NCBI GenBank assembly: GCA_021772675.1
Contig: JAJFLO010000169.1
Location: 1-64,000, forward strand
From: Verrucomicrobiota bacterium
GTDB taxonomy: Bacteria > Verrucomicrobiota > Lentisphaeria > JABSQK01 > JAJFLO01
Reading direction: 5' to 3'
DNA length: 64,000 bases
How positions within the stretch are numbered: position 1 is the first letter of the stretch; each line of letters starts with the position of its first letter. Positions 1 to 64,000 of this stretch are shown piece by piece. A model generated the notes under the pieces. It did no database searches and was not told the DNA's origin. It worked only from the letters and a program-made list of their open reading frames with translations. Made by a program: the position numbers and the translations under genes.

Positions 1-322
1 TGCAGAGTAATGGAGTTTTTTTCTGGCTTGAGAGAATGCACTGTCAGTGACCTCCAGGTCAGACATTTGATTGCCTTTTATCTGCTTGAAGAATTTTTCT
101 AATTCATTTTGGTTTGATGATCGGAGTAGATTGATCATAAAGGTAAAGAGAGTGGCAAAATCTAACGGCGACTTTCTGGTAAAGTCAGCAGGTGAGTATT
201 TATGGCGATCGATAAAATCTTTTGACGTAATAGAATTTTTTACTATATTAATTATATTGGCACAGAAATCGCTCATCATTTTGCGTGCCAACATTAACCT
301 TTTCGATGTATTTTTTTACCAT
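1..322 (-). mobile_element. IS4-family transposase, N-terminal part, cut by window edge
   Basis: Reading leftward from an ATG at 279, 93 codons stay open to base 1. The product has the N-terminal signature of IS4-family DDE transposases: DFTRKSPLDFATLFTFMINL, then NELEKFFK, then VTDSAFSQARKKL. The catalytic domain would lie outside the window. A better start is the ATG at 322, which follows an AAAGGAGAG ribosome site. That frame runs through a 7-A tract and ends after 24 codons; it joins the transposase frame only if one A is dropped. So the copy is frameshifted, carries a base-call error in the homopolymer, or starts at 279. Element ends are not identified. Family assignment is from recognised motifs. 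Confidence 0.8.
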
Positions 323-1037
323 TTTTCTCTCCTTTTTTATAATAAGTTTGTAGGTATTTCTTTTACAATAAATCATGCCATAATATATCACATAATGTAT
401 TTTTATTCAAGGGATTATGGAATGTTAAATTTTTCAAAATCCCCCCTTTTGAACTTGACTTTTTCACAATGGCTTAACTTAACGACATTGCCAGTAACCC
501 TGCATCGCATAAGGAATTCCTTTCAAGCATTTTTATGTGAAGGAAGAAGCGATTCCTTATTAGTAAAACCAGTATTGAACCGGTTTTTTATAAGCGTTAC
601 AGTTCTATTCACCATTACCTTTTGCACTGAAAGCTCATACGGATTAACTCCTGCGTTAATTAATAAGGCTGAATTGCTGCAAAAAACAAGAAAATTCGGA
701 AGAAAATTATATTTATTGAATGTGGGAAGAAGGAATTAATGAATAATGTTTTATGGGAAATCTACCCTTGTGACGATAATTATTTACTTAAGTTTTACAG
801 TTCATTATCCAGAATAAAGCCTTTTTCAAGAGAGGAAGAAAATATAACAACAAAAGAACGCAGCCTTACATATGGGAATTCTGTGTCTTCTGGTCAGGCT
901 CATAGTCAGTGAATAGGCTGTAGAACGAGTTCTTTCCCCAGATAGTGACATCACATCTTTGGCATTTAGATCCGCAATCATTGCTCAACTAATGACAATG
1001 CCTCTACCTGACAATAAGAGGCCCTTTTATTTCTGGC
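323..1037. other. Gene-poor decayed stretch with two small unassigned frames
   Basis: No recognisable gene. Two short frames are worth noting on the + strand. One runs from an ATG at 422 to a stop at 737-739 (105 codons, one hydrophobic patch). The second, 57 codons at 739-912, starts at an ATG overlapping that stop (TAATG) after a GAAGAAGG ribosome site. Neither product resembles a family I recognise. The larger frame that opens at 71 runs antisense over the IS4 fragment and is unlikely to be real as a whole. The stretch lies between two broken genes and probably consists of gene debris. Confidence 0.4.
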
Positions 1038-1757
1038 ATGTCAGTCCCAAATTTTGGGGAGAAGATGTCACTAATCCTGGTTAGCTTTTCGTTGCCTTTC
1101 GTTGTTGCTGAAGTTGTCCTGCGTTCGCTATTCCCATTGAATCCTTATCTTATGGAATTGAAAATTGTTGTTTTTGGTTCCATGGGTAAAAAGAAAATTG
1201 AGTTTGTTGCAATAATTTGTCAGGCAATCATCCGAAATAAGTCAGATGTTTTGTTTGTTATCGCCCCGCGCAATCCAGTGGAACCCTATCTGGAGACTAT
1301 AGTCACAATTTGTAACGAAAAAGGGATGCCATGGCATAAAATGAGTCAAGGGTGTGATAGAAAACCGACTCTGGACATTTTGATTTACAATGGATTTGGA
1401 AAACTACCTTCAATTTATGCTATCTCGGATATTATTCTGATCGGCGACAGCTTCATCAGAGATGGGGAGATCGGACACAATTTTATGGAAGGCTATGCAC
1501 TGGGAAAGCCCGTTGTTTTTGGAGAAGCAATGAACGCTACGCAGCCCTATGCAGATATGGCAATCGAAAGAGGCACCCCCATCAAAATTAGCCGAACAAA
1601 GAAGTTAATCTATACCTTGCCTGAATTGTTGCAGAATGAGGTGTATAGAGGAAAAATGGGAAGGCAGGGTAAACAATTCTATGATTAATTGTACGAGAAA
1701 AGGAGTGCTGCAAAAAATGTAGCCCAGGAAATATATAAATACCTCTCAAAATGTTAA
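1038..1757 (+). pseudogene. Broken KDO-transferase-like (WaaA C-terminal domain) gene
   Basis: Residues from about 39 on match the C-terminal GT-B domain of 3-deoxy-D-manno-octulosonic acid transferase: IVVFGSMG (usually GSTH), LFVIAPRNP (usually APRHPER), YAISDIILIGDSF, IGHNFMEGYALGKPVVFG. The family's GGS..GGHN loop is degraded. A TAA at 1686-1688 interrupts the frame. Beyond it the same frame continues for 22 codons (AKNVAQEIYKYL) to a stop at 1755-1757, matching the helix that normally ends WaaA. The N-terminal acceptor domain is missing. The first 38 residues instead form a hydrophobic segment (LPFVVAEVVLRSLFP) unlike WaaA. The gene is therefore a truncated, chimeric and nonsense-interrupted relic. 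Confidence 0.65.
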
Positions 1758-1784
1758 TGCATAAAAATCGTAAAATACTTATCA

Positions 1785-2684
1785 ATGCCTACTTACATCT
1801 ACACTGCCTACGGGTTAAACATTCATTCACAAATCCCTCTTCCGGAACTTTTGCCTGCCCGGAATGGACAGGCTGATATCTCCATTTGCTATGGGGAGGC
1901 GCCAGCTTCCCTGCCCAATTCATCGAGTCGATGTGGTATCTGGGAGGCTGTGCCGGGGAAGTTTTTGCTGGACGTCGCTCAGATCGCCAGATATTTCATT
2001 ATCGACGGTCGGGAAATCCGGGTCGAGCGCGCAGAAGGGAGTACCGATGACGAGGTGCGCGCTTTTTTGCTGGGCTCAGCGCTGGCAGCGCTGCTGCAAC
2101 AACGGGATATTCTGACCCTGCACGCCAGCGCCATCGAAACGGACCACGGAGCTGTGTTATTTCTGGGACGTTCCGGCAGTGGTAAATCGACATTGTTAAC
2201 CTCTTTGGTACAACGGGGCTATGCCATGCTGGCTGATGACGTCACAGGGATTACTCTGGATAAAAATGGCCTCCCGCAAGCACTGCCTGCCTTCCCATGC
2301 GCACGCCTATGGGCCGATGTAACCGACAAACTTCACTACGCCGATCGGGTGCTGCAACGCGTGCGTGCAGAGTTGGAAAAATACCGTCTGCCGATTGACC
2401 ATTTTTGTAACGATTTGCGTCCTGTTCATGCTACGTATGTGCTCTCAAGCTACAATCAGAGGCATATCGAATTGGAAACAGTAGAAAGTGTAGACCGATT
2501 CATGTGGCTATACAAATATACCTATCGCATGAGATTCTTGCGCGGACTTGAACTGGAATCGACCCATTTTAAGTCCGCTACAGAGGTAGCCAGACAGGTG
2601 AAGATGACCCTTGTGAAACGGCCGATACATCCATTTCTGCTGGATGAATTAGTTGATCTAGTGGAGCAAGATATTCTAGACTAA
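1785..2684 (+). CDS. HPr-kinase-like P-loop protein of a peptide-modification cluster
   Basis: The 299-residue protein has a weak N-terminal domain (1-105) and an HPr kinase/phosphorylase C-terminal-like ATPase fold. The Walker A loop is GRSGSGKST at 128-136. It is preceded by LTLHASAIE (H113), as in HprK relatives, and followed by an acidic LADD at 149-152. It lacks the full HprK N-terminal domain, so it is not expected to act on HPr. Relatives occur beside PqqD-like proteins and B2 proteases in ribosomal-peptide clusters, where some phosphorylate the peptide; that role here is inference. It lies 238 bp before the sulfotransferase on the same strand. Base composition is clearly more GC-rich than flanking genes, suggesting transfer. 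No strong ribosome site precedes the ATG. Confidence 0.75.
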   Translation: MPTYIYTAYGLNIHSQIPLPELLPARNGQADISICYGEAPASLPNSSSRCGIWEAVPGKFLLDVAQIARYFIIDGREIRVERAEGSTDDEVRAFLLGSALAALLQQRDILTLHASAIETDHGAVLFLGRSGSGKSTLLTSLVQRGYAMLADDVTGITLDKNGLPQALPAFPCARLWADVTDKLHYADRVLQRVRAELEKYRLPIDHFCNDLRPVHATYVLSSYNQRHIELETVESVDRFMWLYKYTYRMRFLRGLELESTHFKSATEVARQVKMTLVKRPIHPFLLDELVDLVEQDILD

Positions 2685-2922
2685 AAGGACTCGCATCAAT
2701 CTTCATTCTTATCACAACATTTAATTTTGGCTTTTATGTCTAGAAAATTCATGGAGTACGGGTAGATTCACTCCGCCAAACATAGTGAGACTAAAGAGAC
2801 CACGTTCGAAATTATTCACAGAATCTGCGCAATAAATAGAATTTTCTGCCAAAGGACGAATTTTCGTTTCATTACAAAACAAGTTTAGTTAATAATTTAG
2901 CATAACCCCCTATAAATCCCTA

Positions 2923-3786
2923 ATGTCCATTATTTGGTTAGCTTCTTATCCAAAATCCGGCAATACCTGGCTGCGTGCTTTTTTGACCAATTACCTTCGC
3001 GAAGGAGAGGAGCCGGCTAACTTCAACGAACTGATCGGAAAACTAATCGCTGCAGATCGAAATCTGTTTGATGACTATATTGGGCTTGAGTCATCTGATA
3101 TGACACGAGACGAGATCACGCGACATCGGCCGTTGTTCTACGAGCTGCTGGCCGCTGACTGTAAAAAGCCCTTTTTCATCAAAGTTCATGACGCGTACAC
3201 CGTTGACAGGGACGGACAAGCGCTCTTTCCAAAGCAGGCGACGACCGGGGTGATCTACATAATCCGCAACCCGCTTGACGTGGCTGTTTCATATGCACAC
3301 CATGAAAATAAATCTATGGACCACATTGTAAACCGGATGAATAGTGACGATTATGCCATGCTGGAGAAACCGAATACTCTTTATGCTGAATTTCCACAAG
3401 AGTTGCAGTCCTGGAGCAGTCATGTGCGCAGTTGGGTGGACGAACCCAATCAAAACGTACATGTCGTGCGTTATGAGGACATGCTGCAGCAACCAACCGC
3501 CATCTTCACTGAAGTTGTCGGTTTTTCCGGGCTGACGCTGGATACCACCTGCATCCAAAAAGCCATTGATTTTTCTTGCTTTAAATGCCTACAGAACCAG
3601 GAAGCAATCCAGGGGTTTGCCGAAAAGCAGCCTACAGCGCAATCCTTCTTTCGCCAGGGCGCAGCTGGATCCTGGCGGGAGCGTCTGACACGGAGTCAGG
3701 TTCGGCAGCTAGTCAATGCTCACCGTCCTGTGATGGATCGGTTTGGTTATCTGCTAGAGGCGGAAGCATTCTTACGTCGTTTATGA
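2923..3786 (+). CDS. PAPS-dependent sulfotransferase domain protein
   Basis: This 287-residue cytosolic-type sulfotransferase would move a sulfuryl group from PAPS to a hydroxyl or amine. The 5'-phosphosulfate loop is SYPKSGNTWLRAF near residues 8-20. The 3'-phosphate-binding segment is YIIRNPLDVAVSYAHH (about 110-126). The C-terminal RQGAAGSWRERLT corresponds to the family's KGxxGxWkxxfT motif, so the domain looks complete and intact. Its place between the HPr-kinase-like gene and a PqqD gene suggests a peptide or small-molecule substrate in a modification pathway; the substrate cannot be read from sequence. Like its upstream neighbour it is GC-richer than the genome around it. A truncated family A repeat begins 14 bp after the stop. 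Confidence 0.85.
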   Translation: MSIIWLASYPKSGNTWLRAFLTNYLREGEEPANFNELIGKLIAADRNLFDDYIGLESSDMTRDEITRHRPLFYELLAADCKKPFFIKVHDAYTVDRDGQALFPKQATTGVIYIIRNPLDVAVSYAHHENKSMDHIVNRMNSDDYAMLEKPNTLYAEFPQELQSWSSHVRSWVDEPNQNVHVVRYEDMLQQPTAIFTEVVGFSGLTLDTTCIQKAIDFSCFKCLQNQEAIQGFAEKQPTAQSFFRQGAAGSWRERLTRSQVRQLVNAHRPVMDRFGYLLEAEAFLRRL

Positions 3787-3800
3787 CATACTGAACACCA

Positions 3801-3916
3801 ACCTGATTAATTCATCCGGCATCTACTGCGTGTGCATATCTCACTTCATATAAGCGAATTATGAAGAACCCAAAGGCTTGAAATAGTTCACTATTCTTTT
3901 ACCTTCGAAACCTCAA
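3801..3916 (+). repeat. Family A palindromic element, truncated copy
   Basis: The left two thirds of a family A element, closely matching the copy at 37782-37964 (CCTGATTAATTCATCCGGC, then the central AATAGTTCACTATT palindrome, then CCTTCGAAACCT). The right terminal repeat is missing; the sequence becomes unrelated after about 3916. Confidence 0.8.
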
Positions 3917-4082
3917 AAAGTTTGAATTTTATAGGAGTAAGCTTGTTCTACTGTCCAATAGAACCACACTGGGAAACTTGATAAATTTTGAATATAGGAT
4001 GTCGAATTTTCCTATGAGTTTAATCTTTCTTTTTTCAGCATCCTCTGTTCGTCATTTATAATTCAATTTTAAAGAAGACGTT

Positions 4083-4364
4083 ATGGCTATACAACTTGAA
4101 ACTATTGTCGCCCGAAATGATTCGATAATGTTTAGTTATCTGGATAATAAATTACTGATGATGAGTATCGATAAAGGGGAATATTACAGCCTTGATGCCA
4201 TTGGTGCGAATATCTGGACTATGCTCGAAAAGCCGGCCTCTGTTGCTGAGTTGTGTGACATGTTTGTGACTGAGTTCGATGTCGGGCTGGAAACGTGCCG
4301 GCAGGATGTGTTGGCCTTTATGTATGAGATGTATGCGTTAGAGGTGATTACGATTAAGTCGTGA
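4083..4364 (+). CDS. PqqD-family RiPP recognition element protein
   Basis: A 93-residue stand-alone PqqD-like protein. PqqD folds (RiPP recognition elements) bind the leader of a ribosomally made peptide and present it to modifying enzymes. The family pattern is present: a beta segment LLMMSIDKGEYYSLDAIGANIW, then helices with MLEKPASVAELCDMFVTEFDV and a terminal helix ending in LEVITI. The sequence is collinear with the PqqD-like protein encoded divergently at 4637-4936, so the two are paralogues. It follows the sulfotransferase in the same direction. AAAGAAGACG before the ATG is a weak ribosome site. Confidence 0.85.
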   Translation: MAIQLETIVARNDSIMFSYLDNKLLMMSIDKGEYYSLDAIGANIWTMLEKPASVAELCDMFVTEFDVGLETCRQDVLAFMYEMYALEVITIKS

Positions 4365-4636
4365 TTTAGCATTTGGCGCTTGATAGCGTCTTGCTAGAAG
4401 CACGTCGGGAACGCTATGTCTACAGCAGAAAGGAAGCTGCACCATCAAAACCGAAGAAAAGAAAAGTTGAATTCCTTTCTGACAGGGAAAAAGGTCTCGG
4501 TCTATTTTTTTCGACTATAGGGGGCTACTGATGCCTATAATGCGTCAGTGCGACCCTCTCGCACGGGGATACATTATGTCACTCCCACTGAGTTAAAGTA
4601 TTAATGACATTGAGCTCTAATTGGAAGTTTGTTTCC
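4365..4636. other. Intergenic stretch with an unassigned 54-codon open frame
   Basis: Between two convergent PqqD genes. A + strand frame is open from 4370 to a stop at 4529-4531. Its product is rich in charged residues (SRKEAAPSKPKKRKVEFLS) but has no ATG and no family I recognise. It may be the tail of a deleted gene. No peptide precursor with a plausible leader is visible here. Confidence 0.3.
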
Positions 4637-4936
4637 TTAATTTTCGTTTTTTACAGTAATTATATTTTCCTTTAACAAATCATTGAGAAATGTTAAAACA
4701 TCACTTTCACATTGCTTTCTGTCGACTTCGAATTCTTCGAGAAGAACAACGCAAAGTTCTGATATTTCATGCGAATTTTCAAGTAACTCCCAAATACGGG
4801 TGCCGATTTTGTCTATGCCGTAATATTTCCCATTTTCAATACTCATCATGACCGTTTCACCATCCATTTCACTGCTTATTAATTCAGGATTACGTTCAAC
4901 GGTACTGGCTAATGCCAGTTTTTCTGATTCTTTCAT
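4637..4936 (-). CDS. PqqD-family RiPP recognition element protein (second copy)
   Basis: A 99-residue PqqD-like carrier on the opposite strand from the first. It shares the order VMMSIENGKYYGIDKIGTRI, then WELLENSHEISELCVVLLEEFEVD, then a final helix ending NIITVKNEN. This is the expected small winged-helix arrangement for binding a leader peptide. AGAGGATAAA lies upstream of the ATG as a ribosome site. It is oriented with the GNAT and B2-type genes further right, so one PqqD serves each half of the island. Two PqqD copies could mean two precursor types, or one fold-back duplication; the sequence does not decide. No precursor is encoded in the 173 bp between this gene and the GNAT gene. Confidence 0.85.
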   Translation of the reverse strand: MKESEKLALASTVERNPELISSEMDGETVMMSIENGKYYGIDKIGTRIWELLENSHEISELCVVLLEEFEVDRKQCESDVLTFLNDLLKENIITVKNEN

Positions 4937-5109
4937 AATATTTTATCCTCTTGTCGTTAAAGGTTAAATTAGCGCCGAACATTTATTTTGAACTGCACGA
5001 TTTTTTAGACACATATAATATTACTGTAAAACCTAATCTAATGCATGAAACACTATAGATTTATCTCAACATTACTGCTACCCCCGGCAGTCTCCAATTT
5101 CAAATTTTC

Positions 5110-5586
5110 TTACTCATTCCTATCGGGTAATCGCTCCATATAATAGTTTACAACCTGGTTGTCAATGGTAACAAAGCCTAGTTTTTCATAGAGTTTCAAT
5201 GCCGGGTTATTCACCTCGACATGGATGCGAACAGGTAGATTGGCTTTATCAGCTTCCGTAAATATAGTTTTTAACAATGATGAACCAAAGCCGTGATTAC
5301 GATAAACAGCCAACAACGCAATATCAATAATTCGAATTTCATCGTCACGGCGGTCCACATACAATCTGCCGATATCCACGTCATCATGAACAATAATATT
5401 GAAACTGGCATCGGAGAACTGCCCCTGGTATTGACGATATTGAGCATTAAACTGCATATCGATAAAATTCTGTTTCTCAGTTTCGCTCAAATCGAACATC
5501 TGCATTTCAGCTTCCCGTGTACTTGCATATACCGCTCTCAGAAACGGCATATCTTTCTTAAAATCTATTGAACGTAGACTTAACAT
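5110..5586 (-). CDS. GNAT-family N-acetyltransferase
   Basis: This 158-residue acetyltransferase would move acetyl from acetyl-CoA to an amine. The N-terminal half contains VYASTREAEM and a long helix FIDMQFNAQYRQYQGQF. The core is GRLYVDRRDDEIRIIDIALL, then the CoA pyrophosphate loop VYRNHGFGSSLL (R/QxxGxG pattern), then NPALKLYEKLGFV, the usual end of the fold. This sub-type, with YVDRR...IRIIDIAL, is commonly annotated beside other biosynthetic genes. It sits between a PqqD gene and the B2-type gene on the same strand, so a peptide-tailoring role is plausible but unproven. A full family A repeat separates it from the B2 gene. Confidence 0.85.
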   Translation of the reverse strand: MLSLRSIDFKKDMPFLRAVYASTREAEMQMFDLSETEKQNFIDMQFNAQYRQYQGQFSDASFNIIVHDDVDIGRLYVDRRDDEIRIIDIALLAVYRNHGFGSSLLKTIFTEADKANLPVRIHVEVNNPALKLYEKLGFVTIDNQVVNYYMERLPDRNE

Positions 5587-5616
5587 AAAAACTTATCGAA
5601 TTTGATCTCTGGGTTA

Positions 5617-5799
5617 TAGCCTGATTAATTCATGCGGTTTCTACTGTGAGCATATATCTTGTCTCATTTCAAATAGTTACGGAGAACCTCAGACCTCGAA
5701 ATAGTTCACTATTTCTGCATCCTCCGAACCATCATAACTCATTAATTTGAAGTCAAACTAAGTACTCTCGCGACGTAATCGCATGAATTAATCAGGCTA
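5617..5799 (+). repeat. Family A palindromic element, full copy
   Basis: About 183 bp with terminal inverted repeats: the left end reads TAGCCTGATTAATTCATGCG and the right end CGCATGAATTAATCAGGCTA. A central AATAGTTCACTATT palindrome and complementary inner arms would let a transcript fold into one long hairpin. It lies between two same-strand genes, and its right end supplies the stop codon of the B2-type gene. Confidence 0.9.
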
Positions 5800-6333
5800 A
5801 AGTCCGACAGACTGCTGGGCGTGGTCAATTTCCTCTGGGTATGGTTGTTTACTTTCCCACGCAAATGTTGAAACAACGGTAAATTTATTTTTACCACGAA
5901 ATCCTGTGATAAAGACATCACCACTTCTCACCCATGCATGGGCGATCAGCTCTTTTTCATCATCCTTAGCGACACCAAGATACACAGTGTTCTGAATTCC
6001 CCTTTTCTTTAACATACGGTTAACAGCAAGAGCCTGTACCAGACATTTACAGTTCCACGGTAAATACCAGCTTGTCAATCGGATGTAATATCCCAGATTA
6101 CGTACCAGTTGACGCTGGTGATCGTGTTGTTCATTAGGGGTTTCGTGCATGTATTTTCCTAAAGATGGGGCAATCCAACGAAACGGAAGTAAGATTAATA
6201 TCCGTGATACAAACAATCCTGAAATTGATTCTAATACTATAAATTTGTCTGTAGTGGAAAGCTGTAAAAAATTAAGTGGTGCTCTTATAAACCTGCGTAA
6301 AATACCGATCATTTTAAGACATTGAAAGGACAA
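5797..6333 (-). CDS. Lasso-peptide B2-type transglutaminase-like peptidase
   Basis: A 178-residue protein of the B2 (PF13471, transglutaminase core) family, which removes leader peptides in lasso-peptide pathways. The triad is visible: Cys97 in SWYLPWNCKCLVQALAVNRM, His132 in LIAHAWV, and Asp139 after a short turn. The N-terminal region has the usual hydrophobic helix (ISGLFVSRILILLPF). The ATG at 6312 is an alternative start. A complete lasso system also needs an asparagine-synthetase-like cyclase and a precursor; neither is in the window. The last eight residues (HAQQSVGL) come from the tip of a family B repeat and the TAG stop from a family A repeat end, so the native C-terminus was replaced. 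The catalytic part is intact. Confidence 0.85.
   Translation of the reverse strand: MSFQCLKMIGILRRFIRAPLNFLQLSTTDKFIVLESISGLFVSRILILLPFRWIAPSLGKYMHETPNEQHDHQRQLVRNLGYYIRLTSWYLPWNCKCLVQALAVNRMLKKRGIQNTVYLGVAKDDEKELIAHAWVRSGDVFITGFRGKNKFTVVSTFAWESKQPYPEEIDHAQQSVGL
5801..5820 (+). repeat. Family B repeat, right tip only
   Basis: AGTCCGACAGACTGCTGGGC matches the right end of the full family B element at 24382-24549 (AAAGTCCGACAGACTGCTAG). It directly abuts the family A element and is translated as the C-terminus of the B2-type protein. Confidence 0.75.
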
Positions 6334-6419
6334 GAGTTTAAGTTAATACCTGAATCCGTGACGAGAAGTATAAAACCAGTTTCCGAATAGGCATTGCATT
6401 TTTTAGTGATGATCTTATT

Positions 6420-7337
6420 TCAATCTGCTACCAACTTAGCCAATACCGCTTTTTGTACGTGAAGGCGGTTCTCTGCTTCATCCCAGATGATGGAACGAGG
6501 ACCGTCGAGAACATCTGAGGTGATCTCCTGACCTCGTTTGGCAGGTAAACAATGCATTATTTTTACACCGGATGACGCAGATTTAACAATCTGATTATTG
6601 ACCTGATAAGGCATTAACAACTTTTCCCTTTCTTCCACTTCGCTTTCAAACCCCATGCTAACCCAGACATCGGTATAAATATAATCAACATCTTTAACAG
6701 CCTGGTGTGGATCATCTGTGACAATAACCACTCCTTTTCCAGACAGTGATTCTGTAAAAGATAGGTCAGGTTGAAATCTTGAAGGAGCACCGATTCTCAA
6801 TTCAATACCGGCTAATTTCGCCGCGACTGCCCACGAATATGCCATATTACTGGCCCCATCTCCCAAGTACGCCACCTTTATACCCTCAAGTCTACCGGAA
6901 TTTACCTTTATGGTAAGCAGATCGGCAAGTAACTGGCAGGGATGAAATTTATCCGTCAATGCGTTAATCACCGGGATCGTAGAATGTTGAGCGTACTCAA
7001 CGAGACTTTCATGCTTATGTGTCCTTATCACAACGGCGTGAATATATCGATTCAAAACCTTCGCTGTGTCGGACATGGATTCACCTCGTCCAAGCTGAAG
7101 ATCATTATGATCCAAAAATAATGAATTCCCCCCAAGTTCATAAATACCAGCCTGGAATGATACCCGGGTCCTCGTGGATGCCTTTGAAAAAATCATGGCA
7201 ATGGTTTTACCCACCAATAGTTTATTCCTGTCAATATTCGAGCGTTCAATTTTTAACTGAGCCGCAAAGGTCAATAGGTCTTCCAACTCGTCTTCAGTAA
7301 AATCCTGAAGTGAAAGTATATGTTTAGGTTTTATCAT
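6420..7337 (-). CDS. argF: Ornithine carbamoyltransferase
   Basis: ArgF joins carbamoyl phosphate to ornithine to make citrulline in arginine synthesis. At 305 residues it has family length. The carbamoyl-phosphate loop STRTR is at 54-58 and HPCQ at 132-135. The ornithine-side SMG loop is near 227-229 and HCLP, with the reactive cysteine, at 262-265. SMG and HCLP favour ornithine over aspartate or N-acetylornithine substrates. It is the last gene of an argB-argD-argF block on the minus strand, with 7 bp between argD and argF, so co-transcription is expected. All key residues are present. Confidence 0.96.
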   Translation of the reverse strand: MIKPKHILSLQDFTEDELEDLLTFAAQLKIERSNIDRNKLLVGKTIAMIFSKASTRTRVSFQAGIYELGGNSLFLDHNDLQLGRGESMSDTAKVLNRYIHAVVIRTHKHESLVEYAQHSTIPVINALTDKFHPCQLLADLLTIKVNSGRLEGIKVAYLGDGASNMAYSWAVAAKLAGIELRIGAPSRFQPDLSFTESLSGKGVVIVTDDPHQAVKDVDYIYTDVWVSMGFESEVEEREKLLMPYQVNNQIVKSASSGVKIMHCLPAKRGQEITSDVLDGPRSIIWDEAENRLHVQKAVLAKLVAD

Positions 7338-7344
7338 GACGAAT

Positions 7345-8520
7345 TCAGGTTAATAATATTTTCTCAAAGATATTCATGCCCTGGTCAATTTCAGTTTGCG
7401 TAACCACCAGCGGAGGTAATAGCCGTACAACATTTTCGCCTGCTGATAATATTAGCAAACCTGATTGAGCTGCTTCTTTTACAATGGCATCCACAGCTCC
7501 ATCAAACTCAATTCCAATCATCAGGCCAATAGTTCGTAACTCCTTTATACTACTACATTTTTTAACCAGTGAGACGAGTTTTCCTTCGAGATATTGACCC
7601 ATTTTCTGGCAATTGAACAAAATATCTTCTTTTTCCATTACATCAAATACAGCCAGAGCTGCAGAACAAGCAAGTGGAGTACCGCCAAAGGTACTCGCGT
7701 GAGAACCTTTCGCCAGAACCTTTGCCCACTTTTCTTTGACTTCAAACGCACCAATGGGAAATCCATTACCAAGAGCTTTAGCCATAGACATAGCGTCTGG
7801 CTCAACATTGTAATATTGATAGGCAAAATAATGTCCCGTTCTACCCATGCCGCATTGAACCTCATCGAATAATAGGAGTATATTTTTTTCGTCACATAAA
7901 TTTCTTACGTCGTCCAAATATCCCTGTTCTGCAGGATACACACCCCCTTCTCCCTGTATGGGTTCTAATAGTATCGCAACGGTTCTGTCTTGAATCGTTT
8001 GTTCCAGCTTCCGTATATCGTTAAATGGAACGTGCACAAATCCACCCATATGTGGGTTAAACCCTTCTCTGAATTTTGGTTTGTCAGTCGCAGCAAGAGT
8101 TGCCAACGTTCTCCCGTGAAAGGATCTATTCATATACACTATTTCATGTTTGCCTTTGTCGCTGCCCCATTTTCTGGCGAACTTAATCATTCCTTCGTTG
8201 GCTTCGGCTCCACTATTTGCAAAGAATAATTTTCCCCCGAAACTTTTAGTAGAAATTTTCTCGGCAAGTTGCGGCTGAATTTCATTCATATATAAATTTG
8301 ATACATGAACAAGTTTTGCCGCCTGCCGCTGAATTGCTTCTGTTACAACCGGATGACAGTGGCCGAGATTACACACACTGATTCCAGAGGTGAAATCCAG
8401 ATATTTTTTACCAGCGGTATCCCAGACGTAACATCCCTGGCCTTTTACTAATGCTATGTCCGGCGAATACGTGCCGATCAAATATTTTTCTTGCAGCTCG
8501 TTTATTTGTTCTGTTTTCAT
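7345..8520 (-). CDS. argD: Acetylornithine aminotransferase
   Basis: A class III pyridoxal-phosphate aminotransferase of 391 residues that converts N-acetylglutamate semialdehyde to N-acetylornithine. SGAEANEGMIKFAR (103-116) binds the cofactor phosphate. LLLFDEVQCGMGRTG holds the cofactor-pairing aspartate (219), and SMAKALGNGFPIG holds the Schiff-base lysine (248). Class III enzymes overlap in specificity (ornithine, succinylornithine and GABA transaminases). Its position between argB and argF makes the arginine role the best reading. Only 4 bp separate it from argB. Confidence 0.95.
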   Translation of the reverse strand: MKTEQINELQEKYLIGTYSPDIALVKGQGCYVWDTAGKKYLDFTSGISVCNLGHCHPVVTEAIQRQAAKLVHVSNLYMNEIQPQLAEKISTKSFGGKLFFANSGAEANEGMIKFARKWGSDKGKHEIVYMNRSFHGRTLATLAATDKPKFREGFNPHMGGFVHVPFNDIRKLEQTIQDRTVAILLEPIQGEGGVYPAEQGYLDDVRNLCDEKNILLLFDEVQCGMGRTGHYFAYQYYNVEPDAMSMAKALGNGFPIGAFEVKEKWAKVLAKGSHASTFGGTPLACSAALAVFDVMEKEDILFNCQKMGQYLEGKLVSLVKKCSSIKELRTIGLMIGIEFDGAVDAIVKEAAQSGLLILSAGENVVRLLPPLVVTQTEIDQGMNIFEKILLT

Positions 8521-8524
8521 TGTG

Positions 8525-9400
8525 CTATGATTTTATTATTTGCGTTCCTACGCCCTTATCTGTGAATATTTCTAATAGTAATGAATGTTGAAGTCGACCG
8601 TCAATCAAATGGACCTTATTCGTACCGGCCATTAATGCCTTAATGGCACTCTGGATTTTCGGTATCATCCCCTCGGATATGATTGTCTGCTCAATTAAAT
8701 GATCGACTTCGTCCACCTTAATTGATGAAATTAAACTCGCTTCATCGGCCGGATCTCTCAATATTCCTGGCACGTCGCTTAAAAACACCAGTTTTCTTGC
8801 TTTTAACTTCTCCGCAATACCGCAAGCAGCAATATCACTGTTGATATTATATAGTTCTCCGTCAACTCCTTTTCCCACCGGTGTAATGACCGGAACAACA
8901 TCATCGTTTATAATGTTCAGAATTTTATCAATAAGTACGTCCTTTACATTACCAACAAACCCGATATCTTCTGGTTGATTGGTTTGCAAGTTTGTGGTCA
9001 ACATTTTTTGCGACCTAATGACTTCCTTACCCGACAAACTTTTTGCCCGACCGCCAAATTTGATTATTGCATTTACAAGCTTGGGATTCACATTGTCATG
9101 TAAAACCTCATCGACAACTGATATTGTATTCTCACAGGTAAATCTTAAGCCATTAACAAAATGGGTTTCGATCCCTTTTGATGCTAATTTTTCACTAATC
9201 TTCTTTCCGCCCCCATGAACGATAACGGGCTTCATTCCAACAAGTTCCATGAAAACGATGTCTCGAATGGTGCTTTCCACGCGATCTAAATCTTCCATCG
9301 CGCTGCCGCCAAATTTAACAACGATGATTGCATCTCTAAATCGTTGGATATAAGGCAGGGCTTCAATTAAAACTGCAGCTTTAGCAATGTACTCATTCAT
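8525..9400 (-). CDS. argB: Acetylglutamate kinase
   Basis: ArgB phosphorylates N-acetylglutamate, the second step of arginine synthesis. The amino-acid kinase fold shows VVKFGGSAM at 27-35 and VHGGGKKISE at 61-70. A later segment (GELYNINSDIAACGIAEKL) holds the nucleotide-site aspartates, and KLVFLSDVPGIL follows. The length of 291 is typical. An N-terminal helix (EYIAKAAVLIEALPYIQRF) like that of arginine-inhibited hexameric ArgB is present, so feedback control by arginine is likely. It is the first gene of the three-gene block. argC and argJ, which often precede it, are absent from the window. Upstream lies the hybrid repeat at 9520-9684. Confidence 0.95.
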   Translation of the reverse strand: MNEYIAKAAVLIEALPYIQRFRDAIIVVKFGGSAMEDLDRVESTIRDIVFMELVGMKPVIVHGGGKKISEKLASKGIETHFVNGLRFTCENTISVVDEVLHDNVNPKLVNAIIKFGGRAKSLSGKEVIRSQKMLTTNLQTNQPEDIGFVGNVKDVLIDKILNIINDDVVPVITPVGKGVDGELYNINSDIAACGIAEKLKARKLVFLSDVPGILRDPADEASLISSIKVDEVDHLIEQTIISEGMIPKIQSAIKALMAGTNKVHLIDGRLQHSLLLEIFTDKGVGTQIIKS

Positions 9401-9519
9401 TTGTATATTTTTTCGTGTTGAAATCGTTTAATAACATTACCCAAATCTGTGTAACCAATATGGTGAATCTGCCTAACTCGGGTTTCTCACAATACTTCCG
9501 TTACAAAAGCGTATATCAG

Positions 9520-9684
9520 CTAGCAGCCTGTCGAACTTTGGAAGAATCTACTACGAAAACCGCATTCTTGACCCATTTTTGTCCGATTTATCGTCGAATA
9601 TCACAATGTTTTCCTCGAAATCCGACAAAGATGTTCTCAATTTGACGATTTTCTCGCGACGAATCGCATGAATTAATCAGGTTA
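9520..9684 (+). repeat. Hybrid palindromic element: family B left half, family A right end
   Basis: The left end CTAGCAGCCTGTCGAACTTTG and the core (TTTTTGTCCGA ... TCGGACAAAGATG arrangement) are family B. The right end CGCATGAATTAATCAGGTTA is family A. The switch falls at the CTCGCGACGA box shared by both families. About 165 bp. Confidence 0.8.
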
Positions 9685-10147
9685 ATATAGGCAATATAAG
9701 CTTTCTCACCACAAAGTTTGTGAAAAAACCGGGCGAATCATTTGGGTACAAAGACATAACAATAATGCTCGGCAAATATTCAGACATGCCAGGCATTCCC
9801 GCAACACTTTCTGCTACAAATGGTTACACTGAATCTCTCAATTTTTTCACGAATTCGGGGGTTCGTAAAAAGGGTGTAAAATATATTGACACAATTGGCT
9901 AATACAATCTAACTGTATTAGAGTTAGCTTAAATTTTTCGTTTAAAGATCCTGCATATAATCCTGAGAGGCATGGTTTTCAGGTTTATTTCTATTCCAAG
10001 TTTTGTTTTATTAGCAAAGTTATACTGCAAGCAGTAGCTTTTTCGACATTCGTTATTCATTTCAGGCAACAATTTTACAGAAACCTGTCGAAAACCTGAT
10101 GGCTGTCAGTATATAAACTTAAACTCCACTTTCATAATATTCATACA
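9685..10147. other. Intergenic stretch with a small unassigned frame and a hairpin
   Basis: A + strand frame is open from 9672 and could start at a GTG at 9720, ending at 9902 (60 codons, KDITIMLGKYSDMPGIPATL in the middle). It is neat and protein-like, but I cannot assign a family and no good ribosome site precedes it. It may be the C-terminal piece of a deleted gene. Its stop lies at the hairpin at 9899-9921. The remaining 220 bp before the TPR gene presumably hold that operon's promoter; no clear boxes are visible. Confidence 0.35.
9899..9921 (+). terminator. Possible terminator hairpin
   Basis: CTAATACA and TGTATTAG form an 8-bp perfect stem with a 7-nt loop directly after the small frame ending at 9902. 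The stem is AT-rich and the T run (five T) lies about a dozen bases later, so termination strength is doubtful. Confidence 0.35.
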
Positions 10148-13075
10148 ATGAATAATTCAATGAAAAAGTTCATCGTGTTCATATTGGCAATGAACATTAG
10201 CGTCTCATTTGGTCAACATTTTGATACCTTTGAATCCGAATCTCTTTTTCTAAGGAGATTAAATGAAGAGCGGTTACACGATTTTTCTGAACTCCAGTTA
10301 TCTCTGATGTCTAAGAGATTTAGTAATAAGTCAGACCTCCTCTATCTGTTGTATGGAGAATTTTACGCGCTTCAAGGTCAATATGATCGGGCCAAGATTT
10401 CGTTATCAAAAATCTCTCAATCCAGCAGCCAATATCCTCATGGTATCTTAAAATTAATTGATATTACACGCAATACCGAGGGAAAAAAAGATGGCTATGT
10501 CAAATATTTTCATGCAATGAAGGATAAACCGGTTCCAATTGACCTCAATGACGCCCATCGAAACGCAATTTTATTATATTCCAAGTTACTTAGTGACGAG
10601 GGTAACATAAACAAAGCATTGGAGACCTTAAAGTATTTCGACCAATTACCGCATGATGAATCATTAGACGACAGAAAATTTAAGTTAATTCAGTGCCAAT
10701 TTTTTCTTAATTCGGTAAGTAATCTAGCAGATAAAGGAGGTTTGATTCATCCGTACAAAAATCAAATTGAAACGACTGTCAATGACCTAGAAACGCTTGT
10801 TTGGAAACTCGATAACACGGCGGCCAAAGCCTACGCAGAACTTGCACATGCATACAACCTATTAGGCAAACCGGAGAATGCCGTTGAAATCCTAAAGACA
10901 GGAGGAGACTTTCTATTCAAACTTGAGCAAGCTATAACAAAAAAGAATGGAGATGCGGCGCGCTCACCTCTAAAATTAGCTAACTTTTATATTGCCGAAG
11001 CTTTTTTTAAGTTAGCAGAAAAAAGTTTTTCTGACAGCAAATCAGAAACTGCAGAGGACTACTACTCCAAATCAATAACTAAGTATAATGATGTCGCAAA
11101 TAACTATTATGATTCTACAATAACAAGCAAGGCCTTTCTCAAAGTTACCGAAGTTAAAGTGATTCTTGAAGATAAGTTTGGAAAAAAGGTTCAATTCTCC
11201 AGTAATCAGGAACAGGTAATAAAATTCAAAGCGGGAAAATCAAAACTTCAGGCCAAAGAATACCAAACAGCGTCAACACTGCTTCTGGAATCTGCCGCTA
11301 CTGATTTAAGCTGGGTATTTGTGCCGGAATCTCTTTTTTATGCGTCCATTTCCTGCTATAAAATCGGGCGACTTATTGAGGCGATGGCAATCTGCCAATT
11401 TCTACAAGACAACTTCCCGAAAAATGATTTCACACATAAATCAATGTACAATCTAGCAGCTCACTTGTGGAAACAATCAGGTAATTTAAGTAAAGACAAA
11501 CTGCTAGTAATCGATCCTAAAAGTGATGCAATTGAATTATTCAGTCAATTCATTCGCATTGCACCTCAACACGCAAACGCTCCAAAATCGGCGATGATAA
11601 TTGCTGAAGCTCAATATGAACTAGGGAGGAAACAGTATCTAAGATTAATGGAGTCAGATAGCGACAACCCGAGTAATGAGAAAGTATCGAGGGAAAAAAT
11701 GCATTATGACTTCGACGTTGCGGCACGGTTGTATGATTTCATACTGCAAAAATATAGTGATAATGCAGAAGGAGTGAAGGCGCTAAGTCGTCTTGGATGG
11801 ATAAACATGATGCTGAGAAAGCACGAAGTTTCAGCGAATTATTTTCTGAAACATCATAATAAATTAAGCACAATGTCCCTTGAAAAGATTGCATCAAAGT
11901 ACCTTGCTGCTGTTGAATCGGGAAAAATTAAAAAGTTTAATAGAGCAAATGACCATTTAGGTGAACTGCTACATGTGTTCGACAATAACGCTCCACTATT
12001 AAAGTTTGAGTCATATCAAAATTATCATAAGCGGACATTGGATTTACTTGCTTCTAATAATGAAATTTTAGCTGAACTCAGCCATGAAGTAAATGACAAA
12101 ACCAAATTTTTTGATGTCTCAATTAATTGTTATAAAATTTTTGCAGGCAGATATCCTGGTGATCGTAAACAGACGCCAAATATCATGTTGAAAACAGCAA
12201 AGTTATATTTAAAAATGGGCGACCATGACAATGGAATACGATGGTTTGCAAAACTGGGTCAAAATTTCCCCGATACAAGTGAGGGAAAACATTCCGGATT
12301 TCTACTCGGAAAAACATATTGTGAATTAGAACTTTGGGACAAAGCATCATTTTCGTTCTCCAAACTTTCCTCAAATTTTCCATCCATGCCGTTAGAAAAT
12401 TTAAGATTTATTGCCGGCAAGTTATTTGGAGATATTGATGGCAAAAATTTAACGGGGATTGATCCGAAAATTGTTATGGCAGCCAATGAAGAAATTTTAT
12501 CCCGTGGTAAATCCAAAAAGACGACCAAATCTTTTGTAAAAGAACAGGCTGTATATAGAATTGGCCAATGTGAAATGGTAATGCAGAATTATAAGAATGC
12601 GATTACACGATTTAATGAGTTAACGATATCCAATCCCCCAAAAAACAAAAAAACACTTAGTTACTATTATTTTGACGCTCTGCTCTATAAGGCTGCATGT
12701 TTGAAAAAGACAAAACAGTACCAGGATGCATTGACAACATTAATCCAGCTCACCTCTCAATTGAATAAAAATACGTACCCGGAAAAATATTATAACGGGC
12801 TTTTAGCAGCAGGCGAAACTCTTCTGGAAATGGGCGACCTTGAAAGCGTAAAAAAATCGATGCCTCGATTTTTAAATATCATGACCTTCGCAGATATACA
12901 GAATTCCCATCAGAGAGATATAATTGAACAGGCATATTTTCAAGGAGCTGTAGCGTGTATCAAAATCGGCGATAACATTCAATTTGAACGCATCAGGAAA
13001 AATTATCTAACTGCCTTTCCTGAAGGCAAGTTTAACCAGGAAATTAATTCATTGACCTCTGGAAATATTCAGTGA
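10148..13075 (+). CDS. Large secreted TPR-repeat protein
   Basis: A 975-residue protein with an N-terminal export signal. The start at 10160 gives MKKFIVFILAMNISVSFGQ, a typical cleavable signal, and is as likely as 10148. The rest is a long alpha-helical solenoid of TPR-type units. Examples are ALQGQYDRAKISL near residue 75, AYAELAHAYNLLGKPENAVEIL near 235, LFYASISCYKIGRLIEAMAIC near 405 and YFDALLYKAACLKKTKQYQDAL near 845. Such repeats bind other proteins. It precedes a second small TPR protein and an ExbB-like channel in one direction. In Planctomycetes-Verrucomicrobia-Lentisphaerae type genomes such TPR proteins accompany ExbB/ExbD. It probably acts in the periplasm or at the outer membrane with that complex; the exact job is unknown. 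Confidence 0.75.
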   Translation: MNNSMKKFIVFILAMNISVSFGQHFDTFESESLFLRRLNEERLHDFSELQLSLMSKRFSNKSDLLYLLYGEFYALQGQYDRAKISLSKISQSSSQYPHGILKLIDITRNTEGKKDGYVKYFHAMKDKPVPIDLNDAHRNAILLYSKLLSDEGNINKALETLKYFDQLPHDESLDDRKFKLIQCQFFLNSVSNLADKGGLIHPYKNQIETTVNDLETLVWKLDNTAAKAYAELAHAYNLLGKPENAVEILKTGGDFLFKLEQAITKKNGDAARSPLKLANFYIAEAFFKLAEKSFSDSKSETAEDYYSKSITKYNDVANNYYDSTITSKAFLKVTEVKVILEDKFGKKVQFSSNQEQVIKFKAGKSKLQAKEYQTASTLLLESAATDLSWVFVPESLFYASISCYKIGRLIEAMAICQFLQDNFPKNDFTHKSMYNLAAHLWKQSGNLSKDKLLVIDPKSDAIELFSQFIRIAPQHANAPKSAMIIAEAQYELGRKQYLRLMESDSDNPSNEKVSREKMHYDFDVAARLYDFILQKYSDNAEGVKALSRLGWINMMLRKHEVSANYFLKHHNKLSTMSLEKIASKYLAAVESGKIKKFNRANDHLGELLHVFDNNAPLLKFESYQNYHKRTLDLLASNNEILAELSHEVNDKTKFFDVSINCYKIFAGRYPGDRKQTPNIMLKTAKLYLKMGDHDNGIRWFAKLGQNFPDTSEGKHSGFLLGKTYCELELWDKASFSFSKLSSNFPSMPLENLRFIAGKLFGDIDGKNLTGIDPKIVMAANEEILSRGKSKKTTKSFVKEQAVYRIGQCEMVMQNYKNAITRFNELTISNPPKNKKTLSYYYFDALLYKAACLKKTKQYQDALTTLIQLTSQLNKNTYPEKYYNGLLAAGETLLEMGDLESVKKSMPRFLNIMTFADIQNSHQRDIIEQAYFQGAVACIKIGDNIQFERIRKNYLTAFPEGKFNQEINSLTSGNIQ

Positions 13076-13136
13076 GTAAAATTCGTGATGGAATTCCTAT
13101 AAATAAGCTAACTTAGATGTATGTACAGGCAATAAA

Positions 13137-13892
13137 ATGAGATTCATATCTATATTTAGTTTTTACTTCATGATCTTAACGATCTGCAATTCCCAGAATG
13201 CAAAATCAGATTTTTATATTGTCGGCAAGAACAACAAAAAAATATACGGCATTGGAATTTCATCAGATAAATCTGGAAATATTTCCTTAAAACTCCCGCA
13301 CGGAGGAAATCAAAAGTTTAAAAAGGGTTCTTACAAAAGCGCTCATTGCCCAAAACCAAATGAACTCACAAAGGCAGGTCGATTAATAAAAGAAAAAAAA
13401 TTTGACAAGGCTCAAATCTTATTAGAGGAGGCATTTAGGAGTTACTGCTTCTTAGGATGGGCAGGAAGAATCGGATTGCTTCAATGTAAATTACTAAAGA
13501 GACAAAAAAAATTTTCAGAAGCAAACAAAATCATATTGGAATCATTCAAATATCAACTGTCTGAAAAATATGCAAAGGCATTCACATTTGAAAAAATCGA
13601 TGTTTTAATAGAACTAAAAAAATTCGAAGAAGCTGAACAAGAATTGATTAAACTAGGCTCATTGGAACCTGATGTTGTTGCATTTAAATATAATTCTCTC
13701 GGTAAACTCTCAGCATTGCGAGGCAACAAAAAAGAGGCGATTCTTCATTATTTAAAAACAATTCTACTGGTAAAAAACTCAGAGAATAGACGGAAAAATG
13801 CCTATTTAAACGTCATCAAATTGATGCAGGAAATGAATGATAATCGCCACATTGAATTTAGCAAAAAAATGAAAGATGAATTTCAAGATTAA
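13137..13892 (+). CDS. Secreted TPR-repeat protein
   Basis: A 251-residue protein with an N-terminal signal (FISIFSFYFMILTICNSQ). A small beta-rich segment follows (residues 25-60, DFYIVGKNNKKIYGIGIS), then TPR-type helices (LIKEKKFDKAQILLEEAF, KFEEAEQELIKLGSLEP, LSALRGNKKEAILHYLKTI). It lies 61 bp after the large TPR gene and 17 bp before the exbB gene, so the three form one operon. Both TPR proteins would be exported, placing them where an ExbB-type motor could energise them. The specific function is not known. Confidence 0.7.
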   Translation: MRFISIFSFYFMILTICNSQNAKSDFYIVGKNNKKIYGIGISSDKSGNISLKLPHGGNQKFKKGSYKSAHCPKPNELTKAGRLIKEKKFDKAQILLEEAFRSYCFLGWAGRIGLLQCKLLKRQKKFSEANKIILESFKYQLSEKYAKAFTFEKIDVLIELKKFEEAEQELIKLGSLEPDVVAFKYNSLGKLSALRGNKKEAILHYLKTILLVKNSENRRKNAYLNVIKLMQEMNDNRHIEFSKKMKDEFQD

Positions 13893-13909
13893 TAACGGGA
13901 ATTGAGCTT

Positions 13910-14680
13910 ATGAGAAATCGTTTTGTGTATAAATTATTTTTTAGTATTTTGATCATATTGATATCACATCTATCGATTAGCATGACCTATGCTAACGCGG
14001 AAACTCAAATCGGAGGAGAGCCGGCTGCGGCTGTTATTGTGCAGCCGGGTTTCAAGGACATTGTTTTTGGAAATGGTGCTGTAAATTTATTAATTTGGTT
14101 CTTAATCTTTCTTGCGTCTTTTGCAACACTAACATTTATCTACGATGGATTTTCTTTAATAAAGAAACGGAATTTATTGCCTGAAAGCCTCGTGCCCAGT
14201 GTTAGCGCATACCTACAGCGCAACGACCTTGATTCTGCAATAACGGTTTGTGAAAATCACCCAGGACCGCTTGCCAATATGTTATTGGCAGGATTCGCAA
14301 ACATACAAAATGGTATTGATTCCGCGCATGAAAATATAGTTGCTACAGCCGAGCTTGAAAACGAAAAAATCATTCAACGGATAAGTTATTTAAATCTATG
14401 TGGGCAGATTTCGCCGATGCTTGGCTTATTGGGAACAGTTGTGGGAATGGTGAAGGCGTTTGCCAGCCTGGCTGGTCAGGCTGGCGCAGCAAAGGCGCAA
14501 TTGCTCGCACTCGCGATTTCCGGTGCGTTATGGACAACAGTGGCAGGCTTATTAATATCAGTACCTGCACTTATTTTTTATACAATTTATAAAAATATTG
14601 CGACAAAGCGGTTAATTGAATCACAGACGATAGCAACAAATGTTATAAAGAGCATAGGGAGTATTGACGTTGAGGAATAA
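13910..14680 (+). CDS. MotA/TolQ/ExbB-type proton channel protein
   Basis: A 256-residue inner-membrane protein. The N-terminal signal-like segment and a Gly/Ala-rich linker (up to about 45) are typical of exbB genes in TPR operons. The first core helix is AVNLLIWFLIFLASFATLTFIY (57-78). A cytoplasmic loop with RNDLDSAITVCENHPGPLANML follows. The two-helix core is GQISPMLGLLGTVVGMVKAF, then LLALAISGALWTTVAGLLIS, the conserved channel region. It would form a proton-driven motor with ExbD. The downstream exbD overlaps its end but is truncated, so this motor may be dead or rely on the ExbD encoded at 43492. Confidence 0.88.
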   Translation: MRNRFVYKLFFSILIILISHLSISMTYANAETQIGGEPAAAVIVQPGFKDIVFGNGAVNLLIWFLIFLASFATLTFIYDGFSLIKKRNLLPESLVPSVSAYLQRNDLDSAITVCENHPGPLANMLLAGFANIQNGIDSAHENIVATAELENEKIIQRISYLNLCGQISPMLGLLGTVVGMVKAFASLAGQAGAAKAQLLALAISGALWTTVAGLLISVPALIFYTIYKNIATKRLIESQTIATNVIKSIGSIDVEE

Positions 14681-14825
14681 ATTTTCCCGATCATCAATCG
14701 ATTCGATTGAAACACCAATTGCATCATTAATTGATAGTGTCTTCCTTTTAATTATCTTTACAATACTGAAAAATGAACTACCCCGCCGCAAGCGGTCGGG
14801 GTATCGGGAAAAAACCTTTAAATAG
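14670..14825 (+). pseudogene. exbD remnant truncated by a repeat insertion
   Basis: A TTG at 14670, overlapping the end of exbB by 11 bp, opens a frame whose product has the ExbD start: a short basic N-terminus, then ETPIASLIDSVFLLIIFTIL. This is the single transmembrane helix with the essential aspartate (D in LIDSVF). After about 37 residues the frame enters a REP-like hairpin element at about 14776 and ends at 14823-14825 with unrelated residues (PRRKRSGYREK). The whole periplasmic domain is missing and I see no continuation beyond the repeat. The gene is inactive. Confidence 0.75.
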
Positions 14826-14849
14826 GAACGCTGCGAGCAGCGGGGTATT
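14779..14849 (+). repeat. REP-like double hairpin
   Basis: The first hairpin is TACCCCGCCGC, loop AA, GCGGTCGGGGTA with one bulged T (14779-14803). The second is CGCTGC, loop GA, GCAGCG (14829-14842), followed by GGGTATT, which pairs with the left flank. The element is far more GC-rich than the surrounding DNA and sits at the exbD break. Confidence 0.7.
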
Positions 14850-14987
14850 AAACCCAAGGCTACGCAATAAATTTTGTTAAAAACCACTCTATTCATTAGA
14901 GCGAATCAATCAAAAAGATTTTTATGTTCAATAAGCAAGAATGTAAACAATGGATACAGCCTCGACATTTAGAATGAGTGTGGGTCG

Positions 14988-16102
14988 TCAGGTGACGTGC
15001 TCCAACACATTTGAATAAAGGCGATTACTCTCACTTCGCATGCGAAAGTTCTGGTATTTATGCCAGTCTCCGCTGGCTTTTGTGCAACGAAGTTTTAACA
15101 CCGATTCTGCGCCAGTGAGCCGCCATTTGGCTCCCGCCTTACTCATTCGGTCTTTGACTAGGTTACCACAGGCCGATTCAATTACGCCGGTGGCTATAGG
15201 ATATCCGGCAGCCAAGTACTTATCGTAGCGCATATACTCCAGGTGATTTTCAAAGTATGTGATCACGGTTTCAATGTCTGTGCGTCGACTCCCCTCCAAT
15301 CCGATTTTTCATCAGTCGAATTCGGAGTCCGGTGATGACGCTCCTGGCCCGCCCCTGGAGGATCCATGTCAAGTATGTGCAGCACAAGATACGCGCAGCC
15401 TTCTTATCCCAAGTTGCCTAGGAAAGGCTACCCAAAAAGCTATTTTTTACCTTTTATTGACAAATATCGCACTATTTTCTGCCTACGGCATTTTGAAAAG
15501 TATTTTTGTAGTGACCTAAATTAAATTGGTTTCATTTTCAAGGTTGACATCGTTTGAATTCATGCTATCATCAATAAATATATTTTTAAAAATCAATCAA
15601 TACCTAAGAAATTTTGGAATGGAGTTTGTAGTGACCAAACAAAAACACTAACTCGTTGAAAAATAATATGTTACGACTTTTAGGTGTGAAAGTTTGGTTA
15701 TCCTTCCCTTCTAACGCTGTGGTTGCAGACTTGAGATAATCCACGACGTGAATGATGTCCAAAATATAAGCCGCATCTGGAAAGTGTTTCTTCGCCAAAT
15801 TCCATAGGCACGTAGCGCCATCCAAGATGCAGACAACCGTCGCTATCGAAGAGGCTGCAAAACGAGCTGAGGCACGCTGCTTGACCTCGGCATACAGATT
15901 CGATGACACTCTCATAATATTCAATATTTTCGGGGGTATTCTGCTTTTGCTTGGACTTCTTGTCTTTATCCGATAGTAATTCTGGCATAAGTAATAATTT
16001 AGCAATTTTTTCTCGGCATCTCGTTCTTTGAGGTGGGTTGCGGATATTTTCTATTACATCTGTTTCCAAAAGCGTACGTTTTATTTGATTTTGAATTTTC
16101 AT
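14988..16102 (-). mobile_element. Decayed ISKra4-family transposase
   Basis: Pieces of one transposase lie in order on the minus strand. The frame starting at 16102 carries a lysine-rich N-terminal part. The frame at 16005-15604 carries IATVVCILDGATCLWNLAKK and YILDIIHVVDYLKSA, the DDE-domain strands of the ISKra4 group. About 15300-15420 carries SVITGLR in another frame. The frame at 15299-14988 carries YLAAGYPIATGVIESACGNL and VKDRM, the conserved C-terminal block. At least two frameshifts, internal stops and an AT-rich interruption (about 15430-15635, bounded by copies of TTTGTAGTGACC) prevent a functional product. Terminal repeats were not identified. Confidence 0.8.
15544..15571 (+). promoter_or_regulatory. 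Consensus-like sigma-70 promoter in the transposon remnant
   Basis: TTGACA at 15544-15549 and TATCAT at 15566-15571 are separated by 16 bp in the AT-rich insert. It would drive transcription rightward, antisense to the transposase pieces; no + strand gene follows. It may be part of a small inserted element. Confidence 0.35.
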
Positions 16103-16206
16103 GCCGTCACTATAGACGACGTAACTGCACTTGTTCGGCGTTATTTATGGGTAAGGGGCAGGGCTAGGTTCTATGAGTCAGGCTTGAAGATAATCCAAGA
16201 CGGTTC

Positions 16207-16839
16207 TCAAATTTCTAATTTTGTGAACTGGTACTTAAGCAATTGTTCTGAAACAGTATATCCTGAGATATTCGTCGTATATTCGTTTTTAATTGCTGGA
16301 AAATAAACATCACAATCAAATACTGAATCAATTTTTGTAATGTAGATTTTTTTACACTGTTGCTGCCTTAATGCCTCAATATAAATCTGACAACCGCCAA
16401 TGACGAATGTATTGGGGCATTCGGCATTTTTGGCATAGACTAGCGCGTCTTCAAGGCTGTTAGTAAAGTATACCTTTTCGACTTTAGACGTAAACTGTTG
16501 TTTTGTCAAAATGATATTCAATCGATTGGGTAAGGGGCGAAATTTTTCAGGTAAAGAATCCCACGTTTTTCGTCCCATTATAACTGCATTGGGCAGTGCG
16601 GAATTATTACTCAGAGATATCGGTCTATGACTGTGTAGATGATCAAGGAATTCTGGGTAACTCGTAAAGGATTTTTTTGAGTTATCACCAAGTCCGTAAC
16701 GCTGTTCAATCTCACTGGTACTATGTGAACATGTTAGTTCTCGATAAAATTTCATGTCGCCCTTTAGTTTTGGCCAAGGTAAGGTACCGTTTTTGCCAAT
16801 TCCATTATTTTTTTCCATTGCGACGACAATGCTGAACAT
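16207..16839 (-). CDS. folA: Dihydrofolate reductase with an internal insertion
   Basis: DHFR reduces dihydrofolate with NADPH for thymidylate, purine and methionine synthesis. Recognisable parts are IVVAMEKNNGIGKNGTLPWPKLKGDMKFY (substrate aspartate D28), MGRKTWDSLP at 88-97, RPLPNRLNIILT, and FVIGGCQIYIEAL. At 210 residues it is about 45 longer than typical bacterial FolA. The extra length is a polar segment at roughly 38-82, between the substrate helix and the strand before MGRKTW. The fold motifs are otherwise intact. It lies 57 bp downstream of leuS on the same strand. A divergent DHFR-like reductase is possible but less likely. Confidence 0.9.
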   Translation of the reverse strand: MFSIVVAMEKNNGIGKNGTLPWPKLKGDMKFYRELTCSHSTSEIEQRYGLGDNSKKSFTSYPEFLDHLHSHRPISLSNNSALPNAVIMGRKTWDSLPEKFRPLPNRLNIILTKQQFTSKVEKVYFTNSLEDALVYAKNAECPNTFVIGGCQIYIEALRQQQCKKIYITKIDSVFDCDVYFPAIKNEYTTNISGYTVSEQLLKYQFTKLEI

Positions 16840-16896
16840 GATTGATTTGAGTTTGTTAGGTTCGTTGAGTTATGCTACTTCTTTCAGAATGACTCG

Positions 16897-19485
16897 CTAT
16901 CCGGAAATAATATTGATTAGCCTGCCAGGAACGCAGATGATTTTCGTGACCGTTGATCCACCAATAATTCCCCGCACTGATTCATTTTCCATGGCCATTT
17001 TTTCCATGTCTTCTTTTGATATATCAGCAGGCATCATAATACGGGCTTTTGGTTTTCCTTTTAACTGAACCAGGATTTCGACTTCATTTTCTTTGGTCAT
17101 TTCTTCATTATAGGTAGGCCAAGGTTCATAAGCAATAGATTGATTGTGACCCAGACGTTGCCAAAGTTCTTCTGCAAAATGTGGAACAAGAGGAGATAGT
17201 AATTTTACATAGATTTCGATTGCACCACAATTTGTTGTTTTATATTTCGAAAATGCATTAAGAAAAATCATCAGTTGACTTATAGCCGTGTTTATATTAA
17301 GCGTTTCGAGATCTTTGGTTACCTTTTTTATGGTTGCATGCAATATTCTAAGCTGTTCTTTATCTAATTCTTCGTCATTAATGTTTTTGGCAATTTCACC
17401 ATCCTCATCTATAATCATTCGCCATGAGCGCTGTAAGAAACGTCGAAGCCCTTCCACACCTTTTGTATTCCATGGTTTTACTGCTTCGAGTGGTCCCATA
17501 AACATTTCGTAAAGCCTGAAACTGTCTGCTCCATATTCGGCAATAACATCGTCCGGGTTGACCACATTTCTAAGAGCTTTAGACATTTTCGCTGGAAACT
17601 CAACTAATTCTTCTTCGGTCTCAATATGATAAAATTTCCCATCTTCTTCTTTTACCAGATCAGTTCGAGCCAATGCCCCTCTGGAATCTTTATAAGAAGT
17701 CCCGAGAATCATTCCTTGATTTACTAACTTTTGAAATGGTTCGTTGGTGCTTACCAAGCCGAGGTCATAAAGTACTTTGTGCCAAAATCTCGCATACAAA
17801 AGATGTAAAACAGCATGCTCAGCTCCACCAACATATAAATCAACCGGCATCCAATATTTTTCCTTTGCTTTATCCCATGCTTCCAAATTATTGTCGGGAT
17901 CGATATAACGCAAATAATACCAACACGATCCAGCCCATTGCGGCATGGTATGAGTTTCCCGTTTTCCTTTTTGCCCGGTATCTGGATCGGTATATTCAAG
18001 CCATTCTTGTGCTTTTGCTAATGGTGATTCGCCTGTGCCCAATGGTTTGAAATCATCAATTTCAGGTAGTGACACAGGTAAATTATTTTCATTAATTAAA
18101 CGAATTTCTCCATCGTCCATATGGACAACAGGAAACGGTTCCCCCCAATAGCGCTGTCGGCTAAATAACCAATCACGTAATTTGTAATTAACCGTCTTTT
18201 TTCCAAGCCCACTGTTCTTCAACCACTCAATGGTTGTTCGTTTCGAATCATTGACAGACAAATTATTAATATCTAAACCAGTCTCATTCGCCGAATCTAT
18301 TAAAACTCCATTACCTGTCCAACAAGCGTTTCCAGACAGAACATCATTAATTTCAATATTCTCTTTATTCGCTTCATTTTCGTCTGGCCGGATAATTGCT
18401 TTGATTTTAATACCAAATTTTCGAGCAAATTCAAAATCCCGGGTGTCATGTGCAGGAACGGCCATAATTGCTCCGGTACCATATCCCATCATTACATAAT
18501 CACTGATCCAAATAGGAATTTCATCATTACTCACTGGATTGATGGCGTAACTTCCTGTAAATACGCCAGTTTTTTCTGTATTTAATTCCGTACGATCCAT
18601 ATCGGACTTTTTTGCGGCAAGCTTTTTATAAGCAGATACGTCATTTTTCTTGTCAGGAGCTGTAATTATCCCAACGAGTGGATGTTCAGGTGCAAGTACC
18701 ATGTAGGTTGCACCAAATAGTGTATCGGGGCGAGTTGTAAATACTCGAATGATGTTGCTGCTTTTTGCCAATTTAAAATCGACTTCTGCTCCTGTGGATT
18801 TACCGATCCAATTTCTCTGCATTTCTTTAATGCCCTCTGGCCAATCCAGTTCTTCAACGTCATTTAATAATCGCTCTGCATACTCTGTTATTTTCAGCAT
18901 CCATTGTTTCATTGGCCGACGAATAACGGGATGTGCTCCACGCTCACTTTTTCCGTCAATGACCTCTTCATTTGCTAAAACTGTTCCCAATGCCGGGCAC
19001 CAGTTAACTGGAATCTCATCAAGATATGCCAACCCTTTTTTGTGCAGTTTCAGGAAAATCCATTGTGTCCATTTATAATAATTGGGATCAGTTGTATTAA
19101 TTTCTCTGGACCAGTCATAGGAGAAACCAAGTGACTGAATTTGGGATCTGAAATTATTAATATTGTTTTTGGTCGTTATTGATGGGTGGGTTCCTGTTTC
19201 TACGGCATATTGCTCGGCAGGCAGTCCAAACGCATCCCATCCCATTGGGTGGAGAACATTAAAGCCCTGCATCCGTTTAAATCGACAAACGATATCTGTG
19301 GCAGTGTATCCTTCCGGATGGCCAACGTGAAGCCCTGCACCGCTTGGGTACGGAAACATATCCAAAACATACATTTTTGGTTTTTCTGAAAAATCTTCTG
19401 CTTTAAACATCTGATTTTCAAACCAATATTTCTGCCACTTTGGTTCTACGACTTCTGGCTTGTATTTTCCACTCTCAGTAATCAT
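16897..19485 (-). CDS. leuS: Leucyl-tRNA synthetase
   Basis: LeuRS charges leucine onto tRNA-Leu. The 862-residue product shows the HIGH-box variant [10 protein letters not shown] (HVGH 53-56). An editing domain (CP1) lies in the middle, with the threonine-rich [18 protein letters not shown] and a later [20 protein letters not shown]. The catalytic WCPALGT and [17 protein letters not shown] segments follow. The second signature is KMSKA (633-637) in place of KMSKS, a common substitution, followed by [16 protein letters not shown]. The C-terminal tRNA-binding domain ends at residue 862. Ten bp separate it from the upstream SDR gene, so they may be co-transcribed. Confidence 0.97.
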
Positions 19486-19495
19486 TTATTATCCT

Positions 19496-20464
19496 CTAAT
19501 CCATATTGTTACGGATATAGTCACCAACTTCCAGGATAGTTTCTTCCAGTCCGATTGTTGGTTCATAATTTATAAGTTTCTTTGCTTTAGCCAAGGATGG
19601 GACACGTCTAAGCATATCTTCAAATCCTTCTTCGTATGCTTGGCTATAAGGGATATGAACAATTGACGATGAGCTCCTTAAAACATTGATAACTTTTTGA
19701 GCCAGATCATTAATTGTGATTTCTTCATCTGTCCCCAAATTCATGACCTGCCCCTGCGCCTCTTTACACATAACAAGGTTTGCTAATGCACCCACGACAT
19801 CCCTTACGTTTCCAAAGCATCGAGATTGATTGCCATCGCCGTAAACCGGTATTGGTTCATTGGCCAATGCCTTTTTTATGAATCGGGGTATCACCATACC
19901 GTATTGACCGCTCTGGCGAACTCCAACGGTGTTGAATAATCTTACGATATATACAGGTTGTCCCGTTTCTTTTGCCATGGCAAACGCAGCGAATTCATCG
20001 ATTGCCTTTGAGCAGGCGTAAGCCCAACGGTGTTTTGTTGTCGGACCGCTGACGGTATCGTCTTCTTCTTTAAACGGGATGGACGTGCTTTTACCGTAAA
20101 CTTCTGATGTAGATGCAATGACGACGGTTTTGTGATATCGTCTTGCAGCTTTGAGTACGCAATCTGTACCCTCAACATTGGTACGGATTGTATGGACTGG
20201 CTTTTTTACAATCAATTCAACGCCGACTGCTGCTGCGAGATGATAAATCACGTCGCATTCAGATATCAATCTATCCATCACCATTTCGTTCAATACGGTA
20301 TCGACGGCAAATTGAAAGTTGGGATTTTCAGTCAAATGTTCAATATTGCTTTTCGAACCTGTAGAAAGATCATCAAGCACTTGCACATGCCAATTTTGAT
20401 TCAGTAAAAGTTCACTTAAATGACTCCCAATAAACCCTGCTCCCCCAGTTATTAATGCATTCAT
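19496..20464 (-). CDS. NAD-dependent sugar-nucleotide epimerase/dehydratase (extended SDR)
   Basis: A 322-residue extended short-chain dehydrogenase. GGAGFIGS at 7-14 binds NAD. STSEVYG (118-124) and YACSK (Y149, K153) form the active site. RLFNTVGVRQ and GDGNQSRCFGNVRDVV are segments shared by UDP-glucose 4-epimerase, UDP-glucuronate decarboxylase and related enzymes. The substrate is therefore an NDP-sugar, most likely feeding surface polysaccharide, but the exact reaction cannot be chosen. It is divergent from murB with 192 bp between them, which must carry both promoters. Confidence 0.88.
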   Translation of the reverse strand: MNALITGGAGFIGSHLSELLLNQNWHVQVLDDLSTGSKSNIEHLTENPNFQFAVDTVLNEMVMDRLISECDVIYHLAAAVGVELIVKKPVHTIRTNVEGTDCVLKAARRYHKTVVIASTSEVYGKSTSIPFKEEDDTVSGPTTKHRWAYACSKAIDEFAAFAMAKETGQPVYIVRLFNTVGVRQSGQYGMVIPRFIKKALANEPIPVYGDGNQSRCFGNVRDVVGALANLVMCKEAQGQVMNLGTDEEITINDLAQKVINVLRSSSSIVHIPYSQAYEEGFEDMLRRVPSLAKAKKLINYEPTIGLEETILEVGDYIRNNMD

Positions 20465-20656
20465 AAGTCACCATTCCTGGTTATAAGTTGTTCATTTTCT
20501 ATGCGATGGTATACTGTTCTTGACAAATTAGAACCGTTACTCTACCATATCTTTTCAAGGGTTAAAATCCGTTTTATAAAATGGAGGTCATCCATTAGTC
20601 ATTCTTTTCTGATATTTAAAAATTGAATTGAATCTAAATAGGACAGGAGTTCTGTT

Positions 20657-21622
20657 GTGAACCTAGAAAAAATTAGTCGATTCATTGATTTTGTTGAGAA
20701 AAATGACATCTCCTTTCAACGCGACGCGTTATTAGCTGATTTCACTACATTTAGATTGGGCGGACAATGTCCATGTTTGGTCTTTTGCGACTCATCTGAT
20801 CAGTTAGCCAGGGTTGTAAAGGAATTGGCAAGTCATGACTTGCCCTACTTACTTGTCGGAGGAGGATCAAATCTATTAGTCTCAGATGATGGATTGGATG
20901 CAATTGTTGTCCGATACGTATCGGATACGGTGGAAATGGTTATTGGCAAAGATGACGTATCTGTTTCTGCCGCAGTAATTCTTGATGATTTTGTAGACGA
21001 GACTGTTTATCATGGCATAAATGGATTTGTAAACTGTTCAGGAATTCCGGGTACGGTTGGAGGCGCTATTGTTGGAAATGCCGGAGCGTTCGGCTGGCAA
21101 ATTGGTGATGCTGTAATTTCAGTAACTGTTATTAATAAACATGGCGAATTGGAAGAATTAATCCCCGATGACATTGGATTCAGATATCGACATTCTGGAT
21201 TGAAAGTTACTAAAGACATTGTTGTGGATGCCAAATTCACGTTGAAAAAGAGCGACCGGGAGGCATTACAAACTGAACGAAATCGTATCCTGAAACTTCG
21301 TGCATCAAAACATCCTGATTTAAAAACGTATTCATGTGCAGGGAGCTTCTTCAAAAATATTGAGCCAACCTCAGCAGCTGACCGTCGTCAGGCATCAGGG
21401 TGGTTTTTAGAGCAGGCCGGTGTAAAAGCAATGCAATTTGGAGGTGCTGGCATTTTTAGTAAGCACGCAAATATTATCATCCAATCTACAAAAAACTGTA
21501 GTGCACGGGATGTTTACGAATTATCAAAACAAATGGCTTTAGCAGTAAAGAATAAGTATGGCATAGATTTAGAACGAGAGGTTTTACTAATAGGCCGGTT
21601 TAAAAATTTTGAAGAAAACTAA
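20657..21622 (+). CDS. murB: UDP-N-acetylenolpyruvoylglucosamine reductase
   Basis: MurB reduces the enolpyruvyl group of UDP-GlcNAc-enolpyruvate to give UDP-MurNAc for peptidoglycan, using FAD and NADPH. The FAD-binding region includes LLVGGGSNLLV (66-75) and GIPGTVGGAIVGNAGAFG (128-145). RYRHSGLK (175-182) and CAGSFFKN (226-233, proton-donor Ser230 region) mark the active site. The length of 321 and the arrangement fit the type II MurB of many Gram-positive and non-proteobacterial lineages. Translation begins with GTG after AGGACAGGAG, a good ribosome site. Its stop overlaps the next ATG by one base (TAATG), coupling the two genes. Confidence 0.95.
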   Translation: MNLEKISRFIDFVEKNDISFQRDALLADFTTFRLGGQCPCLVFCDSSDQLARVVKELASHDLPYLLVGGGSNLLVSDDGLDAIVVRYVSDTVEMVIGKDDVSVSAAVILDDFVDETVYHGINGFVNCSGIPGTVGGAIVGNAGAFGWQIGDAVISVTVINKHGELEELIPDDIGFRYRHSGLKVTKDIVVDAKFTLKKSDREALQTERNRILKLRASKHPDLKTYSCAGSFFKNIEPTSAADRRQASGWFLEQAGVKAMQFGGAGIFSKHANIIIQSTKNCSARDVYELSKQMALAVKNKYGIDLEREVLLIGRFKNFEEN

Positions 21623-22863
21623 TGAAATTATCACTGGACGATCTTGAAACGTTAAATTCCCAGACAGAAATAGTAAATTTGCCGGATCAAATTTGGGATG
21701 TTATTATCATTGGCGCGGGACCTGCTGGTTCTTATGCCGGAATACACCTGGCCGGTAAAAAACTTAAAGTTCTGTTAATTGACGGTTCGGCGTTTCCTCG
21801 CGATAAAACCTGTGGGGATGCCCTTATAGCTGATTCGATAAAGTGCCTCGAAAAAGTGGATCTTATAGACACTGTCCGAACATATGGCTTTGAAGCAAAT
21901 AATGCAGTTGTCTCAAGTCCTTCAGGCCACAAAGTCGACATAAAAGGTGATTATATTACCCTAAAACGTAGATATTTGGATGCAATAATTGTCGAAGGCG
22001 CTGTAAGCCACGGTTGTCGTTTCACACAGGGTTACGTCAATAATGTTGAAATCAATGGTGATTTTGATTTCCGCACATTCGTAAAAAATTTTGAGCATCC
22101 GATCAAATCGAAATTGGTTTTCATTGCAACTGGCGGAAATATTTCACTACCGCAAAAACTAAATATCATTAAAAAAAAGAACCCTAGTGGTATTGCGATA
22201 CGGAGTTACATAAAATCAAACTATGTAATTAACGACCTAATTATATCCTTTGATGATTCCATTCTTCCTGGATATGCGTGGATATTTCCACTGGGGAAAG
22301 GTGAATATAATATTGGATGCGGAAGCTTTTTTACATCCATGAAAAATGACACCCAACGCCTTAAAAAGGCATTTAGCAGGTTTATGAATACCTTTCCGGA
22401 GGCAATAAAACTTGTGTCTGGAACTCAATCGGAATTATCTTTGAAAGGTTGTCCGCTTCGATGTGGATTATCTGGTGCCAAATTTGTAACAGAAAAACAA
22501 ATGTTGGCAATTGGAGAAACAATTGGAACAACGTTTCCTTTTACGGGTGAAGGTATTGGCAAAGCAATGGAAACCGGGGAACTCGCCGCTGAAATCGCAT
22601 CCGATGCATTGCGAATGAACAAACCAGTATTACTAAAGACATTTTCCAAAGTTGTAAAAGCTAAATTAGAATCAAAGTATTTTGGATATAAAATGGCGGA
22701 AAAGATATCGTCGAACCGGTCTCTTTTAGATGCTGCGACAAAGAGAGCTAGTCAAAGTAAAAAAATGCAGGATGCACTTGCTGGAATTGTCGCGGAGACA
22801 GTCAATCCAAAATCTTTAATAAGTGTTTCAAGTTTGGTAAAAGCAATGCGAAATAGCGAATGA
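21622..22863 (+). CDS. FAD-dependent geranylgeranyl-reductase-family protein
   Basis: A 413-residue flavoprotein. The Rossmann loop VIIIGAGPAGSYAG is at 28-40, followed by the conserved CGDALIADSIKCL segment. A second FAD motif, GEGIGKAMETGELAAEIA, lies near 305-325. This pattern is that of the geranylgeranyl reductase and related hydroxylase group, which reduces isoprenoid chains or oxidises lipids and aromatic compounds. The substrate is not evident. Translational coupling with murB suggests a link to cell-envelope or isoprenoid-carrier metabolism, but that is inference. The protein is soluble with no membrane segment. Confidence 0.8.
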   Translation: MKLSLDDLETLNSQTEIVNLPDQIWDVIIIGAGPAGSYAGIHLAGKKLKVLLIDGSAFPRDKTCGDALIADSIKCLEKVDLIDTVRTYGFEANNAVVSSPSGHKVDIKGDYITLKRRYLDAIIVEGAVSHGCRFTQGYVNNVEINGDFDFRTFVKNFEHPIKSKLVFIATGGNISLPQKLNIIKKKNPSGIAIRSYIKSNYVINDLIISFDDSILPGYAWIFPLGKGEYNIGCGSFFTSMKNDTQRLKKAFSRFMNTFPEAIKLVSGTQSELSLKGCPLRCGLSGAKFVTEKQMLAIGETIGTTFPFTGEGIGKAMETGELAAEIASDALRMNKPVLLKTFSKVVKAKLESKYFGYKMAEKISSNRSLLDAATKRASQSKKMQDALAGIVAETVNPKSLISVSSLVKAMRNSE

Positions 22864-22890
22864 GGTTCCCCATCGGAATGCCATTTCAAA

Positions 22891-23619
22891 TTAACCGTTT
22901 TTCAACAAATCAATTCCATATTTCGCGATTAAATTAGCAAGTTTCAAATCAATTTCATTGTCGATATCGATTGAACGAATGCTCGGCATTTCAAATGGCG
23001 CCGTTTTCTCAGGTAAAAATGTTAACTTGTCAAGAAATACCTTTGTTCGAACCCAATATATCGCCCCATTAATTCGAATAATTTTATTCATTTTTTGCCT
23101 AGGCGTATGTTGCGGCAACTCTAAGTGGCTCAGTGGAATCAACCAGCCATGTTGATTACATTTTCTCAACCAATCTGGATACACTTCACTTTCACAAACT
23201 GATACAACGGCGTCAACATTATTAGTCAACTTTGAATAGGCATCATCAATGTCACCGCTGGTAACAAACGGGCTCGTAGGTTGAATTAACACCAATGCTG
23301 ATGGTAATATCTTTTCGGAATCGAGAATTGATTGGCACAGATGCAGAACAACATCTGCAATTAGTGAATTATCTTGGGCTAGGTCAGTTGGTCTGAGAAA
23401 TGGAACTTCAGCACCATTTTCTGTAGCCTGTTGCGCAAAATCAACATCATCGGTAGAAACGATGATACGATTAATGGACGCGGCTTCTTTGGCACAGGTT
23501 ATGCTCCTTGTAATTAGCCGGACACTGTTAACCATCTGCTCACATTTACGTTTTATTCCTTTTGAACCCGCTCTTGCTGGGATGATTGCTAATGTTGAAT
23601 TTGAGAATGAAATATTCAT
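22891..23619 (-). CDS. Acylneuraminate-type cytidylyltransferase (CMP-sugar synthetase)
   Basis: A 242-residue CMP-nonulosonate synthetase-like protein that would activate a sialic-acid-type sugar with CTP. The N-terminal nucleotide loop is AIIPARAGSKGIKRKC (11-26); the family normally has KN where this has KC. IIVSTDDVDFAQQA, LVLIQPTSPFVTSGDIDDAY and IRSIDIDNEIDLKLA are standard. No other sialic, legionaminic or pseudaminic acid gene is nearby, so the sugar is unknown; similar enzymes also serve KDO-like and other surface sugars. It is convergent with the flavoprotein gene, 27 bp away. Confidence 0.85.
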   Translation of the reverse strand: MNISFSNSTLAIIPARAGSKGIKRKCEQMVNSVRLITRSITCAKEAASINRIIVSTDDVDFAQQATENGAEVPFLRPTDLAQDNSLIADVVLHLCQSILDSEKILPSALVLIQPTSPFVTSGDIDDAYSKLTNNVDAVVSVCESEVYPDWLRKCNQHGWLIPLSHLELPQHTPRQKMNKIIRINGAIYWVRTKVFLDKLTFLPEKTAPFEMPSIRSIDIDNEIDLKLANLIAKYGIDLLKNG

Positions 23620-23782
23620 TATTTAAGGTCTTTTCTGAAATCCGGTATAGAAATTGCGTGCAATGAAACGCTGAACATCAGAAAAACAGGCAGTAATAAG
23701 TTATCTATTTTGTTGAGGCAATATTATCAATTGCCGAATTTTGGTAAAAGCTAACTAAACTTTTTAAAATCAGGATCAAATT

Positions 23783-24169
23783 ATGAGTACAAAAACTAAG
23801 GTTTTATTTGTTGATGATGAAAAAAAAATTCGTGAATTATTTAGTGAAGCATTTAGTGAAAAATATGATGTTTTTGTAGCGGCCAATGGTATCACGGCAT
23901 TAAATCTGATAGTGAAAAACACTATTCGAATTATCTATACTGACCTGCAAATGCCAAAAATGGATGGTATTGAATTATGTAAAAAGATACGAGAACATGA
24001 TATGATTTCAATAGTATGTGCAGTAACTGGCTACACAAAACTATTTGAACTGCAGGAATGTCGTGAAATAGGATTTGATGATTATTTTAAGAAGCCCGTT
24101 GATTTGCCTTTGCTTGCAGAGTCTTTAAAAGATTCCGAATTAAAGTTAATACGTTGGCTTAAAAAGTAG
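23783..24169 (+). CDS. Single-domain response regulator
   Basis: A 128-residue receiver domain with no output domain. Acidic pocket DD at 11-12, phosphoacceptor Asp54 in IIYTDLQMPKMDG, switch threonine at 82 in AVTGYT, and lysine 103 or 104 in FKKPVDL are all present. It would be phosphorylated by a histidine kinase and act by protein binding, as CheY or Spo0F do. No kinase lies in the window, so its partner is encoded elsewhere. It is followed by an 861-bp gap rich in repeats. Confidence 0.92.
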   Translation: MSTKTKVLFVDDEKKIRELFSEAFSEKYDVFVAANGITALNLIVKNTIRIIYTDLQMPKMDGIELCKKIREHDMISIVCAVTGYTKLFELQECREIGFDDYFKKPVDLPLLAESLKDSELKLIRWLKK

Positions 24170-24381
24170 CGATAAATTAGCAATTTCTTTATCTATTTCG
24201 AAGTCTAATCAGGTAAATGCTTGACATTGTTCAGCAAGATATATTCACCCAGTTTCTATAGAAAGCATATATCCTATCCTATACAAGAAACTTCAAGATT
24301 TCTTCAATTTCGAAACATTTATAGGTCATTCACCATGTTGCGTTTTTGGTGTTCCGCAGACAAGTGGAGTAAGGTCTCTCA

Positions 24382-24549
24382 CTAGCAGTCTGTCGGACTT
24401 TGGAAGAATCTACTGCGAAAACCGCATTCTTGGCGCATTTTTGTCCAAATTATCGTCGAATATCGCAATATATTCCTCAAATTTGGACAAAAATGCTCTC
24501 AATTTGACGATTTTCTCGCAACGATTTCCAAAGTCCGACAGACTGCTAG
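24382..24549 (+). repeat. Family B palindromic element, full copy
   Basis: 168 bp with perfect 24-bp terminal inverted repeats, CTAGCAGTCTGTCGGACTTT with GGAA continuing inward on the left and the exact complement on the right. Internal arms TTTTTGTCCAAATT and AAATTTGGACAAAAA form a second hairpin. No coding capacity. Structure is that of a MITE. Confidence 0.92.
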
Positions 24550-24555
24550 GAAACA

Positions 24556-24573
24556 GCATAAATTAATCAGACT
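24556..24573 (+). repeat. Family A right-end remnant
   Basis: GCATAAATTAATCAGACT matches the right terminal repeat of family A and directly abuts the left end of the next full copy. Confidence 0.6.
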
Positions 24574-24754
24574 AGCCTGATTAATTCATGCGATTCCTGC
24601 TGCGAGCACGTATCTTGTTTCATATAAATGAGTTGTAAATAACACGAAATCTCGTAATAGTTCACTATTACTTCGCCTTCGAAACCTTCATAACTCGTTT
24701 TTCTAAAGCAGTCTAAGCACTCTCGCGACAAAATCGCGTGAATTAACGAAGCTA
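24574..24754 (+). repeat. Family A palindromic element, full copy
   Basis: AGCCTGATTAATTCATGCG at the left and GCGTGAATTAACGAAGCTA at the right, with central TAATAGTTCACTATTA. One right-end mismatch block (ACGAAG for ATCAGG) shows divergence from the other copies. Confidence 0.88.
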
Positions 24755-25030
24755 GACCTCATCCCGAAAACATTTCTTCGTCTGGCCAGTTTCTGATTTA
24801 CACTAAAAAAATATGCCCGTTTACCTCAACCACATATTATAACGGTAAAACCAAATCTATGCTGATGTGTAAATTTTAACGATTGTTTTGAATAAAACAA
24901 GTTTTCCAATTGGGAGACATGGATTATATGGTCAAGTATAATGTTTTGGTCCTTCACATCTTTGGTATTTTATAAAAGAAATACTATTGTTTAGTTGATA
25001 TGACCACCAATTAAATTTAAGGATTAAACA

Positions 25031-25735
25031 TTGTATAAAGCAGCATTGGACACGTCAGGACGCTATGCTTCATTTTCGCTGGAAGACAATAATACCAAAG
25101 AAATAATTTGCGAAAACCATTCTATTTCGATGGGAAAAGAATCGTCAAAACTAGTTTTCTGCATTGTTGAATTGTTATCACAGCATAGAATTAGCTTTGG
25201 TCAAATTAAAACATGGATTGTTGGTTTGGGACCAGGTAGTTATACCGGGCTGAGAATTGGTATTGCCTATACGAAAGGCGTATGTTTCGCAACCGGTGCA
25301 TCTCTGAAGGGCTATCCAAGTAGTTTGGCAATGGCATTAGCTGTAGATAGTCAAGTAAACGATAGACTTGGTGTATTGCATGATGGTCGGCGAGAGACGT
25401 TAATTGTAAGTCCCTACTTAAACAAAAATAATATAGTAATACCTCAGTCTGATCCCAAAATCGTTGGGAGGAACGACATTTATAGGGAAGAAATAGATCA
25501 GTTTATTATATTAAAAGATGACTATGCTCTTTTAAAATCAATTAATCAAACACTGCCCATTGTTACAATTAATTATATTGACAGTACTAAATTATTTCTG
25601 ATTGAAAAATTAAATCGTGAACGGAATAATTTGATTATTGAAGAAAGTTTGGAACCTATATATGTCAGACCACCCGTATTTGTGAAACCAAACAAGGTTT
25701 TTAATATCAAACCGAATCCAATAAGGGAACCATGA
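25031..25735 (+). CDS. tsaB: tRNA threonylcarbamoyladenosine biosynthesis protein TsaB
   Basis: TsaB is the scaffold partner of TsaD in making t6A at position 37 of ANN-decoding tRNAs. The ASKHA-fold start AALDTSGRYASFSLED is present, as is the signature IVGLGPGSYTGLRIGIAYTKG near 63-83. At 234 residues it is typical. The predicted start is TTG after TTTAAGGATT, a fair ribosome site. It overlaps the downstream TerB-like gene by four bases (ATGA), and aroQ follows, so the three are probably one operon. Confidence 0.9.
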   Translation: MYKAALDTSGRYASFSLEDNNTKEIICENHSISMGKESSKLVFCIVELLSQHRISFGQIKTWIVGLGPGSYTGLRIGIAYTKGVCFATGASLKGYPSSLAMALAVDSQVNDRLGVLHDGRRETLIVSPYLNKNNIVIPQSDPKIVGRNDIYREEIDQFIILKDDYALLKSINQTLPIVTINYIDSTKLFLIEKLNRERNNLIIEESLEPIYVRPPVFVKPNKVFNIKPNPIREP

Positions 25736-26508
25736 AATTACCGGACAAAATCAAATCTAAATTTGCCAAGCTGATTGGCGCTGACGTACCGGTTTTTTCA
25801 TTTAGAGCATTAACCAATTTGGAGGGAAACTTAGGCGAAACATATGTCCTGAGTGACAAAGATTCAGTTTTGTTTTGCTCAGGGAATATTGGGGGGAACT
25901 ATAAGTATTTTAAGTATAAGTTTGAAGAAATAACATTAGTCAGCTTAGAAACTGATAGACCGTTTGCGTATTTAGGTATACGTGTCGAAAATCTTGATTA
26001 TCGACTAAAATTTCCAGCATACGATTTAGATCAATTAAATGAATTAATTAATAGCTTTAATAAAAATAAAGTTTCCAATGATAGACCGCAATCACTGGCC
26101 GAGCAAGATTTTGATGAGTCAAAATTGGATTTAACTCCGCTCGTGGGATTTTGCGCATTGCTCTATGCTGTAGCAAACATGGATGGGAAATCGTGCGAAA
26201 ATGAATTAAAGAACCTAAGTCTAATAATAAATGATGACCATATATTGAAACGTGGATTTGATTATTGGAAAGGAACCGATAACATCCAAATTGTTGAGGA
26301 GCTGAAGTCCTTACTAACCTCGGATCAGAAGATTTGTTTATTAGCGAATATGCTTGAAGTTACAATGGTTGATGGTGTATTAAATGAAAATGAGAAGATG
26401 TTTCTGGAGAAAACACGATTAATTTTTAATATCAATACGACTAAATTTAACGCTATTTTTGATGCATTATATGCAAAAAACAATTTTACTAGTTTTTATA
26501 ACAATTGA
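25732..26508 (+). CDS. TerB-like domain protein
   Basis: A 258-residue soluble protein. Residues 1-115 form a beta-rich domain (FSFRALTNLEGNLGETYVLS, VLFCSGNIGGNYKYFKYKF) resembling PH-like modules. Residues 130-255 are an all-helical TerB-like domain. Its two acidic metal-site motifs are ALLYAVANMDGKSCENELKN and LLANMLEVTMVDGVLNENEK. TerB-like domains occur in tellurite-resistance and membrane-associated proteins, generally of unclear biochemistry. It is translationally coupled to tsaB, which does not by itself indicate function. Confidence 0.7.
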   Translation: MKLPDKIKSKFAKLIGADVPVFSFRALTNLEGNLGETYVLSDKDSVLFCSGNIGGNYKYFKYKFEEITLVSLETDRPFAYLGIRVENLDYRLKFPAYDLDQLNELINSFNKNKVSNDRPQSLAEQDFDESKLDLTPLVGFCALLYAVANMDGKSCENELKNLSLIINDDHILKRGFDYWKGTDNIQIVEELKSLLTSDQKICLLANMLEVTMVDGVLNENEKMFLEKTRLIFNINTTKFNAIFDALYAKNNFTSFYNN

Positions 26509-26530
26509 AAAAGAATGACAGTAACAGCCT

Positions 26531-26965
26531 ATGCACATTTTAACTATAAATGGACCAAATTTAGATCTTCTGGGAAGTCGCGAGAAAGACATTTATGGAA
26601 AAGATAACCTGGAAAGCATTGAGAATCAATTACATAAAGTCGCTAGAGAATTAAAAATCTCAATTGATTGCAAACAAAGTAATCATGAAGGGGAGATTGT
26701 AGATTGGATTGGACAAGCTAAGGACAAAATAGATGGAATTATAATAAATCCAGCAGGTTATACTCATACAAGTGTTGCTATTCGAGACGCCATTTCAGCA
26801 GTAAACATACCCACCATTGAAGTTCACTTGAGTAATGTGCACGCTAGGGAAGAATTTCGGCGACATTCATTTATTGTCTCTGTATGCGTTGGCCAGATCT
26901 GTGGTTTTGGTGCGAGCAGCTATGAACTTGCATTGCGGGGACTCATATTACTTCTCAGCAAATAA
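26531..26965 (+). CDS. aroQ: Type II 3-dehydroquinate dehydratase
   Basis: AroQ catalyses the third step of the shikimate pathway. The short type II form (144 residues) is recognised by INGPNLDLLGSRE, with Tyr22 in the flexible lid DIYGKDNL. CKQSNHEGEIVDWI, GIIINPAGYTHTSVAI, and the basic active-site block VHLSNVHAREEFRRHS with His99 follow. All catalytic elements are present. It is the third gene of the tsaB cluster and its end overlaps the convergent 1090-residue gene by 11 bp. Confidence 0.96.
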   Translation: MHILTINGPNLDLLGSREKDIYGKDNLESIENQLHKVARELKISIDCKQSNHEGEIVDWIGQAKDKIDGIIINPAGYTHTSVAIRDAISAVNIPTIEVHLSNVHAREEFRRHSFIVSVCVGQICGFGASSYELALRGLILLLSK

Positions 26966-29900
26966 TTCCTAGATCATCAAACAAATTATACAAATAATTA
27001 TTCATTAGAAGTACGCTTTCAACATCAAGATCATATTTAGTCTTAAACAGTGCCATTTCATTTGCAAACTCCTCAGATAAATCTTCAGAAGTAAGCTTTG
27101 GTGCATATAGTATGTCTTCCGGAATCGGATGCTGATCCCGCTCACTAATTGTTCGAATAATCTGTTCTGCGATTTCTGGAAATTGATAAAACATTTCTGA
27201 TGCTGCAAGCAAATACAGTTTTAGATATAAATCGTCTTCAATAAACATGTCGATAACTGGTTTTAAAGATGATGTTTTATAAGAATTGTAAATTTCTTGT
27301 GCGCGATCAATCATTTTCAATTTTTTTAAATCCGACTGACATATTTTACCCTCACATTGGCGATCAGGTATGGAAAATATTAATCCATTTGGTGTCGAGA
27401 GGGTTAAATGATTCTCCCACCTTATTTCCTTTTGGCATAGAAACTCATCAATTGCAATTGCAATATGTTTGGCCATGTCAGGAGGAAACTTTTCGATAAT
27501 AAAAAATTTTTCTAAGGAATAAATACGATAATTTTTTAAGACAAACGTTACTTCAAAGAATTCCTCTTCCAATGAGCGATCTAAATCTCGATGATGACCT
27601 CCCTGTAGTAAATTACGGGCAAATGCGGGCACGGAGTTACTTAAAATAGTTTGGCGTGCTGACTTTATCAGGTTGGTTGCAATAGCGGGCTTGTCTGAAT
27701 TCAATATAGCTTCTTCATAGTAAATCTCCGCAATAATCTGTTGTGTTACAAAGGGAAGTTGACCACCAGTCATTTCGGAGCGGGTAAAGCTGTGAATCGC
27801 TAAGTTAAAAAGCTTAATTGCTTTTTCCATATCTTGTGAGAGTTGATAAAGAATTGCTGATCGAAACTGAGCTTTTGCCAAAATATGATAAGGTTTTTGG
27901 TAGGTAGATAAAACGGTTGAATCGATTCCATCATTTTCGCACTCAAAGGGCTGGATTTCCTTTTCTGCTTTTGCTAAATTTTTTTCCGCTTTTAAAACAT
28001 AATCTCTCCATTTGATCGGTTGAATTCCGTTAAGTCGTTGAATTGCCCAATACACCCATCGCCTTACCTCGGGGTCATGCTCCGTTGGATCGGCTAGCGA
28101 GTCAATTAAATTCTTCAATCCAAGTTGGTTACCCATTCGCCCTAAACTTTTGGCAACCTCAGCCCGAATGCGATATTCATGATCGGGATTTTTCCCATAA
28201 AGTTTACCTGAAAATTGTTGTATTATGCGATTTTGCTCTTCAATTGAAAAATTTGCATGACCGATTAGAAAGGCCGCAAGCCGTCTTTTGGGCCTATCGA
28301 GTCTAGAGGGTAATTCAAGCATTTCTAATAATTGTTCCGGTGAATTTTCGTCTTGTATTCGCCTTCCCCAAAGGTCCCGAAACACAGAATTTTTCATGGC
28401 AAAAATGTAAGGAACACCTTCCCTGTCTCTAATACCTTTCAATATTGGCTTAAATCGGTTTTGCTGAATTTTTGAAAGTGAATTTAAGATTTTATCTGCG
28501 TCTGGAGATAAACAGCTATAGTTATCTTCCGCACATCCAAAAATTGAGTGAAATTGGCTGCAACAATTGGCGAATTTTTGTGAAAACAGATTATTTCGTT
28601 CCTGAGTTAAATTAATGAAATCACAATTATTTTGGTGTGAAAATCGATTCATTAACGTCCACATTTCCGACAAGGTATAACCAATGATACCACTGACAAT
28701 ATGTTCTTTTACGTTATATTCAGGTGTGCGCTCAAATCCATGGATTATCATCAATCTTAAAGCATAAGACCAACCGATATTAACAACGGTATACGGTATA
28801 AATAGTATTCCCTTTTTGATTAAATACTCGTTTGCTTTAGGCGAGGCTGCATATGGTGATGCTTCAACCACAACTTTGCCGCCAAACGCCTTTGCATCTT
28901 TGACCTTAAAATCATAATGACCTGAAGTTAACACGAGTATATCTGCGTTATTTAGACAGGCTGTCGCATCCAATCCTTTTGAATTAAGTTCAGTGCAATT
29001 AAAAAGTTTTCCCGCACCTTTTAATACCCTTTTCTCTTTCTTTGCTTCCTTTGCATTAACATACCGGACTAAATTGTGTGGCAATTCTTCATTATTTTTT
29101 GCAAGAAGAGTATCATTTTTATCCATGATGCCAGTTATTTTTATAGCGAAATCAACGGCGTATTCATGAATGATTAAACTCGTAACGGCGTGATCTTCCA
29201 GTCCGTAATTTTTACCCCCTTTAACAAATATTCTAAACACTTTTGCACTTCGGGAGTCGTTATTCTGAGGTATAGAAAAATACTTTTCCCTAATATACTT
29301 ATCTTTGATGAGGTAAATGATTGCGACAACGGGTGAATAACCAGGAGTTTTCCACTTTTCAATCGGTATTCCCCACAGATTTTCAGTATTGCCAATCGCG
29401 AATAATCTAAATTTTTGTCCAAGAAGCTCCAGTAACCTATCAAGATCCCTATCCTTAAGAATTTGTTGTAGATTCCGAAATTTTGTTATGTTAATATGTT
29501 TTTGTGAAAATAATTCATTCAATACTTTTTTGTATGCACAGTCTGTGATTATATTAATTGATCGGTTTGAAATTCCTTTACCGATTGCGGCAATATATTT
29601 TTGTCCAAGAATGTCAGCATTTATTAATGCCGTTGTCCAAGATTTTAAAACCTCTTTTTTGCTAACCTTTGGCTTTGTAATTATTACTGCATATGCGCCA
29701 TCAAGGAAACCAATTGATTTATGGCATCGTTCAGCTATTTCACTATTTAATGGAACGTAGGAAAAATATTGCCAACGCTGAGTTTGATATTGCCTGATGT
29801 TTTTTACAGTAAGATAATCTAATGCGCCGACGGATGAAATAAGTTTCTCATCATTTACGCTGCTGTGTATTCCTAGAAGTGACTCAAAATATTCTGAATG

Positions 29901-30227
29901 AATATAGATTAATCTCCAGGGCTCAGATGAGGTTTTTCGGTCAATTGGAAGATGGACGTCAAAAGAATCGGGAATTATAGATAGGGTCCAAATATCAGTG
30001 CGTCTTGATTTGGAGTGAAGAAATGTATCAGTGGTTGAATGTCGATAGACCTTATCAATACAACCATTTAATGATTGAATGGTTGGCCGACAATTTTCAG
30101 GATAAATATGTAAAAGTGAATCTACGACAGATCGGGCAGAAGGCAAACTTTGGACTAAATCTTCGATATCTTTAAAATTTTGAAGAATTGAATCAGCTAA
30201 TTCATCATAAAACGCAAATGACTTCAT
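26955..30227 (-). CDS. Glutamate-dehydrogenase-like, HEAT and TPR fusion protein
   Basis: A 1090-residue soluble protein. Residues about 470-540 contain LNNADILVLTSGHYDF, then GGKVVVEASPYAASPKANEY and LIKKGILFIPYTVVNIG. This matches the NAD-binding end of Glu/Leu/Phe/Val dehydrogenases (ADIL.PAA, kivvEgAN.P.tpeA, GilviPD...N.G). The PAALGN element is changed, and a glycine-rich dinucleotide loop is not obvious, so catalysis is doubtful. Around 710-765 lies a HEAT-like pair (RIRAEVAKSLGRMGNQLGLK, LADPTEHDPEVRRWVYWAIQ). A TPR-like helical stretch (HILAKAQFRSAILYQLSQ) and further helices follow. It appears to be an interaction scaffold built on a degenerate dehydrogenase. The function is unknown; the domain calls are by eye. 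Confidence 0.6.
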   Translation of the reverse strand: MKSFAFYDELADSILQNFKDIEDLVQSLPSARSVVDSLLHIYPENCRPTIQSLNGCIDKVYRHSTTDTFLHSKSRRTDIWTLSIIPDSFDVHLPIDRKTSSEPWRLIYIHSEYFESLLGIHSSVNDEKLISSVGALDYLTVKNIRQYQTQRWQYFSYVPLNSEIAERCHKSIGFLDGAYAVIITKPKVSKKEVLKSWTTALINADILGQKYIAAIGKGISNRSINIITDCAYKKVLNELFSQKHINITKFRNLQQILKDRDLDRLLELLGQKFRLFAIGNTENLWGIPIEKWKTPGYSPVVAIIYLIKDKYIREKYFSIPQNNDSRSAKVFRIFVKGGKNYGLEDHAVTSLIIHEYAVDFAIKITGIMDKNDTLLAKNNEELPHNLVRYVNAKEAKKEKRVLKGAGKLFNCTELNSKGLDATACLNNADILVLTSGHYDFKVKDAKAFGGKVVVEASPYAASPKANEYLIKKGILFIPYTVVNIGWSYALRLMIIHGFERTPEYNVKEHIVSGIIGYTLSEMWTLMNRFSHQNNCDFINLTQERNNLFSQKFANCCSQFHSIFGCAEDNYSCLSPDADKILNSLSKIQQNRFKPILKGIRDREGVPYIFAMKNSVFRDLWGRRIQDENSPEQLLEMLELPSRLDRPKRRLAAFLIGHANFSIEEQNRIIQQFSGKLYGKNPDHEYRIRAEVAKSLGRMGNQLGLKNLIDSLADPTEHDPEVRRWVYWAIQRLNGIQPIKWRDYVLKAEKNLAKAEKEIQPFECENDGIDSTVLSTYQKPYHILAKAQFRSAILYQLSQDMEKAIKLFNLAIHSFTRSEMTGGQLPFVTQQIIAEIYYEEAILNSDKPAIATNLIKSARQTILSNSVPAFARNLLQGGHHRDLDRSLEEEFFEVTFVLKNYRIYSLEKFFIIEKFPPDMAKHIAIAIDEFLCQKEIRWENHLTLSTPNGLIFSIPDRQCEGKICQSDLKKLKMIDRAQEIYNSYKTSSLKPVIDMFIEDDLYLKLYLLAASEMFYQFPEIAEQIIRTISERDQHPIPEDILYAPKLTSEDLSEEFANEMALFKTKYDLDVESVLLMNNYLYNLFDDLGIIC

Positions 30228-30663
30228 TATGAAATTTTATTTTAATGCTACTCGTTGCTTTAATCATCTGGGCGATTAAAATTTTCAGTAGTCCTGTTCA
30301 CTGATAGGAAAAATGCCTTGAGCGAAGTTTATGATTGAAAACTTGGTGTCTCGTCACTTGGCGTGAAGTTGAATTTTGTCTTACACAATTTTAAAATATC
30401 TAACTTAATAGTTATGTACTAACTATAAACATAATCTATTAAAATTGTAGTTAAATAATATTGCACACTCGCATGTAATATAGTTCTACCAGGACTCCAG
30501 ATTCATATGATGTTTAAGGAAGTTGTGCCATTTCTCATTGATTAAATTGGATCAATCCCCAGCCAATCAGCTCCCATATAGGCGTAATTGGCTCTAGACT
30601 GAACTGAAGATTGCATCACGAATAAAGACGACATTATACATCCGACCTAGTCATGGCAACTAA

Positions 30664-30875
30664 CCTGGATTATTCATAAACTTTCTATTACGAATCGTCA
30701 TATCACATAATATCAACGAGTTATAAAGTTCTTCAGGTTCGAAATAGTTTCCACCCCGGCGGATTTTCAACATTATTCTCTACGAGCTGGAAGCCTGCAC
30801 GCAAATAATATTCATAACTCATTGATATTACGCAGTCTGATGACTCTCATTACAAAACTTTATGAATAATCCAGA
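30664..30875 (+). repeat. Diverged family A-like palindromic element
   Basis: Terminal repeats CTGGATTATTCATAAA and TTTATGAATAATCCAG are perfect over 16 bp. The inside shares GGTTCGAAATAGTTT, CATAACTCATTGAT and GACTCTCATTAC with family A, but the ends differ and about 30 extra bases sit near the centre. It is a sister lineage of family A. Confidence 0.75.
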
Positions 30876-30938
30876 CTAATTCAATTATAGATATTGATAA
30901 TGGATTGGTAGAGATAAATAAACTGGGTGATACACGCT

Positions 30939-30960
30939 TAAAGTATAACGTTATACTTTA
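30939..30960. promoter_or_regulatory. 22-bp perfect palindrome
   Basis: TAAAGTATAAC is followed directly by its complement GTTATACTTTA with no loop. The shape suits a dimeric DNA-binding protein or a weak terminator for the overlapping zinc-ribbon frame. Confidence 0.4.
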
Positions 30961-31187
30961 TGTTGTAAACCCCCATATTCAATTGATGGATTAGTAACGC
31001 ATTCAAAACGGGTTAATGTAGCTGCCGTCGAAAATTGCTCAAAAAAGAAATATTTGCGGTTGCAATTACAGCAGGAATATTTCTTGTTAGAAGGCATCAA
31101 TTTTAACCAAAAATTACGAATTACGCGTTCGTAAGACACTTTTTTACATGATGGACAATCTTTCCAAATTGTTTTTTCATAAGTATC
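30951..31187 (-). pseudogene. Small zinc-ribbon protein lacking a start codon
   Basis: The frame reads leftward from just after a TAA at 31188-31190. It carries two paired-cysteine knuckles, DCPSCKKVSYERV and YSCCNCNRKYFFF, separated by a basic aromatic stretch (IRNFWLKLMPSNKK). This is the layout of short zinc-ribbon proteins common in bacteria. No ATG, GTG or TTG precedes the first knuckle, so the intact fold could not be made from a normal start. The GTG beginning at VSYERV would lose that knuckle. Either an unusual start (ATT) is used or the gene has decayed. Confidence 0.45.
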
Positions 31188-31373
31188 TTAAGGGCTGTCA
31201 GTATTTAATATAATGATAGGAAGTATGCAGGAACTAGTTATGAAGCAATGAATATCCAGCCGTTACATGATATGGTTCAAATCACAAAAAATTAAATAGT
31301 GGATTTCGACAAACTTGGCATGTGTATAAAACGGATTCTAATCTAGAATAGGATTCATCAAAGGTAAAAAACG

Positions 31374-32711
31374 ATGAGTAAGAATCAATTAAAAAAAGAG
31401 ACCCCGGCGGAAATTATCCTTCGCCCATTTCAGGAATTTGCAAAAGTTGAGGCTTGTGGGGGAATAGTTTTATTTATTTTTACCATTGGAGCTTTGTTTT
31501 GGGCAAATTCAAAATGGTCCCATAGCTATCATCATTTATGGGAAGAGATTTTTTCAATCGGGATTGGACATTTTATCCTGAGTAAAAGTTTGCACCATTG
31601 GATAAATGATGGCCTTATGACCATTTTCTTTTTGATCGTTGGTCTCGAAATCAAGCGCGAAATTATGGTAGGAGAATTGGCTTCATTTAAAAAAGCAATT
31701 CTTCCTATCGCAGCCGCGATCGGCGGAATGGTTGTTCCTGCTGCAATTTATTTCGCATTTAACACAACTGGAGCCAGGCAGTCGGGCTGGGGTATTCCAA
31801 TGGCAACCGATATAGCATTTGCTCTTGGTGTATTGACTCTTTTGGGAAAACGAATTCCTTCTGGATTAAAAGTCTTTCTGCTAGCTTTGGCAATCGTTGA
31901 TGATTTGGGAGCCGTTTTCGTCATCGCAATTTTTTACACATCAGAAATATCGTGGAATGCATTAGGCACTGGAATGGGAATTTTTGCAGTGTTGGTAATT
32001 ATACATCAGTTACATGTTCGCAATCCGATTTGTTACTATTTTTTGGGATTTCTTTTATGGCTGGCGTTTTTAAAATCAGGACTTCATGCAACTATATCAG
32101 GTGTATTACTGGCATTAACGATACCGACACGAACTCGAATTAAACGCGAAGATTTTCTCTGGGGAACGTCATATTGGCTCAATATTTTTGAAAGTGCCAG
32201 CAAAGAGAATGACTGCGTGTTAGCAAATGAAAATCAACAGGAAGCCATTCATGCACTGGAACACTTCTGCGAAAAAGCAAATTCACCGGCATTGAAAGTA
32301 GAACACTGCCTGCATCCGTGGGTAACCTACGCGATAATGCCAATTTTTGCTTTCGCCAATGCAGGAGTACACATTGAGGGCGATATAACGAAGTCTGTTC
32401 TGTCATCGGTAAGTTTAGGAATTATTTTTGGGTTAGCGCTAGGTAAACCCATTGGTATCACATTATTTTCCTGGATTGCCATTAAGTGTAAACTCGCAGA
32501 TTTGCCAGAGGGAGTGTCCTGGTTGCAGCTAGTCGGAGGTGGGTGCCTTGCTGGTATTGGATTCACTATGTCAATTTTTGTTGCCAATCTTGCATTTGGT
32601 GAAGGTCAACTATTGATCATTGCTAAAATTGGTATATTGACCGCGTCTGCACTGGCTGGTATCTTGGGCACGGCTATCTTGCTACTTTCAAGTCCCAAAA
32701 ATGCAAAGTGA
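31374..32711 (+). CDS. nhaA: Na+/H+ antiporter NhaA
   Basis: A 445-residue inner-membrane antiporter that exports sodium in exchange for protons and supports pH and salt tolerance. The conserved ATDIAFALGVL (D146) and LALAIVDDLGAVFVIAIFYT (D176, D177, the ion-binding pair) are both present, with about a dozen hydrophobic segments. A soluble loop at about 275-310 (KENDCVLANENQQEAIHALE) is longer than in E. coli NhaA and is typical of many non-enteric versions. The gene stands alone, divergent from the fusion gene. AAAGG precedes the ATG as a ribosome site. Confidence 0.95.
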   Translation: MSKNQLKKETPAEIILRPFQEFAKVEACGGIVLFIFTIGALFWANSKWSHSYHHLWEEIFSIGIGHFILSKSLHHWINDGLMTIFFLIVGLEIKREIMVGELASFKKAILPIAAAIGGMVVPAAIYFAFNTTGARQSGWGIPMATDIAFALGVLTLLGKRIPSGLKVFLLALAIVDDLGAVFVIAIFYTSEISWNALGTGMGIFAVLVIIHQLHVRNPICYYFLGFLLWLAFLKSGLHATISGVLLALTIPTRTRIKREDFLWGTSYWLNIFESASKENDCVLANENQQEAIHALEHFCEKANSPALKVEHCLHPWVTYAIMPIFAFANAGVHIEGDITKSVLSSVSLGIIFGLALGKPIGITLFSWIAIKCKLADLPEGVSWLQLVGGGCLAGIGFTMSIFVANLAFGEGQLLIIAKIGILTASALAGILGTAILLLSSPKNAK

Positions 32712-32770
32712 CTATGCCTGTTGCTAAACGAAGTGAGTTCAATGGAGAGGCGTGGCGAGTTTCATCGAAA

Positions 32771-33577
32771 TTAACTACCGGTACTTTCGTAATGGTGTGT
32801 ACCTAAATTCCAAATAATCATTCCCACGGTCATTGAACCCAAAGCCACAATAGGTATTAACACTACGTAGTTGCGAAATTCAGTACTATTCAAGAAATAT
32901 GTAGACGGGAAAAAAGCGACGAAAGCAAACGGAATAATCCACATTAAAATATATTGAAGGAGCCGGTTATAAATTGTCACCGGATATTTACCAAACGTTA
33001 TCATATTAAACAATGGTGCCATCAGTCCAACTCGATCCGGCCACCAGAAACTAAACGCTGCCACGGCAGTAAATACACCGCCGTAAATGAACATGCCACA
33101 CACAATCATTAATAAGAAAATTATAAGTCTCAATATCGTCCATTCGAGCTGTAGCTCTCCAGATGCATAACAAATAATGGCACCCCCAACGAACATGCCA
33201 ATCAAACTTTCGATATCTACTTTCTCCATTAAAACTTGAAACAAACTATTTAATGGACGTAACAGAATTCGATCAAAATTTCCCTCGATTATGTATAAGC
33301 TTCCGACATTATATAGATTTGGGAAAAAAGCAAAAAACAGGTTTAACGGGAAGATGGAGAATCCATAAATAAACAAAATTTGTTCCTTGGTCCAGAAATT
33401 TATTGTTATGCTCTGTTTTGCAAATAGAACATCAATGAACACAAGAGTTATTAATTGAAACAATAGTCCGGTTACTAATCCTAATATTAAGTCTGCCTTA
33501 TATTCCATTCTTGTTTTCATAAATTGGGCAAGATAGGCAAAGGCTAAATCAAGGTGAAGAAAAAATCGACGAATCAT
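32771..33577 (-). CDS. ABC-2 type transporter permease
   Basis: The start is placed at the ATG at 33577 (MIRRFFLHLDL) because GGGAGGG precedes it and this lies two bases after the upstream stop. A longer frame opening at 33658 would overlap that gene. The roughly 268-residue product has six hydrophobic segments and is the DUF990-like ABC-2 permease type. Segments include RMEYKADLILGLVTGLLFQL, ILFIYGFSIFPLNLFFAFF, and GNFDRILLRPLNSLFQ, the cytoplasmic loop contacting the ATPase. It pairs with the next permease to form a heterodimeric channel. The exported substrate is not known. Confidence 0.82.
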   Translation of the reverse strand: MIRRFFLHLDLAFAYLAQFMKTRMEYKADLILGLVTGLLFQLITLVFIDVLFAKQSITINFWTKEQILFIYGFSIFPLNLFFAFFPNLYNVGSLYIIEGNFDRILLRPLNSLFQVLMEKVDIESLIGMFVGGAIICYASGELQLEWTILRLIIFLLMIVCGMFIYGGVFTAVAAFSFWWPDRVGLMAPLFNMITFGKYPVTIYNRLLQYILMWIIPFAFVAFFPSTYFLNSTEFRNYVVLIPIVALGSMTVGMIIWNLGTHHYESTGS

Positions 33578-33579
33578 AA

Positions 33580-34410
33580 TTACCCTCCCTGAATCAAAAT
33601 TTGTCGCTGGCATAATTTCCATACCAATCGACCAATAAAACCAATGATAATTACCCACAAAAACTGTAATATCAAAGCAAGGACCAATTCGCTCCCCACC
33701 AAGCTACCCAAATAAATTTTTAATGGCAGATAGGCAATTGCCTGAAATGGCAAGAACGCACTTATTTTTTGAAACCAAAGAGGAAACCAATCCAATGGTA
33801 TTAAAAGCCCAGACAGCAATTCAATAATCATATTTTTTGAATATAAAATCCCGCTAATTGACAGAAAAAAAATTGATAGTAATCCGATGATATAATTGAT
33901 ACCCAAATAGATGAGAACACTAAAGAAAGTACTCAATATGAAAAAAAGCATATGCCAGGGACTAGCAGGTGCTGAGATAGAAAACAGGCAGGATGTAACA
34001 ACAATGATAGGCGGTGTAAATAAAACAATTCGAAATAGGCTCTGTCCTAGCCCTCGTGCAAAATACATGAGTTGAAAATCAATGGGCTTAATCAGGTCCA
34101 TTGCTACGTGGCCCGACTTTACTTCTTCGGTTAACTCTCGATCAATGTAGTTAAGATAAAAACTTTTGGATATCCAGCCAATTGAAACATAAGTAACCAT
34201 TTGCTGTAGATCATAGCCGTTTATTGTACTTGATTGATGGTAAAGTGCTTTGTATAAAAAATAATAGACAGATACATGAATGATATACGTAATTATCCCA
34301 ATAAGATAGCTAATCCGGTATGCCAACATCTTATGAAACGAAATACGCATGTATTCATTATATTTTACGAATCCATCAATGATCGTATAAGGGAAGGGGC
34401 GTGTTGGCAT
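33580..34410 (-). CDS. ABC-2 type transporter permease
   Basis: A 276-residue membrane protein with six hydrophobic segments. The characteristic coupling loop HVAMDLIKPIDFQLMYFARGLG lies near residues 95-115. LSGLLIPLDWFPLWFQKISAFLPFQAIAY, near 210-240, is the conserved stretch before the last helices. It is homologous to the following permease gene, and the ATPase stop abuts its ATG, so the three genes are one operon. Relatives are annotated as exporters of lipids, drugs or viologens; no substrate can be inferred here. Confidence 0.85.
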   Translation of the reverse strand: MPTRPFPYTIIDGFVKYNEYMRISFHKMLAYRISYLIGIITYIIHVSVYYFLYKALYHQSSTINGYDLQQMVTYVSIGWISKSFYLNYIDRELTEEVKSGHVAMDLIKPIDFQLMYFARGLGQSLFRIVLFTPPIIVVTSCLFSISAPASPWHMLFFILSTFFSVLIYLGINYIIGLLSIFFLSISGILYSKNMIIELLSGLLIPLDWFPLWFQKISAFLPFQAIAYLPLKIYLGSLVGSELVLALILQFLWVIIIGFIGRLVWKLCQRQILIQGG

Positions 34411-35415
34411 TTAACTCTTTCGTTCTGAATAAATTCGACCGACTATTTCCTCTATTGAGGGCTCTTCTATAGCGATATCATTAACTTCTATTTCTTTTAT
34501 AACATTCTCTATAATTTTCGCCGGGTTTAGGGACTCATTACTAAAATTTATCTTGAGTCTTAATTGGTCCAATTTCTCAAGTTTTACATCGCTATTAAAG
34601 TTCAATTTTTCCTTTAAGTTATCGAAATCAAAGTTTTCCAATAGTTGAAACGTTATACTTCGATCAAGGGTATAGCGATTACGTAAACCGTCAATGTCTC
34701 CATCATACAATATCTTCCCGTGGTCAATCGTGATCAATCGTTTACATAAAGCTTCTATTTCTTTTAGATCATGTGTGGTTAAAATAATGGTGATGCCAAG
34801 TTCCCTATTTATCTTCTCAAGAAACTGCCTTATGCTAAGCTTGCCTATAATATCAAGTCCGATAGTTGGTTCATCAAGAAACAAGACACTTGGGTTGTGT
34901 AACAAACTTGCAACCAAATCACATCGCATTCTTTGTCCAAGAGACAATTTCCTAACAGGAATGTTTAATATCGGGTCTAAGTCAAGAAGATCCTTAAATT
35001 TGGAAAGTCGATCATCATAGATATCTTTTGGAATCTGGTAAATTTTTCGGAGAAGCTTAAATGATTCAATGACTGGTATATCCCACCATAACTGAGTTCG
35101 TTGTCCAAAGACGACCCCAATTTGTTTAGTATAATCATAACGTTGTTTATAGGGAATAAGATTGTTTACAACCAGGCGACCTGACGTTGGAATAAGTATA
35201 CCAGTCAACATTTTAATTGTTGTACTTTTACCGGCGCCATTGGGACCGATATATCCCACCAATTCCCCTGAATTTATTGAAAATGAAATATCATCAACTG
35301 CGCGAATTTCATCGTGTTCACGATAAAACAGATTGATCAGTGCGCCTTTTAATCCTTCTTTCCGCTTAAAGTTTTTGTAAACTTTGTTAAGATTTTCTAC
35401 TTCAATAAGGGCCAT
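34411..35415 (-). CDS. ABC-2 type transporter ATPase
   Basis: A 334-residue ABC ATPase. Walker A GPNGAGKST at 57-65, signature LSLGQRMR at 157-164, Walker B VLFLDEPTIGLD at 177-188, and the switch histidine in ILTTHDL are all present. An extra C-terminal domain (about 235-334) is typical of this exporter group. An insertion before the core (KRKEGLKGALINLFYREHDE) is also characteristic. It powers the two permeases encoded immediately downstream. All catalytic residues are intact. Confidence 0.93.
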   Translation of the reverse strand: MALIEVENLNKVYKNFKRKEGLKGALINLFYREHDEIRAVDDISFSINSGELVGYIGPNGAGKSTTIKMLTGILIPTSGRLVVNNLIPYKQRYDYTKQIGVVFGQRTQLWWDIPVIESFKLLRKIYQIPKDIYDDRLSKFKDLLDLDPILNIPVRKLSLGQRMRCDLVASLLHNPSVLFLDEPTIGLDIIGKLSIRQFLEKINRELGITIILTTHDLKEIEALCKRLITIDHGKILYDGDIDGLRNRYTLDRSITFQLLENFDFDNLKEKLNFNSDVKLEKLDQLRLKINFSNESLNPAKIIENVIKEIEVNDIAIEEPSIEEIVGRIYSERKS

Positions 35416-35606
35416 GAAATATTCTTTTTGGGGTCAGTGTGCAATGCAATTTGAAATTTGTGATCTTTTTGAAAGGTAAGTTAAAGTTCCGAACACGTTA
35501 ACTCGTATAAGTGATCTGAGGTGGCAAAGAGCAGATTATTTATCCCTTTAAGTAAGTTAGGGTTTGAGTGCAGAAAACCGGAACATCTTTTTTCGTTTCG
35601 TAAAAG

Positions 35607-36842
35607 TTAAAAAACGAAAGATTCATCTTGTAGTCGATTTTTCAGTTCATCAAGAACACGTCTTTCATCCTCCCGATCTTTGGCTATGAATGTGGCGCTA
35701 AATCGGATGTATGGACCCGCATCGTCCCAGGGCACGGTGCTGATCAACTTTTCCTTAATCAACCATTGACTAAATGCTTCGCCTGAATCAAATCTAATGC
35801 CGTTACTCGTTCCTATGGGTATTTTAACATATAGAAAAAAAGAACCTTCTGGTTCTTTGGTGTTAAATCCGATTTCGTTAAGAATACGGGTTAATGTCGT
35901 TAGTCTTCGGTTATATTTTTCACATATTTTTGGCGTTATTTCAGCATGATTTTCCAATGCTTTAATGGCGGCTTTCTGGATGGCCGCAAATTGACCACTG
36001 TCAGCATTATCTTTTACATGGGCAAAGGCATTGACAGCAAGAGCGTTACCGCAAACCCAACCCAATCGCCAACCCGTCATGTTGAATCCCTTACTCATAC
36101 TATGAAGTTCTATTGCAGTATCCATTGCACCGGGAATCGAAAAAATACTCAATGGTTTTCCCTTAAAATTCAACGCAGCATAGGGGGCATCAGAAACTAT
36201 CAATATTTCGTTTTCTAATGCGAACTCTACCGCTTTTTTGTAAAATGCCTCCGTTGCAGCAGTACCGGTTGGATTATTTGGATAATTTAAATAAAGCAAT
36301 TTTGCTTTCTTTGCCTGGTCGGTTGAAAGATTCCCGAAGTCCGGGAAAAAATTATTTTTCTCTGTTAGTTGTAAATTAACAACGTCTCCGCCCAAATATT
36401 TGGTCCAGGTCCCCATTACTGGATAACCTGGAATTGTCATGATGGATAAATCACCGGGATTAATAAAACAAGTCGGAATTAAAGTTAGTGCAGATTTACT
36501 ACCGATAGAATGGCAAATGTGCTTTTGTGCATCCAAATCTACATTGTATAAATCTTTCATATATAGCTTAATTGCATTCCTAAATTCATCGATACCATTG
36601 TCAGCATAGATACGATTTTCCCACTTCGCAGCTTCTTCTGCCAATGAGGTAACAACCTCTGGAAATGCCATGTCATCTGGTTCTCCAACCCCTACATCGA
36701 TAAGTTCAGTGTTTGGATGGTTATTCATGGCTTCTCGTTTTGCTCGTTTTATTTTTTCAAATTTATAAACGGTAGTGTCTTTACCAAATTGGTTACCGCC
36801 AAGGCGATCTGAAAAGTTCTCTTGCAAAAAACTGTTATTCAT
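35607..36842 (-). CDS. dapL: LL-diaminopimelate aminotransferase
   Basis: DapL converts tetrahydrodipicolinate directly to LL-diaminopimelate for lysine and peptidoglycan, bypassing the acylated intermediates. The 411-residue fold type I aminotransferase shows LIDVGVGEPDDMAFP (48-61), RIYADNGIDEFRNAI, YLNYPNNPTGT (184-194), VSDAPYAALNF (217-226) and the cofactor lysine K251 in HSMSKGFNMTGWRLGW. The combination YADNGI...FR and FNMTGWRLG is characteristic of DapL rather than aspartate aminotransferase. DapL is the route used in Chlamydia, plants and many other lineages, which is one clue to the organism. Confidence 0.88.
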   Translation of the reverse strand: MNNSFLQENFSDRLGGNQFGKDTTVYKFEKIKRAKREAMNNHPNTELIDVGVGEPDDMAFPEVVTSLAEEAAKWENRIYADNGIDEFRNAIKLYMKDLYNVDLDAQKHICHSIGSKSALTLIPTCFINPGDLSIMTIPGYPVMGTWTKYLGGDVVNLQLTEKNNFFPDFGNLSTDQAKKAKLLYLNYPNNPTGTAATEAFYKKAVEFALENEILIVSDAPYAALNFKGKPLSIFSIPGAMDTAIELHSMSKGFNMTGWRLGWVCGNALAVNAFAHVKDNADSGQFAAIQKAAIKALENHAEITPKICEKYNRRLTTLTRILNEIGFNTKEPEGSFFLYVKIPIGTSNGIRFDSGEAFSQWLIKEKLISTVPWDDAGPYIRFSATFIAKDREDERRVLDELKNRLQDESFVF

Positions 36843-36986
36843 GGTTTAGTCCCATTCGTTATTTTAATAAATACCGCAGTTTGTCTTAAAGATAGAATTG
36901 TAATTGATTTTTATTTAATAAATCACTACCTTAATCATCAACGGAATGTTTTCTACTGAATTGACCATAAAAATAATGAATTATTG

Positions 36987-37763
36987 ATGTTGGAATTATT
37001 GCTTAAAAAACCATTTTTGCATCGTTTTAAGCTGATAGAATTTGTTGTTGGAATAACAATAGTTATCACAGCATTCAGTCTTGTTATTCCCCTGTTGTAC
37101 AATGGAATACAAGAGGCAAAACAAGCCAAGTGTTCATCCAATTTAAAATCTATTCGGACTTGGATGCTTGTTTATTGTGAGTCAACAGGTGGGGATCTCC
37201 CTGCTTATGAGGATGGCTGGGTTCAACAAGTTGGATCCATGGCAATATCTGTAAATCAAAAAAACAAACCAAAAGAAGAGTTTTCCTGCCCCAGCCAATC
37301 ATTTAAATCTCTTAAAAAGGATATTAGTCCCGGTGATTATTGGCGAGGGACACATTACGGCATTAACCAGCATATCGCATCAAAATTAAAGGATAAATAT
37401 AACGAATATTACCCAGAATGGTCTCAAGCAAATGTATTTAAGGTGGCTGATCCTGGCATTAAAGTATTGTTTGCTGATGCTTCTGGCAGCAATTATTTTG
37501 GGTTAGACGACCTTGATCCAACTATTGCTGGTATAAGTAAAGAAGGTAGTACATATGCTGAAGCATTGCCTCCAAACCCTGCTATACCATTGCCCTACTT
37601 GCGTCATCAAAATGGAACCGGGAACTTTATTTTCATCGATGGTCATGTGGAATTGAAAAAAAGTTTTCCAAGTTTTATGTATGGTCCTGGAACAAGTGGT
37701 TATTATTTCTGGAATGGTGAACATCAATTCAATAAACCTGAAATAAAGACCGAGAGTCACTAA
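36987..37763 (+). CDS. DUF1559-like secreted pseudopilin
   Basis: A roughly 258-residue protein starting at the ATG at 36987. The N-terminal HRFKLIEFVVGITIVITAFSL is a degenerate prepilin signal: the usual FTLIELLVVI motif is kept as FKLIEFVVGI, with the +5 glutamate. NLKSIRTWMLVYCESTGGDLPAY and the late RHQNGTGNFIFIDGHVE (the H-x-DG type end motif) are the DUF1559/type II pseudopilin-like pattern abundant in Planctomycetes and Lentisphaerae. It may be processed and exported by a type II-like system, although the glycine normally before the cleavage point is not evident. It stands alone. A family A repeat follows its stop. Confidence 0.75.
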   Translation: MLELLLKKPFLHRFKLIEFVVGITIVITAFSLVIPLLYNGIQEAKQAKCSSNLKSIRTWMLVYCESTGGDLPAYEDGWVQQVGSMAISVNQKNKPKEEFSCPSQSFKSLKKDISPGDYWRGTHYGINQHIASKLKDKYNEYYPEWSQANVFKVADPGIKVLFADASGSNYFGLDDLDPTIAGISKEGSTYAEALPPNPAIPLPYLRHQNGTGNFIFIDGHVELKKSFPSFMYGPGTSGYYFWNGEHQFNKPEIKTESH

Positions 37764-38224
37764 CTCAAATTTCTTTTGCACTAGCCTGATTAATTCATCC
37801 GGCTTCTACTGCGTGCGCATATCTCATTTCATATAAGCGAATTATGAAGAACCCAAAGACTTGAAATAGTTCACTATTCCTTCACTTTCGGAACCTACAT
37901 AACTCATTGATCTAAAGCAAGCTAAGCACTCTCATAACGAAGCCGCATGAATTAATCAGGCTAAAGGCCGGAATACAATTATATTATTTCAACTTATCAG
38001 TTGTTTGCGACCTCATTTTTTCAGGAAAAATTTCACCTGCATATACTCAGCGGTAAATTGGCGGGTTAAATTTATTTTTGTTAGTCACGGATATTGTTAG
38101 CAGGGTTTACCTATTCATCGGTGAGGGAGATTGGCCAGTAAACTATAGTGAAAAAATTATTCGATTTTGAACCTACTGTCTAAAAAAAATAATTGATGAA
38201 TCTGAGATTTTGGAGTGTAGCCGT
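37764..38224. other. 461-bp gap with a family A repeat
   Basis: Lies between the pseudopilin gene and a convergent membrane-protein gene. It contains the family A copy at 37782-37964. The remaining 260 bp show no open frame, tRNA-like fold or clear terminator. Confidence 0.5.
37782..37964 (+). repeat. Family A palindromic element, full copy
   Basis: Left AGCCTGATTAATTCATCCGG, right GCATGAATTAATCAGGCTA, centre AAATAGTTCACTATT. It is the closest relative of the truncated copy at 3801. Confidence 0.9.
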
Positions 38225-39052
38225 TTACTGTTTGCTGTTAGATATATTATTACTTTCGGCAACAACTTCAAACATATTGGGAAATTCTGCTGCGTATTGA
38301 TCTACATTTTTAGAATTGATCAGTAAAAATCGTTTTTTGAATATTTCATTGTTGTCGTCAGGAAGTTTCTCTTTAAAGTTAGGTTTATATCGATTGTTGT
38401 AAGTAATAACTTCAGAAATTAAGCCTTTTTTCAGATATGGTTTCAATTTAAATAAGCTTTCTGGAAACATAACAATAAACTTGGGCCTTTCCTTGGGCTT
38501 CATTTTGAAAAACTTAACTTTTTCAAAATTATCAGGCAAGCCGATTAGGGATAGTATTACATCAGTCTCTGGATGAAGTCTTAACATTAACTCAACACTA
38601 TTGGGATTGAATTCAATGTCACTGGAATTGCCTTGGTCATTGCCAAGAATACTTGACAATGGAGGTCGAGGGGATTCCTTCGAAAGGCTTTTATATTTTC
38701 CATCAAATCCCGAATTTACTGCTGCCATTATGCCTTCATGTGTGGAAATTGTCGATGCCGCCTCAGGTTTCGAAATAAGGAGGATGTGTGATGCAGGATA
38801 GTTTTTTACTATGTAGCTACAGGTAGATTCAATGGCGACGCGTAAAAACTGCTGATCTTTTGAGGCGATCTCCTGTCTCACTTTTCCAGGTGTATTAATT
38901 ACAATTATAACTTGAATGAAGGCTAAAAGCATTGTTATTAATGCCATCAATGCTGCCAATGGTCTTCCCCAAGTAACCCCGCCATTTTTAAACTTTTGAT
39001 TTCCCCAAAGCATACAGCCAGTTGTTAAGATCATTAAAATATATATAAGCAA
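38225..39052 (-). CDS. Unknown membrane-anchored protein
   Basis: Not recognised. The 275-residue product starts with two hydrophobic helices (LIYILMILTTGCMLWG and LAALMALITMLLAFIQVIIVI). A soluble domain follows with alternating strands and helices (SHILLISKPEAA, ETDVILSLIGLP, PKFIVMFPESL, KKRFLLINSKNVDQYAAEFP). The pattern suggests a Rossmann-like or periplasmic-binding-like fold outside the membrane, but no motif is decisive. It is followed upstream by another small membrane protein gene 29 bp away on the same strand, and the two probably act together. Confidence 0.6.
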   Translation of the reverse strand: MLIYILMILTTGCMLWGNQKFKNGGVTWGRPLAALMALITMLLAFIQVIIVINTPGKVRQEIASKDQQFLRVAIESTCSYIVKNYPASHILLISKPEAASTISTHEGIMAAVNSGFDGKYKSLSKESPRPPLSSILGNDQGNSSDIEFNPNSVELMLRLHPETDVILSLIGLPDNFEKVKFFKMKPKERPKFIVMFPESLFKLKPYLKKGLISEVITYNNRYKPNFKEKLPDDNNEIFKKRFLLINSKNVDQYAAEFPNMFEVVAESNNISNSKQ

Positions 39053-39081
39053 TGTTCACCCCATTGTTATTTTAGTTTAAT

Positions 39082-39369
39082 TTACTTTTTTGCACTCTTT
39101 GCGACAAAGGTACAGACACCCAGACTGCCAAATATTTTGACAAGAATCCACATTGTATCATTAGATGAAAATGGTTTTTCCTTTGCCTCATCACCACTGG
39201 TTGCCAAGAAATTAAGAAAGCCATCCACAACTAAATCCACACCAAACCAAAAAACAACACCTAAGAGAAGTGCCGATCCGAGGATAAGTAAATTATTATT
39301 GGACCATTCACTTAGTTTTTTGATGGGAGAACGTTCGTACGCAGGGCCAATTTTTCTTCTTTTAAGCAT
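39082..39369 (-). CDS. Unknown small membrane protein
   Basis: Not recognised. The 95-residue product has a basic N-terminus (MLKRRKIGPAYERSPIKKL) and two hydrophobic helices (LLILGSALLLGVVFWFGVDLVV and MWILVKIFGSLGVCTFVA). The intervening hydrophilic loop contains GDEAKEKPFSSND. It is encoded between birA and the 275-residue membrane protein, all on one strand with small gaps. A membrane-complex subunit is the most that can be said. Confidence 0.6.
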   Translation of the reverse strand: MLKRRKIGPAYERSPIKKLSEWSNNNLLILGSALLLGVVFWFGVDLVVDGFLNFLATSGDEAKEKPFSSNDTMWILVKIFGSLGVCTFVAKSAKK

Positions 39370-39396
39370 AATTTTCTAATCCCAATATATTATACC

Positions 39397-40152
39397 TTAG
39401 TCATCAAGGGCAAGTGATACATCACCTGCAAGAAATTTTGATTTTTTACCGGAAGTTAATTGTATCAAGATACCTCCATCATAAGCTAAATCAACAACGG
39501 TACCTGCAACTTTTTCATTACTATTCGTAAATATATTCACTTTTTTCCCAATTATAGGACTTGCAGATTTCCACAATTTATAGACTCGATCAGCTCCACT
39601 ACTTTCAATTTCGTGAAATATTTCATCCAATTGATCGATCACCTGTTGTAGAAAATGATTAACACTTATTTCTTTTTTTAAAATACCCCCCAGAGATATT
39701 GCAGGTTTATCTATTTGATTCAAATCATTTTGCTGCATATTCAGATTGACTCCAACTCCTATAATGATTGCTTGAGTTCCAGTTTGTAAACTGTGACATT
39801 CGCTCAGGATACCTGCCATCTTAAACTGGTTTACATAAATATCGTTTGGCCACTTAATCCAGACATCGCTAATATCAAAATCTATAATTGAAGAATAAAC
39901 TGCTAAGGATACTGCTTGTGAAATAAACATGATAAGTTGGCTTGTTGGATGAACGTGAATAATAATGGACGCATAAAGGTTATTTCCTTTGGGAGAATGC
40001 CAGCATCTTCCATTTCTGCCACGTCCTGCAGTTTGGCTTTCAGCAACTACAACCGTACCGGACGGCAAAGACTGAATATTGCGAACACAATACAAATTTG
40101 TAGAGTCTATCGTTTTGAGTGAAATTAAGTTATGGCCTAGCCGCGAGTCCAA
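39397..40152 (-). CDS. birA: Biotin-acetyl-CoA-carboxylase ligase
   Basis: BirA attaches biotin to the carrier protein of acetyl-CoA carboxylase. The 251-residue form lacks the N-terminal DNA-binding domain, so it is a ligase without the bio-operon repressor role. VVVAESQTAGRGRNGRCWHS (with the biotinyl-AMP GRGRNG loop) and VWIKWPNDIYVNQFKMAGIL (active-site lysine in KWPND) are intact. A C-terminal SH3-like domain follows. It lies 11 bp after the Pta-N-like gene, in one operon with it and the DUF721 gene. Confidence 0.93.
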   Translation of the reverse strand: MDSRLGHNLISLKTIDSTNLYCVRNIQSLPSGTVVVAESQTAGRGRNGRCWHSPKGNNLYASIIIHVHPTSQLIMFISQAVSLAVYSSIIDFDISDVWIKWPNDIYVNQFKMAGILSECHSLQTGTQAIIIGVGVNLNMQQNDLNQIDKPAISLGGILKKEISVNHFLQQVIDQLDEIFHEIESSGADRVYKLWKSASPIIGKKVNIFTNSNEKVAGTVVDLAYDGGILIQLTSGKKSKFLAGDVSLALDD

Positions 40153-40163
40153 AGATTTGACCT

Positions 40164-41261
40164 TTAACAGTTTTCCAGGATATAATCAAAATCGACATGT
40201 TTATCAAATAGGTGTTGTGATAGTTTTATTTTTTCAGAATCTGTGACCTTAATTTTCACCTTTAAGTCATGCACAATTGATGCGGTAGAGAAGGTATCAT
40301 ACTTCGTGAAAATTACTGGGATTTTGCTTTTTTTCAACACCCTGCTGACGACCTTTCCAGGTTTTACGTTTCCCGTAACGACGATACCCGAAACTTGATT
40401 AACTGTGCTGGTTTCTGAAAGATTCCAGCTTAATGCTGCGAGAATGAGATCTTCTCTGTCTCCTGGGGTTATCACCAAAGTTTGCCGTTTGATATGCTTT
40501 AGTATATTTGACACTGACATTGCTCCGACAATGATATTTTCAACAGGATTGCGACTATAATTCTTGCCTGTTATGTAGGTACCGTTGAGCACCTCTCTAA
40601 TTTGTTCCAAGTTAGGATTTTTCAATTGATCCTGAAATGGGATTACACCCAAAAGCTTAATTCCCTTATTATCCAAACTTTTCTCAACGAAATATCTAAT
40701 TTTGTCATATTTTTCGACAAATACTTTATTTACGATGACCCCTAACAATTCAACATTTAGTGAATCAAACAAACATTTATTCAAAATCAGAGAATCAATT
40801 GCTTTACCAATGCCTCCGTCAGTAACAATGATAACCTTACTTTGCAGAGATTTTGCTACCAGAGCATTCGATATATCAAATACCGATCCAACGCCAGCAT
40901 GTCCGGTGCCTTCAATTAAAACGAAATCTCGGTCGTTTTGAACAACTTCATAAGACTCAAATATTTGTTTCAACAGATTTTCATGCCGTTCGTTATCAAT
41001 ATATTCCTGTGTAAAACCCAATGGTACAGCTATAGGGTTCATGTGTTTTAATGGGCATTTTGTGTTATATATTCTTTGAATTAAGTAAGAGTCTTCATCA
41101 ATTTTTATATCACCAACTCTCAAATAGCGTTGGCCTACTGGTTTTATAAAACCTGAATTTAATCCGGTTTTGATTAGCTTATCATATAGACCAAGACAGG
41201 TTGTTGTTTTACCAACATTTTGGCCCGTTGCAGCAACAAAAATATTTTTGGTTTTTTTCAT
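40164..41261 (-). CDS. Phosphotransacetylase N-terminal-domain-like protein (AAA_26 plus DRTGG)
   Basis: A 365-residue protein. The N-terminal part is a BioD/cobyrinate-type P-loop domain (ATGQNVGKTTTCLGL, 11-24, with FVLIEGTGHAGVGSVFD further on). The C-terminal part contains a DRTGG-like regulatory domain. This matches the N-terminal half of long phosphate acetyltransferases and stand-alone proteins of the same layout; the acetyltransferase domain itself is absent. The role is unclear: it may be a regulatory ATPase or a dethiobiotin-synthetase relative. The neighbouring birA gives a loose biotin connection, which is inference. Confidence 0.75.
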   Translation of the reverse strand: MKKTKNIFVAATGQNVGKTTTCLGLYDKLIKTGLNSGFIKPVGQRYLRVGDIKIDEDSYLIQRIYNTKCPLKHMNPIAVPLGFTQEYIDNERHENLLKQIFESYEVVQNDRDFVLIEGTGHAGVGSVFDISNALVAKSLQSKVIIVTDGGIGKAIDSLILNKCLFDSLNVELLGVIVNKVFVEKYDKIRYFVEKSLDNKGIKLLGVIPFQDQLKNPNLEQIREVLNGTYITGKNYSRNPVENIIVGAMSVSNILKHIKRQTLVITPGDREDLILAALSWNLSETSTVNQVSGIVVTGNVKPGKVVSRVLKKSKIPVIFTKYDTFSTASIVHDLKVKIKVTDSEKIKLSQHLFDKHVDFDYILENC

Positions 41262-41270
41262 ATTATTTTA

Positions 41271-41681
41271 TTAATGTCGATTAAATGTTCTTGTTTTCCC
41301 TCCGGGTATAAATCGGATGCTTACAATTCTGTGATTTGTTGCTCTTTGAATTAATTTCTGAATCTCTGACTTAAAATTACGTTCCAAATTAAAGCGCCAT
41401 GCAGCATCGTAAACCTCAATATATAAAATTTTATGATAAATTTTTCGAGGAGACGAAACGTGATTAATTTCGGGGCTTACTAATTTTGGCCATTCATCTA
41501 ATATTTTCCTTAGAAGAGCTCGATCGTCTTTATCTAAATCTCCAAGTACATCGTCGAGAACCGTTGCTAGTTTTTTTTCTCTTATCTGGTATGATTCTAT
41601 TTCCAATGAACCCATTTCCTGACCATACCAGTCTCGAAAAGCTTGTTCATAGGAATATCTATATCTTGTGTTTTTTCTCAT
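41271..41681 (-). CDS. DUF721 (DciA-like) protein
   Basis: A 136-residue protein with a basic, tyrosine-rich N-terminal extension. The DUF721 core starts near residue 35: LRKILDEWPKLVSPEINHVSSPRKIYHKILYIEVYDAAWRFNLE, then IVSIRFIPGG. DciA, a member of this family, loads the replicative helicase; smaller DUF721 proteins of unknown role are also common. The core is shorter than classic DciA, so function is uncertain. First gene of the operon that continues into the Pta-N-like protein and birA. Confidence 0.7.
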   Translation of the reverse strand: MRKNTRYRYSYEQAFRDWYGQEMGSLEIESYQIREKKLATVLDDVLGDLDKDDRALLRKILDEWPKLVSPEINHVSSPRKIYHKILYIEVYDAAWRFNLERNFKSEIQKLIQRATNHRIVSIRFIPGGKTRTFNRH

Positions 41682-41867
41682 GATTCATTTTTTTATTGGA
41701 TCGTTTAGGGTTATTCTAAACAAAATTATTCATCAGGCTCATTTTTCAAGAATCTAAAGACAACAAACCTCTTTTAATTTGGTATACACATTAATGAAAC
41801 TTAGTCATTTTAACACATTCGTAGGACTAAACCTGAAACCTCGATTATTCCGTTTTATAAATTTATT

Positions 41868-42557
41868 ATGAAAGATGGAACTCTTTCTTACAATTTGAAT
41901 TCTATTAAAAAGAAAATCAGGAAATATGCTGTTGAATGCAGAAGAGATCCTGATGAAATCCAACTTGTTGCAGTCAGTAAAAATCATACCGTTGAAGCTA
42001 TAAATCAAGCAATGGAGTCGGGACAATATTCGTTTGGAGAGAATCGGGTACAGGAGTTGCTTGAAAAAGCGGGGAAGATTTCTCAAAACATCGAGTGGCA
42101 CATGATCGGGCATTTACAAACCAATAAAGTAAAGGTCGCCGTCAAACATTGTAAATTAATTCATTCTGTTGATTCTTTGAAATTACTCAGAAAAATTAAT
42201 GAAACAGCACACTCCCTGAATAAAGTTCAATCCATATTAATTCAAACAAACATATCCGGGGAATCAACAAAATATGGCTTTACACAAGATGAACTGATTG
42301 ACAATATCCCTGAAATTTTAAATTTGCCCCACATAAACTGGATTGGTTTAATGACGATGGCACCACACTCGGCTTCAATAAATGATATTCGCCATGTTTT
42401 TCGTTCGTTGCGGCTACTTCGCGACAAAATTTCGGATAGCTATTATATACCGCTTCCAGAATTATCTATGGGAATGACAAATGATTTTAAGATTGCAATT
42501 GAGGAAGGGTCGACAATTGTAAGAATTGGTTCCGCAATATTTGGAATTCGTGGTTAA
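41868..42557 (+). CDS. yggS: Pyridoxal-phosphate homeostasis protein (YggS family)
   Basis: A 229-residue alanine-racemase-like TIM-barrel protein that binds PLP and buffers its level. LVAVSKNHTVEAINQAME carries the cofactor lysine. YSFGENRVQELLEKA, IEWHMIGHLQTNKVK and LSMGMTNDFKIAIEEGSTIVRIGSAIFG are the full set of conserved blocks. No operon partner is obvious; a MITE-like repeat begins directly after the stop. Confidence 0.93.
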   Translation: MKDGTLSYNLNSIKKKIRKYAVECRRDPDEIQLVAVSKNHTVEAINQAMESGQYSFGENRVQELLEKAGKISQNIEWHMIGHLQTNKVKVAVKHCKLIHSVDSLKLLRKINETAHSLNKVQSILIQTNISGESTKYGFTQDELIDNIPEILNLPHINWIGLMTMAPHSASINDIRHVFRSLRLLRDKISDSYYIPLPELSMGMTNDFKIAIEEGSTIVRIGSAIFGIRG

Positions 42558-42558
42558 A

Positions 42559-42729
42559 TTCAACCTGGATCTGTAAGATAGTGTTAGGTCAAGTGTGTAA
42601 TGCTTTGGTGCAGAAAATGTTGAGGAAGAACACAGGCATACCTATAGGTATATCGAGTGTTTATGCAATTTTTTTATGCCCAAATGTTTACATCGATTCC
42701 ATAACACTATCTTACGGATTCAGGTTGAA
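42559..42729 (+). repeat. Family C inverted-repeat element
   Basis: 171 bp bounded by a 28-bp inverted repeat with few mismatches: left TTCAACCTGGATCTGTAAGA with TAGTGTTA inward, right TAACACTATCTTACGGATTC with AGGTTGAA. It is unrelated to families A and B and has no coding capacity. Only one copy is in this window. Confidence 0.85.
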
Positions 42730-42851
42730 GATAATGATCCCTTAACTGATACTCTCCAAAAAAATAATATCGAAAGTTCGTTTGAGTGCTTATTAAAGTA
42801 TTATTAGATTCTGCTTAAATTTATTAAAATTAATAATTACAAGGTTAATTT

Positions 42852-43511
42852 ATGTCTCAATTTTTAGAACTGCTCCTCAAAGGAGGCCCTATTACCTGGA
42901 TTATATTCGGACTCGGATTGGTCTCTCTCGTGATGATTATCGAACGTGCATTGTATTTTCATAGGGTACAAATCAATGTTCCTGAATTTATGAAAGGGGT
43001 AATTAATGTATTAAAACGGAATAACATCATTGAAGCAATCTCGATTTGTGATGATACACCAGGACCGGTTGCACAGATTCTCAAAGCCGCGATTTTACGG
43101 AGCAATAAAGGAAAGAAAGGCATGAGACAGGCTGTTGAGGAGGCTGGTCTTGCGGAGATCCCCCGGTTGGAAAAAAGTCTTCGTGCCTTAGCTGGCATCG
43201 CCTATGTGGCTCCGTTGCTTGGTCTTTTGGGTACCGTGATTGGAATGATTACATTGTTCCAAAGTATGGAACAATCTGGCAGTTTCGTTGACACAAAAAC
43301 ATTGGCTGCAGGAATTTGGCAGGCATTGTTAAGTACAGCGGCAGGACTCACTGTTGCGATACCATGCCACGGGTTTTACAATTTTTTTGTAAGCCGAATC
43401 GATCATTTTATATTGGAAATGGAAAAAGCATCCTCAGAATTAACGTATTTTCTAAATGAAAACCAACCTCAACTTGAATCCGCTGACAACGATGCAGTCA
43501 AAACTCAGTAA
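42852..43511 (+). CDS. MotA/TolQ/ExbB-type proton channel protein
   Basis: A 219-residue three-helix channel protein without a long signal region: first helix ITWIIFGLGLVSLVMIIERALYF (14-36), a loop with EAISICDDTPGPVAQILKAAI, then LAGIAYVAPLLGLLGTVIGMITLFQS and LAAGIWQALLSTAAGLTVAIPCHGFYNFFV. It would form the motor with the ExbD encoded by the overlapping next gene. AAGGTTAA precedes the ATG. It is a paralogue of the protein at 13910, and here the partner gene is intact. Confidence 0.93.
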   Translation: MSQFLELLLKGGPITWIIFGLGLVSLVMIIERALYFHRVQINVPEFMKGVINVLKRNNIIEAISICDDTPGPVAQILKAAILRSNKGKKGMRQAVEEAGLAEIPRLEKSLRALAGIAYVAPLLGLLGTVIGMITLFQSMEQSGSFVDTKTLAAGIWQALLSTAAGLTVAIPCHGFYNFFVSRIDHFILEMEKASSELTYFLNENQPQLESADNDAVKTQ

Positions 43512-43977
43512 ATTCAGGCGCGAGACGTCTTTATTCAAAACAAATTTGCAGGTTGTAACAGGTGCTAATTTAGCACTTACACCTTTGGTTGATGTTATTT
43601 TCCTGTTGTTAATATTTTTCATGATGAGCAGTTCGCTGGTTTTTCAACCGGGTATTACGGTAAACCTGCCTGAAACCAGGCAAGAATTTAAAAGTGTTGC
43701 CGATAAATTAATTATATCGCTGACTAAACAAAATTTGTTATTTTTCAATGATCAAAGATTAGAAGACTGGCATCATTTAGAACAGCGATTGGCAAACGTC
43801 GCTTACAACTTGAATTCAAACCAGCGACGGGGTTCAGAAGTTGATGTTAGTCGATCCCCTATTATTATTCTAAAAGCTGACAAAGATGTTCCCTACAATG
43901 ATATCGTCAAAATCATGTCCATAACACGACGTTACGGATTGAATGTATTTCTGGTGACTAAAACCGAAAAAATATAG
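43492..43977 (+). CDS. ExbD/TolR-type transport protein
   Basis: The start is placed at the ATG at 43492; a frame opening at 43456 has no better signal. The product of about 161 residues has an N-terminal cytoplasmic tail, one membrane helix with the essential aspartate (LALTPLVDVIFLLLIFFMMSSS), and a periplasmic domain. That domain includes FQPGITVNLPETR, IIILKADKDVPYNDIVKIM and RRYGLNVFLVT. It overlaps exbB by 20 bp. All conserved blocks are present, unlike the exbD relic at 14670, for which it might substitute. Confidence 0.92.
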   Translation: MQSKLSKFRRETSLFKTNLQVVTGANLALTPLVDVIFLLLIFFMMSSSLVFQPGITVNLPETRQEFKSVADKLIISLTKQNLLFFNDQRLEDWHHLEQRLANVAYNLNSNQRRGSEVDVSRSPIIILKADKDVPYNDIVKIMSITRRYGLNVFLVTKTEKI

Positions 43978-43986
43978 AAGTGATTT

Positions 43987-44838
43987 ATGACAGCCATCGA
44001 AAATCCAAATCAGGAAATAATAAATATTGATTACATCATCGCCGTCGGAATTTCTGTGATGATATTGGTAATATTTATCTCATTATTCAATATTGATTTT
44101 GGTGTTAAGTCAGTAAATGGTGCCATAAATAATCCTCTGTCAGAAATAACAATGCTTCCAATAGAAAAAAACCCACGATACAACTGGCAGAAAAGTTTAA
44201 TTACCACCATCGAACTGTTGGATCCCACTATAATGTCTCTCCCGAGCACAGATTTTGGATTTAGCCAAGTAAGAAATTTCGAATTTGCAAAAAAAGTAGA
44301 ATCAGTTTCACCTGTAGAATTTAAAATTAATTTAACAACCGGTAATACGGATATGGCAGTGTACATCGATAAATCACCGAAACAGCTGCATTCAGTTTTA
44401 TCGAGTAGCTATTCTCAGCAATCAATCGGTATTGACGTCGTAGAAAAAGAAATGCCAAAGATCGAGAGTCAAATTTATTGGACCAATAGAGATGGCAGTA
44501 TTATTTCTTCATTGACCCAATCGTTCCCCGAGGTCAAGAAAATACTCAACGAAACAAGTAAAATTAGTGGTCCTACAGTAATACTTGTTGCCCATGAAAA
44601 AACAATAATAAGAACACAGATATTAAAATCCTGTGGTAATTTTAAGTTTGATCAGATAGCATTACGCCACATCAATAGCAATAAGATCAAATTTCAATCT
44701 CAAGGTAATCCTAATAACATTCAATTGAAGTCAATGGAACAGTTGCGATTGTCTGCACACTGGCGCTTTCTGCCTGAAGCGGATTTCTCAGAAACAATAA
44801 AATTGGAAGAATCGATTAATGTTCAAGATTGGTATTGA
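43987..44838 (+). CDS. Unknown single-helix protein in the TonB position
   Basis: Not recognised by family. The 283-residue product has one N-terminal hydrophobic helix (YIIAVGISVMILVIFISLF, about 17-35) and a long outer domain without the proline-rich spacer of classic TonB. It lies nine bases after exbD and its end overlaps the next gene. A protein placed after ExbB and ExbD, with one anchor and a periplasmic domain, could be the energy-transducing arm (TonB or TolA analogue). That is inference from position and topology only. The C-terminus (QLRLSAHWRFLPEADFSETI) shows no TonB YP motif. Confidence 0.5.
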   Translation: MTAIENPNQEIINIDYIIAVGISVMILVIFISLFNIDFGVKSVNGAINNPLSEITMLPIEKNPRYNWQKSLITTIELLDPTIMSLPSTDFGFSQVRNFEFAKKVESVSPVEFKINLTTGNTDMAVYIDKSPKQLHSVLSSSYSQQSIGIDVVEKEMPKIESQIYWTNRDGSIISSLTQSFPEVKKILNETSKISGPTVILVAHEKTIIRTQILKSCGNFKFDQIALRHINSNKIKFQSQGNPNNIQLKSMEQLRLSAHWRFLPEADFSETIKLEESINVQDWY

Positions 44839-45076
44839 TTATTTTTTTATAATCACAAATGCATTTGTTGTTGGAGCGTTTATTGTCTTTTGGTTGCGAC
44901 AGCTATGGCGGGAGTCTGCTTATGAATGGAACATTTCACAGGAGCAACTATGTAATTGTAAGAATTGTCATCTGACCTTTATTTCAAAACGAATCGAAAC
45001 AATTGTTGAATGTCCATCTTGCAATGAAGAATTTCGGATTAGACTAAAAAAATCACATAAAAGGATTCGATATTAA
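44819..45076 (+). CDS. Small membrane-anchored zinc-ribbon protein
   Basis: An 85-residue protein with one hydrophobic helix (FFIITNAFVVGAFIVFWLRQLW) followed by a cytoplasmic two-knuckle zinc ribbon: LCNCKNCHLTF and VECPSCNEEFRI. It overlaps the TonB-position gene by 20 bp, and guaA begins directly after its stop, so expression is coupled. The ribbon suggests nucleic-acid or protein contact near the membrane; the role is unknown. Confidence 0.7.
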   Translation: MFKIGIDYFFIITNAFVVGAFIVFWLRQLWRESAYEWNISQEQLCNCKNCHLTFISKRIETIVECPSCNEEFRIRLKKSHKRIRY

Positions 45077-46624
45077 ATGGATGTACCCGAAAAAAGCATT
45101 GTCATTCTAGATTTTGGTTCTCAATATACTCAACTCATAGCTCGATGCATTCGAGAATTAAATGTCTACAGTATTATCGTTCGATTTAACACAAGCGCTG
45201 AAATACTAAAGTCACTTAATCCTTCAGGAATTATTTTTAGTGGAGGCCCTGCAAGTGTTTATGGCGAAACTGCACCAACGATTGATCACGAAATTCTCAA
45301 CCTGAATATTCCGATTTTAGGAATATGTTATGGTCTCCAGCTCATTGTCCACATCCTTGGTGGAAATGTAGATTCATCAAGTAATAGAGAATTTGGTCAT
45401 GCAGAACTAAGTATTAATGAGACCTCACCATTATTGCATAAATTGGGTGAAAAACAAAATGTCTGGATGAGTCATTCCGATAAGGTCCTGTCAATCCCTC
45501 CTGAATTCGAGTCAATTGCTGAAACTGAAAATACCAAGCATGCGGCCATCGCGAACAACGATAAGAAAATATATGGAATTCAATTTCACCCTGAGGTTGC
45601 CCATACGCCCTGTGGTATGGATTTGCTACATAACTTTGTATTTTCAGTATGCAAATGCATTGAAAATTGGTCTATGAGTTCATTTATAGAAACCACAGTA
45701 GTTAACATTCAATCAAAAGTAAAAAACGATAAGGTTATACTTGGATTAAGTGGTGGTGTTGATTCCTCAGTAACCGCTCTATTATTGCAAAAAGCAATCG
45801 GTGAAAATTTGATCTGTGTTTTCGTAAATAATGGTCTGCTGCGTTCTGGAGAACCAGAATATATCAAAGATGTATTTGGTAACCGATTTTTACTCAATCT
45901 TCATATTGAAGATGCCACAGATCGCTTTTTGGAAAAATTAAAAGGTGTTACAGAACCTGAATCAAAACGTAAAATTATTGGTCACAAATTTATTGAGGTA
46001 TTTGATGAAGTCGCAGGACAATACAATAACGTCCGATATTTAGCACAGGGTACAACCTATCCGGATGTAATCGAAAGTGTTTCAATCAATGATAATCCAA
46101 GTGCGGTTATCAAAAGTCATCACAATGTAGGTGGATTGCCCGAGGAAATGGAATTGGATTTGATCGAGCCATTACGAACATTATTCAAAGACGAAGTCAG
46201 GGAAGTTGGTCGCCAGCTCGGGTTGCCAAAAGAACTGAATTTGCGTCAACCTTTTCCTGGCCCAGGCTTGGCAGTGAGAATAATTGGTGAAGTGGAAAAA
46301 GAAGGATTGGACGTTCTGCGGAAGGCAGATAAAGTTGTTCATGATGAAATGATTAAGGCAGAGTTTTACTACAAGGTGTGGCAGTCATTTGCAGTCTTAT
46401 TACCTGTACGAAGTGTTGGGGTGATGGGAGACGAGCGAACGTATGAAAACGCCATTGCCTTGAGAATTGTTGAAAGTTCTGATGGAATGACAGCGGACTG
46501 GGCTCGATTGCCATACGAATTACTATCGAAAATTTCTAATAGAATTATTAACGAAGTCCATGGTATAAATCGTGTCTGTTACGATATCAGCTCAAAACCT
46601 CCAGGTACAATTGAGTGGGAATAA
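45077..46624 (+). CDS. guaA: GMP synthase (glutamine-hydrolysing)
   Basis: GuaA aminates XMP to GMP. The 515-residue protein joins a class I glutamine amidotransferase domain (GILGICYGLQLI with nucleophile Cys84, IQFHPEV with catalytic His) to an ATP-pyrophosphatase domain (VILGLSGGVDSSVTALL). The C-terminal XMP-binding dimerisation domain includes RQPFPGPGLAVRIIGE and ends in the conserved KPPGTIEWE. All key residues are present. It ends the exbB cluster, an arrangement likely reflecting read-through rather than shared function. Confidence 0.97.
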   Translation: MDVPEKSIVILDFGSQYTQLIARCIRELNVYSIIVRFNTSAEILKSLNPSGIIFSGGPASVYGETAPTIDHEILNLNIPILGICYGLQLIVHILGGNVDSSSNREFGHAELSINETSPLLHKLGEKQNVWMSHSDKVLSIPPEFESIAETENTKHAAIANNDKKIYGIQFHPEVAHTPCGMDLLHNFVFSVCKCIENWSMSSFIETTVVNIQSKVKNDKVILGLSGGVDSSVTALLLQKAIGENLICVFVNNGLLRSGEPEYIKDVFGNRFLLNLHIEDATDRFLEKLKGVTEPESKRKIIGHKFIEVFDEVAGQYNNVRYLAQGTTYPDVIESVSINDNPSAVIKSHHNVGGLPEEMELDLIEPLRTLFKDEVREVGRQLGLPKELNLRQPFPGPGLAVRIIGEVEKEGLDVLRKADKVVHDEMIKAEFYYKVWQSFAVLLPVRSVGVMGDERTYENAIALRIVESSDGMTADWARLPYELLSKISNRIINEVHGINRVCYDISSKPPGTIEWE

Positions 46625-46628
46625 GCAC

Positions 46629-47432
46629 ATAAAAAAGTTAGGTATATTTTTTCTGACTTTGTTAAACACTATCAGTTTTAGGCTGTGCTGGAGAAGCTGT
46701 CGGGAGCAAACGGCAAGTTAGACTATTCATTAGGCAGTCTGGATTCCAATAGTGGAGAAATCATTCGTGGAAGTCTTACCATTCCAGTAGGTTTAAAATT
46801 TGGTTTCCGAGAAAATTTTCATTATTCAGATGTTTCGAGACGTTGTCGACTCGTATGGAGCAGATTTAGCCGCTGAGCAATATTTTGATAAATTTACATT
46901 ATCTCTTACAGCAGGTATCGGTCAGATAAAATATTATAATCCTGTTCCATTTATTGAAACTGAGGAAACCGGTTTTTCTTCTTCATTAGGATTAACTGTT
47001 TGTCCTTTTGCCAGTCTAACTGTAACGGGTTCCTTTTTGCGAAAATTTGATAATAATTTATATCAGCTGATAATAGAGAGCATGGAATAAAGTGGTTGGA
47101 GCGTTTTTTGTGAATTTGCGAAGGGTGACAATAATTATGATCAGGGTTTTGCCGGTTTACGTTATTACCTTGGGAAGAAGAAAAACCTAAAGAGGAGACA
47201 TAGAGAAGATGATCCGGCGAATTCTCTGAATAACACCTTATTTGGAATAGGAACCTATGATGCAGAATTTAATGAAGAAAAGAGAGATTTTACTCAAGAG
47301 ATTAGGGCAAATATTTCCAATTTTGGACCCCAAGCTGTTTTAATGGAATCAAGCCCTGAGTCAATACCGCTTATTCTTGATATCAATAACAATAATTCTA
47401 ATTTTGGCACCTCTGATTTTGGGTTTATCTGA
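46629..47432 (+). pseudogene. Porin-like outer-membrane protein, broken
   Basis: A signal-peptide-like stretch (KKLGIFFLTLLNTISF) begins at an ATA at 46629 where an ATG would be expected. After a frameshift near 46684 the barrel begins (LSGANGKLDYSLGSLDSNSG, IRGSLTIPVGLKFGF). A second frameshift near 46800-46860 leads into DKFTLSLTAGIGQIKYYNPV and LGLTVCPFASLTVTGSF. An in-frame TAA at 47088-47090 precedes SGWSVFCEFAKGDNNYDQGF and AGLRYYLGKKKNLKRRHRED. The alternating strands and aromatic girdles resemble an outer-membrane beta-barrel. The lost start, two frameshifts and a stop make it nonfunctional. The exact porin family is not identified. Confidence 0.7.
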
Positions 47433-47513
47433 TCATATCAGAGTATCCCGCTGAGGTCAAGCCTGTTAGGCCCATGATTACTGAATACTTTATTTATATC
47501 GTCCACTTTACAT

Positions 47514-49304
47514 TCACAGACTAAGCTGACAAACTCGTGTAACTTCGGCCTCAGTTGTAATACCTTTTTCAATTTTTGCTTTTCCGCTTTCAAGCAAACC
47601 AATCATGCCGTTATCATGAGCAATCTTATTTAGGACCGCATTGTCTGCCCCTTGACCGGTCGCTCTCCGAATATCTTCATCAACGGTTAAAAATTCGAAT
47701 ATTCCTACTCGCCCACGATAGCCAGAACCGTTACAATTCCGACAATTTTTCGTTAATGGTTCACCATCATTTGGGTCGTTTTCAGATTGCGGTATTGACC
47801 GGAATTCCTTAATATCAGAGACAACACCCTTGCCATTGCAATTCGTACAAATTGTACGCAATAAACGTTGAGACATCACGCCGACCAATGCGGAAGAGAT
47901 TAAAAATGGCTCGACGCCCATATCAACCAAACGACTGATTGCACCGGTTGCATCGTTTGTATGTAGTGTACTTAATACGAGGTGTCCCGTAAGTGCGGCA
48001 TGGATGGCGATTTCTGCTGTTTCTTTATCTCGAATTTCACCGACTAATATTATGTCTGGGTCTTGACGTACAATTGAGCGTAGACCATTTGCAAAGGATA
48101 GACCAATTGACGCTTTGACCTGTATTTGTGTTACACCTTTCATTTGATATTCTATGGGATCTTCAATCGTTATGACTTTTTTCTCCTCAGTATCTAGAAG
48201 ATTCATAACACAATACAAGGTTGTGGTTTTTCCGCTTCCAGTCGGACCGACAACAAGTATCATTCCATGAGGTTGTTTGACTAATTTTGTAAATGGTTTT
48301 TTGATGTAATCTTCCATACCAATATTAGCTAAGGTAAAAGAGGTAATATCCTTGCGTAACAGACGTAATACGATGCTTTCACCATGCATTGATGGAAGTG
48401 TACTTATTCTGACATCTATTTGTGCACGGCCAATCTGTAGTTCGGTCCGTCCATCTTGAGGCAGCCTGCGTTCAGCAATATTAAGTCCGCCAATCAATTT
48501 TATTCTAGACGCGATTGCTGCAAATGATGACGCAGGAGGAGTCAACACAGTTTGTAAAACTCCGTCAACTCGATACCGAATTGCCAGTTGTTCTTCTGAT
48601 GGTTCTACATGAATATCACTTGCCCCCATCTCAATTGCCTGGGCAAACACATCATTCACAAGGCGTACAATTGGTGCTTCTAACGCTAAATCTCGCAAGG
48701 CTGCTTCACTGGCGTCACCGTCAATGTTAAATAAATCGTCGGAAATTTCGTCTTCAATCTGACTGTATAACGAATTAATTAGTCGCTCAATTTGACTACG
48801 TGGGGCGAAACAGAAGGATGCTCGTCGATTTAATAAATGGTCCCAATGAAAGGCAATAGTTGGAATCGAATAGGGCATTGCGACGACAATTACAACCGAA
48901 TCCGAATCCCAGGAAACGGGTAAACACAACCAGTTATTTAAGTATTCAAATGTTATGTCGGGAAACCGATCAACATTGTCAAGCAGCTCCTCTTCAATGG
49001 CGGGTAATCCGGTAGCATTGACATAGGCCTGTAATATTTCGTTTTCTGAAATTTTTCCTTGAGTCGCAAAGTCCCATTCAAAACGAGATTCAAAATCTTT
49101 TAGACTTTCGGTTGCTTCGAGGCATGTTTCTATGTGCTCACGGATAGAATCAATATATTGATCCACCGATTTGGTTAGTAATTTAGGACCAATACTACCA
49201 GAAGTCTGTTGCTCACCTTCGGGTACCAAACCTGATTCGGATTTCGGTTTATCCAGAAGTTCACCGATAACGGATGTATCACTATTTTCAAAATCTTCAG
49301 ACAT
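47514..49304 (-). CDS. gspE: Type II secretion/pilus assembly ATPase (GspE family)
   Basis: A 596-residue cytoplasmic hexameric ATPase driving pseudopilus assembly. The N-terminal domain (1-190) includes an MshEN-like region. Later elements are SDIHVEPSEEQLAIRYRVDG, the Walker A loop GPTGSGKTTTLY near residue 355, VITIEDPIEYQMKGVTQIQV (Asp box), and Walker B with RQDPDIILVGEIRDKETAE, then HTNDA. A zinc-binding insert with paired cysteines (CTNCNGKG and CRNCNGSG) is present, as in GspE and PilB. It is the last gene of the secretion operon. GspF, prepilin peptidase and pseudopilin genes are not in the window. Confidence 0.93.
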   Translation of the reverse strand: MSEDFENSDTSVIGELLDKPKSESGLVPEGEQQTSGSIGPKLLTKSVDQYIDSIREHIETCLEATESLKDFESRFEWDFATQGKISENEILQAYVNATGLPAIEEELLDNVDRFPDITFEYLNNWLCLPVSWDSDSVVIVVAMPYSIPTIAFHWDHLLNRRASFCFAPRSQIERLINSLYSQIEDEISDDLFNIDGDASEAALRDLALEAPIVRLVNDVFAQAIEMGASDIHVEPSEEQLAIRYRVDGVLQTVLTPPASSFAAIASRIKLIGGLNIAERRLPQDGRTELQIGRAQIDVRISTLPSMHGESIVLRLLRKDITSFTLANIGMEDYIKKPFTKLVKQPHGMILVVGPTGSGKTTTLYCVMNLLDTEEKKVITIEDPIEYQMKGVTQIQVKASIGLSFANGLRSIVRQDPDIILVGEIRDKETAEIAIHAALTGHLVLSTLHTNDATGAISRLVDMGVEPFLISSALVGVMSQRLLRTICTNCNGKGVVSDIKEFRSIPQSENDPNDGEPLTKNCRNCNGSGYRGRVGIFEFLTVDEDIRRATGQGADNAVLNKIAHDNGMIGLLESGKAKIEKGITTEAEVTRVCQLSL

Positions 49305-49331
49305 ATTTTATTTCCTAAACAGTTGATGAAC

Positions 49332-52049
49332 CTATTGGTTAATTACTCGTTTTTCATTCATTTCATGAAACTCATTGATCGAGTCTAATGCTGCTTGATA
49401 TCGATTCATCAATTGTTTGGCATCAGTTTTTGTATCAATTACGTGAACAGTTATGAGTAATAATAATTCAAGCCGACTTCTATTTTTGCCAACTGAACTG
49501 AATAATTTTCCTAAGTATGGAATATCTTTGATAATTGGAAATCCACGATTTCTATCCAGATTTCTTGACCGGATCATGCCGCCAAGAAGAATTGTTTTTC
49601 CGTCCTCTATGATCATTGACGTTTCAATGACACGAGTTTGAATAGTTGGTGAATTAATGCTGGAGGTTTCCGTTTCGATTGCCTCTGAAACTTCCTGGCG
49701 AATATCTAGAGTAACCAATTTTTTTGCGGTAATATGGGGCGTTACTGATAATATGATACCGGTATCTTGATACTGTACATCTGTAAAATTTCGATCGGTA
49801 TTATTGTCTCCAGTTTCTGTGCGTGATGCAATTGGAATACTGTCACCAACATTGATTGTTGCCTCTTCATCGCTAATAGCAATGATCTGTGGTGAGTTTA
49901 AGATACGAGTATTTGTCTTGCCGGCAACGGCCTGAATTTGTGAGAATACCTCTCCCGCCACAAGATTGGTGGCTGTATTGGCCACATTATCTATATTTTT
50001 GTCAAAGCTGATATTAATTAACCGGTCAGCAGCAGCAGGAAGTCCCGGCGTAAAGTCAAACCCAACGCTTTTTCCATCTCCTTTGTTTTTTGCTGCTGCA
50101 TAGATGAATCCGAATTCAGTATCTTTTGTTAGGGTAATTTCGGCGATTGTGGCTTGTATGAGTACTTGAAGAGGTGGAGTGTCTAATCTTTGCAGCAGGG
50201 CTTCCAGCATTGAATACGCACGAGTTGTTGTTCGGATAACAAGACGATTGTGGCTACCATCTGCGAGTATGGTTACGGGTATATCAAAAACCGTCGCTGG
50301 CTTTTCATCACTTGAATTGGTCCGACGATTTGCAGAACTTGTTCGTGGCCTACTCGATGTTGTTGATCGGTCGGTTCCTGTTGTTGTTGAGGTTGGAGTT
50401 GTACTTGTGGATCTAGAACGTGAAGAAGATGAACTTGACGAATTAAAGAAAATACTAACGTTGTCACTTAAGTCTTCAGCATTATTATATTTCACATCAT
50501 AAAAGAATATCCGTTCTTCTTCGGAAGATTCTTCATTATCAAGGATATTAACCCAGCGTTTTACTTCATCAAGTACCTCCAATGTCGGCGCGGCTGCGAT
50601 TAACACCTGCAAACGCGCGAGTTCTATAATTTTGACACTGTGACCATCTCCTTTTTCAGCCGTTGTTACGGAAAACCCCAAAATCGGTAATATTTGCTTC
50701 AACTCTTCCAATACAACTTCTGATTCTACGTAGTTACATTTAATACTTATTTGCGGCCAATTTGTTTCCCCCATAACATCAAGTTTATTTATTAATTCCC
50801 TAAGCTTCACCATATTTGGTGGGGCCTCAATGATTAGTAAACTATTTAAGTATTGTATCGGACTTACTGTTGCACCAGCCGTTATAAAAGGCTTAATTAA
50901 ATTAGAAATATCTGCCGCAGTTGTATTAAAGAGTTTTATAATTTCAACATGGACGTTGGGAATTGGATCATGTTTAGCAAAAACACGTCGTTCCTGAGGC
51001 ATTTTGTTAAATGGTAGAATATTAATAAAGCCATGATGTTTTGATGCATACGATCCGGAAATCCATAAAATATGTTCAAATAATTCCCATGCCTCCCTCC
51101 GTGTCATTTGGGTGTCAATCGTCATTGTAACCGATCCAGACACACCGGGATCGATATAATATTGAAAATCCAGCGTTAAGGAAAACATTTGTACCACATT
51201 TACCAGGTTTTCAGCATCAAAATTAAATTTAACCTCAAGTTTCGCCGTTGGATTCTCGAGATCTTTAGTCATATCCATTGGCAAACTGTATTCATCTGTT
51301 TGCGCTAATAACAATGGCGTGGCATCGGGGATTCTCTGAGGTAGAATAGGTGCATTCTTGGTATTCGTATCCATTGTCGATGTAAGCATATCCATAGATT
51401 TAGTTGAAGTTTTTTCGCCAGGCATTTCCGCTGAATTTTCAATATCCATAGTCAGGTTTTCTGGTAAACTGTGTTCAGCCTCGGATAAAGTCGATGGGGA
51501 GGGTTGAGGTGGTCTAGTTGGTAAAGCAGGTGTGCTGGCGGCATTCGTATCCAGATTTGGCTTCTGCCTATCGATTATTTGAGCTAAAGGCTCAACATTA
51601 AGTACCCGTGTTTCATATTTCTTTTTAATCTTTGCAAGTTTTTTTCTAAGTGACAATACCTTTTTCGATATAGATTTGGCATTTTTTTTAGCAGCAATTA
51701 ACTCTTTCTTTGCGGCTTTTCGCTGAGAATTGTTGTCAAGGCGACTCATATTTGCGGTTTTCTCAGTAATAACGCGCAAGGTTTCCTGTAATTGAGATTG
51801 CTGATCATCAAGCTGTATTTGTACACGCTTCATTTTAAGTTCAATTTTTTTGCTTTTCGGGTCGTTACTCGCATCTTTTCGTACTTTTTCAGACTTAGCT
51901 GTATTATCTGACTTGTCCAATAAATGCTCATTTTTTGCTTTGCTAGTGTCGGTTGTCTGGCAACCCGAAATAAATATCATATTCAGAGCCATAATTATAA
52001 ACCAGGCTGAATACGCTTGTCTATTTAATGTAAAATTTTGTTTTGCCAT
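49332..52049 (-). CDS. gspD: Type II secretin (GspD family) with long coiled-coil N-terminus
   Basis: A 905-residue outer-membrane secretin. The signal ends in a lipobox-like ISGC (cysteine about 30), so it may be a lipoprotein. A basic coiled coil (about 70-155) and a Pro/Ser/Thr-rich linker (about 165-270) precede the N0 domain (KFNFDAENLVNVVQMFSLT), an unusual extension. Three N-type domains follow; the third has a Ser/Thr/Arg-rich insert (SSSSSRSRSTSTTPTSTTT). The pore domain begins LQVLIQATIAEITLTKDTEF and ends LELLLLITVHVI. The coiled coil probably spans peptidoglycan or binds partners. Located between gspC-like and gspE genes. Confidence 0.9.
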   Translation of the reverse strand: MAKQNFTLNRQAYSAWFIIMALNMIFISGCQTTDTSKAKNEHLLDKSDNTAKSEKVRKDASNDPKSKKIELKMKRVQIQLDDQQSQLQETLRVITEKTANMSRLDNNSQRKAAKKELIAAKKNAKSISKKVLSLRKKLAKIKKKYETRVLNVEPLAQIIDRQKPNLDTNAASTPALPTRPPQPSPSTLSEAEHSLPENLTMDIENSAEMPGEKTSTKSMDMLTSTMDTNTKNAPILPQRIPDATPLLLAQTDEYSLPMDMTKDLENPTAKLEVKFNFDAENLVNVVQMFSLTLDFQYYIDPGVSGSVTMTIDTQMTRREAWELFEHILWISGSYASKHHGFINILPFNKMPQERRVFAKHDPIPNVHVEIIKLFNTTAADISNLIKPFITAGATVSPIQYLNSLLIIEAPPNMVKLRELINKLDVMGETNWPQISIKCNYVESEVVLEELKQILPILGFSVTTAEKGDGHSVKIIELARLQVLIAAAPTLEVLDEVKRWVNILDNEESSEEERIFFYDVKYNNAEDLSDNVSIFFNSSSSSSSRSRSTSTTPTSTTTGTDRSTTSSRPRTSSANRRTNSSDEKPATVFDIPVTILADGSHNRLVIRTTTRAYSMLEALLQRLDTPPLQVLIQATIAEITLTKDTEFGFIYAAAKNKGDGKSVGFDFTPGLPAAADRLINISFDKNIDNVANTATNLVAGEVFSQIQAVAGKTNTRILNSPQIIAISDEEATINVGDSIPIASRTETGDNNTDRNFTDVQYQDTGIILSVTPHITAKKLVTLDIRQEVSEAIETETSSINSPTIQTRVIETSMIIEDGKTILLGGMIRSRNLDRNRGFPIIKDIPYLGKLFSSVGKNRSRLELLLLITVHVIDTKTDAKQLMNRYQAALDSINEFHEMNEKRVINQ

Positions 52050-52115
52050 TGATCTTTAGATCTCCTTCGATTTTGATTCGTGTTAAACCCTCATTATGGG
52101 GTAATAATATATTCA

Positions 52116-52994
52116 TTACCTTCTGGTTGGTCTTGGGTATTGACTTTTTCTCCGTTCCTGGCTACCGGCATTCGTACTTGTACTATTTTGATTTGTCGTA
52201 GGTTGCTGTGTTCCTCGATTAAATGCAGGGGGAGGCGGCGGCGGCGGCGGTGGGATTGATTTTTTTGCCGCATCCGTATCGGCTATTTTGTTAGGTGGTT
52301 TTTTCTCTTTGCTTTTCGCCGTCTCGATCCTTTTCCTTGCTGCTAAATCTTTCTTCGATTTCTTATCAACTTCTTTCTTTGCGACTTCCCTACGTTTTTC
52401 ACTACTTTCATCACTTTTATCGAGTCTCAATGTTAGTTCTTGATCACCTTTCTTAATGACAATATAGTCAATGCTAATCTCATTGAGTTTAAATCCAGTT
52501 TCTCCCACAGAATCACCCAACATATAAACTTTTTGATTCTTATCTTTTGCAGCTTTGCTTGGCCCTCGGCGCGTATTTTTTCGTCGGTTGCTTGTTCGCG
52601 TATTTTTTCGTCGTTTCTGTTGTCTGTTTGCTCCTTTTATGACGCGAATACTGGCGCAAGATTTGTTCGCAACCTGAGCAATGCTCATTAATTCAAAATG
52701 CTCGTTTACTTGCTCAGGTTCTTTGATATCCAAGTCATCAAGGATACTTTCTTCAAAAGATCTATCTGGATGAAATAAATTTTTTTCCCATAAAATATCA
52801 CTTTCTTGCCGGCCGAGTTTGGGAATTTGGTCATTCGTTTCATCGACTATCCCCACCCTCTCAGAATTTTCAGAAATAGGCAAGCTGGACGTTGAATTCG
52901 TATCGACTGGAATCGTTGGATTTACTAAATTGTTGGTCAAGAGAGCTGCAACAATTGTTAAGGATATGTTGATTATAATTAAAAATTTGCCCAT
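52116..52994 (-). CDS. GspC-like inner-membrane secretion protein
   Basis: A 292-residue protein with one N-terminal membrane helix (FLIIINISLTIVAALLTNNLV). After a linker the homology-region pattern of GspC/PulC is visible: KVYMLGDSVGETGFKLNEIS, then IDYIVIKKGDQELTLRL. A highly basic insert (RQQKRRKNTRTSNRRKNTRR) interrupts the region, and the tail is Lys-rich with a run of about nine prolines. GspC links the secretin to the inner-membrane platform. Its start overlaps the stop of the preceding gspM-like gene by one base. Assignment rests on the HR region plus gene order. Confidence 0.65.
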   Translation of the reverse strand: MGKFLIIINISLTIVAALLTNNLVNPTIPVDTNSTSSLPISENSERVGIVDETNDQIPKLGRQESDILWEKNLFHPDRSFEESILDDLDIKEPEQVNEHFELMSIAQVANKSCASIRVIKGANRQQKRRKNTRTSNRRKNTRRGPSKAAKDKNQKVYMLGDSVGETGFKLNEISIDYIVIKKGDQELTLRLDKSDESSEKRREVAKKEVDKKSKKDLAARKRIETAKSKEKKPPNKIADTDAAKKSIPPPPPPPPPAFNRGTQQPTTNQNSTSTNAGSQERRKSQYPRPTRR

Positions 52995-53578
52995 TATAAT
53001 TGTTGCCCAGTTAGGTAGTTATCAACAGTGGGTTCTATGATAAAAGCACGTACTTTTCCTGAAATATTGACTGCGGTTGGATCTTTGGTTCTGTTCGGAC
53101 GAATTACACAGTTATGCCATATTAATAGGGGACGTTCATTTTCAATGTCTTGTAAAAAATCACTAACATTTTTAATTGAAGTTGTACTGCTAATGGTAAT
53201 ATCGATAGCACGAATGTTATCACTGACATCAACTATTTTTGGCGCACCGACTTTGTTTAAAGTCACTCCATTTTTTTTACCTAAGCGTTCAATCTTCTGT
53301 TGAATTTGGTTTGTGGGCATTTTATCCGTTGACTGCCAGTACTGGCTAACCATTCTCCCTAATTTCTCTTTTTTCTCCTTCCGCTTTTCGATCAATTTTT
53401 GCATATTGGTTAATTCTGCGTTTAATAGTTTGATCTTTTGCTTTTGCTCCTTAATCAGTTTTGAGGTTGGGATGACCACATTATCAATATTCATAAATTT
53501 CACCCCATAGAATAGAATCAAAATAATAATAAGAGCATAATAAGATTTCTGGCGACCTGTTATTTTGCGGCTAGACAT
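52994..53578 (-). CDS. GspM/PilO-like secretion platform protein
   Basis: A 194-residue protein with one membrane helix (SYYALIIILILFYGVKFMNI), a coiled coil (about 42-75, LIKEQKQKIKLLNAELTNMQ) and a ferredoxin-like domain ending in SISTTSIKNVSDFLQDIENE-type segments (as read: TSIKNVSDFLQDIENERPLL). This is the GspM or PilO layout. It overlaps both neighbours by one base (TAATG), showing tight translational coupling in the operon. Confidence 0.7.
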   Translation of the reverse strand: MSSRKITGRQKSYYALIIILILFYGVKFMNIDNVVIPTSKLIKEQKQKIKLLNAELTNMQKLIEKRKEKKEKLGRMVSQYWQSTDKMPTNQIQQKIERLGKKNGVTLNKVGAPKIVDVSDNIRAIDITISSTTSIKNVSDFLQDIENERPLLIWHNCVIRPNRTKDPTAVNISGKVRAFIIEPTVDNYLTGQQL

Positions 53579-54984
53579 TAAATTTCCTGTTTCTTCTCGG
53601 AGTCATCTTGTGTGTTATTACGATCAGTTTTTTTGTCAGGCGACAGATTTGAGTCGACTGCATTTGGTGATTCAGGATCTTCTGAACTATTCATATTTAC
53701 CGCTGGTTTTTCTTCATCTCCAGAAATCATCCTGCAATTAATGGTATAATTAATCGTTCCATCAGCGAGTTGCCGTTTTCTCATGGTAATATCCGAGAGA
53801 ATTTGAGAATGTTGCAGCACTTCTGTTATATCTGAATCTTCGGATTCGGTTCTTAACTCAACCCGTAGTTCATTAACATCCCAATTAAAATTTGAGGACC
53901 ACAATTCGTCACTGGTTAGCGTCGTCACTTCAATCAATGATCTTGCCATTGAAAAAATTGTTTTATCGAGTTCGATTAACTCAGTTTCCAGGTTGTCTCC
54001 AAACAATGTGTCTTCATCAGAGATCTGCACCTTATCAACTTTGTCCTTAATGCGCCGGTACTCAGCATTGAGTTCATTGTATTCCTGGTAATGATCGTAG
54101 AATATGGAGCTTATAAAAATTCCAGATAGAAAGAATAAGTAGACTGCGAGCACCATAAAGTATATTTTATGGGTTCGATTTCGTTTCGGTCGCAATTCTA
54201 ACGGTGTTGGAAGCCACTGTTTCCGGTCTGAATAAAATTCATTACTAACACCGTAAATCGCTAAAATTATCGATGTTGTAAATGTTCTTTGGATTTCGGT
54301 TGATAAATCCGCGACTCCTCCAATGTTCAGATTTTCAAGTCGAAGGGGCTCATCCCCAAGTCCGAAAATGTCATGAGAATCCTGATCGGGCGAAAGGTTG
54401 ATAATTTCCCGTTCACCTTCAGGCTTGGATTTTAAAATAAAGGGTTCATTTCCATTGGTATTTTCCAGGCAGACGTCGGTACCTGTAATTGCTGGATCCA
54501 GAACGGCAATTGCCGGAATAATCATATCAACACCATTACTAATAGCGCTTGAGGCGGAAATCCAGGATTCCCAATCCGTTTGAGAAAAATACACGACGCG
54601 TATGAGATATTGCTCTGTATTTTCAATTTTCCCAACGATTCTATATCCCCATTGAATTTCGTCAATTGGAATCGGAGTATATTTTGCTAATTCGAAGTAG
54701 AGAGCATTTCTAAGGTCATTGGCAGCAATTTTTGGCATTTTAAGGTCAATGAAACATGACTTACTAAAATTTCCACCCACGACGACAGTTGTTTCTCCAC
54801 CTGGATTCAGAGAAATATAACCATTTTCTAACAACTGTGCATGCGATTGATTTCCTGTTTTTTTTGCTTGCCAGTGGCTTGTTATCTCAAACCTATTTCC
54901 CTTTCGTTCAATCAATACCCCCCTGAAAGTACCACAATTATCCCATGAGAATGCGGCACATGTCGAGCTTTGAAATAATGACAT
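53578..54984 (-). CDS. GspL-like (PilM/PilN-type) secretion platform protein
   Basis: The 468-residue product begins with an actin-like, PilM-type cytoplasmic domain (KSCFIDLKMPKIAANDLRNALYFE, YTPIPIDEIQWGYRIVG). It continues through one membrane helix near 275-295 (IYFMVLAVYLFFLSGIFISS) to a coiled coil and a periplasmic PilN-like domain. This two-part plan is that of GspL. The C-terminal tail is acidic and Asp/Ser-rich. It is the first gene of the secretion operon; the promoter should lie in the long gap upstream. Confidence 0.72.
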   Translation of the reverse strand: MSLFQSSTCAAFSWDNCGTFRGVLIERKGNRFEITSHWQAKKTGNQSHAQLLENGYISLNPGGETTVVVGGNFSKSCFIDLKMPKIAANDLRNALYFELAKYTPIPIDEIQWGYRIVGKIENTEQYLIRVVYFSQTDWESWISASSAISNGVDMIIPAIAVLDPAITGTDVCLENTNGNEPFILKSKPEGEREIINLSPDQDSHDIFGLGDEPLRLENLNIGGVADLSTEIQRTFTTSIILAIYGVSNEFYSDRKQWLPTPLELRPKRNRTHKIYFMVLAVYLFFLSGIFISSIFYDHYQEYNELNAEYRRIKDKVDKVQISDEDTLFGDNLETELIELDKTIFSMARSLIEVTTLTSDELWSSNFNWDVNELRVELRTESEDSDITEVLQHSQILSDITMRKRQLADGTINYTINCRMISGDEEKPAVNMNSSEDPESPNAVDSNLSPDKKTDRNNTQDDSEKKQEI

Positions 54985-55768
54985 AAATAAAGACCTATTC
55001 AGTTACAATACTAAATTGTTGCATGATGGTTGAAACGGGAATTCCAATTACTCGACTCAAGTTAACCTGCATCTTTCGCAAGCAACTTCTGCAAAACATC
55101 CTATCAGGTTGTGCTGCGACGATGTGTAATACAAAAAAAAGCTAAAGCATAACTCAGGATACTATTTTGGGATATTCTCTAAAATAATATAATCAGAGTT
55201 TATATATTTGTTCTAAATGTTTAATTTGCTAATGCGAATTCTAAATAAAATATATGTAAATCTCGTGCAAAATAACAATATTAGTTGAGACAGACTTGCT
55301 CTAGCAATTTACCTATGACGGTAAAACTATCATTTAGTTCCAAAATATGGATTTGTAACATCAATTAAATCAGCAAGTTACTAACTAAAACACTGTAATT
55401 TGGTTGCGTAATCTTAACCCTCAAATCAAGAGTATTTACATCAATCTAAGGCGTTTATCTATTTGATTCAGCGAACAAGTCCATTAGCCGCCCTCAAATA
55501 ACATCGGATTGAATTTGCTTGTGAGCTAGCTGATGGACGTTTATCAAGCAGTACAAAAGTACAGCGATCATTCGCTCAATCCTCACAATCTGATATTATA
55601 AGCAAGATCGTAGTGAAATCTTAAAGTCTCTTTTGTCCATAATGCCCTGACGCAGGGAAAATATGGTTACTAAGAACCAGCTCGGATTTTTATGATTTAT
55701 TATTTACGTTTAACTTCCAGCATAGGTCGTTTGTAGCTCCTGAAGCAAGTCCCGTTTTACGTGGATGA

Positions 55769-55788
55769 GCCAATTAATTGGCGTTTTT
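55769..55788 (+). terminator. Possible small intrinsic terminator
   Basis: GCCAA, loop TTAA, TTGGC, followed by GTTTTTT. The stem is only five pairs, and no + strand gene obviously ends here, so this could be the relic of a lost gene's terminator. Confidence 0.3.
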
Positions 55789-56346
55789 TGAGCAATCCAA
55801 ACGAATGGTAACGTACTCGCTTAACTATAAATATGGTTGTCCTATAATTTTATAGTTTCTTATACTTATAACCTCCCTATTTGAAAAGGAGATCCGGAGT
55901 TAACTACAAGCGGCAAATCTGTGAATCAAAATTGATTTTAGTGCTTAATGTTAAAAGAAATCTTTACATTGGCCGTACAGCCTCGACAAATATAAAACCA
56001 AACTTGGACTGTCGGGAGTATCATTCTATTCTTTGGAACAACCCTGGTGAACTTCCCTGGCATTCTGGTTTAGATACGCCCTCAAAAGGGAGTGCTACTA
56101 TTAACCGCCTATTTAGTCAATACGATATATAATATTTCCCAAATTTCGAAGGTCTTTTGCAGGTATTGAAAAGATATTTTACGGGGACAAACTTTAAGAT
56201 ATCAAGTCATTAGTTAATGATTTAGGAGAGAAGTAAGAAGCTGATTTAATAATCTCTACACTTTAGAATCGGATATCCATGCCATAAAATGTGACAAGTT
56301 TGTGCTTCACATGGTTAATTTCTATCCATTTTTGGTGCATTTTATT

Positions 56347-56368
56347 CTAGCAGTCTGTCGGACTTTGA
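56347..56368 (+). repeat. Family B repeat, left tip only
   Basis: CTAGCAGTCTGTCGGACTTT matches the left terminal repeat of the family B element exactly. The sequence then changes at once and the stop codon of the HtrA gene follows five bases later. This is a solo terminal repeat. Confidence 0.8.
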
Positions 56369-56372
56369 TAGA

Positions 56373-57791
56373 CTAAATCGGCACATTTAAAATATATCGA
56401 TGGAGTATGGCGTGACCTCTGACATTCAAAACTCTATCAACGACAAAATCCAGGACACGTCCATATCGATTTTGATTTAATGCGCGAACCAGATCTGGAA
56501 ATCCCGTAATTGGAATTTCTCCGATTTGGATAATGACATCTCCTCGTTGTACACCCTGTTTTACAAGCGAACTGTTTTGATCTAAATCACTGACTATTAA
56601 TCCCCTTGAGTAGGGCAAGCCAAGTGCCTCTCCGAGTCTCTTCGTTAGCGGTTGCAACTCAACGTTTAATGTTTTCATCGCCAATTCTTTACCGCCAAGT
56701 TCAGGAATAGCAGACACAATAAATTCTACTGCATCCCCGTTCTCTAAAGTAATTTTGACGTTCTCAGCGTTTTTGAGGGACCATAAAATTCTACTCACAT
56801 CTATTGCCTGGTTAACCTTGATGCCGTTAATTGATTGGATAATATCATTCTCTCTAATTGATGTTTGCTCCAAAGCACTATTTGCCAATATTTTGCTTAC
56901 ATACACTTTACTCTTTTTATCCTCGGTCGTAATCGTACCTGGTATCAATCCACAGCTACTCATGCTAAATCGAGAGGGAATTAGCCACGAACTAAGAATA
57001 TCTTCAATTCGCTTCAATGGTATCGCGAAACCAATACCTTCCGCATCGCCATGCATCGCCAGATTTATTCCGATCAGTTCCCCATCAACATTTATAATGG
57101 GCCCACCACTATTCCCTGGATTAATCGCTGCGTCTGTTTGCATGATGTCATCAAATAATTCTTCACCATCATAGATGACTTTACGCTTAATTGCACTGAG
57201 TACTCCGGTAGAGACACTATGTCCAAGTCCAAAGGGATTACCTACAGCAATAACAGTTTCACCTAAATAAAGATCGTTTGGTTTTGCGAAAGTTATGGCA
57301 TGAAGATTCGTATCCTCTGATAATCCTTCCAAACGAATAAGTGCTAAATCATTATCCTGATCGGTTGCAACAGGGACAGCATCATAGTCTGAACCATCTG
57401 CAAGTGTAATTATGATTCTGGATGCCCTCTGGATCACGTGATTGTTAGTCAGAATTAATCCACGTGAATCAACAATGACACCGCTGCCAAGTGAATTTGT
57501 TTTAAAGTTTCTATCTTGAAGCCCGAAAAATCGTTCAAAAAGTTTTGTGAAAGGGTCGGAGTAGCCAAAACGTTGATACCGCTTTGTGACCATTCGTTCT
57601 GTACTAATATTGACAACGGATTCTAAAACCTTGGAAACCGCTCTAACAACCGGGGTTACGCGATTTGATTTCGGATGATTGTCTGAGTCATTTGCAACAA
57701 GAATTTCCGTCGAAGTGATCAAAATCAACGAAATCAAACAAAAAATTCCATAACGTCTTATGCTGAGTAATATTTGAAAATCTGTTTTCAT
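56373..57791 (-). CDS. HtrA/DegQ-type periplasmic serine protease
   Basis: A 472-residue envelope protease. The signal is near 10-35 (RYGIFCLISLILITSTEILV). The trypsin-like domain has the triad His118 (LTNNHVI), Asp148 (QDNDLALIRL) and Ser228 (INPGNSGGPI). Two PDZ domains follow: the first near 270-360 (SALEQTSIRENDIIQSINGI), the second near 385-470 (SSLVKQGVQRGDVIIQIGEI). It degrades or refolds misfolded exported proteins. DegP, DegQ and MucD share this layout, so a finer name is not given. It is divergent from the DUF2851 gene. A solo family B tip lies just past the stop. Confidence 0.93.
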   Translation of the reverse strand: MKTDFQILLSIRRYGIFCLISLILITSTEILVANDSDNHPKSNRVTPVVRAVSKVLESVVNISTERMVTKRYQRFGYSDPFTKLFERFFGLQDRNFKTNSLGSGVIVDSRGLILTNNHVIQRASRIIITLADGSDYDAVPVATDQDNDLALIRLEGLSEDTNLHAITFAKPNDLYLGETVIAVGNPFGLGHSVSTGVLSAIKRKVIYDGEELFDDIMQTDAAINPGNSGGPIINVDGELIGINLAMHGDAEGIGFAIPLKRIEDILSSWLIPSRFSMSSCGLIPGTITTEDKKSKVYVSKILANSALEQTSIRENDIIQSINGIKVNQAIDVSRILWSLKNAENVKITLENGDAVEFIVSAIPELGGKELAMKTLNVELQPLTKRLGEALGLPYSRGLIVSDLDQNSSLVKQGVQRGDVIIQIGEIPITGFPDLVRALNQNRYGRVLDFVVDRVLNVRGHAILHRYILNVPI

Positions 57792-57853
57792 TTTATATTA
57801 TGCTCTTATTGTTTATTTTAACATTACTCTAATTGACCAATTTTAAATTCTAA

Positions 57854-59251
57854 ATGTTCCCTGATATGTCACAAAAGTCAAAATTCGATTCTGATGATTT
57901 CTTTCAACGCCTATTTTCAAATGGGTTCTATTTATTTGAAGGCCACGAACCGTATTTTCAGGAAAATCTACTGCAAATTGTCTGGAATGAACAATTATTC
58001 AAGACACCTTTATTCACCGAATCTGGAGATAAACTTGAAATTACACATAAAGGTATATGGAATGTTGAAACTGGACCAGATTTTCAACATGCAGAAATTT
58101 CTATTTCTGGAATTAAAAAACGGGGTTGGATAGAAATACATTTTAGTCCAGAAGATTGGATTAGACATCAACATCAAATTGATCCTGCCTACAACAATGT
58201 GATTCTTCATGTAGTATGGAATAACCCAAAAGAATTAGTCAATTTCCCATCAAATGTGCCATTGTTTAGTATTCGAAAACATTTATTGATTGCTCTTGAA
58301 GATGTGGTCAAAACGTTTAATCCTTCGTTATATCCTTATGCACGCAAAATTTCACCCGGAAAATATGCCAACTGGTTTTCAAGTTTAAGCAATGATCGGA
58401 TTATTGATCTAACACAGTCCTTTGGAATGATGAGAGTTTTCGAAAAAGCACGTCGTTACGCTCAGCAAATCATTAAATATGGTATCGAAGACACCGCTTA
58501 TAAAGCGCTATTTGATGGAATGGGATACAAAATAAATCGTGAAGGTTTCGCTAAACTCAGTTCTAAAATTTCACTGAATGAATTATCTCAATACCCCGAA
58601 ATAGATGCTCTGGCGGTATTATTTGGCACCGCAGGATTGCTTCCTGATCCGAGTCAAACAATAATACATCCTGAATATTTAGTTTGGGTAAAAAAAATGT
58701 GGACCTCCTGGTGGGATAAACGTCAAGACTATTCTCCAATTAAGTGGAAGAAAAATAGCTATAGACCATTAAATTCTCCTGAGAGAAGATTGCTTGCAGC
58801 TTATTATGTTCTTAAAAAAACTCAGTTTAAGCTGGGCTCTAGAATATCTGAAATTTTCAAACAAAAAAATTCAATTAAAAATTATCACAATGAACTAAAA
58901 AGTATTTTTACAATTGATAACGAATTAAATCAAAAGAAGTTTATTAGCTTTACCACAGCTCAAGCAAAATCCGCTTCGCTGTTGGGTGCAAATAGAGTCA
59001 ATGACCTTTTGATCAATTTTGCTATACCATTTTCCTTAGGACATTTTATGATTGAGGAAAATTTGGAATATTGCCAAATAATTAAACAGATTGCCAGGAA
59101 CGTTCCCAAGTTGCAAAGTAATCGTATCTTTAAAGAAGCAGTCCATCACTTTTTTATTCCACCGGAAAGAAGCAAAGCTATTTTAAAAAACGCATGTTCA
59201 CAACAGGGGCTTTTGAAACTCTATAAGGATTTTCATCACAATTTGAATTAA
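57854..59251 (+). CDS. DUF2851 family protein
   Basis: A 465-residue soluble protein. The N-terminal third carries the family's conserved blocks: LLQIVWNEQLF, GIWNVETGPDFQHAEISISG and GWIEIHFSPEDWIRHQHQID, then YNNVILHVVWNN. The acidic and histidine residues (GPDF, EIH, DW..H..H) resemble a metal-dependent active site, but no activity is established for the family that I can cite. The C-terminal two thirds are helical. It is found in Bacteroidetes and neighbouring phyla. It is divergent from the protease gene with 62 bp between. Confidence 0.78.
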   Translation: MFPDMSQKSKFDSDDFFQRLFSNGFYLFEGHEPYFQENLLQIVWNEQLFKTPLFTESGDKLEITHKGIWNVETGPDFQHAEISISGIKKRGWIEIHFSPEDWIRHQHQIDPAYNNVILHVVWNNPKELVNFPSNVPLFSIRKHLLIALEDVVKTFNPSLYPYARKISPGKYANWFSSLSNDRIIDLTQSFGMMRVFEKARRYAQQIIKYGIEDTAYKALFDGMGYKINREGFAKLSSKISLNELSQYPEIDALAVLFGTAGLLPDPSQTIIHPEYLVWVKKMWTSWWDKRQDYSPIKWKKNSYRPLNSPERRLLAAYYVLKKTQFKLGSRISEIFKQKNSIKNYHNELKSIFTIDNELNQKKFISFTTAQAKSASLLGANRVNDLLINFAIPFSLGHFMIEENLEYCQIIKQIARNVPKLQSNRIFKEAVHHFFIPPERSKAILKNACSQQGLLKLYKDFHHNLN

Positions 59252-59435
59252 TTTTGAATTTTTGAGTTGCGAATTCGGAAATTATTCTTAAATTAGAACT
59301 TATAGCTGATTGTACACTATCTATTTTATTTCCTTAGATTGTTGCCATTCGCTTGATGAGGACATGACAGTGATTAGGCATGATTGTGCTTCTTACTAAG
59401 TAAATCAGACAATAAAATCAACTAGGATATTGTTA

Positions 59436-60161
59436 ATGAAATACGCTGTTTTTGGCGATGTACACGCAAATTTGGAAGCATTAACTGCGGTGCTTGAGGA
59501 ATGCGATAAAATAGGTGTCGATAATTATTTATGTATCGGTGATATCGTTGGATACAATGCGGATCCAAGTGACTGTATGGAAATCATCAAAAAGCTCCCC
59601 CTTGCCGGAGTTGTTATGGGAAATCATGACGAGCAGGCCGCAGAAAATACCGATTTGACCGGATTCAATGCTCAGGCTGCAATGGCGATCGAATGGACCA
59701 GAAACAATCTAACACCGGAACAACGTCTATGGTTGAAGCGGTTAAAGCTTACCATGCAGATAGGAAAAATCACAATTGTCCATGCTTCCTTGGATTCTCC
59801 AAAACGGTGGGGATATATTTTTGACAAACTGTCAGCGGGGGCAAGTTTCAGCTATCAGTTTTCACAAATCTGCTTCTGTGGACATTCCCACGTACCTTTG
59901 GCGTTCGAAAAATTTGGCACGATTCAAGGCGGGAAATATAGTGAGATAAAAATTCAGCAAGGGCATAAATATCTTATAAACGTCGGTAGTGTTGGTCAGC
60001 CTCGTGACGGTAATTGGAAGTCCGCATTCGTTATATATGATTCGGATGAGAATTTAGTCACGTTACACCGCATTCCCTATGATATTAAGTCCGCTCAGGA
60101 AAAAATTATCAAAGCTGGTTTACCAGAAAGGTTAGCTCTCCGCTTAGAAAAAGGCTCCTAA
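59436..60161 (+). CDS. Metallophosphoesterase (YfcE/MJ0936-like)
   Basis: A roughly 241-residue calcineurin-like phosphoesterase. The ATG at 59436 is preferred over a TTG at 59430 because the family starts MKYAVFGDVHANLEAL. The metal-binding set is complete: GDVH near residue 8-11, LCIGDIVGYNADP, VVMGNHD, IVHAS and CFCGHSHVP. Small stand-alone enzymes of this type hydrolyse phosphodiesters or phosphomonoesters of unknown physiological identity. It precedes the glycosyltransferase gene by two bases, suggesting co-transcription. Confidence 0.88.
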   Translation: MKYAVFGDVHANLEALTAVLEECDKIGVDNYLCIGDIVGYNADPSDCMEIIKKLPLAGVVMGNHDEQAAENTDLTGFNAQAAMAIEWTRNNLTPEQRLWLKRLKLTMQIGKITIVHASLDSPKRWGYIFDKLSAGASFSYQFSQICFCGHSHVPLAFEKFGTIQGGKYSEIKIQQGHKYLINVGSVGQPRDGNWKSAFVIYDSDENLVTLHRIPYDIKSAQEKIIKAGLPERLALRLEKGS

Positions 60162-60163
60162 TA

Positions 60164-61207
60164 GTGAAAATACTGGTCATTAAACCCAGTAGTTTAGGTG
60201 ATATTTTTCATACTCTGCCCGCTGTAAGAATTCTTAAGGATCAAATCCCCAAATGCCATATAACTTGGTTAATTTCTGACCAATTCTATGAACTTTCCAA
60301 ATTATTTTCAGATGTCGATGAGTTTATTTTTTTTAAACGCAAACACTGGTCGAAAGTTGCGAATTTTGGCGATCTTGTTCGATTTCTTGTTAGCTTACGT
60401 CACCGTTATTTTGATTATGTAATTGATTTCCAGGGGCTCTTCAGAAGTGGATTATGTACATTTTTTGCTAACAGTCCCGCCAAATACGGATTTTCTCACG
60501 CTCGCGAATTTGCTCAAATTTCCTATTCAAAGCAAATTAGAATTCCTCCAGATATAATTCATGCTGTTGAAAAAAACATATTTTTGGTACAACAGGTATT
60601 TAATATTTTCGGAAATTACCTTGCTCCTCGATTTATTGAAAATCAAAATTGGGAATCAGATGCAAACAACCTACTATGTGAAAACAATATTGCTGACGAC
60701 GCCAAATTAATTGCAATAGCACCTGCGACACGATGGCCAAGTAAAACATGGCCGCAGCGTCACTTTTCAGAAACGATATCGATGCTTAATGCTAAGGCTC
60801 AAAGCCGTATCACATTTTGGATTCTCGGTTCTGACACAGAATCCGATATCGGTAATGCAATTATCGAATCCTGTCGGGCTGAAAATGTGAATAATCTAAT
60901 GGGCAAAACAAGCCTGCCAGTCATGGTGCAACTACTAAAGAAAAGCTCTATGCTTTTAACCAATGATAGCGGGCCGATGCATATCGCGGCAGCGCTACAG
61001 ATTCCCACAGTATCTTTTTTCGGTCCAACCGACCCACTCAAAACGGGGCCCTACGGAGACATTCATAAAATATTCAAATCAGAAGTGAGCTGTTCTCCTT
61101 GTTTCAAGCGCAACTGTCCGTTGCCGCAGCAACTATGTTTAAGCGATGTGATGACGCCACTCAGTGTCACGCAATATATTCAGTCAGAGATTTTTGGAGA
61201 TTGTTAA
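60164..61207 (+). CDS. Glycosyltransferase family 9 (heptosyltransferase-like)
   Basis: A 347-residue GT-B enzyme of the ADP-heptose transferase family, which adds heptose to the inner core of LPS. ILVIKPSSLGDIFHTLPAVRIL opens the acceptor domain. IAIAPATRWPSKTWPQRHFSE and LLTNDSGPMHIAAALQIPTVSFFGPTDPLKTGP form the sugar-nucleotide site. SCSPCFKRNCPLPQQLCLSDV is the family C-terminal cysteine block. Translation begins with GTG two bases after the phosphoesterase stop. The exact sugar acceptor (WaaC or WaaF type) cannot be distinguished. Confidence 0.9.
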   Translation: MKILVIKPSSLGDIFHTLPAVRILKDQIPKCHITWLISDQFYELSKLFSDVDEFIFFKRKHWSKVANFGDLVRFLVSLRHRYFDYVIDFQGLFRSGLCTFFANSPAKYGFSHAREFAQISYSKQIRIPPDIIHAVEKNIFLVQQVFNIFGNYLAPRFIENQNWESDANNLLCENNIADDAKLIAIAPATRWPSKTWPQRHFSETISMLNAKAQSRITFWILGSDTESDIGNAIIESCRAENVNNLMGKTSLPVMVQLLKKSSMLLTNDSGPMHIAAALQIPTVSFFGPTDPLKTGPYGDIHKIFKSEVSCSPCFKRNCPLPQQLCLSDVMTPLSVTQYIQSEIFGDC

Positions 61208-61409
61208 TCCTGTCAACACCCTCCTGGAGTCTATAAATCGGACTAACATTGAACTATTTTAGATTATATTTTTTACGTCATTGTCGCCGAAAGTAGTATA
61301 CCCTATTAGGGTGTAGCTAAAAATGTGTGCTCAAGTCATTGGATTTAGCTACGCCCAGAAATGCGTTTGCTACGTTCTCTCGAAAATTCACGCACTAATC
61401 GTACGAATG
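61208..61409. other. Convergent intergenic region with inverted repeats
   Basis: Two inverted repeats lie here: TACCCTATTAGGGT near 61299-61312, and GTAGCTAAA (61313-61321) paired with TTTAGCTAC (61344-61352). They may terminate the converging transcripts or be a remnant of another palindromic element. Confidence 0.4.
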
Positions 61410-62405
61410 TCATATTGTTATTTTACCAGTAAAAGGACGCATTACATCGCTGATGGTAATGATCCCTGAATGCATGTTTTTATCATCAAGAACCACTAAA
61501 AAAGGACTTTTATTGATTCTTGATCGAGGAATTACATTCTGGATTAATAATTGATCAGAAATTGTTACAATTGGTCGAATGTATTCCAGAACATATTTTT
61601 TTCCCCAAAGAGTTTTATCAACCAGAAAGAACGCATCATAGATTGAAAAAACACCCACCCATTTCTTCCCATTTTCAATAAAAACGGGAAGTCGGCTGAC
61701 TTGATGTTTCTGTGCAAAATGCAATGCTTTTTTCAATGTTGCATTGGATGGTATTGCTTTAACATCCTGAAATTTTACTGAGAGATCTTTCACTTTTGTA
61801 TGATGAAATTCTAACGCATTTTCCAGAAGTAAATAGGCTTCATTGTCAATGAGATGGTCTTCATGACTTTCCATAATCATTGTTCTGAAATCTTCTCTCA
61901 TTAGTGAAGCTTCGGCGGGAATATTTTTGTCACTATGAATCAAATACCTATTTAGTAGTTTTACAATTTTTGTGAGGATTGTAATGACAGGAGAAAACAT
62001 TCTGTGAAAGAAATAGAATGGATAAATGAATAATTGACAGCGATAAAACGGTCTCTGCCTGAACCAGACTTTTGGAGAAATTTCGCCAAAAACTAGGACA
62101 ATAAGAGTTAATACTACTGAACTTAAAGCTGAAATGACGAATGAATCGTAGTAAATACGTACCAGTTCGTCAAAAAAAACTGCGAGAAAACAGTTACTGA
62201 TATTATTTCCTAACAGTATGGCGGATAGCATCGTTTCAGGTCTATCCAAATATCGCTTCATTATTTCAGCCCGCTTCGACCCCTGTTCAATAGCGTGGTT
62301 TAATCGGGCATTGCGAACAGAAATGATGCCGCTTTCAAATCCGCTGAAGCATGCAGAGAAAATTAGAAAAACAATAATTAGAAAACTAAAGACAAAAACT
62401 ATCAT
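61410..62405 (-). CDS. CNNM/CorC-type membrane protein (DUF21 plus CBS)
   Basis: A 331-residue protein of the hemolysin/CorB-CNNM family, probably a divalent-cation transporter or efflux regulator. An N-terminal DUF21 membrane domain has IVFVFSFLIIVFLIFSACFSGFESGIIS and VVLTLIVLVFGEISPKVWF, containing the conserved SG.E and GE..PK motifs. A pair of CBS domains follows (HFAQKHQVSRLPVFIENGKK region and the C-terminal SPFLVVLDDKNMHSGIITISD). It lacks the CorC/HlyC extra domain of its partner. Its start overlaps the partner's stop by four bases (ATGA). Confidence 0.88.
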   Translation of the reverse strand: MIVFVFSFLIIVFLIFSACFSGFESGIISVRNARLNHAIEQGSKRAEIMKRYLDRPETMLSAILLGNNISNCFLAVFFDELVRIYYDSFVISALSSVVLTLIVLVFGEISPKVWFRQRPFYRCQLFIYPFYFFHRMFSPVITILTKIVKLLNRYLIHSDKNIPAEASLMREDFRTMIMESHEDHLIDNEAYLLLENALEFHHTKVKDLSVKFQDVKAIPSNATLKKALHFAQKHQVSRLPVFIENGKKWVGVFSIYDAFFLVDKTLWGKKYVLEYIRPIVTISDQLLIQNVIPRSRINKSPFLVVLDDKNMHSGIITISDVMRPFTGKITI

Positions 62406-63661
62406 TCTTTAGTTCCTTTCTGTATCAAATCTAATTCAATTATCCGGTTTCGGTTCACCGCTCGGACTTTAAATAAATAACCTTGGTATTCCCATGAATC
62501 GTCTTTATCTGGAATTTTTCCGATCTGCTCAGTTAATAATCCACCAACCGTCTCAGAATTTCCCACGGGCAACTCAACTGAAATTAATTCAGCAATTTGA
62601 TGTTTTTGAATAAGCCCACTCAAACGCCATTGATTGTCATTTATTTTTGTTATTGTCCAAGTTGGGATATCATATTCATCAGTCATTTCACCAACAACTT
62701 CCTCGACAATATCTTCCACCTTCAGAATTCCAGAAGATCCGCCATATTCGTCTACAACGACAGACATGGCTTGATTTTTCTCTCTCAAGATCTCCAATAC
62801 AGTATTCAGAGAGGCTTGTTCAGGAACATAAACGGGCTTCAATAAGCAGGTCTTTTGCCAGGATTTTCTTACTGCTATAGGTGCGAGTAAAAACATTCTG
62901 ACGTCCAAAATCCCAACCAAGTTATCTAAGTCGCCATTCGTCGCCGGAATCAGTCTATGGCAATGCCGTTGTATCGTTTCAGTAACTTTTAAATAATCCC
63001 ATGACACCTCAACGATTTTTACGTCAATACGTGGAATCATTGCCGTAAGAACTGATTTATTTCTCAACTGTAGTATTCTTTCAAGCAGATGAGATTCCTT
63101 ATCAGAAAAGGCCCCAACGTTTTTACCTAACGTAATATAAGTTTGATATTCGTCAGCGGTTATTGCAGTTGAATCAGTCGATTCGCTAGCGAACGAAGTT
63201 AAAATTCGGGTAGAAATTTTCTTTAAAAATAAAATCAATGGTTTGAATAATCGATAGCAGAACAATACCAGCGGTGCAATGATTGGTGCGATTCGAATTG
63301 AATTTGAATACGCGATTGATTTGGGTGTGACCTCTCCGAAGATGAGAAGAATCACTGTAATTGAGGTCCCGGCGATGAGGGGAGCTGCGAATCCTGAAAT
63401 GAACACAGAAGTTAAATTATTAAATGTGATCGCAGCAAAAATATTCACGAAATTATTCGCAATTAAAATTGCCACAAGTGTTCCGTGATAATCATCCATA
63501 AGAAAAGAAACCATCTTCTGGTATTTATTTCCATTCGATTTCCACTGCCTCAATGTTGTTTTTTCCAATGAAAACAACGCAGTTTCAGAAGAGGAAAATA
63601 AGCCGGAAAACAGAATGGCCATTACCAAAAGCAATAATTGAAAAATTAGTATATAATTCAT
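62402..63661 (-). CDS. CNNM/CorC-type membrane protein (DUF21, CBS and CorC_HlyC)
   Basis: A 419-residue hemolysin-C-type protein. DUF21 membrane domain: LLVMAILFSGLFSSSETALFSL (SSSE motif) and ITVILLIFGEVTPKSIAYSN. CBS pair: RNKSVLTAMIPRIDVKIVE to VVVDEYGGSSGILKVEDIVEE, the latter a hallmark. The C-terminal CorC_HlyC domain (about 335-419) includes LSGLIQKHQIAELISVELPV and TVGGLLTEQIGKIPDKDDS. Such pairs of paralogues are common; both would act in magnesium or cobalt homeostasis. The membrane and CBS motifs are intact. Confidence 0.92.
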   Translation of the reverse strand: MNYILIFQLLLLVMAILFSGLFSSSETALFSLEKTTLRQWKSNGNKYQKMVSFLMDDYHGTLVAILIANNFVNIFAAITFNNLTSVFISGFAAPLIAGTSITVILLIFGEVTPKSIAYSNSIRIAPIIAPLVLFCYRLFKPLILFLKKISTRILTSFASESTDSTAITADEYQTYITLGKNVGAFSDKESHLLERILQLRNKSVLTAMIPRIDVKIVEVSWDYLKVTETIQRHCHRLIPATNGDLDNLVGILDVRMFLLAPIAVRKSWQKTCLLKPVYVPEQASLNTVLEILREKNQAMSVVVDEYGGSSGILKVEDIVEEVVGEMTDEYDIPTWTITKINDNQWRLSGLIQKHQIAELISVELPVGNSETVGGLLTEQIGKIPDKDDSWEYQGYLFKVRAVNRNRIIELDLIQKGTKE

Positions 63662-63742
63662 TGGTGATTAATTGAATTGAGCCATTGTTAATAATTTTTA
63701 ATTATTCAATCATTGATTATTTTCAATCACAAAATTTTGCGT

Positions 63743-64000
63743 TCAGTTTACCCATGATCGAAACACCTCTAATGACCTTTTATCGCTATCCAAGCGCCAG
63801 TCAGGCTCTCCTTCGGAGATTTTATTAAAATTAAAATAGATAAATCCTTTAATTCTCCTGTCTGATGAAACAGATCTCAAAAAAGTTTTTAGCCAGACAA
63901 ATTTTCGCGGATCAGCAGCGCATCCGATTTCAGAAAGATATAATGGTTTTTTATATTGGCTCAGACGTTTTATCGTATCCTCAAATATATCAGTATATCG
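63743..64000 (-). CDS. Glycoside-hydrolase-like protein, C-terminal part, cut by window edge
   Basis: A frame on the minus strand is open from base 64000 to the stop at 63743-63745 (85 residues). It contains YKKPLYLSEIGCAAD, a typical late-strand nucleophile motif (Glu in LSEIG) of GH26/GH5-type hydrolases, then KFVWLKTFLRSVSSDRRIKG, FIYFNFNK and EPDWRLDSDKRSLEVFRSWV. The final DWRL...S...F block is the end seen in GH26-like mannanase and related proteins of polysaccharide metabolism. Identification is by motif only; most of the enzyme lies outside the window. Confidence 0.6.
   Translation of the reverse strand, partial: RYTDIFEDTIKRLSQYKKPLYLSEIGCAADPRKFVWLKTFLRSVSSDRRIKGFIYFNFNKISEGEPDWRLDSDKRSLEVFRSWVN

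Follow-up and report, generated by a model that had tools for sequence, protein, structure and literature searches.

The window, a 64,000-nucleotide stretch of DNA from a Lentisphaeria bacterium, begins at the end of a 74-kb contig (C78), within an IS4-type transposase, and carries near this end a group of peptide-modification genes.

1–489, minus strand: left end of an IS4-type insertion sequence (NF033592 IS4, E=0.0015)
490–500, read on the minus strand: target-site duplication GGGTTACTGGC
1038–1688, plus strand: KDO transferase (waaA/kdtA) fragment, aligned to NF004388 from profile position 247 of 425
1785–2684, plus strand: HprK-like lasso precursor kinase (K; HprK_rel_A, 1.2e-9)
2923–3786, plus strand: PAPS-dependent sulfotransferase (PF00685, 1e-27)
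4083–4364, plus strand: first discrete PqqD/RRE protein (B1a; PqqD, 8.5e-16)
4637–4936, minus strand: second discrete PqqD/RRE protein (B1b; PqqD, 1.8e-19)
5110–5586, minus strand: GNAT acetyltransferase (4e-10)
5617–5799, no strand assigned: MITE-like element lying between the GNAT and B2 genes (terminal inverted repeats of 23 bp, TAGCCTGATTAATTCATGCGGTT)
5797–6333, minus strand: lasso leader peptidase B2 (NF033537, 1.3e-26)

The sequence-only reading had described six genes lying together, half on each strand, and all six ORFs are intact at these positions, with the kinase, the sulfotransferase and B1a on the plus strand and B1b, GNAT and B2 on the minus strand. Its assignment of PqqD and B2 as the leader-binding and leader-cutting halves of a lasso system was borne out by the family models: B1b scores 102.5 bits against NF033536 (lasso_PqqD_Bac, the Bacillus lasso type; cut-off, 80) and matches PbaB1 (PDB 9x90) at 1.9e-18, and B2 scores 93.6 bits against NF033537 (cut-off, 33) and carries Cys97 and His132 of the catalytic triad. 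The genome holds only two PqqD genes and one B2 gene, all in the window. The kinase, sulfotransferase and acetyltransferase were rightly taken as tailoring types. The kinase has His-113, the Walker A motif GRSGSGKS and ADD, a pattern that matches lasso kinases (PMC10368454). The sulfotransferase is 44.7% identical to a homolog from a Bacteroidales lasso cluster and stands beside HprK and PqqD, in the same order, in many lasso clusters, while the GNAT shares 48 to 49% identity with those of two other Lentisphaeria lasso loci. The MITE-like element is outside the pathway, and the waaA/kdtA fragment, comprising the C-terminal part of its family only, is a pseudogene that is probably likewise outside the system. 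A scan for promoters and terminators gave a result at chance level.

Neither a cyclase nor a leader-bearing ORF is present in the 74-kb contig, where the motif matches considered as precursor candidates were rejected as out-of-frame or implausible ORFs. The earlier statement that both are missing thus holds for this contig, but it fails for the genome, since one lasso-type cyclase and a precursor-like ORF lie on a second contig, C271; the peptide is therefore encoded outside the window, as the sequence-only reading had proposed.

C271:9579–11453: lasso-type cyclase (C; NF033535, 412.5 bits as best family; next family, 201.7)
C271:12272–12427, same strand as the cyclase and upstream of it: precursor-like ORF (A) with a WxxP leader and Thr at -2

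The cyclase begins with MSAIF and lacks the Cys2 that glutamine-using asparagine synthetases have. Its score lies below the strict cut-off of NF033535 (412 versus 525), as do those of the cyclases from Roseivirga and other Lentisphaeria. Among the 12 full asparagine synthase-like proteins in the genome, it is the only one for which the lasso cyclase is the best family; the other 11 were rejected as cyclases, being of the EPS or generic AsnB type. The precursor-like ORF shows every feature by which we defined a lasso precursor, namely, a [Y/W]xxP leader (here RKSWAKPTI, with WAKP), Thr at -2 (residues -2/-1 are Thr-Glu), and Asp or Glu at core positions 7 to 9. Its core, SGGLAGKPEDATYRPS, has Glu9 at the predicted ring-closing position and ends in Ser16. 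By chance, 0.056 such motifs would be expected per 14 kb, and none with a C-terminal Ser occurred in 3 Mb of random sequence. The ORF matches no NCBIfam precursor model, including NF033524 (lasso_PadeA_fam), which scores one precursor from a related locus (L079) above its cut-off and another (L081) below, and we therefore call it paeninodin-like without filing it in that family.

The two contigs are adjacent, as the target-site duplication of the IS4-type element demonstrates. At the window's edge, the element consists of the N-terminal half of the transposase (1–294) and a terminal inverted repeat, AATGTCGTTAAGTTAAG, that ends at 489; its right half occupies C271:1–457, at the start of that contig. 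The duplication reads GGGTTACTGGC on C78 and GGGTTACTGGT beside the right end on C271, matching at 10 of 11 bp (common part GGGTTACTGG[C/T]), and three other contig pairs of the same geometry obey the 11-bp rule with 11/11 matches. The assembly itself contains no physical join, and the duplication linking the two contigs has this one mismatch. At the right end of C271, a junction through its MITE was rejected because C17 and C549 pair mutually by the duplication GTTACGAAA, and C418 was rejected as a neighbor because it has no match to C271.

C271 also encodes an Asp/Asn hydroxylase (PF05118), a GT8 protein and three further sulfotransferases, together with sugar epimerase, GDSL, methyltransferase and glycosyltransferase genes. 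The latter genes, and the many EPS-type asparagine synthases in the genome, might suggest that C78 and C271 are not neighbors and that the cyclase is part of an unrelated polysaccharide island. We consider this highly unlikely, given that the cyclase is of the lasso type, that the duplication joins the contigs, and that a Roseivirga cluster unites both gene sets (L073, with homologs from both halves within ~11 kb). No lasso ABC transporter was found in the first 10 kb of C78 or on C271, the right end of which is open. The 39 ABC matches elsewhere in the genome show no link to the cluster, and the best of them were rejected as its transporter for that reason. ABC transporter D is usual, although not universal, in lasso clusters.

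Related loci were searched with PqqD as the query, the B2 alignment being too variable. The sequence-only reading had named a lack of co-occurrence elsewhere as evidence against its island; the families do co-occur, both within the class, where B2 loci contain PqqD in 8/8 cases, a cyclase in 6/8, HprK in 4/8 and GNAT in 2/8, and beyond it, where HprK-sulfotransferase-PqqD, mostly with B2 and a cyclase, recurs in Bacteroidales, sphingomonads and Bacillota. Candidate precursors of related loci end in Ser in 28 of 38 cases, against a background of 9.4%.

Taken together, the cyclase and precursor on C271, the link through the insertion sequence and its duplication, the Roseivirga cluster and the recurrence in relatives argue that the island is part of a lasso cluster. 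We conclude that it very probably forms the distal part of a lasso peptide cluster of the paeninodin-like type, ~20 kb long, which a gap in the assembly interrupts at the IS4-type element, so that the absence of cyclase and precursor from the window is an effect of the assembly. The non-lasso RiPP route proposed earlier, in which B1, B2 and the tailoring enzymes would act on a linear peptide in a manner resembling the linear polyphosphorylated peptides (LPP) of Bacillota (Popov et al. 2026, PMC13381572), with the second PqqD belonging to that route, has accordingly become very improbable. It would account for the presence of two PqqD genes of 37% identity, and LPP clusters, which share the HprK kinase and discrete RRE, often lie next to paeninodin-like clusters and contain a second RRE (PMC13381572); in addition, by manual reading of the alignment, an Asp in each window RRE aligns with D70 of LppB, which binds Tyr. 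However, LPP systems have an SpI peptidase, a YxxP leader and no cyclase, whereas here there are B2, a WxxP leader and a cyclase. The ORFs of the locus that were scanned with Pfam include no SpI-type peptidase, the 74-kb contig has no convincing YxxP precursor, and no ORF with the LPP leader motif YxxPxVLxHQ was found there or on C271. Moreover, the same gene families occur with cyclases elsewhere, and a lasso set that is complete apart from the transporter adjoins the window across the insertion sequence, an outcome that the sequence-only reading had itself named as refuting its proposal.

As a type of system, this is otherwise an ordinary lasso cluster, if an unusually heavily decorated one; its novelty lies in the taxon and in how many tailoring genes it has. 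Paeninodin (Paenibacillus dendritiformis) and its ThcoK/SyanK relatives share the discrete B1 and B2, the lasso cyclase, the HprK homolog, the Ser-ending precursor and the WxxP leader, which is the paeninodin rule (PMC13381572), and some Firmicutes clusters have a putative sulfotransferase gene (PMC8498205). In contrast to paeninodin, the present cluster has two B1 proteins, a GNAT, several sulfotransferases, an Asp/Asn hydroxylase and GT8, its halves lie on opposite strands in a Lentisphaeria host, and no nucleotidyltransferase or transporter was seen. Pseudomycoidin (psm cluster) likewise combines an HprK-type kinase acting on the C-terminal Ser with a sugar-adding step, but that step employs a nucleotidyltransferase homolog, whereas here it would putatively involve the GT8 gene. 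Lasso clusters with a 2OG hydroxylase gene and with a GNAT gene are known from canucin A and albusnodin, respectively; CanE acts on a C-terminal Asp, whereas the hydroxylase here is PF05118, and AlbT acts on Lys10, whereas most GNAT-linked cores lack Lys.

In the window's orientation, the proposed cluster would run from the Asp/Asn hydroxylase through A, C, a sulfotransferase, GT8, a sulfotransferase, sugar-type genes, a sulfotransferase and the IS4 element to HprK, a sulfotransferase, B1a / B1b, GNAT and B2. By analogy with characterized homologs, B1 would bind the WxxP leader of A, HprK would phosphorylate the hydroxyl of its predicted target, the C-terminal Ser16, on the linear precursor, B2 would cut after Thr(-2)-Glu(-1), and C would activate Glu9 and couple it with the Ser1 amine, closing a ring of 9 residues that leaves a tail of 7. 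More tentatively, the sulfotransferase(s), the hydroxylase, and perhaps the GNAT and GT8 may add further groups, with sulfation perhaps at Tyr13, hydroxylation at Asp10, and acetylation and glycosylation. Tyr sulfation as a rule was rejected, Tyr occurring in 10/13 cores of sulfotransferase loci versus 11/19 others (P = 0.23, not significant), as was the GNAT as a Lys acetylase, with Lys in only 2/7 GNAT-linked cores.

The two RREs may divide the labor, one serving the kinase and sulfotransferase and the other the peptidase. Both have Asp where PbaB1 has G42 (Gly) and Q79 (Gln), according to a phmmer alignment to 9x90 with manual position mapping. The full product, a lasso peptide with a Ser16 phosphate and a Tyr13 sulfate that is also hydroxylated and may bear acetyl or sugar groups, made with this division between RREs, is a doubtful proposition as a whole. 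Were it true, the product would count as a sulfated lasso peptide, and the HprK-sulfotransferase-PqqD(-B2-C) block, which recurs across several phyla, would be the hallmark of a sulfo-phospho lasso class with a wide distribution. The reviews consulted treat the sulfotransferase gene in lasso clusters as putative only and do not list sulfation among the shown modifications (PMC8498205, PMC9266682); the block therefore offers a testable class of sulfated lasso peptides. Our literature search for lasso peptides and Lentisphaerota returned passing mentions only.

Another reading, though not a likely one, is that two lasso clusters have merged, HprK-sulfotransferase-B1a having served one precursor and B1b-GNAT-B2 another, with one set having lost its precursor and cyclase. 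The halves lie on opposite strands and differ in G+C (0.51/0.49/0.43 versus 0.34/0.39/0.40), B1a and B1b differ in their closest relatives, and in a Sphingomonas locus (L099) two copies each of PqqD, HprK and the cyclase lie next to one another. Since the genome has a single lasso-type cyclase and a single B2, however, merged halves would now have to share both, and such a history is compatible with the paeninodin-like cluster as the present function of the locus.

The cluster contains an IS200-type remnant and MITE-like elements. Together with the IS4 element, the waaA fragment, the hydroxylase remnant and the lack of a detected transporter, these could point to a nonfunctional remnant, as the sequence-only reading had also considered. 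Mobile elements and the hydroxylase remnant lend that idea weak support, but the core ORFs speak against it, with K, the sulfotransferase, B1a, B1b, GNAT, B2, C and A all full length with conserved motifs, and contig ends can account for the missing parts; we regard decay as improbable. The waaA fragment, hydroxylase remnant and mobile elements suggest some erosion.

The apparent cyclase-free RiPP island is thus very probably an assembly artifact. Insertion sequences can break lasso clusters apart in short-read genomes, and "orphan" B1/B2 islands should therefore be checked across contig ends. A similar, uncharacterized gene set, with B2, sulfotransferases, aspartyl beta-hydroxylase, PqqD, an asparagine synthase-related protein and a glycosyltransferase under near-consecutive cluster numbers, appears for Pontixanthobacter/Allopontixanthobacter in a table of PMC10040529, which lists it among genes co-occurring with halotolerance rather than as a lasso cluster.

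All six open reading frames that the sequence-only reading had placed at 1785-6333 were found there, and profile matches confirmed the families named. Motifs are intact in the HprK-like kinase (His-113, GRSGSGKS, ADD), the sulfotransferase (YPKSGNTWL, IRNPLDVAVS) and the B2 peptidase (Cys97, AHAW), and genome-wide (7.28 Mb, 605 contigs) the only PqqD genes are the two window copies and the only B2 gene is the window copy. The absence of a cyclase and a leader-bearing ORF, also noted there, held across the 74-kb contig, C78, whose scan yielded neither a cyclase nor a convincing ORF with a leader. Elsewhere in the genome, a 14-kb contig, C271, carries a lasso-type cyclase and a precursor-like ORF.

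A genome-wide search for the Asn-synthase domain returned 13 matches. One of these, on C271, has the lasso cyclase family NF033535 as its best model (412.5 bits versus 201.7 for the next family), and its N terminus, MSAIFGLF, lacks Cys2, which is catalytic in glutamine-using asparagine synthetases. Eleven proteins were rejected because EPS-type or generic asparagine synthase families fitted them best, and the remaining match, on contig C508, was weak and covered only part of the domain inside an unrelated protein. The cyclase had seemed missing because C78 breaks off at window position 1 and the gene is on the other contig. Both contig ends carry part of an IS4-type transposase:

Window 1-294, minus strand: transposase, N-terminal half, running off the contig end
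C271 3-440, plus strand: transposase, C-terminal half, at the start of C271

The ends of this insertion sequence (IS) are the inverted repeats AATGTCGTTAAGTTAAG...CTTAACTTAACGACATT; the assembly holds at least 12 left and at least 11 right ends, the majority at contig ends. When all IS flanks were compared, three contig pairs (C93-C395, C192-C557 and C130-C189) showed identical 11-bp duplications, which fixed the duplication length and geometry. In a fourth pair, C78-C271, GGGTTACTGGC and GGGTTACTGGT match at 10/11 positions in the same register; with about 130 pairs to compare, a match this good or better would arise by chance with an estimated probability near 0.001. From this match we infer that C78 and C271 are neighbors across one IS copy whose middle is unassembled. 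Their unity gains independent support from a Roseivirga cluster (L073), which within about 11 kb carries homologs of the window HprK, sulfotransferase and PqqD together with homologs of the C271 sulfotransferase (41%), hydroxylase (two copies, 36-39%), cyclase and GT8; a precursor-like ORF is also present.

Genes on C271 (C271 coordinates; strands in window orientation, with C271 reversed)
13204-13788, plus: Asp/Asn hydroxylase (PF05118)
12272-12427, plus: precursor A
9579-11453, plus: cyclase C
8950-9582, plus: sulfotransferase (PF03567)
7995-9026, plus: GT8
6890-7786, plus: sulfotransferase (PF13469)
next after the PF13469 sulfotransferase, plus: 280-aa protein, no family
after the 280-aa protein, plus: sugar epimerase, methyltransferase and GDSL protein
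538-1380, opposite strand: sulfotransferase (PF00685)

The last group may belong with a sugar locus, not with the lasso cluster.

The leader of precursor A (leader/core MKSEKTKEEIRLNDNTPRKSWAKPTIETIIAVKQTE/SGGLAGKPEDATYRPS) contains WxxP, a motif that typifies paeninodin-type leaders (PMC13381572), and has Thr at -2. The core carries Glu9 and ends in Ser, the residue phosphorylated by most characterized HprK-type lasso kinases (PMC8498205, PMC9266682), with BsfK as an exception (PMC10368454). The expected frequency of such a motif is 0.056 per 14 kb. Elsewhere in the same genome, 261 kb gave three matches, 0/3 with terminal Ser, and the motif with terminal Ser was not found in 3 Mb of random sequence. 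Of 38 candidate precursors from related loci, 28 have a C-terminal Ser, versus 9.4% of long ORFs. NCBIfam precursor models gave zero matches to precursor A. Its core resembles that of a Bacteroidales locus, L081 (SGGHPWYKEDAHYTDPYLS), with SGG, E9-D10-A11 and Y13 in common; cores of this type come from Bacteroidales clusters with an HprK-sulfotransferase-PqqD block like that of the window.

Judged by gene content, the locus is very probably a lasso cluster of paeninodin-like type whose set of tailoring genes is unusually large: the predicted genes for A, two B1 proteins, B2, C, kinase and sulfotransferase are all present and intact. The non-lasso route previously suggested is not needed, given the lasso-type cyclase and precursor on the probable neighbor contig. 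No lasso ABC-type transporter was found in the first 10 kb of C78 or on C271 up to its right contig end, and the papers searched describe no lasso cluster from the host phylum.

By homology with characterized systems, B1 would present the leader of the precursor, the kinase would phosphorylate Ser16 with the linear precursor as substrate, B2 would cleave after Thr-Glu, and the cyclase would make a Ser1-Glu9 amide. Further tailoring may comprise sulfation, perhaps of Tyr13 in the acidic stretch, Asp hydroxylation, perhaps at Asp10, glycosylation by GT8 and acetylation by GNAT. The targets of sulfation and acetylation are guesses, as the Tyr-sulfotransferase association across cores was not significant (p = 0.23) and the majority of GNAT-linked cores have no Lys. 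The two PqqD proteins, B1a (4083-4364, plus strand) and B1b (4637-4936, minus strand), are 37% identical, and their closest relatives are phylogenetically different; B1b is nearer the solved paeninodin-type RRE, PbaB1 of PDB 9x90 (1.9e-18 versus 3.6e-11 for B1a). Strict WxxP discrimination would not be predicted, because alignment places Asp in both RREs at the positions of PbaB1 Gly42 and Gln79; a division of labor between the two is possible.

Co-occurrence in related genomes, proposed earlier as a check, was borne out. Across 198 genomes of the class Lentisphaeria, a B2 search exceeded the cut-off in 8, the window's own among them. Eight B2 loci lie in genomes other than the window's: PqqD adjoins in all of them (8/8), a lasso-type cyclase lies within 10 kb in six, HprK occurs in four and GNAT in two (48-49% identity to the window GNAT). 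One further genome, G061 (locus L115), has its lasso-type cyclase on a separate contig. Among 36 loci from named organisms collected via PqqD, HprK-sulfotransferase-PqqD recurs in fixed order in Bacteroidales, Roseivirga, a Bacillota MAG and alphaproteobacteria, and B2 and cyclase usually accompany it; GNAT occurs in four alphaproteobacterial loci. In a Pontixanthobacter study, one table gives near-consecutive numbers to the same families and places them with genes associated with halotolerance (PMC10040529).

In Sphingomonas sp. R647 (L099, 7.8-16 kb), HprK, PqqD and cyclase genes are each present twice at adjoining positions, as a tandem double lasso cluster. Two Lentisphaeria loci, L059 (1756-6962, G132) and L061 (5571-8886, G131), have at least six tandem genes with MADPFLGEISIVG...GWAFCDGQ between lasso cyclase and GNAT, which we take to be a tail-collar-like family.

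The locus is heavily invaded by mobile elements. At window 5617-5799 lies a MITE-like element whose 23-bp inverted repeats are TAGCCTGATTAATTCATGCGGTT, with a similar piece near 3805-3930 and the end sequence again near 37781. Another small element, which has GGGTGCGTTTTCAAAATGTGAC ends and duplications of 8-9 bp, occurs on C271 (1482-1812 and 13871-14033) and on C549, C17 and C418; it breaks contigs, and C17 and C549 are paired by GTTACGAAA. Between the IS and HprK, 1038-1688 covers just the C-terminal part of a KDO transferase gene and is probably a pseudogene. Beside the intact hydroxylase of C271, 12534-12665 is a probable remnant of a second hydroxylase gene (41-bp repeat, 80%); in the Roseivirga cluster both copies are intact.

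Loci of Sporomusa acidovorans (L071, 8942-13045) and S. ovata DSM 2662 (L072, 8974-12958) carry HprK, PqqD, B2, a precursor-like ORF (WxxP, terminal Ser) and an ABC transporter consecutively. Cyclase genes are absent within 10 kb of either, and genome-wide searches of both found no lasso-type cyclase, the asparagine synthases being exclusively of the Cys2 type; S. ovata gave one additional weak 466-aa match. These loci could possibly represent a cyclase-free B1/B2 RiPP route of the kind imagined for the window, and the non-lasso idea may merit testing in Sporomusa.
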